Notes under the pieces: generated by a model
Seen by the model: only the letters and a program-made list of their open reading frames with translations
The model's database searches: none
Told to the model about the DNA's origin: nothing
In this document: one piece after another, positions 1 to 34,288 of the stretch
Layout of the letters: every line of letters starts with the position of its first letter
Numbering within the stretch: the stretch's first letter is position 1
Position numbers and translations under genes: made by a program
From: an uncultured Oscillospiraceae bacterium
GTDB taxonomy: Bacteria; Bacillota; Clostridia; Oscillospirales; Oscillospiraceae
Assembly: GCA_947629245.1 (NCBI GenBank)
Contig: CANRDC010000023.1
Span: forward strand, 1-34,288
Direction of reading: 5' to 3'
DNA: 34,288 nt

Positions 1-468
1 GCCAGCGGCGATTATATGGTCGTATCCCCGGACGTGGGCAGCGTGGCCCGTGCCCGGGCCTTTGCCATGAAGCTGGGCGTGGGTCTGGCCATCGTGGACA
101 AGCGGCGGGAGAAGGCCAACCAGTCCGAGGTCATGAACCTGATCGGCAACGTGGAGGGCAAGAACATCATCATCCTGGACGACATGGTGGACACCGCCGG
201 GTCCCTGGTGGGCGCGGCCAGAGCCATCAAGCAGCTCGGCGGCGCCAACAAGATCTACGCCTGCGCCAGCCACGGCGTGCTGTCCGGCCCGGCGCTGGAG
301 CGGATCGCGGCCAGCGACCTGGAGGAGCTTTTGCTGTTCGACACCATCCCCTACCCCAAGGATAAGCCCCAGGTGGAGAAGATCCGCTACCTCTCCGCCG
401 CGCCGGTGTTCGCCGCGTCCATCCACCGCATCTATGAGGACGAGTCTTTGTCCTCGCTGTTCGACTGA
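1..468 (+). CDS. prs: Ribose-phosphate pyrophosphokinase, C-terminal part (5' truncated by window)
   Basis: The product makes PRPP from ribose 5-phosphate and ATP in the cytoplasm, feeding nucleotide, histidine and tryptophan synthesis. The reading frame is open from base 1, so the N-terminal half lies outside the window. What remains has the type I phosphoribosyltransferase PRPP-binding loop (DDMVDTAGS, bases about 178-204), the preceding SPDVGSVARA stretch and the usual family end. The stop TGA at 466-468 overlaps the ATG of pth by one base (TGATG), which suggests translational coupling. A prs-pth order is common in Bacillota. Identification is firm; only the missing 5' part is uncertain. 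Confidence 0.95.
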   Translation, partial: ASGDYMVVSPDVGSVARARAFAMKLGVGLAIVDKRREKANQSEVMNLIGNVEGKNIIILDDMVDTAGSLVGAARAIKQLGGANKIYACASHGVLSGPALERIAASDLEELLLFDTIPYPKDKPQVEKIRYLSAAPVFAASIHRIYEDESLSSLFD

Positions 469-1058
469 TGTTTTCCAGAGGCGCCCCGGTCCAGTGGCTG
501 GCCGTGTTTCTGGGCAACCCCGGCCCCAAATACGCCGGTACCCGCCACAACGCGGGCTTTCTCGCTGCGGACGCCCTGGCGAAGGATAAGTGCCTCACTG
601 TCAGCCGCCTCCGCTTCCAGGCCCTGACGGCAAAATGGGACCTGGAGGGGACCGGCGTGCTGGTGCTGAAGCCCCAGACCTATATGAACGAATCCGGCCA
701 GGCCGTGGGCCAGGCCGCCCGGTTTTATAAAATCGCGCCCGAGCGGGTGCTGGTGGTGTCGGACGACATCAACCTGCCCTGCGGTCGGCTGCGTATCCGT
801 ACAAAGGGCTCGGCGGGAGGCCACAACGGCCTGAAAAGCATCATCGCCCACCTGGGCTCGGAGGATTTCCCCCGGGTCCGTATCGGCGTCGGCGCGCCTC
901 CCCACGGGGGCGGCGAGCAGATCGACTGGGTGCTGGGCGTGCCGAGAAACGCCGACTGGGACGCCTTTTCCCAGGCCTGCACGCGGGCGGCCGCCGCGGT
1001 GGAGGATTATATCCGCCTTGGTCCCGCCCGTTCTATGGACGTGTACAACCGGCAATAG
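468..1058 (+). CDS. pth: Peptidyl-tRNA hydrolase
   Basis: This cytoplasmic enzyme releases tRNA from peptidyl-tRNA that has dropped off ribosomes. The 196-residue protein has the family motifs in order: GNPGPKY (residues 16-22), TRHNAGF with the catalytic His27, a DDINLPCG segment and GSAGGHNGLKSI. Length is normal for bacterial Pth. The start ATG overlaps the prs stop codon by one base. The roughly eight residues before the first beta strand (MFSRGAPVQW) are slightly longer than usual, but no later start fits better. It is probably cotranscribed with prs. Confidence 0.96.
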   Translation: MFSRGAPVQWLAVFLGNPGPKYAGTRHNAGFLAADALAKDKCLTVSRLRFQALTAKWDLEGTGVLVLKPQTYMNESGQAVGQAARFYKIAPERVLVVSDDINLPCGRLRIRTKGSAGGHNGLKSIIAHLGSEDFPRVRIGVGAPPHGGGEQIDWVLGVPRNADWDAFSQACTRAAAAVEDYIRLGPARSMDVYNRQ

Positions 1059-1130
1059 CTTTCAAACGTGTCTTCCCGGCGTCTCGGCGGGGCGCCATAA
1101 GATATCACTATGCTGTAAGGAGGTTCGCCA

Positions 1131-2327
1131 GTGAAAAAAGAATGCATCGCCATGCTCCTCGCGGGCGGCCAGGGTTCACGGCTGTATGCCCTGACCGCGA
1201 ATGTGGCAAAGCCCCATATCCCCTTCGGCGGAAAGTACCGCATCATTGACTTCCCTCTGTCCAACTGCGCCAACTCCGGCATCGACACCGTGGGCGTGCT
1301 GACCCAGTACCGGCCCATGAAGCTCAACGCCTACCTGGGCACCGGCCAGCCCTGGGACCTGAGCGCCGACGACGGCGGCGTGTTCGTCCTGCCGCCCTAT
1401 ATGTCCGCGGGCGAAAAGGGCAACTGGTTCTCCGGCACGGCCAACGCCATCTATCAGAACATCGACTTCATCGACGTGTACGACCCGGAATACGTGCTGA
1501 TCCTCTCCGGCGACCACATCTATAAGATGGACTATGCCGACATGCTCCGGGAGCACAAGGAGAAGGGCGCGGCGGCCACCATCGCCGTCATCCAGGTGGG
1601 TATGGAGGAGGCCAAGCGCTTCGGCATCATGAATACCGACGCCGACGGCTACATCTGCGAGTTTGAGGAAAAGCCCGCCCACCCCAAGAGCGATCTGGCC
1701 TCCATGGGCATCTACATCTTCACCTGGTCCAAGCTGCGCCAGGCCCTGATCGAGGACAACGCCGACCCGGACAGCCAGCAGGACTTCGGCAAGAACATCA
1801 TCCCCCGGCTGCTGAACGCCGGTGAGAAGCTCTGGGCCTATCACTTCCAGGGCTACTGGCGGGACGTGGGCACCATCACCAGCCTGTGGGACGCCAACAT
1901 GGATATGCTGAGCCCGGATACCATCGACCTGTACGACCCCAACTGGCCCATCATGAGCCGCAGCCCCATCCGGCCGCCCCATGTGGCCGGGGAGGGCGCG
2001 GACATCCGCCACTCCATCGTGACGGAGGGCTGCGTCGTGGACGGCACGGTGTTCAACAGCGTCCTGTCCAACCAGGTGACGGTGGAGAAGGGCGCCCGCG
2101 TGGAATACAGCGTGCTCATGCCCGGCGCCCATGTGGAGGCCGGGGCGGAGGTGCGCTTCGCCATTCTGGGCGAGAACGTCCGGGTCTGCAAGGGCGCCCA
2201 TGTGGGCACCGAGCCGGACGGTACGGAGAGCTGGGGCGTAGCTACCTGCGGCCCGGATGTGACTGTTGGCCCCGGCGCGATGGTCGCGCCCGGCGCCATG
2301 CTCTATGACGATTTGGTGGCGACATGA
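1131..2327 (+). CDS. glgC: Glucose-1-phosphate adenylyltransferase, catalytic subunit
   Basis: The enzyme makes ADP-glucose from ATP and glucose 1-phosphate, the committed step of bacterial glycogen synthesis. The start is GTG at 1131, preceded by TAAGGAGG at 1116-1123. The 398-residue protein has the nucleotidyltransferase loop GGQGSRL (residues 12-18), then [10 protein letters not shown] (32-41), the [11 protein letters not shown] sugar-nucleotide segment, FEEKP, and a C-terminal left-handed beta-helix of hexapeptide-like repeats. It overlaps glgD by four bases (ATGA). Bacillota enzymes often act as GlgC/GlgD heteromers, so the neighbour is probably its partner. No glycogen synthase or branching enzyme gene is present in the window. 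Confidence 0.95.
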
Positions 2328-3442
2328 GAAACGATTTACACGGAATTATCTATACGTTAAGCTCCGAGCAGGCCCTGCGGGAGCTCGTTGAGCACAGAAA
2401 CAGCGCCTCCATCCCCTTCGGCGGGCGCTACCGCCTCATCGACTTCGCCCTGTCCGCCATGGTCAACGCGGGCGTGTGGGACGTGGGCGTCATCATGGAG
2501 CGGGACTATCAGAGCCTTTTGGACCACCTGTCCAACGGCGCGGACTGGGGCCTGGCCCGCCGGACCGGCGGACTGCGCCTGCTGCCCCCCTTCGGCCTGC
2601 CCGAGGCCCACTCCGGCCACTTCAACGGCTGCATGGAGGCTTTGCGCTCCGTCAGCTCCTACATACGGGACATCCGCCAGGAGGACGTGGTGCTGTGCGC
2701 CGCCGACTGGGTGGGCAACATCGACCTGAATGCGGCCTATGAGCTGCACCGGCAGACCGGCGCGGAGATCACCGCCGTCTGCTCCGAGGGCTACGGCCCC
2801 TTCCCCCATCACCGGCTGGTGAAGGACCCCGACGGCTTCGCCCGGCGGCTGCGGTTCTCCGAGGGCGGCCCCGGCGAGGGCCTGTTCTCCCGGGAGATCT
2901 ACATCCTCAAGCGGGATCTGCTGCTGGAGTTCATGGACTACTGCTCCGACGCCAACCACAACCACTTCCACCGGGACGCCGTGGCCAATTACCTGGCCCA
3001 GGGCGGCAAGATCGCCGTCTACGAGCACAACGACTACGCCCGGCGCGTCACCTCCGTCCGGGACTACTACGACGCCAGCATGGAACTGCTCCAGCCCAAG
3101 ATGATGGCGGAGCTGTTCCCCGCCGACGGGCTTCCCATCCGCACCAAGGAGCGGGCCGAGGCCAGCACCTATTACGGCGAGCAGGCCAAGGTCAACGCCT
3201 CCCTGGTGGCCGACGGCTGCTACATCGAGGGCGAGCTGGACCACTGCATCCTCTTCCGGGGCGTGCGGGTGGCCAAGGGCGCGAAGCTGAAAAACTGCGT
3301 GGTCATGCAGGACACCGTCATCCAGGCCGACGCACAGCTCAACTGCGTCATCGCGGACAAGGACTGCTCCGTCTCCGAGGGCTGCTTCCTGTCCGGCACC
3401 GATAAGCTGCCCATTGTGATCCCCAAGGGAGAACATATTTAA
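2324..3442 (+). CDS. glgD: Glucose-1-phosphate adenylyltransferase, GlgD-type regulatory subunit
   Basis: This is a paralogue of glgC located directly downstream, with start and stop codons overlapping at ATGA (2324-2327). It keeps the [10 protein letters not shown] segment (near residue 40) and a C-terminal beta-helix, but the N-terminal GGxGxRL nucleotide loop of GlgC is replaced by a shorter, degenerate sequence ([20 protein letters not shown]). GlgD proteins of Bacillota are regulatory or supporting subunits of ADP-glucose pyrophosphorylase. The loss of the catalytic loop seen here fits that role. The length, 372 residues, is typical. Confidence 0.93.
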
Positions 3443-3510
3443 CCTCGGCGGGTCTTTTCGCGCCAGGCTCCGCGCCTACACAAAAACGCGTTCCAAACAT
3501 CTTCGCCTCC

Positions 3511-3544
3511 GCCCTGCGGGACGGCCCGCAGGGCGGGGCCTTTC
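3511..3544 (+). terminator. GC-rich hairpin between glgD and glgP
   Basis: A perfect 10-bp stem (GCCCTGCGGG / CCCGCAGGGC, 3511-3520 and 3525-3534) with an ACGG loop is followed by GGGGCC and a short T-run. The T tract is weak, so this may be a partial terminator or a stabilising hairpin that separates glgCD expression from glgP expression. Confidence 0.5.
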
Positions 3545-3577
3545 CATTTGCATTCTATCTTCACAAGGAGTTTATAT

Positions 3578-5974
3578 ATGTCAGAGATCACACGCGACGA
3601 GCTGCACGCAGCCATAGAGGATAAGCTGTGCGCCCATTTCGGCACCACCGGCGCCAACGCCACCGACGAGCAGGTCTTTCTGGCCTCCGCCCAGGTCATC
3701 CGGGAGATCATGAGCCGCCTCATCGCCGTCCAGCGGGAGCATAAGGACCCCAAGCAGGTCCACTACCTGTCCATGGAGTATCTTCTGGGCAGGAGCCTGA
3801 TGAAAAACGCCTACAACCTGGGCATCGGCACGGAGCTTGCCGGGGCGCTGGAGGACATGGGCCGCAGCGCGGCGGACATCTTCGAGATGGAGCCGGACGC
3901 GGGCCTTGGCAACGGCGGCCTGGGCCGTCTCGCGGCCTGCTATTCCGACAGCATGGCCTCCCTGGACATCCCCGCCTGGGGCTATTCCCTGTGCTATGAG
4001 CTGGGGCTTTTCAAGCAGGTCCTCAAAAACGGGGCCCAGACGGAGGTGTCGGACAGCTGGCGGCTGGGCGCCACCGGCTGGCTGGTAGCCCGGGAGGAGG
4101 ACACCTACGAGGTCCGCTTCGGCGGCCAGGTGGAGGAGATCTGGGATCACACCGGCATGTGCCGCACCAAGCTCACCAACTACACCAGCGTTCTGGCCGT
4201 GCCCCGTGACATGCTCATCGCGGGCTACGAGGGCAAGCGGGTCAACATCCTGCGGCTGTGGGAGGCCCGGAGCAACCAGGATCTGGATATGTACCTGTTC
4301 TCCGGCGGCCAGTACGTGAAGGCCATGGAGCAGCGGACCATGAGCGAGGTCATCACCAAGGTCCTCTACCCCGCCGACGACCACATGCAGGGCAAGGAGC
4401 TGCGCTTGAAGCAGCAGTACTTCTTCGTCTCCGCCACGGCCCAGGACCTGGTGAAAAAGCACCGGCGGGACTGGGGCGACGTGCGCAGTTTCCCGGACCA
4501 TCACGTCATCCAAATCAACGACACCCACCCCACCCTCATCATCCCGGAGTTGATGCGCATCCTCATGGACGAGGACGGCCTTGGCTGGGACGAGGCTTTT
4601 GACTGCGTGCGCCGGACGGTTGCCTACACCAACCACACGGTGCTCTCCGAGGCGCTGGAGAAGTGGCCCCAGACCCTGGTACAGAACCTGATGCCCCGCG
4701 TCTGGCAGATCATCCGGGAGCTGAACATCCGCTGGATGAAGCAGCTCAACCAGTGGTTCCCCGGAGATGAGAAAAAGGTGGAGTACAGCCTGATCCTCTC
4801 CGGCGGCCAGGTGCACATGGCCAACCTGTGCCAGGCGGTGTGCTACATGATCAACGGCGTGTCCGGCCTGCACGGACAGATCCTCAAGACCCGTCTTTTC
4901 AAGGACGTGTGCTCTGTCCGGCCCGAGCGGTACACCTTCGTCACCAACGGCATCGACCACCGGCGCTGGCTGGACCAGATCAACCCCGACCTGTCCGGCC
5001 TGATCCAGGAGCTGATCGGCCCGGACTTCATCACCCAGCCCGAAAAGCTGAAGGACCTGCGCAAATATGAAAACGACAAAACCGTTCTGGGCATGCTCAA
5101 CGTCATCAAGTCCCGGAACAAGGACCGGTTCGCCGCGTGGCTGAAAAAGGAGCAGGACTCCATTCTGGACCCGGGCGCGGTGCTGGACGTGCAGGTCAAG
5201 CGGCTGCATGAGTACAAGCGGCAGCTTTTGGCCGCCATGCTCATCACCAGCCTCCAGCAGCAGCTGCGGGACGACCCCGGCCAGGACTTCGTGCCCCGGT
5301 CCTTCGTGTTCGCCGCCAAGGCCGCCGGAAGCTATGTGACCGCCAAGAGGATCATCGAGCTGATCAACTCCCTGGCCGCCGACGTGAACAGCGACCCGGC
5401 CTGCAAGGGCAAGCTGCAGGTCCACTTCGCCGTCAACTACCGGGTGTCCATGGCCGAGCAGCTCATGCCCGCCGCCCAGGTGTCCGAGCAGATCTCCACC
5501 GCTGGCAAGGAGGCCAGCGGCACCGGCAACATGAAGCTCATGATGAACGGCGCTATCACCATCGGCACCCTGGACGGCGCCAACGTGGAGATGCACGACC
5601 ATCTGGGAGACGAGAACATGTTCCTGTTCGGTCTCACCGCCCAGCAGGTGGAGGATATGCAGCGCCAGGGCTATCAGCCCCAGAACTATTATAACAGCGA
5701 TCCCGTCATCCGCGCCGTGCTGGAGCGGTTCCGCGCGGGCTTTGCCGACGGCAAGAGCTACGCGGACCTGGTCAACAGCCTGCTGTACGGCGGCGACCCG
5801 TACATGCTGCTGGCGGACTTCGCCGACTACCGCCGGGCCCACACGGAGCTTTACAAGCTCATGGCCGATCCCATCGCCTCCGCCCGGATGAGCCTGGTGA
5901 ACATCGCGGAATCCGGCGTGTTCGCCGCCGACCGGGCCGTGAAGGAATACGCCGACAACATCTGGCACATTTGA
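3578..5974 (+). CDS. glgP: Glycogen/starch/maltodextrin phosphorylase
   Basis: The enzyme splits alpha-1,4-glucan with phosphate to give glucose 1-phosphate, the substrate of GlgC in reverse flux. I chose ATG at 3578 because CAAGGAG lies seven bases upstream; an in-frame ATG at 3548 lacks a ribosome site. The 798-residue protein is family GT35: EYLLGRSL near residue 68, the LGNGGLGRLAACY glucan/PLP region, NDTHP, LHEYKRQL, and EASGTGNMK with the PLP-binding Lys653 followed by NGAITIGTLDGANVE. Length is normal. It lies 135 bp after glgD, with a hairpin in between, so it may be partly independently expressed. Confidence 0.95.
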   Translation: MSEITRDELHAAIEDKLCAHFGTTGANATDEQVFLASAQVIREIMSRLIAVQREHKDPKQVHYLSMEYLLGRSLMKNAYNLGIGTELAGALEDMGRSAADIFEMEPDAGLGNGGLGRLAACYSDSMASLDIPAWGYSLCYELGLFKQVLKNGAQTEVSDSWRLGATGWLVAREEDTYEVRFGGQVEEIWDHTGMCRTKLTNYTSVLAVPRDMLIAGYEGKRVNILRLWEARSNQDLDMYLFSGGQYVKAMEQRTMSEVITKVLYPADDHMQGKELRLKQQYFFVSATAQDLVKKHRRDWGDVRSFPDHHVIQINDTHPTLIIPELMRILMDEDGLGWDEAFDCVRRTVAYTNHTVLSEALEKWPQTLVQNLMPRVWQIIRELNIRWMKQLNQWFPGDEKKVEYSLILSGGQVHMANLCQAVCYMINGVSGLHGQILKTRLFKDVCSVRPERYTFVTNGIDHRRWLDQINPDLSGLIQELIGPDFITQPEKLKDLRKYENDKTVLGMLNVIKSRNKDRFAAWLKKEQDSILDPGAVLDVQVKRLHEYKRQLLAAMLITSLQQQLRDDPGQDFVPRSFVFAAKAAGSYVTAKRIIELINSLAADVNSDPACKGKLQVHFAVNYRVSMAEQLMPAAQVSEQISTAGKEASGTGNMKLMMNGAITIGTLDGANVEMHDHLGDENMFLFGLTAQQVEDMQRQGYQPQNYYNSDPVIRAVLERFRAGFADGKSYADLVNSLLYGGDPYMLLADFADYRRAHTELYKLMADPIASARMSLVNIAESGVFAADRAVKEYADNIWHI

Positions 5975-6017
5975 CGACAACTGATCGGGCGTGGCGCACG
6001 CCGCGCCAACCATATAT

Positions 6018-6147
6018 GGCTCCCTTGTGCAAAGGGAGCTGTCAGCGCGGAGCGCTGACTGAGGGATTGTAAACGTTGGTCCAGCTGCGCAGTTACAACC
6101 CCTCCACCGCGTTGCGCGCGGTCCCCCTCCCCTTGCACAGGGGAGGC
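6018..6147 (-). repeat. Family A modular palindromic repeat, copy A1
   Basis: A 130-bp element in the gap between glgP and tldD, in inverted orientation relative to copies A2 and A3. Both ends are short hairpins (GGCTCCCTTGTGCAAAGGGAGC and CCTCCCCTTGCACAGGGGAGG, each about 22 bases) that are also complementary to each other. Inside are GTCAGCGC/GCGCTGAC (8 bp) and an ACCGCG/CGCGGT stem. A central GAGGGATTGT pairs with ACAACCCCTC. The ends and centre match A2 and A3, but the internal stems differ in sequence. Confidence 0.85.
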
Positions 6148-6171
6148 AATAAGGAAAGGAGATCTCATTAT

Positions 6172-7590
6172 ATGAAAGTACAGGAAAGCGCCTTTATCGC
6201 GGAAAAGCGCCCGCTGCTTTTAAGGCTGCGGGACGCGCTGTGCGCGGAATTTGACTACGCCTCCATCCTGGCGGAGGATACCGTGGGCCGGATCTACCGG
6301 GCCAGCCGCCACAGCGTCAGCGTGGGCGAGGGCGACAATATGCGGGGCTTCGTGGTGAAGGCCCTGGACGGCGGACGCTACGCGGAATATTCCTTCGGCG
6401 AGCTGGAGGAAGCGTCCATCCCCGGCGTCGTCGCCGCAGTGCGGGAGCTTCTGGCCGCGGACGTGCGGCCGGAGGGCCTGGCGGCCAATACCTACGCCCC
6501 GCCTGAGGAGGAGCCCACCGTTTTCTCCGACGCCACGGAGTATGAGATCGACCCGGCGAGCCTGGACGACGGGGACGTGCTGGACCGGCTCACCGCATTG
6601 CGGGACAAGGGTCTGGCCATGGACGAGGCGGTGCTGGACTTCGTCGCCCAGATGGGCTGGCAGAAGTACACCAAGCTGTTCCTGTCCCGGCAAAAGGACA
6701 TGACCCAGAGCGTGATGTACATCACCGGCGCCGTGGCCGCCGCCGCCATGAAGGACCAGCAGGTCAAGCAGAGCTATCTGCCCTGCTCCGGCCTGGGCGG
6801 CATGGAGCTGATGGCGAAGATGGAGGACAACGTGGCCCCCTGCGTAAAGACCGTGCTGGAGCTTCTGAACAGCGAACCCATGATCCCCGGCGAGTACGAG
6901 TGCGTCTGCAGCCCGGAGACTACCGGCATGATCGTCCACGAGGCGTTCGGCCACGGGGTGGAGATGGACATGTTCGTGAAGGACCGGGCCCAGGCGCCCC
7001 AGTTCATCGGCAAATATGTGGCCTCGCCCCTGGTGACCATGCACGACGGGGCCTGCTCCGCCGCCCAGACCGCCACCTACTTCTTCGACGACGAGGGCAC
7101 CCTGGCCCACGACACCGTCGTCATCGACAAGGGCGTCCTCCGCACCGGCATCAGCGACCTGCAGTCGGCCCTGGCCCTGGGCACCGAGCCCACCGGCAAC
7201 GGTCGGCGGGAGAGCTTCGCCCGCAAGGCGTACACCCGCATGACCAACACCTGGTTCGAGCCGGGCACAGACAAGCTGGAGGACATGATCGCCTCGGTGA
7301 AGTACGGCATGTTCCTGGAGTGCCCCTCCAGCGGCATGGAGGACCCGAAAAACTGGGGCATCCAGTGCATGGTGAACATCGCACGGGAGATCAAGGACGG
7401 CAAGCTCACCGGCCGCATCTTCTCCCCGGTGGTGCTCACCGGCTATGTGCCGGACCTTTTGAAGTCCATTTCCGCCATGAGCGACGGCGCGGAGCTGTCC
7501 GGCACGGGCTTCTGCGGTAAGGGCCACAAGGAATGGGTCAAGGTCTCCGACGGCGGGCCCTATATCAAGGCCCGTATCCGGCTGGGTTAA
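6172..7590 (+). CDS. tldD: TldD-like metalloprotease (catalytic subunit of a TldD/TldE pair)
   Basis: TldD/TldE proteins form a hetero-oligomeric zinc peptidase that degrades unfolded or small peptides and, in some bacteria, matures peptide antibiotics or antitoxins. The ATG at 6172 follows AAGGAAAGGAG (6151-6161); upstream in-frame ATGs fall inside a repeat element. In the 472-residue product the metal motif HEAFGH covers residues 256-261, and the third ligand is probably Cys448 in GTGFCGKGH. Length is typical. The PmbA/TldE-like partner follows 12 bp later, so the two are surely coexpressed. The substrate cannot be inferred from this context. Confidence 0.92.
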   Translation: MKVQESAFIAEKRPLLLRLRDALCAEFDYASILAEDTVGRIYRASRHSVSVGEGDNMRGFVVKALDGGRYAEYSFGELEEASIPGVVAAVRELLAADVRPEGLAANTYAPPEEEPTVFSDATEYEIDPASLDDGDVLDRLTALRDKGLAMDEAVLDFVAQMGWQKYTKLFLSRQKDMTQSVMYITGAVAAAAMKDQQVKQSYLPCSGLGGMELMAKMEDNVAPCVKTVLELLNSEPMIPGEYECVCSPETTGMIVHEAFGHGVEMDMFVKDRAQAPQFIGKYVASPLVTMHDGACSAAQTATYFFDDEGTLAHDTVVIDKGVLRTGISDLQSALALGTEPTGNGRRESFARKAYTRMTNTWFEPGTDKLEDMIASVKYGMFLECPSSGMEDPKNWGIQCMVNIAREIKDGKLTGRIFSPVVLTGYVPDLLKSISAMSDGAELSGTGFCGKGHKEWVKVSDGGPYIKARIRLG

Positions 7591-7602
7591 GGAGGTATCA
7601 GC

Positions 7603-8886
7603 ATGGAAAAGATCATTGCCGCCCTGCGGGAGCTGGGCGTGGAGCAGTACACCGTCACCGAAACGCACACCGACTCGCTGGAGTCGTTTTACGTGAAGAA
7701 GAACCTGGACCTGACCCGCCGGGCGGACACCACGGTCCGGACCGTGCGCGTGTTCCGCCCCTTTGAAAAGGACGGGGTGAAGATGCTGGGGGATTCGGAG
7801 GCCACGGTCCGTCCGGGCATGTCGGCCGAAGAGGTGCGCGCGGCCATTTCCGGCGCCTGGTACGCCGCCCAGTTCGTGGCCAATCCCTGGTACCCCCTGC
7901 CCTCGGGCGTCAAGGAGCCCCACAAGCCCGATCAGGGCGGTTTTGCTGGCAAGAGCCTTGCCGAGAGCATGAAGGCCGTAGCCGAAGCTCTGTTCGCGGA
8001 GGACACCGCCCAGGACGTGTTCCTCAACTCCGCAGAGATATTCATGCGCCGGATCGATACCCGCATCGTCACCTCCCAGGGAGCGGACGTGAGCTGGGAG
8101 CAGTACGAGGTCTGGGGCGAGTACGTCTGCCAGTGCCCCGCGCCCCAGGACGTGGAGACCTATCACCAGTTCTCCTACCGGGAGCCGGAGCCGGAGGCGC
8201 TGCGCTCCGACGTGCGCCACGCCCTGGAGATGACGAAGGCCCGTGCCCAGGCCGCCGCCGCGCCCAAGACCGGCACGTACTCCCTGGTCCTGGACCGGGA
8301 GCAGATGTGGGAGCTTCTCAGCTACTATGTGAGCCGGGCCAATTCCGGCATGATCTATCAGAAATATTCCCCCTTCCAGCTGGGCGACCCGGTCCAGGGG
8401 GAGAGCGTCACCGGCGACAGGCTCACCATCGGCCTGAAGGCCACCGAGCCCTACACGGACTTCGGCGTGCCCATGACCGACCGGCCTCTGCTGGAGGATG
8501 GCGTTTTGAAGACCATCCACGGCGGCGCTCGCTTCGGCCACTATCTGGGCGTGGAGCCCACCGGCAATTACCGGGTCGTTACCGTGCCCGTGGGCGATAC
8601 GCCCATGGAGGCGCTGACGGCTGAACCCTGTCTGCATGTGGTGAGCTTCTCGGACTTTCAGATGGACGCCCTCAGCGGCCACTTCGGCGGGGAGATCCGG
8701 CTGGGGTTCCTGCACGAAAACGGGAAGGTGACCCCCGTCACCGGCGGGTCCGTGAACGGCAGTATCCTGGACGCCCAGAGCCGCATGACCTTCTCCAAGG
8801 AGCGGTTCCGCATCAAGAACTACGACGGCCCCCTGGCGGTGCGCCTGGAGGGCGTGAATGTCGCAGGCTCGTCGGAAGAACTTTGA
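7603..8886 (+). CDS. tldE: TldE/PmbA-like protein, non-catalytic partner of TldD
   Basis: The 427-residue protein belongs to the TldD/PmbA family but has no HExxxH motif, as expected for the TldE subunit. The AAGGAGG at 7589-7595 fits the ATG at 7603. It has the family features SGVKEPHKPDQ-like N-domain and the C-terminal GGSVNGSILD and GPLAVRLEGVNVAG segments. Family members normally end at or just after the VAG segment. Here the last codons (GSSEEL and TGA) coincide with the end of repeat element C1, and the stop lies in a stem of that element. The tail therefore appears to be repeat-derived (inference). Confidence 0.88.
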   Translation: MEKIIAALRELGVEQYTVTETHTDSLESFYVKKNLDLTRRADTTVRTVRVFRPFEKDGVKMLGDSEATVRPGMSAEEVRAAISGAWYAAQFVANPWYPLPSGVKEPHKPDQGGFAGKSLAESMKAVAEALFAEDTAQDVFLNSAEIFMRRIDTRIVTSQGADVSWEQYEVWGEYVCQCPAPQDVETYHQFSYREPEPEALRSDVRHALEMTKARAQAAAAPKTGTYSLVLDREQMWELLSYYVSRANSGMIYQKYSPFQLGDPVQGESVTGDRLTIGLKATEPYTDFGVPMTDRPLLEDGVLKTIHGGARFGHYLGVEPTGNYRVVTVPVGDTPMEALTAEPCLHVVSFSDFQMDALSGHFGGEIRLGFLHENGKVTPVTGGSVNGSILDAQSRMTFSKERFRIKNYDGPLAVRLEGVNVAGSSEEL

Positions 8887-8975
8887 AGATTCGCGGCCCT
8901 TACAAGTAAGGTCCACTCATCGGTCAAAGTCCTTCCTCCTCTCCCCAAAAGGCAAGCGTGCCTTTTGGGGACCCC
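8866..8975 (-). repeat. Family C nested-hairpin repeat, copy C1 (overlaps tldE end)
   Basis: On the minus strand this copy begins GGGGTCCCCAAAAGGCACGC and ends CCGACGAGCC, matching C2 and C3. The constant hairpin is 8943-8954 / 8959-8970 (12-bp perfect stem, AGCG loop). It is followed on the minus strand by GAGAGGAGGA. The inner part folds as ACTTTGA/TCAAAGT (8880-8886 / 8924-8930) enclosing CCTTAC/GTAAGG (8898-8911). These inner stems are unlike those of C2 and C3, although the nesting is the same. Confidence 0.8.
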
Positions 8976-8988
8976 ATTTCATATGGTC

Positions 8989-9014
8989 GCCCCCTCTATC
9001 GAGGGGGCATTTTT
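8989..9014 (+). terminator. Rho-independent terminator after tldE
   Basis: The stem GCCCCCTC / GAGGGGGC (8989-8996, 9001-9008) with a TATC loop is followed by ATTTTT. It ends the tldD-tldE transcript just upstream of the response-regulator promoter. Confidence 0.88.
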
Positions 9015-9017
9015 ATC

Positions 9018-9046
9018 TTGCGCCCGGCCCGTCAAACGGGTATAGT
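9018..9046 (+). promoter_or_regulatory. Sigma-A-type promoter for the response-regulator operon
   Basis: TTGCGC (9018-9023) and TATAGT (9041-9046) are separated by 17 bp, directly after the tldE terminator and 22 bp before the response-regulator start codon. The short leader leaves room only for the GAAAGGGGAA ribosome site. Confidence 0.7.
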
Positions 9047-9068
9047 AGGATGGAAAGGGGAACACGCC

Positions 9069-9749
9069 ATGCAAAAACACATCCTCATCATCGACGACGA
9101 CGCGCCCATCGGGGACATGCTCTCCGAACTGCTCCAGCGGGAGGGCTACCGGGTCAGCCGGGCCTATTCCGGCACGGAGGCCCTGCTGGTTCTGCCCAAG
9201 ACCAGGCCGGACCTGGTGCTGCTGGACCTGATGCTGCCGGGTCTCTCGGGAGAAGAGGTCCTGCCAAAGCTCAAGGGCGTGCCCGTGATCGTGGTGTCCG
9301 CCAAGGTGGACACCCAGGACAAGGTGGACCTGCTGCTGGGCGGGGCGGCGGACTATGTGACCAAGCCCTTCGACGCAAAGGAGCTGCTGGCCCGGATCGC
9401 CGTGCGGCTGCGGGAGGCGCCCTCCCCCGACGCGCCCCACCTCTCCGCCGCCGGGCTGGAGCTGGACGCGCCCACCCGGACCGTCTCTGCCGGTGGGGAG
9501 TGCTCCGTGCGCCTGACCCGGACCGAGTGCGCCATTTTGAAGCTGCTCATGACCAACCCCACCCAGGTCATCACCCGCTCCGTGATCCTGGACCGGATCA
9601 GCCTGGACACCCCCGACTGCACGGAGAGCTCCCTCAAAATGCACGTGAGCAATCTGCGGAAAAAGCTCCGGGAGATCACCGGCCGGGACTGCGTCGAGGC
9701 GGTCTGGGGCATCGGCTTCAAGCTGCGGGGGACGGAGCCGAACCTCTAA
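9069..9749 (+). CDS. OmpR/PhoB-family response regulator
   Basis: This is a 226-residue DNA-binding response regulator. The receiver domain has the acidic pocket (Asp9-Asp11), the phosphoacceptor Asp53 in LLDLMLPG, Ser77 and Lys99 (TKPF). A winged-helix output domain follows, from about residue 125 to 222, ending AVWGIGFKL. AAAGGGG precedes the ATG at 9069. It heads a locus with an ABC exporter and a histidine kinase (13374-14261), so it probably controls the transporter genes. Its stop codon is immediately followed by repeat B1, which separates it from the ATPase gene. Confidence 0.93.
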   Translation: MQKHILIIDDDAPIGDMLSELLQREGYRVSRAYSGTEALLVLPKTRPDLVLLDLMLPGLSGEEVLPKLKGVPVIVVSAKVDTQDKVDLLLGGAADYVTKPFDAKELLARIAVRLREAPSPDAPHLSAAGLELDAPTRTVSAGGECSVRLTRTECAILKLLMTNPTQVITRSVILDRISLDTPDCTESSLKMHVSNLRKKLREITGRDCVEAVWGIGFKLRGTEPNL

Positions 9750-9879
9750 GCCTCCCTCTGACGAGGGAGGTGGCTTGGCCGTCAGGCCAAGACGGAGGGA
9801 GAGATACACCAAACTAAAGATTTTTCTCTCCCCCAGTCACCGCCTACCGGCGGCGACAGCCCCCTCGTCAGAGGGGGCC
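9750..9879 (+). repeat. Family B modular palindromic repeat, copy B1
   Basis: A 130-bp element starting on the base after the response-regulator stop codon. Order: terminal hairpin CCTCCCTCTGACGAGGGAGG, variable stem TTGGCC/GGCCAA, GACGGAGGGAGAGA, about 25 unique bases, TCTCTCCCCCAGTC, variable stem CCGCC/GGCGG, GACAG, and terminal hairpin CCCCCTCGTCAGAGGGGG. The ends and the core are the same as in B2 at 20140, while both internal stems differ in sequence but stay paired. Confidence 0.85.
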
Positions 9880-9916
9880 AAAGCGGAAATTTACAAACTC
9901 TTTACCGTTTTCTTTA

Positions 9917-9954
9917 CTCCAGTGCCTTATTCTAAGGCTACTAAACACTGGAGG
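9917..9954 (+). promoter_or_regulatory. Nested inverted repeat covering the ABC ATPase ribosome site
   Basis: CTCCAGTG (9917-9924) pairs with CACTGGAG (9946-9953) and encloses CCTTA/TAAGG (9925-9929, 9933-9937). The 3' arm contains most of the GGAGG ribosome-binding site (9950-9954) of the ATPase gene that starts at 9962. In RNA this could hide the site. In DNA it could be an operator for the upstream response regulator. The sequence does not decide between these. Confidence 0.5.
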
Positions 9955-9961
9955 TCATACT

Positions 9962-10876
9962 ATGGAATACGTCTTACAGACGGTGGGGCTTTCCAAGCGC
10001 TACCGCCATTTCAAGGCCCTGGACGGACTGACCATGCGGGTGCCGAAGGGCTCCATCTACGGTCTGGTTGGCCGGAACGGCGCGGGCAAGACCACCCTCA
10101 TCCGCCTCATCTGCGGGCTGCAATCGCCCACCTCGGGCCATTACGTCCTCTACGGCCGCAAGCACACCGACCGGGACATCTACCGCTCCCGTCGGCGCAT
10201 GGGCGCGGTGGTGGAGACCCCCTCCATCTACCTGGACATGTCCGCCGAGGACAACCTGAAGCAGCAGTACCGGGTCCTGGGTCTGCCCTCCTTTGAGGGG
10301 ATACCGGAGCTTTTGGAACTGGTGGGCCTGGAGGGCGCGGGCAAAAAGAAGGCCCGGCATTTTTCCCTGGGCATGAAGCAGAGGCTCGGCATCGCCGTGG
10401 CCCTGGCCGGGGACCCGGATCTCCTCGTCCTTGACGAGCCGGTCAACGGCCTGGACCCCCAGGGCATCATCGAAATTCGGGAACTGATCCTGCGCCTCAA
10501 CCGGGAGAGGCAGATCACCGTGCTTATCTCCAGCCACATCCTGGACGAGTTGAGCCGCCTGGCCACCCACTACGGCTTCATCGACGCAGGGCGCATGGTG
10601 AAGGAGCTGTCCGCGGCGGAGCTGGAGGCCGCCTGCCGCAAGTGCGTGCGCCTCACGGTCACGGACGCGAACGCCCTGGCACGGGTGCTGGACGGCATGG
10701 GCGCGGAGTACAAAATTCTCGACAGCGAGACGGCGGACGTATATCAAAAGCTGAACATCTCCCGGCTGTCGGCGGCCCTGGGGGCGGAGAACTGCGAGCT
10801 TCTGGACATGCGGGAGCGGGACGAGAGTTTGGAGAGCTACTTCGTCTCCCTGGTGGGAGGTGGCAGCCATGGCTGA
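9962..10876 (+). CDS. ABC transporter ATP-binding protein (peptide resistance/immunity type)
   Basis: The 304-residue ATPase would drive the adjacent ABC-2 type permeases. Visible motifs are Walker A GRNGAGKT (residues 38-45), signature FSLGMKQRLG, Walker B LLVLDEP, and an H-loop in ISSHIL. A C-terminal extension of about 80 residues after the ATPase core is common in exporters of the bacitracin/lantibiotic-immunity kind. It overlaps the first permease by 8 bases. The closest functional analogues are LanF/BcrA-like ATPases (inference); the substrate is unknown. Confidence 0.9.
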   Translation: MEYVLQTVGLSKRYRHFKALDGLTMRVPKGSIYGLVGRNGAGKTTLIRLICGLQSPTSGHYVLYGRKHTDRDIYRSRRRMGAVVETPSIYLDMSAEDNLKQQYRVLGLPSFEGIPELLELVGLEGAGKKKARHFSLGMKQRLGIAVALAGDPDLLVLDEPVNGLDPQGIIEIRELILRLNRERQITVLISSHILDELSRLATHYGFIDAGRMVKELSAAELEAACRKCVRLTVTDANALARVLDGMGAEYKILDSETADVYQKLNISRLSAALGAENCELLDMRERDESLESYFVSLVGGGSHG

Positions 10877-11696
10877 TCTGCTGCGGGCGGGCTTTGCCCG
10901 GCTGTGGAGGGCCCCGGTGTTCTGGCTGGGGGTGGCGTTCATGGCGCTCTGGGGCGGCATGGTCTGCTGCACCGTCCGGGAGGGCGTACGGGAGGGGACC
11001 GTCTACTTCATGGGCGATCTATGCCGCGCCCACTGTATCGCCTCGGTATTCCTGCCGCCGGTATTCTGCGCGCTGTTTCTGGGCACGGAATATGACCACG
11101 GCGCCATCCGCAACAAGCTGGTGGCGGGCAAGACCCGCCCGGCGGTGTATCTGGCCAGCCTCACCTTAAGCGTGACCGCCTGTCTTTTGATGATTGCGGC
11201 CTATTTCCTGCCGGTGGTCTGCGTGGGCCGCTTCTTCACCGAGGGGCTGGGCGTCGCGCCCGGCATGCTGGCCCTGATCATAGGCGGGGAGCTTCTCATG
11301 GCGGCGGCGCTGTGCGGGCTCTGCACCCTGGGCAGCATGCTCATCTCCCGAAAAGCTATCCTGGCGGTGACGCTGCTGCTGGCAACGCTGGCGGGTCTCG
11401 CCATCGGCGCCACTGTGGAGGGCCGGTTGGAGGAACCGGAGCATTTCCAAGGCATGATGATGGACGCGTCCGGCCAGATCACGGACGCCTCAGACATGGA
11501 GAACCCGGACTATCTCCGGGGCCGGGAGCGGGAGCTCTACCAGTTCGTGGCGGACTTTCTGCCCACGGGCCAGGCGCTTCTCTACAACTTCGACATGGTC
11601 GTCCACCCCCGGGCCATGTGCCTTTACTCGGTGCTGATCCTGTCCGCGTCCACCGCCGGGGGCCTTCTGGCCTTCCGCCGGAAGGACCTGAAATAA
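10869..11696 (+). CDS. ABC-2-type permease, tandem copy 1
   Basis: A 275-residue integral membrane protein with about six hydrophobic segments. The ATG at 10869 lies eight bases after GGGAGG and overlaps the ATPase gene; a GTG at 10860 is an alternative start. It begins MADLLRAGFARLWRAPVFWLG, has an N-terminal-half motif LFLGTEYDHGAIRNKLVAGK before YLASL, and ends FRRKDLK. All three features recur in the next two genes, so the three are homologous. The region near residues 195-225 is acidic and polar, probably an extracytoplasmic loop between transmembrane segments. Confidence 0.85.
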   Translation: MADLLRAGFARLWRAPVFWLGVAFMALWGGMVCCTVREGVREGTVYFMGDLCRAHCIASVFLPPVFCALFLGTEYDHGAIRNKLVAGKTRPAVYLASLTLSVTACLLMIAAYFLPVVCVGRFFTEGLGVAPGMLALIIGGELLMAAALCGLCTLGSMLISRKAILAVTLLLATLAGLAIGATVEGRLEEPEHFQGMMMDASGQITDASDMENPDYLRGRERELYQFVADFLPTGQALLYNFDMVVHPRAMCLYSVLILSASTAGGLLAFRRKDLK

Positions 11697-11708
11697 GGGG
11701 GCGGGGCT

Positions 11709-12524
11709 ATGTTCGATCTTATCCGCTCACACTTAGCGAGACTTTGGAAAAGCCCGGTCTACTGGCTCGCCCTTCTTGTTATGCTCCCCTATGGCCTGGG
11801 GCTTTCCAACAGCGCCGTGGGGGATATCCAAAGCGGGGAAGCTGGTCCCGGCGCCTGGGGCCAGCCTCTGTTCGGCCCCGGTCTTTTGATGGGCATGATC
11901 CTGGCGGCGGTGTTCGCCCTGTTTTTCGGCGCGGAGTACGCCGACGGGACCATGCGCAGCAAGCTCGTCGCGGGCCATGGCCGCGGGCGCGTCTATCTGG
12001 CGACCCTGGCCGCGAGCCTGCTGGCCGCCCTGGCGCTGTATCTGGTATCCCTTTTGGCCTGGGCGCCCCGGCTGGGCTGGATGCTGAAAAATCTCCCCGC
12101 ACCGGAGACGAAAACGCTGGTCCTGTGCCTGGGCGGGACGGCGCTGCTGCTGGCGGGGTACTGCTCGGTGTGCGTGATGCTGTGTATGCTCATCCAGCGC
12201 AGGTCCCTGCTGGCGGTGGTGCTCATTTTGCTGATGGTCCTCGTGTTTTTCGCCTCCCTCCAGGTCCAGGACGCCTACGAGACCGCCACCAACGGCGGCA
12301 TGCAGATGACCGTCAACGCCGCCGGAGAGCAGCAATTCGTCTTTCACGAGCCGGGCCAGGCAGGACCGCTCACGGCGTTTCTCTACGACGCGCTGCCCGG
12401 CTGCCAGGCGTACCGGTACATGGACATGGAGGCCGCGCCCCGGATGCTGGCCTGTTCGGCGGCTCTGACCGCCCTCACCACGGCGCTGGGGCTTATCCTG
12501 TTCCGGCGCAAGGACGTCCGATAA
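11709..12524 (+). CDS. ABC-2-type permease, tandem copy 2
   Basis: A 271-residue membrane protein 12 bp after copy 1, with GGGGGCGGGG upstream of the ATG. Shared features are FDLIRSHLARLWKSPVYWL at the N-terminus, LFFGAEYADGTMRSKLVAGH at about residue 75, then VYLATLAAS, and FRRKDVR at the C-terminus. Its polar loop (roughly residues 190-220) differs completely from those of copies 1 and 3, while the membrane segments are similar. Confidence 0.85.
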   Translation: MFDLIRSHLARLWKSPVYWLALLVMLPYGLGLSNSAVGDIQSGEAGPGAWGQPLFGPGLLMGMILAAVFALFFGAEYADGTMRSKLVAGHGRGRVYLATLAASLLAALALYLVSLLAWAPRLGWMLKNLPAPETKTLVLCLGGTALLLAGYCSVCVMLCMLIQRRSLLAVVLILLMVLVFFASLQVQDAYETATNGGMQMTVNAAGEQQFVFHEPGQAGPLTAFLYDALPGCQAYRYMDMEAAPRMLACSAALTALTTALGLILFRRKDVR

Positions 12525-12538
12525 GGAGGCGCGGCCAT

Positions 12539-13360
12539 ATGGGAAACCTTATCCGCGCCCACTTTGCCCGACTGTGGCGCAGTCCGGTGTTCTGGCTGGG
12601 GACGGCGGCTTCGGCGGCGGCGGGAGTCCTCCTGTGGTTTCCAAGTGCCGCCGGGCTGGCCGTGGTGCCACCCTTTTGCTGCGCGGCGGTGTTCAGCCTG
12701 TTCTTCGGGGCGGAGCACGCCGACGGGACCGTGCGCAATAAGCTGGCCGCCGGGCACAGCCGGAGCTCTATTTATCTCGCCACGCTGGCTGCGGCGGTGG
12801 CGGTGATGGGGCTGTATCTGGTCCTGTCCAGTCCCGGCATACTCGTCACCGCCCGGTTATACCCATTCGGGCGCTATACCCCCGGCCAGGCGGCGCTGGC
12901 CATCGTCACGGTGGCTCTGGCCTCGGCGGCGGTGGCGGCGGTGATGGTCTGTCTGTGTATGCTGGCGCACAAGCGGGCCGTGCTGGCCCTGGCGCTGGTG
13001 TTTCTGGTCCTGGGCGGCGTGATGGCGGCCTCGGTCGTGGAGGACGAGCTGCTGGACTACGCCGGGCATTGGACGGTGGAATACGTCCCGACAGCGCCGG
13101 CGCCGGGCGAACTGCCCATAGAATCCTATGGGGTGACGGACGAGGGCCCCACTCAGGAGCGCAGCGTGTACGTTCCGGCCAGAAGGCCCCCGGCGGCGCT
13201 GTCGTTTTTCGTCCATGTCCTGCCCGCGGCCCAGATCTGCCAGGCCATAAACCCCAAGGATTTCTCCGTCACATGGACCATGCCCCTCTGTTCTCTGGCC
13301 GAGATCACGCTGGTCACAGCCCTGGGGCTTGCGCTCTTCAAGCGAAAAGACATCAGATAA
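12539..13360 (+). CDS. ABC-2-type permease, tandem copy 3
   Basis: A 273-residue membrane protein. The ATG at 12539 follows AAGGAGG (12522-12528). The frame is open far upstream, but that part overlaps copies 1 and 2 and has no membrane-protein character, so the short form is the gene. It begins GNLIRAHFARLWRSPVFWLG, has LFFGAEHADGTVRNKLAAGH and ends LFKRKDIR. Compared with copies 1 and 2 the segment between the first two membrane helices is short. The polar loop (about residues 175-220) is rich in Pro and Glu. Confidence 0.85.
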   Translation: MGNLIRAHFARLWRSPVFWLGTAASAAAGVLLWFPSAAGLAVVPPFCCAAVFSLFFGAEHADGTVRNKLAAGHSRSSIYLATLAAAVAVMGLYLVLSSPGILVTARLYPFGRYTPGQAALAIVTVALASAAVAAVMVCLCMLAHKRAVLALALVFLVLGGVMAASVVEDELLDYAGHWTVEYVPTAPAPGELPIESYGVTDEGPTQERSVYVPARRPPAALSFFVHVLPAAQICQAINPKDFSVTWTMPLCSLAEITLVTALGLALFKRKDIR

Positions 13361-13373
13361 AGGCGGTGTACGC

Positions 13374-14261
13374 ATGACTGCTCTTGCCGTCATATGCGTC
13401 ATACTGGCCGCGACCGTCCTGGTGCTGGAGTCCAAGGTGATCTCCATACGCCGGGCGGCCCGGGACATCCTCCGGGAGCTTTCCGAAAAGCTCTCGGAGG
13501 ACACCAACACCCTGATCTCCCTGTCAAGCTCCGACAGGGAGATGCGGCGTCTGGCGGCGGCGCTGAACCGGGAGCTTCGCCTCCTGCGGGAGCAGCGGCT
13601 CCGGTACCGCCAGGGGGATCAGGAGCTGAAGGACGCCGTCACCAACGTGTCCCACGATCTGCGAACGCCCCTGACCGCCATATGCGGCTATTTGGAGCTT
13701 TTGGAGCGGGAGGACATGAGCGACAGCGCCCGGCGGTATCTTACCACCGTCGCCGAGCGGACCGAGGCCATGAAAGCGCTCACCGAGGAGCTTTTCCGCT
13801 ACTCGGTGATCCTCTCCACGGACCGGGACATGGTCCCGGAGCCGGTGGATATGAACGCCGCTTTGGAGCAGGCCGCCGCGGGCTTTTACGCCGCCCTCAC
13901 CGCCCGTGGCATCGAGCCCCGCATCGACCTGCCGGAGAAACACGTCATCCGCTCCCTGAACCGGGCGGGACTGAGCCGCATCCTCTCCAACCTCTTCTCC
14001 AACGCCTTAAAATACAGCGCCGGGGACCTGGAGATCGCGCTGGGACCCGACGGGACCGTGTCCTTCTCCAACGCCGCACCGGACCTGGACCCGGTGCAGG
14101 TGGGAAGGCTCTTCGACCGGTTCTTCTCCCTGGAGGCCGCCCGCAACTCCACGGGCCTGGGCCTGGCCATCGCCAAGACCCTGGCCGAGCGCATGGGCGG
14201 GTCCGTGGCCGCCGCATGCGAAAACGGCCGCCTCACCGTGACGGTGTCGTTTCCCGGTTGA
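13374..14261 (+). CDS. Sensor histidine kinase with a single N-terminal membrane helix
   Basis: The 295-residue kinase is the likely partner of the response regulator at 9069. It has one hydrophobic helix (residues 2-19), a coiled-coil-like linker, HisKA with the phosphorylated His94 in NVSHDLRTPLTAI, an N box (LSRILSNLFSNALKYS) and a G box (STGLGLAIAKTLAERMGG). There is no extracytoplasmic sensor domain, so it may sense through the membrane or through the transporter, as described for Bce-type modules (inference). AGGCGG precedes the ATG at 13374. Confidence 0.9.
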   Translation: MTALAVICVILAATVLVLESKVISIRRAARDILRELSEKLSEDTNTLISLSSSDREMRRLAAALNRELRLLREQRLRYRQGDQELKDAVTNVSHDLRTPLTAICGYLELLEREDMSDSARRYLTTVAERTEAMKALTEELFRYSVILSTDRDMVPEPVDMNAALEQAAAGFYAALTARGIEPRIDLPEKHVIRSLNRAGLSRILSNLFSNALKYSAGDLEIALGPDGTVSFSNAAPDLDPVQVGRLFDRFFSLEAARNSTGLGLAIAKTLAERMGGSVAAACENGRLTVTVSFPG

Positions 14262-14267
14262 CAGTCA

Positions 14268-14276
14268 TGTTATATT
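14268..14276 (+). promoter_or_regulatory. Possible extended -10 promoter for the histidine phosphatase gene
   Basis: TG-T-TATATT (14268-14276) lies just after the kinase stop codon and 31 bp before the next start codon. The TTGACA at 14258 is only 7 bp upstream of the hexamer and cannot be its -35 element, so only the extended -10 reading is possible. Confidence 0.4.
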
Positions 14277-14307
14277 GAGAGCAGACCAACGATTGTGAGG
14301 ACCGATC

Positions 14308-15042
14308 ATGAAACTGCTGTTCGTCCGCCACGGGGACCCGGACTATGAGCACGACTCTCTCACGGAAAAGGGCTTCCGGGAGGCGGAGTACCTCTCGGAA
14401 CGGCTGGAAAAGCTGGAAAACGTGCGCGGCTGCTACGTCTCCCCTCTGGGCCGGGCGAAGGCCACGGCCCGGCCCACCCTGAAAAAGACCGGCTGGGCCT
14501 GGGAGGAAATGCCCTGGCTGCAGGAATTTCCGCCCCGCATCCTGCGGCCCGACGTGCCGGACCGGCGCAGCATCGCCTGGGACTGGCTGCCCCAGGACTG
14601 GACGGCGGACGAGCGGTTCTACGACAAGGACCGGTGGTCCGACCACCCGGTCATGGCCGAGGCCGGGGTCCGGACGGAGTACGACCGGGTGTGCGCCGGA
14701 CTGGACGCGGTGCTGGCCCGGCACGGTTACCGCCGGGAGGGGAACCTCTACCGGGCCGAGAGGCCCAACGACGGTACGCTGGTGTTTTTCTGCCACTTCG
14801 GGGTGACGTGCGTGATGCTGGCCCACCTGCTGGGCGCGTCCCCCATGGTGCTCTGGCACGGGACATGCGCCGCGCCCACCTCCGTCACCAGCCTGCTCTC
14901 GGAGGAACGGCGGGAGGGCGCCGCGTACTTTCGGATGAACGTGTTCGGGGACGTGACCCACCTGACGGCCCACGGCGAACCCCCCGCCTTCTCCGCCCGC
15001 TTCCGGGAGCTGTATACGAACGAGTGGGAAAGGAAAGATTGA
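14308..15042 (+). CDS. Histidine phosphatase (phosphoglycerate mutase-like) family protein
   Basis: The 244-residue protein starts with the branch's catalytic motif RHG (residues 7-9, with His8 as nucleophile) in MKLLFVRHGDPDYEHDSLTEKGFREAE. The second conserved His lies in FFCHFGVTCVMLAHLLG. GTGAGGACC precedes the ATG. It is a soluble phosphatase or mutase-like enzyme; the substrate cannot be told from sequence. It follows the two-component/ABC locus by 46 bp but may have its own promoter. A repeat and a terminator follow it. Confidence 0.85.
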   Translation: MKLLFVRHGDPDYEHDSLTEKGFREAEYLSERLEKLENVRGCYVSPLGRAKATARPTLKKTGWAWEEMPWLQEFPPRILRPDVPDRRSIAWDWLPQDWTADERFYDKDRWSDHPVMAEAGVRTEYDRVCAGLDAVLARHGYRREGNLYRAERPNDGTLVFFCHFGVTCVMLAHLLGASPMVLWHGTCAAPTSVTSLLSEERREGAAYFRMNVFGDVTHLTAHGEPPAFSARFRELYTNEWERKD

Positions 15043-15067
15043 ACGGCGAAGCCCCGGAGAGAGATAA

Positions 15068-15207
15068 AGCCTCCCCTGTGCAAGGGGAGGTGCCGAGCGA
15101 TAGCGAGGCGGAGGGGTTGTTTCCAGTCTTGGAGCATATCCCAGCTTGGTAACAATCCCTCAGTCTCCGGCTGACGCCGGAGCCAGCTCCCTTTGCACAA
15201 GGGAGCC
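15068..15207 (+). repeat. Family A modular palindromic repeat, copy A2
   Basis: A 140-bp element downstream of the histidine phosphatase gene. Terminal hairpins are CCTCCCCTGTGCAAGGGGAGG and AGCTCCCTTTGCACAAGGGAGC-like (about 21 bases each). The core GGAGGGGTTGT pairs with ACAATCCCTC across a unique stretch of about 37 bases. The right internal stem is TCCGGC/GCCGGA, different from A1 and A3. The bases ATAA occur just outside both ends, possibly a short target duplication. Confidence 0.85.
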
Positions 15208-15239
15208 ATAAGATGTGCGCCGGTGGCGCGATATGGAAT

Positions 15240-15278
15240 GGCCCTGCCGCCACAAGCGGCAGGGCCTTCTTTGGTTTT
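15240..15278 (+). terminator. Terminator between convergent histidine phosphatase and anti-sigma genes
   Basis: The stem GGCCCTGCCGC / GCGGCAGGGCC (15240-15250, 15256-15266) has a CACAA loop and is followed by TTCTTTGGTTTTT on the plus strand. It terminates rightward transcription. Leftward transcripts would meet the same stem but without a good T tract. Confidence 0.85.
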
Positions 15279-15280
15279 TC

Positions 15281-16918
15281 TCACTCCGCCGGGGTCACGC
15301 TCCCGGCCATGGCAAGCATCTCGTCGCGGGTCCAGCCCACGCCGCCGCGCAGCCTGAACACCAGACCCTCGTCCGGGTCCACCCAGGTCAGGTCATAGGC
15401 GCTGCCCCGGCCGTCCCAATCCTGGCGGGCCGCGACGACGCCGTCGCAGTCGTTGATCCGGGCGGGTTCCGTTACATGATCCTCCGTCGGGGCATAGGCC
15501 TCCGGGTCCATGGGATCCTCCAATGTCTCGTCTACCTGGCGCCAGGACAGGAACAGGGTGCTGTTGGGTCCGTCGTAGCCCCGCTCCACGTTGTAGCACG
15601 GATAGCCGTAATAGTCAGCTTCTTCCGGGGACACGCTGGTGACGATGTACATGAAATACCCATCCGGCAGTTCCTTCAGATAATAGTCCCCCAGGACGGC
15701 GATGGCCTCGTCCACCTCTCCGACCCGGTTGTAGGTGTCCGTGGCGCTCTCCAGCCGGTCGATGAAGGCGTAAAAGTCCTCCGAGGCCCGCTCCCGGGTC
15801 ACAGACCCGTCGAACCGTTTGGCTAGGACGTCGAAGCCGATGCTGTCGGCTATCGCCTCCAGCTGCTCCGCCGTGATGACGGGCCGGTCATTCGCCATAG
15901 CCGTCTCCTCACTGACGATGGCTTCATACCGCTCCTGCCACATGGCCTCCAACTCCTCCTCAGTGGCCGAGGGGTCCTCCCTGCGCCAGGTCTCAAGCCA
16001 GTCCTGATGCTCCTGCTCACTGAGCCGGTCGCTGGAGGCCGGGTCGAACGCTGCCGGGGCGCTGCCGGCATGCACGGCCACATCGATATAGGCCCCGTCC
16101 GTCTCCAGGAGCATCAGGGACTGGTCCGTGCCCATCACCAGGTCCACAGTCTCGCAGGAATCGGTGGTGTAGCTCCACTCCGCATAGTCCGTGGGGACTG
16201 AGCCCGAGATCCGGGCGAAGGAGCCCTTGACGCTGACGAACAGCGTACCGTCCAGGTCATCCGTGCCAAAGTCGATGGCCTCCAGCTTGAAGGTCCCGTC
16301 GTTGTAGAGATAGCCGCCGCCTCCGGCCCCCTCCGGCAGGAAGGGCTCCGTGCCCAGGGCGTCGTAGACCTCCTCGGGAGCGTAGATGGCGTGCATGTCC
16401 TCCAGGGGCGTCAGGCCGTACTTTGCCATGATCTCGTCCAGCTTCTCCGCCTGGTTTTTGAAGGGCGCGTCGTACAGGGCGGCGTAGTTTTTCTCCGTCT
16501 CGTAGTAGCTGTCGTCGTTGTCAACGGAAGAAAAGTCGGTGGGGTTTTCCTCCTGCCACTGCTCCCATTCCACATATGCCTCATACTCCGGCGTGCCCTG
16601 ATAGCCCACCATGGACAGCCGGGCCGGTTCGGGCGGCACGGTCTTTTCAGCCGCCTCTCCGGGCGCCACGGTGGCGGGCGGCTCGATGATATAATCCTCC
16701 ACGCTTGCCATGTACGCGGCATAGGCGGTGACGGACAATGCCAACACCAATGCCGCCGCCAGGGCCAGGGTGAGCATGCGTTTCGTCGTTTTATTGGTCT
16801 TCATATCCTGCTCCTTTCTCAGGGACGCCTTCACCTGCCGGAGAAGGGCCTGGTCCGGGGCCTCCACGCCCCCCAGGGCGCGGCGGAGCAGTGCGTCGGT
16901 CTTTCGCGCGTCATTCAT
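15281..16918 (-). CDS. Membrane-anchored anti-sigma-factor-like protein
   Basis: A 545-residue protein encoded just after the ECF sigma gene and overlapping it by 8 bases (ATGAATGA). The N-terminus (about residues 1-45, MNDARKTDALLRRAL) resembles the cytosolic sigma-binding segment of clostridial anti-sigma factors (RsgI/DUF4179-like context). One membrane helix follows at 48-70, then a long acidic outside region rich in Asp, Glu and Tyr. I do not recognise a domain in the C-terminal 450 residues. A strong AAAGGAG lies six bases before an internal ATG (residue 39, base 16804). Starting there would give a classical signal peptide ending AYAA instead. Confidence 0.75.
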   Translation of the reverse strand: MNDARKTDALLRRALGGVEAPDQALLRQVKASLRKEQDMKTNKTTKRMLTLALAAALVLALSVTAYAAYMASVEDYIIEPPATVAPGEAAEKTVPPEPARLSMVGYQGTPEYEAYVEWEQWQEENPTDFSSVDNDDSYYETEKNYAALYDAPFKNQAEKLDEIMAKYGLTPLEDMHAIYAPEEVYDALGTEPFLPEGAGGGGYLYNDGTFKLEAIDFGTDDLDGTLFVSVKGSFARISGSVPTDYAEWSYTTDSCETVDLVMGTDQSLMLLETDGAYIDVAVHAGSAPAAFDPASSDRLSEQEHQDWLETWRREDPSATEEELEAMWQERYEAIVSEETAMANDRPVITAEQLEAIADSIGFDVLAKRFDGSVTRERASEDFYAFIDRLESATDTYNRVGEVDEAIAVLGDYYLKELPDGYFMYIVTSVSPEEADYYGYPCYNVERGYDGPNSTLFLSWRQVDETLEDPMDPEAYAPTEDHVTEPARINDCDGVVAARQDWDGRGSAYDLTWVDPDEGLVFRLRGGVGWTRDEMLAMAGSVTPAE

Positions 16919-17426
16919 CTTCGTCCGCCAATCCTTTCTCCACCAGTCCCCGCGCCGTGTGCAGCCGGTGCTTCACCGTGCCCACAGGCAGGGAGAGCGT
17001 CAATGCGATGTCGTTTACTCTCATTTCCGCGGAATAGTACAGCACCAGCGGCAGGCGGTATTTCTCCGGCAGCGCGGCCACAAGCTCCCGCACCCGCCGC
17101 TCCTCCTCCCGAGCGAGAAGGCTGGCCTCCGGGTCGTCCCCGCCGGGGACGGTCTGGTCCAGAAGGGGCTCTGTGGGCGCGACCCGCTCCCGCCGGGCGA
17201 TCTTCCTCTTGCGGCTGCGCCACAGGCTCAATGCCGTGGAATACAGCGCCCGTCTGGGGTCCTCCGCCAGCCTTTGGGGCCTTTCCAGCGCTTTTAAAAA
17301 GGTGTCCTGGAAAAGGTCCTCGGCGTCCTCTCTGGAAAAGGCCAGGCTCCGGCAGAACCGGTATACCGCCGGGCCGTACGCGTCCACGAGACGGTCCGTA
17401 TCCACTTTCGCGCGCAAGTCGTTCAC
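16911..17426 (-). CDS. ECF-family RNA polymerase sigma factor
   Basis: The 171-residue protein has sigma region 2 (AVYRFCRSLAFSREDAEDLFQDTFLKAL, about residues 15-45) and region 4 with a helix-turn-helix (LPVGTVKHRLHTARGLVEKGL, C-terminal). It directs RNA polymerase to a small regulon, usually including its own operon. The start is GTG (17424-17426) with AAAGGAGA upstream; an ATG alternative is not available nearby. The next gene is a membrane protein with anti-sigma character, so activity is probably controlled at the membrane. The inducing signal is unknown. Confidence 0.92.
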   Translation of the reverse strand: MNDLRAKVDTDRLVDAYGPAVYRFCRSLAFSREDAEDLFQDTFLKALERPQRLAEDPRRALYSTALSLWRSRKRKIARRERVAPTEPLLDQTVPGGDDPEASLLAREEERRVRELVAALPEKYRLPLVLYYSAEMRVNDIALTLSLPVGTVKHRLHTARGLVEKGLADEDE

Positions 17427-17459
17427 AGGCCGTCTCCTTTCCGCTGGTGTGTACGCCTA

Positions 17460-17489
17460 TATATCGCCGCGGGACGTCGTTTGGTTCCC
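17460..17489 (-). promoter_or_regulatory. Possible autoregulated ECF promoter
   Basis: On the minus strand GGGAACC (17483-17489) resembles the GGAAC -35 element of many ECF sigma factors. It is followed after 17 bp by GATATA (17460-17465). It lies about 34 bp before the sigma start codon. The -10 match is not specific. Confidence 0.4.
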
Positions 17490-17493
17490 GTTG

Positions 17494-17522
17494 TTGACGA
17501 AAAAAGTTTCTTATGCTATAAT
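17494..17522 (+). promoter_or_regulatory. Near-consensus sigma-A promoter for the CNNM gene pair
   Basis: TTGACG (17494-17499), a 17-bp spacer and a perfect TATAAT (17517-17522), with TG one base before the -10 element. This is the best promoter in the window and lies 44 bp before the first CNNM gene. It is back to back with the sigma operon promoter region. Confidence 0.88.
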
Positions 17523-17566
17523 GTTAACTTGATTTCATGTGAGAAAGCAAGAGGTGGTTTTTCCAA

Positions 17567-18853
17567 ATGGATGATGGCAGTTGGCTGTCTATCCTGTTTT
17601 TGCTTGTTCTCGTGGGCATGGCCATGTACTTCGCCTTCGCGGAGACGGCCTTCGCCTCCGTGTCCAGAAACCGCATCAAGGTCCGCCAGGAAAAGGGCGA
17701 CCACCGGGCCAAAAAGGCCATGTGGGTGCTGGACAACTTTGACCGGGCCATCACGACCATCCTCATCGGCACCAACATCGCCCATCTGTCGGCGGCGGCG
17801 GTGGTGACGGTGTTCGTGACCCACCACTGGGGCATGAAGGCCGTGGCCTGGGGAACGGTCGTCACCACGCTGGTATTGTTCTTCGTCGGGGAGATGCTCC
17901 CCAAGACCATAGCCAAAAAATACAGCGAGCGGTTCAGTCTGGGTACCGCCGGTTCGCTGTGCTTTTTTATGCACTTTTTCGCCCCCGTCTCGGCGGTGCT
18001 CACCGCCATCGGCCAGGCCGCGGCCAAGCTCTCCAAGGGCGAGGGCGAGGTGTCCGTGACGGAGGACGAGCTCTACGACCTGATCGAGGACATGACCGAC
18101 GCGGGCAGCCTGGACGAAGAACAGGGCGATCTTGTCCAGTCCGCGCTGGAATTTGCCGACATCACCGTGGAGCATGTGCTCACCGCCCGGGTGGATATGG
18201 CGGCGGTGGACGTGTCCTGGCCGCCGGAAAAGGTCCTGGCATTCATCCGCTCCCAGCGGCACACCCGTCTGCCCGTCTACGAGGGCGACACGGACCATAT
18301 CATAGGCATTTTGCAGATCCGCAAGTACATCAAGGCATGGCTGGCCCAGGGCGGCGCGGTGGACCTGCGCGGGCTTCTGGACGCGGCCTACTTCGTGCCC
18401 GCCACCACCAAGGTGGACGACCTGCTGCCGGAGCTGAGCCGGAACCGGCTGAATATGGCCGTGGTCACCGACGCCTGGGGAGGCACATTGGGCGTGGTGA
18501 CCGTGGAGGACATCCTGGAGGAGCTGGTGGGCGAGATCTGGGACGAGGAGGACGAGGTGGAGGAGTACTTCCGGCCCATCGGCGGCGGCCGGTACGAGGC
18601 CGACGGCAGGCTGGATGTGGCGGAGCTTTTCGAGCGGCTGGACTGGAAGGACCCAGAGGACGACGAGGCGCTTATCCACAAACCCCTGGCCGAGTGGACA
18701 TTGGAGCACTTCGACCTGATGCCCGCCCAGCGGGATACCTTCACCTACCACGACCTGGAATTCACCGTCTCCGACGTGTACCGTCACCGCATCCGCAAGC
18801 TGACGGTCCGGCGGCTGCCCCAGGCAGCTGAGGAAGGGGGCGAGGCGAAATGA
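17567..18853 (+). CDS. CNNM/CorC (hemolysin C-like) membrane protein with CBS domains, copy 1
   Basis: A 428-residue protein. An N-terminal CNNM membrane domain (about residues 8-150, with FAFAETAFASVSRNRIK and VGEMLPKTIAKK) is followed by a CBS pair (about 190-315, HTRLPVYEGDTDHIIG and GGTLGVVTVEDILEELVGEI). A C-terminal CorC/HlyC transporter-associated domain ends near residue 420. Family members act in magnesium or other cation export or homeostasis, and the hemolysin name is historical. AAGAGGTGG precedes the ATG. Its stop overlaps the next, paralogous gene at ATGA. The pair may form a heteromer (inference). Confidence 0.9.
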   Translation: MDDGSWLSILFLLVLVGMAMYFAFAETAFASVSRNRIKVRQEKGDHRAKKAMWVLDNFDRAITTILIGTNIAHLSAAAVVTVFVTHHWGMKAVAWGTVVTTLVLFFVGEMLPKTIAKKYSERFSLGTAGSLCFFMHFFAPVSAVLTAIGQAAAKLSKGEGEVSVTEDELYDLIEDMTDAGSLDEEQGDLVQSALEFADITVEHVLTARVDMAAVDVSWPPEKVLAFIRSQRHTRLPVYEGDTDHIIGILQIRKYIKAWLAQGGAVDLRGLLDAAYFVPATTKVDDLLPELSRNRLNMAVVTDAWGGTLGVVTVEDILEELVGEIWDEEDEVEEYFRPIGGGRYEADGRLDVAELFERLDWKDPEDDEALIHKPLAEWTLEHFDLMPAQRDTFTYHDLEFTVSDVYRHRIRKLTVRRLPQAAEEGGEAK

Positions 18854-20124
18854 CGGCATACGTACTGGCGCTGCTGGTGTGTCTGGCCCTGTCGGCGTTT
18901 TTCTCCGCCTCGGAGATGGCCCTGTCCGCCGCCAACCGGCTCCGGCTGGAGGGCGCGGCGGAGGACGGGGACCGTTCCGCGAAAACGGCTCTGGCCCTGC
19001 TGGACGATTTCGACAAGGCCCTGGGGGCCATCCTGATCGGCAACAACCTGGTGAACGTGGCGGCCAGCTCCATCAGCTCCGTCATCGCCATCACCGTGGC
19101 GGTCCGCGCCGGCGTGGCGGAGGGGCTGTGCTCCACGGCGGCCACGGTGCTGGTGACGGTGCTGGTCATCATCTTCGGGGAGACCATGCCGAAAATTCTC
19201 GCCAAGAAAAACGCCAACCGGCTCACCCTGGCCGTGGCGGGACCCATCCGGGCCCTGGCCGTGGCGCTCTCGCCGCTGGTGTGGTGCGCGGTGAGCCTGA
19301 CACGGCTCATCACCAGGCCCTTCAAGGGCGAGCAGCCCGAAGACGTCCAGGAGGCGGCGGTGGAGGAGCTGCAATCCATCATCGAGACCGCCCAGGACGA
19401 GGACGTGCTGGACGACGACCGGGGCGAGCTTTTGCGCTCCGCCCTGGACTTTGGCGACGTGTCCGCCAGCCAGGCCATGACCGCCCGGGTGGATATGATG
19501 GCCCTGGACATCGAGGACAGCCTGGAGGATATCCTGAAGCAGGTGGACGATATCCCCTACTCCCGGCTGCCGGTCTACGAGGGGGATACGGACAACATCA
19601 TCGGCGTGCTGCATCTGAACAGTCTGTACCGGGCCCTGCTGGAGGGCGGAGATATCGACGTCCGCTCCCTTCTCACCGAGCCCTGCTTCGTGTACAAGAC
19701 CGTGAAGCTGCCCAATCTGCTGGAGGAACTGCGGAAGCGCCAGACCCACCTGGCCATCGTCACGGACGAGTACGGCGGCACCGCGGGCGTCATCACCATG
19801 GAGGACGTGCTGGAGTACCTGGTGGGCGACATCTGGGACGAGACGGACCAGGTGGAGCAGGAGATCGTAAAGACCTCCGAGGACAGCTGGGAGCTGGACG
19901 GGGATCTGCCCATCGAGGACTTTTTGGAGCTGGTGGACCTGGACGGGGAGACCTTCGACTTCGAGAGCGAGACCGTGGGCGGCTGGGTCATGGAGCTGAA
20001 CGAGGGCTACGCCCCGCCGGGCTGCACCGTCGCCCACGGGGATCTGGAGATCACGGTCCTGGAGGCCGACGGCAAGCGGGTGGAGAAGGTCCGCGCCGTG
20101 CGAAAGCCCCGGCAGGAGGAATAA
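18850..20124 (+). CDS. CNNM/CorC (hemolysin C-like) membrane protein with CBS domains, copy 2
   Basis: A 424-residue paralogue of the preceding gene, overlapping it by four bases. The same domain order is seen: CNNM membrane domain (SASEMALSAANRLRLEG; FGETMPKILAKK), CBS pair (YSRLPVYEGDTDNIIGVLH and GGTAGVITMEDVLEYLVGDIWDE), then the transporter-associated domain. The membrane part differs more than the CBS part from copy 1. Coupled expression suggests a two-subunit cation transporter or regulator; the specific ion is not visible. Confidence 0.9.
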   Translation: MTAYVLALLVCLALSAFFSASEMALSAANRLRLEGAAEDGDRSAKTALALLDDFDKALGAILIGNNLVNVAASSISSVIAITVAVRAGVAEGLCSTAATVLVTVLVIIFGETMPKILAKKNANRLTLAVAGPIRALAVALSPLVWCAVSLTRLITRPFKGEQPEDVQEAAVEELQSIIETAQDEDVLDDDRGELLRSALDFGDVSASQAMTARVDMMALDIEDSLEDILKQVDDIPYSRLPVYEGDTDNIIGVLHLNSLYRALLEGGDIDVRSLLTEPCFVYKTVKLPNLLEELRKRQTHLAIVTDEYGGTAGVITMEDVLEYLVGDIWDETDQVEQEIVKTSEDSWELDGDLPIEDFLELVDLDGETFDFESETVGGWVMELNEGYAPPGCTVAHGDLEITVLEADGKRVEKVRAVRKPRQEE

Positions 20125-20139
20125 GCATCCATATGAAAC

Positions 20140-20268
20140 GCCTCCCTCTGACGAGGGAGGTGGCACGGCGAAGCCGTGACGGAGGGAGAGATACGCCAGC
20201 AGCGGAATTAACTTGTCTCTCCCCCAGTCAGCGCCAAGGCGCTGACAGCCCCCTCGTCAGAGGGGGCC
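20140..20268 (+). repeat. Family B modular palindromic repeat, copy B2
   Basis: A 129-bp element after the second CNNM gene, same orientation as B1. Both termini match B1 over at least 20 bases. The left internal stem is CACGGC/GCCGTG and the right one GTCAGCGCC/GGCGCTGAC, both different from B1 but fully paired. The unique centre shows little similarity to that of B1. Confidence 0.85.
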
Positions 20269-20281
20269 TAAAGAGGACCGG

Positions 20282-20320
20282 ATCGAAACGTCTCCCCTTG
20301 CACAGGGGAGGCGTTCGATA
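20282..20320. repeat. Isolated family A terminal hairpin with paired flanks
   Basis: A single A-type end (TCTCCCCTTGCACAGGGGAGG-like, 20291-20311) without the rest of the element. The bases around it (ATCGAAACG and CGTTCGAT) also pair, giving one imperfect hairpin of about 18 bp. It may be a remnant of an element or a solitary end. Confidence 0.6.
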
Positions 20321-20338
20321 TGGTATCGCCTTTGGCGC

Positions 20339-20374
20339 AAAAAAAGAAAACCCCCGAAGCAGGAGCTTCGGGGG
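20339..20374 (-). terminator. Rho-independent terminator of rpmB
   Basis: On the minus strand the stem CCCCCGAAGC / GCTTCGGGGG (20351-20360, 20365-20374; 4-base loop) is followed by TTTTCTTTTTTT. It lies 20 bp after the rpmB stop codon. Confidence 0.92.
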
Positions 20375-20393
20375 CCGACTTTTTACGGAAAGA

Positions 20394-20582
20394 TCACACC
20401 GCGCGCTGGACCTTGCCGCTGCGCAGGCAGCGGGTGCACACGTACACATGCTGGGGCTTCCCATCCACGACCGCCTTTACGCGCTTCACGTTGGGCTTCC
20501 ACATGCGGTTGGAACGCCGGTGGGAGTGGCTGACCTTGATGCCGAAAGTCACGCCTTTTCCGCAAACCTCACATTTTGCCAT
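20394..20582 (-). CDS. rpmB: 50S ribosomal protein L28
   Basis: The 62-residue ribosomal protein of the large subunit begins MAKCEVCGKGVTFGIKVSHS. Cysteines 4, 7, 49 and 52 form a CxxC...CxxC zinc-ribbon set, so this is the zinc-containing (C+) form. The ATG at 20582 was chosen because GGAAGGAG lies upstream and L28 proteins start at this point; an upstream in-frame ATG adds 21 unrelated residues. It is a single-gene unit with its own promoter and terminator, divergent from hprK. Confidence 0.96.
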   Translation of the reverse strand: MAKCEVCGKGVTFGIKVSHSHRRSNRMWKPNVKRVKAVVDGKPQHVYVCTRCLRSGKVQRAV

Positions 20583-20623
20583 CGTAATCAGCTCCTTCCT
20601 ACTGCCCGGAGGACAGCTTTCAT

Positions 20624-20652
20624 ATAATAACAGACGGCCCGGCAAAATGCAA
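20624..20652 (-). promoter_or_regulatory. Promoter of rpmB
   Basis: On the minus strand TTGCAT (20647-20652) and TATTAT (20624-20629) are separated by 17 bp, with TG one base before the -10 hexamer. It lies about 42 bp upstream of the rpmB start. Confidence 0.8.
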
Positions 20653-20701
20653 GCATTTTTTTCACTTCCGGAAAAAACTTGAAAAAATCCCCCGTTTGCG
20701 A

Positions 20702-20731
20702 TTGCGGAAAGGGATGGTTATGTATTAAAAT
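20702..20731 (+). promoter_or_regulatory. Probable promoter of hprK
   Basis: TTGCGG (20702-20707) and TAAAAT (20726-20731) with an 18-bp spacer, in an AT-rich stretch 40 bp before the hprK start. It is divergent from the rpmB promoter. Confidence 0.6.
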
Positions 20732-20770
20732 AGAATCGAATAATTATAGGAAATGGGGTGCCCCATCGTT

Positions 20771-21712
20771 ATGCGATATGACGTGAAGCTTTCCCTGATC
20801 GCCCAGGAGCGGGAGCTGCATCTGAAGGTGGTCTACGCCTCCACGGACTATGAGACCATCCGCATCCACTCGGTGGACCTGAACCGGCCCGGCATCCAGC
20901 TCATGGGATACCTGAAGCACTTCGACGCCTCCCGCCTGCAGGTCATCGGCATCAGCGAGACCACCATGATGGAGGAGCTGGACCACGAGCGGCGGCTGGC
21001 GGGCTTCGAGGCGGTGATGCGCCAGCACGTGCCCGGCGTCATCATCGCCCACGACGAGGCCATCCTGCCCGAGTGCCTGGAGATGGCCCAGAAGTACAAT
21101 GTGAGCCTTCTCACCACCGACATGGACACCTCGGAGTTTTACGCCCGGCTCATCGGCTCCCTGCGCTACCACCTGGCCCCCCGGGAGACCATCCACGGGG
21201 TGCTCATGGAGGTCTACGGCGAGGGCATGCTCATCATCGGCGACTCCGGCGTGGGCAAGTCCGAGACCGCCCTGGGCCTTCTGAAGCAGGGCCACCGGCT
21301 CATCGCCGACGACGCGGTGGAGATATTGCGCACGTCCAGCTTCCAGCTGGAGGGCCGCTCCCCCGCCCTCATCCAGCACTTCATGGAGCTGCGGGGCATC
21401 GGCGTCATCAACGTTCCCAGCGTGTTCGGCGTGGGCGCCATCAAGATGAGCTGCCCCATCGACCTGGTGGTGGAGATGGAGCTGTGGGACAACAACAAGC
21501 ACTATGACCGGCTGGGGCTGGACACCAAAACGGCGGAATATCTGGGCGTGAGCGTGCCGGTGGTGACCATCCCGGTCCGCTCCGGACGGAACCTGGCCGC
21601 CATTTTGGAGCTGGCCGCGCTGACCAACCGGCAGAAAAAGACTGGCTACAACGCCGCCGAGGACCTGGCCCGCCGGGTGGACCAGAGCGTAGACTTAGGA
21701 ATCGAATTTTAA
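20771..21712 (+). CDS. hprK: HPr kinase/phosphorylase
   Basis: This bifunctional enzyme phosphorylates and dephosphorylates HPr on serine in catabolite control of low-GC Gram-positive bacteria. The 313-residue protein has an N-terminal domain with LNRPGI, a Walker A loop GDSGVGKS (residues 157-164), HRLIADDAVEI, and the family signature region LRGIGVINVPSVFG with YDRLGLD. ATG at 20771 matches the usual length between the start and the LNRPGI motif. ATG at 20753 would add six residues, and neither has an ideal ribosome site. The order hprK-murB-rapZ-whiA is typical of Clostridia. Confidence 0.95.
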   Translation: MRYDVKLSLIAQERELHLKVVYASTDYETIRIHSVDLNRPGIQLMGYLKHFDASRLQVIGISETTMMEELDHERRLAGFEAVMRQHVPGVIIAHDEAILPECLEMAQKYNVSLLTTDMDTSEFYARLIGSLRYHLAPRETIHGVLMEVYGEGMLIIGDSGVGKSETALGLLKQGHRLIADDAVEILRTSSFQLEGRSPALIQHFMELRGIGVINVPSVFGVGAIKMSCPIDLVVEMELWDNNKHYDRLGLDTKTAEYLGVSVPVVTIPVRSGRNLAAILELAALTNRQKKTGYNAAEDLARRVDQSVDLGIEF

Positions 21713-21752
21713 TCGATCACCATAAAGAGCGGCGAAGCCGCACATTATGGAA

Positions 21753-21988
21753 GGCTCCCTTGTGTAAAGGGAGCTGTCAGCACCGAAGGTGCTGACTGAG
21801 GGATTGCTTGATAGACCAGGCCCGTTGAACGCACCGCTCTATGAATCAACCTCTCCGTCCGCCTTCGGCGGCCACCTCCCATCGGGGTCCCCAAAAGGCA
21901 CGCCTGCCTTTTGGGGAGAGGAGGAGCCGCGTCGTACCTGAGCCCTGCCGCTCTGCGGCAGGGGGAAGCCTACGGCGCGAGCGACGAC
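21753..21988. repeat. Composite repeat: half of family A, part of family B, and family C copy C2
   Basis: The gap between hprK and murB (21713-22003) is mostly repeat. 21753-21808 is one arm of family A (terminal hairpin, then GTCAGCACC/GGTGCTGAC and GAGGGATTG). 21851-21880 is a reversed B arm (CCTCTCCGTCCGCC...CCACCTCCC). 21884-21988 is C2: constant hairpin 21889-21900/21905-21916, GAGAGGAGGA, inner 9-bp stem CCCTGCCGC/GCGGCAGGG (21943-21963) and outer GTCGT/ACGAC. It looks like serial insertion or recombination between elements. Confidence 0.75.
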
Positions 21989-22003
21989 GACTGTGAGGCT
22001 TTT

Positions 22004-22918
22004 ATGGAGCACCTTTCCCTTCTTTTGAACGACATCCGAAAAGCGCTGCCGGGGCTGGACCTGCGGGAAGACGAGCCCATGGCCGAGCACTGCTCCTTTA
22101 AGATCGGCGGTCCGGCGGCGGCCATGGCCCTGCCCCGGTCGGCCGAGGAGCTGGAGGAGCTGTGCGCGCATCTTCGCGCCGCCGGGGTCCGGCCCCTTCT
22201 CATCGGCAACGGCACCAACATCCTGCCCCCCGACGAGGGCCTGGGCCGGTTCGTCATCGCCACCTGCCCCGGCGTGGGCCGGGTGGAGGCGTCCGGCGAC
22301 AGTCTCACGGCGGACTGCGGCGCCACCCTGGCCGCCGCTGCCATGGCGGCGGCGGAGGCGGGCCTTACGGGCCTGGAATTTTCCCACGGCATCCCCGGCA
22401 GCGTGGGCGGCGGCGTCATCATGAACGCCGGGGCCTACGGGGGGGAGCTGAAGGACGCGGTAGCCCGGACCGAATATCTGGACGAGGACCTGGTCCGGAG
22501 GACCGTCGCCGGTCCCGAGCACGAATTTTCCTACCGGCACAGCGTCTTTTCTGGGCGGACGGTGGTGCTGCTGCGGACCCGCTTTGTTCTCGCCCCCGGC
22601 GACAGGGACGCCATCCATGGCAAAATGCGGGAGCTGGCCGCCAGACGCCGGGCCAGCCAGCCTCTGGAAATGCCCTCCGCCGGCAGCACCTTCAAGCGGC
22701 CCGCGGGCGGGTACGCTTCCGCCCTCATCGACCAGGCGGGGCTGCGGGGCTTTTCCATCGGCGGGGCGCGGGTGTCGGAAAAGCACGCGGGCTTCGTGGT
22801 GAACGCGGGCGGCGCCACCTGCGCCGACGTGCTGCGGCTGATGGAGCACATACAAAAGACGGTCTACGCCCGGTCCGGCATCGAGCTGGAGCCGGAGGTC
22901 CTGGTCCTGGGGAGGTAA
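22004..22918 (+). CDS. murB: UDP-N-acetylmuramate dehydrogenase (UDP-N-acetylenolpyruvoylglucosamine reductase)
   Basis: This FAD enzyme reduces UDP-GlcNAc-enolpyruvate to UDP-MurNAc in peptidoglycan synthesis. The 304-residue protein has the FAD-binding GNGTNIL (residues 68-74), HGIPGSVGGGVIMNAGAYGGE, YRHS, the catalytic-serine segment SAGSTFKRP and a C-terminal Glu in LEPEVLVLG. The start at 22004 was chosen because upstream in-frame codons lie in repeat C2 and GTGAGG precedes this ATG. rapZ follows two bases after the stop, with GGGGAGG at the murB end as its ribosome site. Confidence 0.94.
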   Translation: MEHLSLLLNDIRKALPGLDLREDEPMAEHCSFKIGGPAAAMALPRSAEELEELCAHLRAAGVRPLLIGNGTNILPPDEGLGRFVIATCPGVGRVEASGDSLTADCGATLAAAAMAAAEAGLTGLEFSHGIPGSVGGGVIMNAGAYGGELKDAVARTEYLDEDLVRRTVAGPEHEFSYRHSVFSGRTVVLLRTRFVLAPGDRDAIHGKMRELAARRRASQPLEMPSAGSTFKRPAGGYASALIDQAGLRGFSIGGARVSEKHAGFVVNAGGATCADVLRLMEHIQKTVYARSGIELEPEVLVLGR

Positions 22919-22920
22919 GC

Positions 22921-23769
22921 ATGGAATTTCTCATCATCACCGGTCTGTCCGGGGCGGGCAAGACCCGCGCGGCGGACGTCTGCGAGGATCTGGGCTACTA
23001 CTGCGTGGACAATCTTCCGGCGGCGCTGCTGGGCCGGTTCGCGGCCCTGTGTCTGGCCACTCGGGGCCGGTATGAGCGGGTGGCCCTGGTGATGGACGTG
23101 CGCAGCGTGTCAACCTGCGAGGAGCTGGACGCGGCGCTGGACGAGCTGCGGGCGCTGGACTGCCAGGTGCGCATCCTCTATCTGGAGGCGGACACGGCCA
23201 CGCTGCTGCGCCGGTACAAGGAGTCCCGGCGGCCCCATCCTCTGGGCCAGCCGGGGGAGCCCATCCGCCAGGCCGTGGAGCGGGAGCGGGAATTTCTCGC
23301 GCCGGTGCGGACACGGGCGGATTTCATCATCCAGACCGATTCCGCGCCCCTGAACCGGCTCAAGGCCAAGATCTGCGAGTGCATCCAGCCGGAGGACCGG
23401 AGCTTCGCCGTGAATATCCTCTCCTTTGGCTACAAGAAGGGCATCCCGCCGGAGGCGGACCTGGTGTTCGACGTGCGGTGCCTGCCCAACCCCTTTTACG
23501 AGCCGGACCTGCAGTACCTGTCCGGCCTGGACGGACCGGTGGCGGACTATGTGTTCCGCAACGGGAACGCCCAGGCGCTGCTCGGGAAGCTCACGGACCT
23601 GCTGGAGTTCTTGCTCCCGCTGTACGAGGTGGACCGGCGGGAGCTGACCGTGGCCATCGGCTGCACCGGCGGCCACCACCGGAGCGTGGCCATGGCCCAG
23701 GCGCTGGGACAGGCTCTGGAGGACAAGTGCCGGTTGGTGAACGTCCAGCACAGAGACCTGGAGGCATAA
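22921..23769 (+). CDS. rapZ: RapZ/YvcJ-family nucleotide-binding protein
   Basis: The 282-residue P-loop protein has Walker A GLSGAGKT (residues 8-15), VMDVRS near residue 60 and the C-terminal domain signature GCTGGHHRSVAMAQ. In Enterobacteria RapZ controls glucosamine-6-phosphate synthase through small RNAs. In Bacillota the homologue YvcJ binds GTP and its role is less clear. The ATG lies directly after GGGGAGG. In Bacillota this gene is usually followed by yvcK and whiA. Here yvcK is absent and repeat A3 lies between rapZ and whiA. Confidence 0.94.
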   Translation: MEFLIITGLSGAGKTRAADVCEDLGYYCVDNLPAALLGRFAALCLATRGRYERVALVMDVRSVSTCEELDAALDELRALDCQVRILYLEADTATLLRRYKESRRPHPLGQPGEPIRQAVEREREFLAPVRTRADFIIQTDSAPLNRLKAKICECIQPEDRSFAVNILSFGYKKGIPPEADLVFDVRCLPNPFYEPDLQYLSGLDGPVADYVFRNGNAQALLGKLTDLLEFLLPLYEVDRRELTVAIGCTGGHHRSVAMAQALGQALEDKCRLVNVQHRDLEA

Positions 23770-23774
23770 ATAAA

Positions 23775-23896
23775 GCCTCCCCTGTGCAAGGGGAGGTGGG
23801 CCGCCGTAAGGCGGCTCGGAGGGGTTGTCTGTCATCCGACGCAACAATCCCCCAGTCAGCGCTTCGCGCTGCCAGCCCCCTTTGCACAAGGGGGCC
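23775..23896 (+). repeat. Family A modular palindromic repeat, copy A3
   Basis: A 122-bp element between rapZ and whiA, same orientation as A2. Terminal hairpins CCTCCCCTGTGCAAGGGGAGG and CCCCCTTTGCACAAGGGGG-like; left internal stem GCCGCC/GGCGGC (loop GTAA); core GGAGGGGTTGT with ACAATCCCCC; right internal stem AGCGC/GCGCT. The element ends 19 bp before the whiA start. Confidence 0.85.
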
Positions 23897-23915
23897 TAAG
23901 AGGTTGGGATTTGAA

Positions 23916-24818
23916 ATGAGCTTTTCATCGGACGTAAAAACCGAACTGTGCCGGGAGCCGCCCGTCAAGCGGTGCTGCGCCCTGGCGGAGGCATATGGCG
24001 CGCTGCTGTACGCCAACGCCTTTTCCCCCGCCCAGATCCGCATCATGACGGAAAACGACGCCTTTGCCGCCCGGCTGCCCCGGCTGTTCCACCGGGCCTT
24101 CTCGGTGGATTTCGACGCGGTCCCTCCGCCGGAGGCGTCCGGCAAGCGCTCCTTCCTCATCACGGACCGGGACAAGCTCCGTACCATATTCGCCGCCTTC
24201 GGCTACGACCCGGCCCGGACGGTGGTCCACCACATCAATCTGGCGGTGGTGGAATCCGACTGCGACCGGACGGCCTTTCTGCGGGGGGCGTTCCTGGCGG
24301 GGGGCAGCGTCACGGACCCGGCCAGGGGCTATCATCTGGAGCTGGCCACCGGCCATGAGAGCGTGTGCCGGGAGGTCCGGGCCCTGCTGCTGGATATGGG
24401 CTTCGAGCCGCGGGAGGTGAGCCGGGGCGGCCGCTGGATCACATATTTTAAAAAGAGCGACGCCATCGAGGACCTGCTCACCACCCTGGGCGCGCCCCTG
24501 TCCGCCATGGGCGTGATGCAGGCCAAGGTGGAAAAGCACATGACAAACGCCATGAACCGCATCACCAACTGCGACATGGCCAACGCCGACAAGGTCACCG
24601 GCGCGGCGGCGGAGCAGCTGGCCGCCATCCGGACCATCGAGGCCGGGACTGGCCTGGACGGGCTGCCGCCCGCCCTGCAGGAGGCGGCGCTGCTGCGCAT
24701 CGCGAACCCCTCCTGCTCCCTCGCGGACCTGGCCCAGCTGGCCTATCCCCCCGTCACGAAAAGCTGCATGAACCACCGTTTGAGAAAATTGGTCGAGCTG
24801 AGCCATAATATGGAATAA
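23916..24818 (+). CDS. whiA: DNA-binding protein WhiA
   Basis: WhiA combines a LAGLIDADG-endonuclease-like N-terminal domain with a C-terminal helix-turn-helix. It is a sporulation regulator in Streptomyces and affects division and chromosome segregation in Bacillus. The 300-residue protein shows MSFSSDVKTELCRE at the start, LRGAFLAGGSVTDP (LAGLIDADG-like, about residues 127-140), and NRITNCDMANADKVTGAA before the helix-turn-helix (LADLAQLAYPPVTKSCMNHRLRKL). The ATG at 23916 follows AAGAGG at a rather long distance; the protein start matches the family. Confidence 0.94.
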   Translation: MSFSSDVKTELCREPPVKRCCALAEAYGALLYANAFSPAQIRIMTENDAFAARLPRLFHRAFSVDFDAVPPPEASGKRSFLITDRDKLRTIFAAFGYDPARTVVHHINLAVVESDCDRTAFLRGAFLAGGSVTDPARGYHLELATGHESVCREVRALLLDMGFEPREVSRGGRWITYFKKSDAIEDLLTTLGAPLSAMGVMQAKVEKHMTNAMNRITNCDMANADKVTGAAAEQLAAIRTIEAGTGLDGLPPALQEAALLRIANPSCSLADLAQLAYPPVTKSCMNHRLRKLVELSHNME

Positions 24819-24824
24819 GGAGGC

Positions 24825-25041
24825 CGCCATGTCCTTCGTAACTGCTGTCAAAACCAGTTTTGACAGCAATGATTGAAACTGCGAGGGGAAAGTGAATTCC
24901 CCCTCGCAGAAAGTCAAAATCCTGCCGTACCGCGGATTTCGACTTTGACGCGCGGGAATGCCGCGCGGCTCGCCCTGACCGGGCTTCGCTCTTACCTGCC
25001 TATCAATTGACAGTATAAAGGAGAACGCCATGTCCTTCGTA
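24825..25041. mobile_element. 201-bp structured insertion between whiA and dnaE, flanked by a 16-bp direct repeat
   Basis: CGCCATGTCCTTCGTA occurs exactly at 24825-24840 and again at 25026-25041, where it is the dnaE start. Between them are four consecutive hairpins: 24844-24867 (11-bp stem), 24879-24909 (12-bp stem with one bulge), 24910-24946 (13-bp, one mismatch) and 24950-24966 (6 bp). CTGTCAA (24845) and TTGACAG (25007) lie near the two ends as short inverted repeats. No protein of useful size is encoded. Removing one repeat and the insert would put dnaE 10 bp after whiA behind AAGGAGG. Insertion of a small element is the best reading; a structured leader is the alternative. Confidence 0.65.
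24829..24876 (+). other. Duplicated dnaE start giving a 15-codon open frame
   Basis: ATG at 24829 has a perfect AAGGAGG (24817-24823) and begins with the same four codons as dnaE (MSFV), then reads TAVKTSFDSND and stops at 24874-24876. It is probably the former dnaE start, cut off by the insertion. It would still attract ribosomes. Whether the peptide has any role is unknown. Confidence 0.5.
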
Positions 25042-28000
25042 CACCTGCACGTACACAGCGAATACAGCCTTCTGGACGGGGCCTGCCGCATCGACGAGAT
25101 GGCCAAGCGGGCCAAGGAGATGGGCCAGGAGGCCCTGGCCATCACCGACCACGGGGTGATGTACGGCGTGGTGGACTTTTACCGGGCCTGCCGGGCGGCA
25201 GGGGTCAAGCCCATCATCGGCTGCGAGGTGTACGTGGCCCCCAGGGGCAGGACGGACAAGGAATACGGCCTGGACAACAACTACTCCCACCTGATCCTCC
25301 TGTGCAGAAACGAGACGGGCTACCACAACCTGTGCAAGCTGGTCAGCGAGGGCTTTGTGAACGGGTTCTATATCCGGCCCCGGATCGACTGGGAGCTGCT
25401 GCACCAGCACGCCGAGGGGCTCATCTGCCTGTCCGCGTGCCTGGCGGGAGACATCCCCCAGAAGCTCGTGAACGGCCAGTACGAGGCGGCCAAGGCCAGG
25501 GCCCTGGAGCTTCGGGAGCTGTTCGGCGAGGACGGCTTTTACCTGGAGCTGCAGGACCACGGCATCCCCGACGAGCACCAGGCCGCCCTGGGCCTTATCC
25601 GCATCCACAACGAGACCGGCATCCCCCTGGCGGTCACCAACGACGCCCACTATCTGCGCCGGGAGGACGCCCGCATCCAGGACGTGCTCATGTGCATCCA
25701 GACCGGCAAGACCGTGGACGACCCGGACCGGATGAAGTTCGAGAGTCAGGAGCTGTACCTCAAGAGCGAGGAGGAGATGCGCGCGCTCTTCCCCGACCTG
25801 CCCGAGGCATACGACAACACGGTCAGGATCGCGGAGCTTTGCGATTTCGACTTCGAGTTCGGCCACTATCACCTGCCCCAGTTCCAGCTCCCCGAGGGGG
25901 AGACGGACAGCTTCGCTTTCCTGCACAGGCTCTGCTACGAGGGCCTTGCCCAGCGCTATCCCGGCTACGGCAAAGACCTGTCCGACAGGCTGGACTATGA
26001 GCTGGGCGTCATCCGCCAGATGGGCTTCGTGGACTACTTCCTCATCGTCTGGGACTTCATCTCCTTCGCCAAAGGCGCCGGTATCCCGGTGGGGCCGGGC
26101 CGTGGCTCCGGCGCCGGGTCCATCGTCAGCTATACCCTGCACATCACCGACGTGGACCCCATCAAGTACAAGCTCTTCTTCGAGCGGTTCCTGAACCCCG
26201 AGCGGGTCACCATGCCGGATATCGACATGGACTTCTGCGTCCGCCGCCGGGGCGAAGTCATCGATTATGTCAACCAAAAATACGGCTCGGACCATGTAGC
26301 TCAGATCGTGACCTTCGGCACCATGGCGGCCCGGGCCTCCATCCGGGACGTGGGAAGGGTCCTGAACGTGGGCTACGGGGAGACGGACGCGGTGGCGAAA
26401 AACGTTCCCTTCGCGCCGGGTATGACTTTGGACGAGGCTCTGCGGCTTTCCAAGCCCCTGAAGGACATGTACGAGGGCGACGAGAAGATCAAAAACCTCA
26501 TCGACACCGCCCGTGCCCTGGAGGGCATGCCCCGCAACGCCTCCACCCACGCGGCGGGCGTGGTCATCACGGCAAAGCCTCTGACGGACTATGTGCCCCT
26601 CTCCCGCAACGACGACACGGTGGTCTGCCAGTTCGGCATGGTGACGCTGGAGCAGCTGGGTCTTTTGAAGATGGACTTTCTGGGGCTGCGGAACCTGACG
26701 GTGCTGGAGGACGCGGCGGAGCTGGTCCGCCGGACGGACCCCTCCTTCCGGGTGGACGCCATGCCCGAGGACGACCCGGACACCTTCCGGATGCTCACCG
26801 AGGGCAAGACCAGCGGCGTGTTCCAGCTGGAGTCGGCGGGCATGACCGGGGTGTGCGTGGGGCTCAAGCCCCGGTCCATTGAGGACATCACCGCCGTCAT
26901 CGCCCTGTACCGCCCCGGTCCCATGGAGTCCATCCCCCGGTTTTTGGAGTGCGCGGCAAACCCGGACCGGGTCACCTATAAGCACGAGCTGCTGCGGCCC
27001 ATCCTGGACGTGACCTACGGCTGCATCGTCTATCAGGAGCAGGTCATCAGCATCTTCCAGCGCCTGGCGGGCTTCTCCCTGGGTCAGGCGGACCTGATCC
27101 GCCGGGCCATGAGCAAGAAAAAGCACGACGTGATCGACGCCGAGCGCCGCGCCTTCGTCTACGGGGACCCGGACCGGAGCATCCCCGGCTGCCTTGCCAA
27201 CGGGGTCAGCGAGGCCGTGGCCAACAGCATCTACGACGAGATACTGGATTTCGCCTCCTACGCCTTCAACAAGGCCCACGCGGTGTGCTACGCCATCGTG
27301 GCCTATCGGACCGCCTGGATGAAGTGCCACTGGCCGAAGGAGTACATGGCGGCGCTTTTGACCAGCGTGCTGGACTGGTCCGGCAAGGTGGCGGAATACA
27401 TCGCCGAGTGCCGGACCATGGGCATCGACCTGCTGCCCCCGGACGTGAACGAGTCCGACGCGGACTTCACCGTGGCGGGGGGCAACATCCGCTTCGGTCT
27501 GGCGGCGGTGAAGGGCGTGGGCCGGGGCTTCGTCCAGCAGCTCATGGCGGAGCGGGAGTCCGGCGGGCCGTTCACCGCCTTCGACGAGTTCTGTCGGCGG
27601 ATGTACGGCAAGGAGCTGAACCGCCGACCGGTGGAGAGCCTGATCCGGGCCGGAGCCTTTGACTCCATGGGCTACAAGCGCCGGGCGCTGCTGCAGGCGC
27701 TGGACAAGGTCCTGGACGGGGTCAACAGCGCCGGGCGGAAAAATCTGGCCGGGCAGCTGGACCTGTTCTCCATGGATACGGACGACGAGCCGGTCTCCAC
27801 GCTGGAGCTGCCCGACGTGGAGGAGTTCTCCGCCGCAGAGAAGATGGCCATGGAAAAGCAGACCACGGGCCTTTACCTCACCGGCCACCCCATGGACGGC
27901 TACCGGGAGGCGGTGCAAAAGCTGGGGGCCGCCTCCATCGGCGCCATATTGGAGGACTTCACCGGGGACGAAGGGCCCCGCCGCTTCCAGGACGGACAGC

Positions 28001-28554
28001 AGGTCATCCTGGCGGGGGTGGTGGCCGCCGCCCGGACCCGGACCACGAAAAACAACACCCTCATGAGCTACGTGACGCTGGAGGACGACACCGGCTCCAT
28101 GGAGCTGCTGGCCTTCCAGCGGGCCCTGGACCAGGGGGGCGGCTACCTGCGGGAGAACGCCGCCGTGTGCTGCACGGGGCGCATCTCCGTCCGGGACGAG
28201 AAGGACCCCCAGCTGATGCTGGACGCGGTCTATCCACTGGACGGGCTGGAGGATAAGACCATCGCCGCCATCAAAAAGGCCGCCAGCGACGGAGGCTACG
28301 CGGCCCGCCGGACGCCGCCTCCACAGGCCCCGGCTCAGCCGGGCGCGAGGACCCTCTGGGTCCGGCTGCCCAGCAGGGACGACCCCGCCTTCCGGCGCAT
28401 CGGGCTGGTGCTGACCATGTTCCCCGGCACGGAGAGCATGGTGGTCTATTTCGCGGACACGAAAAAGCGCCTGGGCGCCCGGTGCGGCATCCACCCGGCC
28501 CTGGTGGAGGAGCTCACGGAGCTGCTGGGCGCGGAAAACGTGGTCATTAAATAA
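25030..28554 (+). CDS. dnaE: DNA polymerase III subunit alpha (DnaE type)
   Basis: The 1174-residue replicative polymerase subunit belongs to family C. Domains in order: PHP domain (FVHLHVHSEYSLLDGA at the N-terminus, to about residue 270), palm with the catalytic acidic motif PDIDMDF (Asp399 and Asp401), thumb/fingers with THAAGVVI and IALYRPGPMESIP, helix-hairpin-helix region, and a C-terminal OB fold (VILAGVVAAART...YVTLEDDTGSMELLAF, about 985-1040). GGCAAG exonuclease domains of PolC type are absent. The ATG is preceded by AAAGGAG within the inserted sequence. hflX and yigZ follow. Confidence 0.96.
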   Translation: MSFVHLHVHSEYSLLDGACRIDEMAKRAKEMGQEALAITDHGVMYGVVDFYRACRAAGVKPIIGCEVYVAPRGRTDKEYGLDNNYSHLILLCRNETGYHNLCKLVSEGFVNGFYIRPRIDWELLHQHAEGLICLSACLAGDIPQKLVNGQYEAAKARALELRELFGEDGFYLELQDHGIPDEHQAALGLIRIHNETGIPLAVTNDAHYLRREDARIQDVLMCIQTGKTVDDPDRMKFESQELYLKSEEEMRALFPDLPEAYDNTVRIAELCDFDFEFGHYHLPQFQLPEGETDSFAFLHRLCYEGLAQRYPGYGKDLSDRLDYELGVIRQMGFVDYFLIVWDFISFAKGAGIPVGPGRGSGAGSIVSYTLHITDVDPIKYKLFFERFLNPERVTMPDIDMDFCVRRRGEVIDYVNQKYGSDHVAQIVTFGTMAARASIRDVGRVLNVGYGETDAVAKNVPFAPGMTLDEALRLSKPLKDMYEGDEKIKNLIDTARALEGMPRNASTHAAGVVITAKPLTDYVPLSRNDDTVVCQFGMVTLEQLGLLKMDFLGLRNLTVLEDAAELVRRTDPSFRVDAMPEDDPDTFRMLTEGKTSGVFQLESAGMTGVCVGLKPRSIEDITAVIALYRPGPMESIPRFLECAANPDRVTYKHELLRPILDVTYGCIVYQEQVISIFQRLAGFSLGQADLIRRAMSKKKHDVIDAERRAFVYGDPDRSIPGCLANGVSEAVANSIYDEILDFASYAFNKAHAVCYAIVAYRTAWMKCHWPKEYMAALLTSVLDWSGKVAEYIAECRTMGIDLLPPDVNESDADFTVAGGNIRFGLAAVKGVGRGFVQQLMAERESGGPFTAFDEFCRRMYGKELNRRPVESLIRAGAFDSMGYKRRALLQALDKVLDGVNSAGRKNLAGQLDLFSMDTDDEPVSTLELPDVEEFSAAEKMAMEKQTTGLYLTGHPMDGYREAVQKLGAASIGAILEDFTGDEGPRRFQDGQQVILAGVVAAARTRTTKNNTLMSYVTLEDDTGSMELLAFQRALDQGGGYLRENAAVCCTGRISVRDEKDPQLMLDAVYPLDGLEDKTIAAIKKAASDGGYAARRTPPPQAPAQPGARTLWVRLPSRDDPAFRRIGLVLTMFPGTESMVVYFADTKKRLGARCGIHPALVEELTELLGAENVVIK

Positions 28555-28643
28555 CACAAATTTGTAATTGCGAGGATAAAGCCATACAAGACACGACGGT
28601 AAAAAAGGAACGGGCCGCCCTGGCGGGGCTGGCGGCAGCCAGC

Positions 28644-29855
28644 ATGGACGCGGCGGAGCGCAGCGACGAGGTGAGCATGGACGAGCTGTGGCAGTTGGCC
28701 CAGACCGCCGGTGCGGAGCCGGTGTGCACCGTGCTGCAGACCAGGGACAAGCCGGACCCACACAGCTTTCTTGGCATGGGCAAGGTCCAGGAGCTCAAAG
28801 AGCTCATTGATAACGAGGAATGCGACCTGGCCGTTTTCGACAACGACCTGACCCCCTCCCAGGCACGGGTGCTGGAGGAGGCCCTGGGCGTCCGGGTGCT
28901 GGACCGGACCGGGCTCATTCTGGACATCTTCGCCCAGCGGGCCCGCACGAAAGAGGGCAAGCTGCAGGTGGAGCTGGCCCAGTACCGGTATCTGCTGCCC
29001 CGGCTCACGGGCATGTGGACCCACCTGAAACGCCAGGCAGGCACCTCCGCCCCCATCGGCACCCGGGGCCCCGGCGAGACCCAGCTGGAGACCGACCGGC
29101 GGCACATCCGCCGCCGCATCCAAAAGCTGGCCCAGGAGCTGGAGCAGGTCCGGCGGGTCCGGAGCACCCAGCGCCGCCAGCGGGAGCGCAACGCCCTGCC
29201 GGTGGTGGCCCTGGTGGGCTATACCAACGCGGGCAAGAGCACCCTTCTCAACACCCTGACCGGGGACAGCATCCAGACCGGGGACCGGCTGTTCGACACC
29301 CTGGACACCACCACCCGGAAGCTGGACCTTGCCGAGGGCGGCCAGGCCCTTCTCTCCGACACGGTGGGCTTCATCCGCAAGCTGCCCACGGAGCTGGTGG
29401 ACGCCTTCAAGGCCACGCTGGAGGAGCTCGCCTACGCGGACCTTCTGCTGCATGTCATCGATATCTCCAACCCGGACTGGGAGACCCAGGCCCGTGTGGT
29501 GGACGATCTCATCGAGCGGCTGGGGGCGGGACAGACCCCCTGTTTGAAGGTCTTCAACAAGTGCGACGCCTACTTCGGCCGTCTCCCGGCGGGCGAGGAC
29601 GAGATCTGCGTCTGCGCCCGGACCGGGGAGGGCACCGGAGCGCTGCTGTACGCCATCGGTCGGAAGCTGGGCGGGGACCTGACCAGGATGGAGCTGGCCA
29701 TCCCCTACGGCAAGACCGCCCTGGTGGAGCGGCTGCGCCGGGAGGCCAACGTGCTGGACATGGAGTATACCGAGCAGGGCGTCCGGGTGCTGGCGGTGGT
29801 CCGGCCCGCGCTGCGGGAGGAACTGCGGCCCTACGAGGTCCATCCCCATGGGTGA
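28644..29855 (+). CDS. hflX: GTPase HflX (probably starts upstream at a non-ATG codon)
   Basis: HflX is a ribosome-binding GTPase that splits or rescues stalled ribosomes. From the first ATG the protein has 403 residues: HflX N-domain, GTRGPGETQLETDRR (139-153), Walker A GYTNAGKST (192-200), DTVGFI switch region, and NKCD. The frame stays open upstream to the dnaE stop, and the upstream codons read QDTTVKKERAALAGLAAAS, which looks like the normal HflX first strand. The best-placed first codon is ATA at 28584, eight bases after GAGGA. The coordinates given are the conservative ATG. Confidence 0.9.
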   Translation: MDAAERSDEVSMDELWQLAQTAGAEPVCTVLQTRDKPDPHSFLGMGKVQELKELIDNEECDLAVFDNDLTPSQARVLEEALGVRVLDRTGLILDIFAQRARTKEGKLQVELAQYRYLLPRLTGMWTHLKRQAGTSAPIGTRGPGETQLETDRRHIRRRIQKLAQELEQVRRVRSTQRRQRERNALPVVALVGYTNAGKSTLLNTLTGDSIQTGDRLFDTLDTTTRKLDLAEGGQALLSDTVGFIRKLPTELVDAFKATLEELAYADLLLHVIDISNPDWETQARVVDDLIERLGAGQTPCLKVFNKCDAYFGRLPAGEDEICVCARTGEGTGALLYAIGRKLGGDLTRMELAIPYGKTALVERLRREANVLDMEYTEQGVRVLAVVRPALREELRPYEVHPHG

Positions 29856-30450
29856 GCGGCGGAAGCTGGCCGGATACGGCGCCGGAGAATACGAGGAAAA
29901 GCGCTCCCGGTTCATCGGGGAGATGTTCCCCGTATCCGACGAGGCCCAGGCCCGCGAATTTCTTACCCAGGTGAAGAAAAAATACCCCGACGCCCGGCAC
30001 CACTGCTGGGCCTGGGTGTTGCCGGACGGGTCCTGCCGCTGGTCCGACGACGGAGAGCCGGGCGGCACCGCCGGGGGACCCATGGCGGCGGTGTTGAAGG
30101 GCGCGGACCTATACGGGGCCCTGTGCGTGGTGACCCGGTACTTCGGCGGCACGCTTCTGGGAAGCGGCGGACTGGTCCGGGCCTATTCCAAGGCGGCGGC
30201 CCTGGCCCTGACCGACGCGGGGACCGAGCCGGACCCGGAGAAGGCTCAGCTTCAGGTGTCCTGCCCCTGGGCCAGTCTGGATAAGCTCCACCGGCTGGTC
30301 CGGGAGTTCGACGGGGCGCTGCTGGCCTCCGACTACGAATCCGACCCGGAAAAGGCCACGCTCACCGTGGAGCTGCCAGCGGAGCAGACCGGGGACTTCA
30401 CCCGCCGGGTCACCGACGCCACCGGCGGCCGCGCGGCGGTGAAGGCGTGA
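29848..30450 (+). CDS. yigZ: YigZ/IMPACT-family protein
   Basis: The 200-residue protein belongs to the UPF0029/IMPACT family (YigZ, YvyE). Visible are the EKRSRFIG start, HHCWAWVL, the conserved DDGEPGGTAG.P motif (about residues 62-74) and VTRYFGGTLLGSGGLVRAYSKAA, then a C-terminal ferredoxin-like domain. The molecular role in bacteria is not settled, and a link to translation has been proposed for eukaryotic IMPACT. The ATG overlaps the end of hflX by 8 bases (ATGGGTGA), so the two are coupled. Confidence 0.93.
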   Translation: MGERRKLAGYGAGEYEEKRSRFIGEMFPVSDEAQAREFLTQVKKKYPDARHHCWAWVLPDGSCRWSDDGEPGGTAGGPMAAVLKGADLYGALCVVTRYFGGTLLGSGGLVRAYSKAAALALTDAGTEPDPEKAQLQVSCPWASLDKLHRLVREFDGALLASDYESDPEKATLTVELPAEQTGDFTRRVTDATGGRAAVKA

Positions 30451-30523
30451 ACTGGCTTTCCATAGGGAAAAAATTTTAAATTTTCTCCGCGCAAAAAAGG
30501 GAAAACGGCGTCCGACGGCGTAT

Positions 30524-30557
30524 AAAGGTATTGCAAAATGATTTGCGATACCTTTTT
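30524..30557 (+). terminator. Long-stem terminator after yigZ
   Basis: AAAGGTATTGCAAA (30524-30537) pairs with TTTGCGATACCTTT (30542-30555) over 14 positions with one G-U, with an ATGA loop, and ends in five Ts. It probably closes the hprK-to-yigZ transcript. The dgt start is 19 bp downstream. Confidence 0.75.
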
Positions 30558-30575
30558 ACATATGAGGCGCTTATC

Positions 30576-31577
30576 ATGCCCACGTACCGGGAGCTCCGCC
30601 AGGAGCAGGAAAAACACATCATCGGGCCCTACGGGACCCTGTCGTCCGCCAGCCGAGGCCGACCCGTGCCGGAGCCGGAGGACGCCGTGCGCACCTGTTT
30701 CCAACGGGACGTGGACCGGGTGACCCACTCCAAGGCCTTCCGCCGCCTGCGGCACAAGACCCAGGTCTTTTTGCAGCCCGAGGGCGACCACTACCGGACC
30801 CGCCTGACCCACACCCTGGAGGTGGCCCGCATCGCCCGGACCATTGCCCGGGCCCTGGCCTTGAACGAAGATTTGACCGAGGCCATCAGCCTGGGCCACG
30901 ATCTGGGCCACACCCCCTTCGGCCACGCCGGAGAGCGGGCATTGCGGGACATCACCGGTTCCTTTCACCACTACGAGCAGAGCCTGCGGGTGGTGGACAA
31001 GCTGGAGAAGGACGGCAAGGGCCTGAACCTGTGCCAGGAGACCCGCATGGGCATCCTCAACCACACCACCGGCCAGCCGAGGGACACGCTGGAGGCGGAC
31101 GTGGTGCGGCTTTCCGACCACATCGCCTATCTCAACCACGACCTGGACGACGCCCAGCGGGCCGGGATCGTGCTGCCGGAGGACGTACCGGAGATCATCC
31201 GCGTCCGGGTGGGCACCCGCAACTCTCAGCGCATCAACGCCATGGTGACGGACGCCATCGAAAACAGCGCCGCCGGTGCCGTGGCATTCTCCCCCGCCAT
31301 GGCCGAGGCCTACGCGGCCTTTGAGGAATTTATGTACGCGGCGGTGTATCGCAACCCCACCGCCAAGGGGGAGGAGTCCAAGGTCAAGGGCATCCTGGCC
31401 CCCATCATGGACTATTACACCGGCCATGTGGAAAAGCTGCCGCCGGAATTTCTCGCCATCGCCGAGGCAGAGGGCCCTACCGTGGCCGTCACCGATTACG
31501 TCTCCGGCATGACGGACAGCTACGCCATATCCACGTTTGAGAATTTGTTCATCCCGGCGAGCTGGAGCGTAAAGTAA
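30576..31577 (+). CDS. dgt: Deoxyguanosinetriphosphate triphosphohydrolase-like HD protein
   Basis: The 333-residue HD-domain protein would hydrolyse dNTPs to deoxynucleosides plus triphosphate. Metal ligands visible are His79 (RLTHTLEVARIA) and His108-Asp109 with His112 in GHDLGHTPFGH; FRRLRHKTQVF is the substrate-side motif. It starts MPTYRELRQEQEKHI at ATG 30576, with GAGG upstream; an upstream ATG (30531) would lie inside the terminator hairpin. Order dgt-dnaG-rpoD is common in Clostridia and links nucleotide pools to replication and transcription initiation. Confidence 0.93.
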   Translation: MPTYRELRQEQEKHIIGPYGTLSSASRGRPVPEPEDAVRTCFQRDVDRVTHSKAFRRLRHKTQVFLQPEGDHYRTRLTHTLEVARIARTIARALALNEDLTEAISLGHDLGHTPFGHAGERALRDITGSFHHYEQSLRVVDKLEKDGKGLNLCQETRMGILNHTTGQPRDTLEADVVRLSDHIAYLNHDLDDAQRAGIVLPEDVPEIIRVRVGTRNSQRINAMVTDAIENSAAGAVAFSPAMAEAYAAFEEFMYAAVYRNPTAKGEESKVKGILAPIMDYYTGHVEKLPPEFLAIAEAEGPTVAVTDYVSGMTDSYAISTFENLFIPASWSVK

Positions 31578-31591
31578 TTGGGCGTTCCAAA

Positions 31592-31613
31592 GCCTCCCCT
31601 GTGCAAGGGGAGC
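31592..31613 (+). repeat. Family A terminal hairpin fragment
   Basis: GCCTCCCCTGTGCAAGGGGA and two more bases form the left end of family A and stop before the internal stem. The family C copy C3 begins 8 bp later. This is the same juxtaposition of an A/B fragment with a C element as at 21753-21988. Confidence 0.65.
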
Positions 31614-31620
31614 GCAAAAC

Positions 31621-31729
31621 GGGGCCCCCAAAAGGCACGCTTGCCTTTTGGGGAGAGGAGGAGCCGCTGGCTATCCGAGATTCGCCGCTTGCGGCAAATC
31701 CCGGCCTAGCCATGCGAGCTCCGACGAGG
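31621..31729 (+). repeat. Family C nested-hairpin repeat, copy C3 (next to the dnaG ribosome site)
   Basis: Constant hairpin 31626-31637 / 31642-31653 (12-bp stem, loop CGCT), then GAGAGGAGGA. Nested inner stems are TGGCTA/TAGCCA (31668-31673, 31707-31712), GATT/AATC and GCCGC/GCGGC (31684-31695). It ends CCGACGAGG at 31729. The final AGG runs into AGGAGG, the ribosome-binding site of dnaG 12 bp before its ATG. The inner stems share no sequence with C1 or C2. Confidence 0.8.
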
Positions 31730-31741
31730 AGGTGACCACAT

Positions 31742-33490
31742 ATGCCGTTTTCCGAGGATTTTCTGGAGGAGTTGAGCCGCCGGAACGACATCGTGGACGT
31801 GGTCAGTTCCTATGTGCCGCTCACAAAGCGCAGCGGCGCCAACCAGTTCGGCCTGTGCCCCTTCCACGGGGAAAAGACCCCCTCCTTCGCCGTCAACAGC
31901 GAGAAGCAGATCTACCACTGCTTCGGCTGTGGCAAGGGCGGCAGCGTCATCAACTTCATCATGGAGATCGAAAACCTCTCCTTCCCGGACGCGGTGCAGT
32001 TTTTGGCCCGCCGGGCGGGGATGGAGGTACCGGAAGAGGATCACGACCCCAACCGGGGCAAGCGGACCCGGATGCTGGAGTTGAACCGGGACGCGGCCCG
32101 GTTCTTCCACGCCCAGCTCATGGCCGATACAGGCCGGGCGGGACAGGACTATGTGGCAAAGCGGGGCATCGTGAACATGGTCAAGCCCTTCGGTCTGGGC
32201 TTCGCGCCGGACAGCTGGCAGAGTCTCACCGACGCCATGACCCGAAAGGGCTATACCCGCCAGGAGCTCCTGGACGCGGGGCTGGCCCGCGTGGGCAAGA
32301 GCGGCGGTCTTTACGACTATTTTCGCAATCGCCTCATGTTTCCCGTCATCGACGTGCGGGGCAACGTCATAGGCTTCTCAGGACGCATTCTGGGCGACGG
32401 GGAGCCCAAATACCTCAACAGCCCCGATACGCTGGTCTACAGCAAGAGCCGCAGTCTTTTCGCCCTGAATCTGGCTAAAAAGTCCAAAAACGGATATATT
32501 CTTCTCGCGGAGGGCAATATAGACGTGGTGAGCCTGCATCAGGCCGGGTTCGACAGCGCGGTGGCCAGTCTGGGCACGTCCCTGACCCCGGACCAGGCCC
32601 GGCTCATGAGCCGGTATACCTCCCAGGTCGTCATCGCCTACGACAACGACGCCGCCGGACAGAAGGCCGCCCAGCGGGCCATCGGCATCCTGCAGCCCCT
32701 GGACCTGAAAATAAAGGTGGTGAAGCTCCCCGGCGCCAAGGACCCGGACGAGTTCATCCAGGCCAACGGCCCCCAGGCCTTCCGGGACCTTTTGGAACGC
32801 AGCGGCAACCAGGTGGAGTACCGGCTGGAGCAGACGGCGGCGGAATTCGACCTTTCCACCGACGCCGGACGGGTGGGATACTTAAAAGCCTCCGCCAAGC
32901 TCATCGCCTCCCTGCCGGGCAGCGTGGAGCGGGAGATATACGGCCTGCGAGCCGCGGAAAAGGCGGGCGTATCCAGGGACGCGTTCCTGGGCGAGGTGGC
33001 CAGGGTCCGGCGGCAGAGCGCCTCCGCCGCCCGAAGGCAGCGGGACAAGGACGCCGCCGCGCCTGTCCGGGCCGCCCAGCCCAGAGACCGGGACCTGCGG
33101 TATGAAAACGTCCGCAGCGCCGTGGCGGAGGAAGGCGTGCTGAACCTGCTGTGCCGCTTTCCGGAGCAGTTCGGCGACCTGCCCCTCACGGGCGGGGATT
33201 TCACCTCCCCCGCTCTGGGCGGGCTGTACGACGCCATCATCCAGCGGGTGCGCCACGGCAGGAGCATGTCCCTGGCCGCGCTGGGCCAGCAGTTTTCCCA
33301 GGAGGAACTGACGCTCCTTGCCGGTATCCTCCAGCGGGACGAGATCCCGCCGGAAGCCGCCCGGCAGGCCATGGACGATTACATAAACAAGATACGCACA
33401 GAAAAAGACCGGGCCACCCGAGCGGACGATCTGCGGGGGTACGCCGAAAAGCTGAAACAAACGAAAGGGTATGGTTATAAAGATGGCTGA
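31742..33490 (+). CDS. dnaG: DNA primase
   Basis: DnaG makes RNA primers for replication. The 582-residue protein starts with a CHC2 zinc finger (Cys39, His42, Cys60, Cys63 in [11 protein letters not shown]...[10 protein letters not shown]). Then come the RNA-polymerase-like core with [29 protein letters not shown] motifs [15 protein letters not shown] and [11 protein letters not shown], and a C-terminal helical domain that would contact DnaB. A low-complexity Ala/Arg linker lies near residues 425-450. GAGGAGG at 31726-31732 fits the ATG. It overlaps rpoD by 8 bases. Confidence 0.96.
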
Positions 33491-34288
33491 CGAGAAAATG
33501 ACGACGCCCGAGGCGGAGGCTCTGCCCACGGAGCAGGAGCCCGCCGCGCCTGCGGAAACGCCCGCCCCCAAGAAGAAGTCCTCCAAAAAGAGCGCGGCGC
33601 CCGCGCCGGAAGCTCCGGCGGAGGAGGTCCCCGCCGCTCCCGCCCCTGCCGCCGACGAGGCGGAGGCCCCGGCGGAAAAATCCAAGGAGGAGAAGATCGC
33701 CGAGCTCATCGAAAAAGGGAAAAAAGCCGGGAAGCTCACCAGCAAGGAGCTTTCCGACGTGCTGGACAACATGGGCCTGGGCCCCGAGGAGCTGGACGCC
33801 GTATACGACCAGCTGGAGGACCTGGGCATCGACACGGCCGGAGACGAATTCCTGCCGCCCCTGGACGACGATCTGCCCGCGCTGGAGGAACTGGAGGAGC
33901 TGGAGGAGATCGGGGACGTGCCCGAAGAGGAGATCGTGGATACGGACTCCATGGCGGACAGCTTTTCCACCGACGACCCCGTGCGGATGTATCTGAAGGA
34001 GATCGGCAAGGTGGCCCTGCTCACCCCCGAGGAGGAGGTGGCCCTGGCCGCCCGGATGAGCGAGGGCGACGAGGAGGCCAAGCGCCGCATGGCCGAGGCA
34101 AACCTGCGGCTGGTGGTGTCCATCGCCAAGCGCTACGTGGGCCGGGGCATGCTGTTCCTGGACCTGATCCAGGAGGGCAACCTGGGGCTGATCAAGGCCG
34201 TGGAGAAGTTTGACTACACCAAGGGCTACAAGTTCTCCACCTACGCCACCTGGTGGATACGCCAGGCCATCACCCGCGCCATCGCCGA
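33483..34288 (+). CDS. rpoD: RNA polymerase primary sigma factor RpoD/SigA, N-terminal part (3' truncated by window)
   Basis: The frame opens with ATG at 33483 inside the dnaG end (ATGGCTGA overlap) and runs off the window; 268 residues are visible. After an Ala/Pro/Glu/Lys-rich tail of about 65 residues comes a region-1.1-like helical domain ([20 protein letters not shown]). Region 1.2 follows ([22 protein letters not shown]), then region 2 ([55 protein letters not shown]). This is the housekeeping sigma factor. ATG at 33498 is an alternative start. The low-complexity N-terminal tail is longer than in Bacillus SigA. Confidence 0.95.

Follow-up and report, generated by a model that had tools for sequence, protein, structure and literature searches.

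The question raised by the whiA-dnaE junction of an uncultured Oscillospiraceae bacterium (contig CANRDC010000023.1 of assembly GCA_947629245.1) is what kind of sequence could have entered at the start codon of dnaE and left this start present twice. In the 34,288-nucleotide stretch analysed here, which is called the window throughout, the sequence CGCCATGTCCTTCGTA occurs exactly twice, at positions 24825-24840 and 25026-25041, with a spacing of 201 bp, and gave no match in 100 shuffled windows. The initial annotation had placed one copy of this 16-bp repeat behind the whiA stop and the other at the dnaE start, which proved correct, and the repeat extends further to 24 bp of the form AAGGAG[GC/AA]CGCCATGTCCTTCGTA, with an identity of 22/24 and an exact part of 16 bp. 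The left copy (24817-24840, plus strand) overlaps the stop codon (24816-24818) of the upstream gene whiA (23379-24818, plus strand; Pfam HTH_WhiA and LAGLIDADG_WhiA) and carries a ribosome site, a start codon and the first dnaE codons, whereas the right copy (25018-25041, plus strand) now serves dnaE itself as the start of its 1174-aa frame (DNA polymerase III alpha; 25030-28554, plus strand; Pfam PHP, DNA_pol3_alpha, DNA_pol3_finger, HHH_6 and tRNA_anti-codon). The ribosome site lies inside the duplicated segment, which contradicts the earlier proposal that it was newly supplied by the insert. The 24-bp segment is not palindromic, its best stem having 5 pairs at about -2 kcal/mol.

The sequence between the two copies is highly structured (z = -6.37 in folding) and is composed of a terminal hairpin, four further stems and a degenerate inverted end. 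The left terminal hairpin (24843-24868, no strand assigned) has a perfect 12-bp stem, includes the left inverted end CTGTCAAAAC and corresponds to GCTTGTCAAAAAAC...GTTTTTGAC of other copies; it is followed by a core of stems H1-H4 (24871-24989, plus strand), which is common to the family members in the same and related genomes, and by the right inverted end TCAATTGACAG (25003-25013, no strand assigned), which appears as a degenerate form of TTCTTTGACAG in the alignment row of the window copy and is to be compared with the IS1182 terminal repeat CAGTCTGTCAAAGAA. A previous description as four back-to-back hairpins with short inverted ends thus holds for the ends, the right one being degenerate, and has to be corrected to five hairpins. 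No transposase gene is present in the window copy; it contains the putative 15-codon frame recognized before, which runs from the left repeat copy into the element (24829-24876, plus strand; translation MSFVTAVKTSFDSND followed by a stop) and might, as suggested earlier, tune polymerase levels. At the gathering threshold, no Rfam match was obtained in the window, including the insert locus. The window also harbors a second structured repeat family of about 100 bp with the layout GGGGTCCCC-hairpin-GGGGAGAGGAG...GACGACGA, at 21879-21966 (plus strand), 31621-31698 (plus strand) and 8936-8977 (minus strand), which yields 40 match rows in the same genome, a number that includes echoes of the palindrome on the opposite strand, and likewise has no Rfam match in the window.

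A search of the own and related genomes together with a comparison of the junction, as had been suggested, bears on the nature of the insert. The window's own assembly contains 17 match rows at 13 places, some long copies being represented by two rows, and among 40 genomes searched the element was found in 17 of the 25 that belong to the genus, whereas the 15 that represent other genera of this order gave no match. Of the 80 stretches listed as matching a pattern for H4, 78 belong to uncultured rabbit-gut ("Lapin") Oscillospiraceae MAGs, the other two to an Oscillospiraceae MAG (L163) and a Phycisphaeraceae MAG (L187); viral contigs searched with one element pattern gave 0 matches. The dnaE gene was found in all 35 genus genomes searched, and 30 of these 35 loci were read, namely the own one and 29 others. 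In all 29 of the latter, whiA runs to dnaE without an insert, indicating that the dnaE insertion is particular to the window's lineage among the genomes read and that the shorter allele came first. As judged from its multiple copies and its polymorphism with empty sites, the structured insert is a mobile element. It is short and multi-copy, lacks a transposase gene, has empty sites in relatives and is flanked by a target duplication, as is characteristic of MITEs. The most suitable reading is that of an IS1182-derived MITE with a length of about 180 bp, which agrees with the earlier proposal of a small non-autonomous element at the dnaE start: other copies carry duplications of their own, and the genus contains an IS that shares these ends.

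The stems of the element were compared in 42 copies with intact left ends, chosen for diversity from 49 short full-length copies and including the window copy. Standard pairs fill 97.3% of the pair cells, and 10 pairs are changed on both sides in 73 cells compared to 19.0 in shuffles, these cells being counts of sequences rather than of events; if the partner is slid by 1-3 columns, 0-2 double-changed pairs remain. The number of further standard pair types (16) is close to that in shuffles (14.0), 25 of 500 shuffles having attained it as well. Two H1 pairs are not formed in 10 and 15 sequences, as two subfamilies pair in different registers. The pattern shows that the hairpins of the element are kept, a state which gives no purpose by itself, and palindromes may also be kept by template switching. 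An Rfam search of 20 loci with copies gave one match above its gathering score, which is a 6S RNA located outside the element, and three further matches that stayed below theirs, so that no known Rfam family can be assigned to the element itself. The 6S RNA gene (RF00013, 71 bits) is located at positions 305-498 of locus L021 (plus strand), close to another element copy.

Covarying, stable stems directly before dnaE would also be expected of a structured 5' UTR that regulates this gene in cis, with the upstream start as a decoy and the whole kept by selection at the locus. The initial annotation had linked such a leader to a spacer found at this locus only and with covarying stems; the covarying stems are indeed present, but the confinement to the locus is not, since the same element occupies 12 further places in the same genome. 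Moreover, conservation at the locus is refuted by the 29 empty junctions in relatives and no Rfam match exists there, which makes a dnaE leader highly improbable. The other explanation raised earlier, a local duplication of the dnaE start with later uptake of an unrelated sequence and no transposition, would account for the 24-bp repeat, which taken alone could be a tandem duplication, but the presence of the same insert at many loci with different flanking repeats renders it barely conceivable.

The family comprises 147 distinct copies with both flanks (152 found, 5 dropped for short flanks), a number which counts orthologous-site copies in different species separately and does not equal that of independent events; long-form copies can be split, as in at least one row (the second one of L007), and 3'-truncated copies are under-represented, as many loci were found by the H4 pattern. 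An intact left end (model start at position 5 or lower; type A) is present in 76 copies, 61 start at positions 19-42 (type B), 7 are truncated more deeply and 3 lie in between. A flanking direct repeat with a score of at least 13 was detected for 53 of the 147 copies, the remaining 94 staying below this threshold, as compared to 0.43% of 3000 mismatched pairs of left and right flanks, a control in which scores of up to 47 are reached in places, probably via flanks of related copies. The length of the target duplications varies from 13 to 68 bp. The 16-bp duplication at dnaE had rightly been flagged as unusually long; long duplications varying in length from copy to copy are a property of this element family.

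In type A copies, the duplicated segment is typically a whole terminator-like hairpin, such as AACTGACCGGGCTCTGCCCGGTCAGTT (L155) or AGGCGCGCTGCATGAGCAGCGCGCCT (L015), the label "terminator" being judged by appearance. A hairpin of at least 8 pairs adjoins the left end in 60 of the 76 type A copies, the right end in 32, both ends in 29 and neither in 13, compared to 3 of 435 control positions, while the corresponding numbers for the 61 type B copies are 8, 7 and 0 (left, right, both; control 11/350). Of the 31 type A duplications scoring at least 15, 21 fold as one spanning hairpin according to a script (control 100/930) and six more consist of a full hairpin plus extra bases as judged by eye (L198, L159, L149, L147, L122 and L154), giving 27 of 31 with a whole hairpin; the four without are those of the window, L012, L220 and L131. 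Among the 19 duplications outside the intact-left-end group, a spanning hairpin was found in 1 right and 2 left copies (control 56/570). An open-frame count for the orientation of the element relative to the terminated gene returned "both" for 49 of the 76 type A copies and so did not discriminate in this GC-rich DNA. In L119, and likewise in the IS1182 locus L313 treated below, the two copies of the duplicated hairpin agree in their stems and have their loops in opposite orientation.

One such site is that of L071, where the hairpin is identical on both sides of the element (31/31). Its upstream flank is 95% identical in another genome of the genus (G043), which has one hairpin and no element, and a single hairpin is also present in G049 and G047, indicating that the hairpin was single before the insertion. 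The search for this flank gave 34 places, and 12 loci among them were read, one being the occupied site itself; of the 11 others, 3 have a clear single hairpin and the rest show other hairpins, none, or different neighbours. A replacement of the stem-loop as known for IS1272, in which the hairpin is lost and no target duplication arises, does not describe these insertions, since 29 of 76 type A copies, and also the transposase gene described next, are flanked by a hairpin on either side.

A search with an IS1634 profile in the genus gave weak matches only, and an IS1634 transposase was dismissed as partner, as none scored above the cut-off in 35 genus genomes; one of the weak matches (L273) led to an IS1182 element. 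The protein encoded there is an IS1182-family transposase (NF033551, 406 bits at a cut-off of 270), its gene is bounded by CAGTCTGTCAAAGAA repeats, and the hairpin GACACGCATTCGCGTGTC is present on both sides. The ends of the MITE family, GAGCTTGTCAAA... and ...TTCTTTGACAGTCTG, are shared with IS1182 loci of the genus, as is seen from a comparison of GAGCTTGTCAAA and (read inwards) CAGACTGTCAAAGAA with CAGTCTGTCAAAGAA and CAGCTTGTCAAAGAA, the window copy's own ends being degenerate. IS1182 matches occur in 15 of the 35 genus genomes and exceed the cut-off in 3; the window's own assembly has four fragment matches only, the best of which apparently ends near a contig end, as inferred from the length of L279. 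A first scan of 1.4 Mb of collected loci for pairs of end patterns had revealed no autonomous element. The IS1182 end pattern matched 28 times in genus loci, and in 20 of these, a count without a control, a hairpin of at least 7 pairs ends within 2 bases; the other 8 include one place that recurs in overlapping loci, hairpins judged by eye to be imperfect, and a coding-like site. The type of target is thus shared between these 20 of 28 IS1182 ends and 60 of 76 intact left ends of the MITE, the window copy having a non-hairpin target.

Across the class, 12 of 148 genomes contain IS1182 matches at E <= 1e-80, amounting to 17 loci. Hairpins are repeated on both sides in 3 of them, from three other genera (L306, 24 bp; L308, 30 bp; L313, about 33 bp), and the script detected no hairpin duplication in the other 14, finding no end repeats at all for 7 loci. 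Several of these class-wide loci have other ends, such as GGGGCTGT, some show at most a short direct repeat, and in L319 the IS appears by eye to split an inverted repeat. Hairpin duplication therefore seems to belong to part of the IS1182 family. Some further short elements of the genus (L247 and L264 in G018, L245 in G044, L248 in G012) have the same left end and a different interior, and one transposase may be common to several families with this left end.

The insertion at dnaE is of the gene-border kind, with a non-palindromic target and a duplication that regenerates the start of the gene. Type B copies, which lack the left hairpin, are frequent at such borders. Duplications of 39/39 are seen at the start of a gene that we take to encode an ACT-domain protein (L037), and of 56-67 bp at the end of a gene that is presumably nrdR (L014, L073 and L158). 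Further duplications (46 bp and imperfect in L012, 24 bp in L058, 35/35 in L026) occur at the start of a gene assumed from reading to be guaA. At all three types of border the duplication leaves one complete gene edge, as judged by eye. The copies L072 and L169 share their flanks and go back to one insertion, in which the left hairpin is kept in one copy and by eye was lost between CTGA repeats in the other; judging from this pair, deletion of the left hairpin has at least once turned a full copy into one that lacks it. Six copies begin at model positions 108-120, and one of them (L228) has a 15-bp repeat. There is also a long form of the dnaE-type element, in which the second structured repeat described above for the window is nested in the H3 loop (L026-L030, L080 and L225), and some of these composites have flanking duplications as well (L026, 35/35; L080, 28/28), on which grounds they may move as a unit.

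The truncated copies bear on two other explanations of the family. A SINE-like retro-element, whose structured RNA is reverse-transcribed and inserted, would give rise to duplications of variable length and to 5' truncations, and the six copies starting at positions 108-120, including L228 with its repeat, suit such RNA copying. As a sign of reverse transcription, however, truncations are weakened by the L072/L169 pair, which reveals that loss of the left end can follow insertion, and the collection is biased towards copies keeping the 3' part; as the terminal repeats moreover equal the ends of an IS1182 element that chooses targets of this kind and likewise duplicates the hairpin, a retro-element is improbable. 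Alternatively, the core might represent a second mobile system without terminal repeats and with gene borders as targets, which was captured by hairpin-targeting IS1182 MITEs. This would be in line with the 61 of 147 copies without a left end, 17 of which have duplications scoring at least 13, nearly all of them non-hairpin, but the same L072/L169 pair documents a change from intact to left-end-deleted, and intact-left-end copies also have non-palindromic duplications (window, L012 and L220). We regard a separate system as unlikely, if a more serious contender than the retro-element.

Taking these observations together, the insert is probably a MITE, about 180 bp long, that is moved by an IS1182-family (DDE) transposase acting in trans and directed at hairpins. 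The family is flanked by target duplications of variable length, which correspond to one whole terminator-like hairpin in most of the clear cases with an intact left end. The duplication pattern leads us to infer a cruciform step: the target palindrome would be extruded as a cruciform, and gap repair would copy the hairpin on both sides of the element, making the duplication equal to the palindrome. At gene borders such as that of dnaE, long duplications at non-palindromic sites would have to arise by another route, and insertions there may be tolerated since the duplication makes the gene edge complete again. Evidence against this reading comes from the non-palindromic duplications at dnaE, L012, L220 and L131 and in nearly all cases outside the intact-left-end group, as well as from the degenerate right end of the window copy and the presence of mere transposase fragments in its own assembly. 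The 94 copies without a duplication at the threshold, the 13 type A copies lacking a hairpin at either end, the low share of class-wide IS1182 loci with hairpin duplication (3 of 17), the 4-bp repeats listed for the IS1182-family element ISPse1 and the six deeply truncated copies also count against it. One extension appears possible to us, if rather short of probable, namely that this IS1182 branch reads the shape of DNA to set its stagger: strand transfer to the feet of a palindrome in its extruded form would yield palindrome-long duplications, and a related, relaxed mode would yield those of 15-68 bp at gene borders, which would allow entry at the margin of an indispensable gene like dnaE while leaving it whole.

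The closest known systems are IS1272 and TnSha1 of staphylococci, which belong to the IS1182 family and target inverted repeats and terminator hairpins without a sequence consensus (PMC4923244, PMC5678879); targets other than inverted repeats have also been described (PMC5678879). The link to an IS1182-family transposase and the hairpin targets are alike, but IS1272 is reported to partly delete or replace the hairpin without a target duplication (PMC4923244, PMC5678879), whereas here the whole hairpin is duplicated by an element without a gene. A hypothetical "pathway b" proposed by Wan et al. (2017), in which the whole stem-loop becomes duplicated when a cruciform is attacked at its 5' feet (discussion and legend of Fig 13 in PMC5678879), has the outcome seen in the copies described here; it is drawn there as an alternative and, in these sections of the paper, not reported for IS1272, while it is frequent in our family. 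IS1549 and IS1634 of the IS1634 family are known for long direct repeats that vary from 8 to 514 bp; according to a survey of the IS4 and related families from 2008, no model had been put forward for these (PMC2266710). These elements resemble the present one in the variable long repeats, but their transposases are of a different family, and no link to hairpins is described in the relevant sections of the survey. Conversely, ISPse1 of Paracoccus shares the IS1182 transposase family and is listed with a duplication of 4 bp (PMC3281130). Bacterial MITEs in general are short, structured, multi-copy and devoid of genes, and the main text of a review on them does not mention IS1182, nor do its relevant sections describe a duplication equal to a hairpin (PMC10969869). 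Among the matches listed from the open-access literature, as far as their accessible text goes, none describes an IS1182 element that duplicates a hairpin. MITEs and hairpin targeting by IS1182 elements are thus already known, and the new aspect is a MITE of the IS1182 type with a target duplication that in most cases corresponds to the hairpin at the target.

Most bacterial transposons produce target duplications of near-fixed length, which is set by the geometry of the enzyme. In the family described here, the length of the duplication follows the hairpin that was hit, as would be predicted for an attack on a cruciform, and this offers a testable handle on variable-length duplications; a stagger set by DNA shape, if true, would provide a physical explanation for them. 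The dnaE locus also shows that an indispensable gene can be hit by a transposon at its very start codon and yet remain present as a complete copy.
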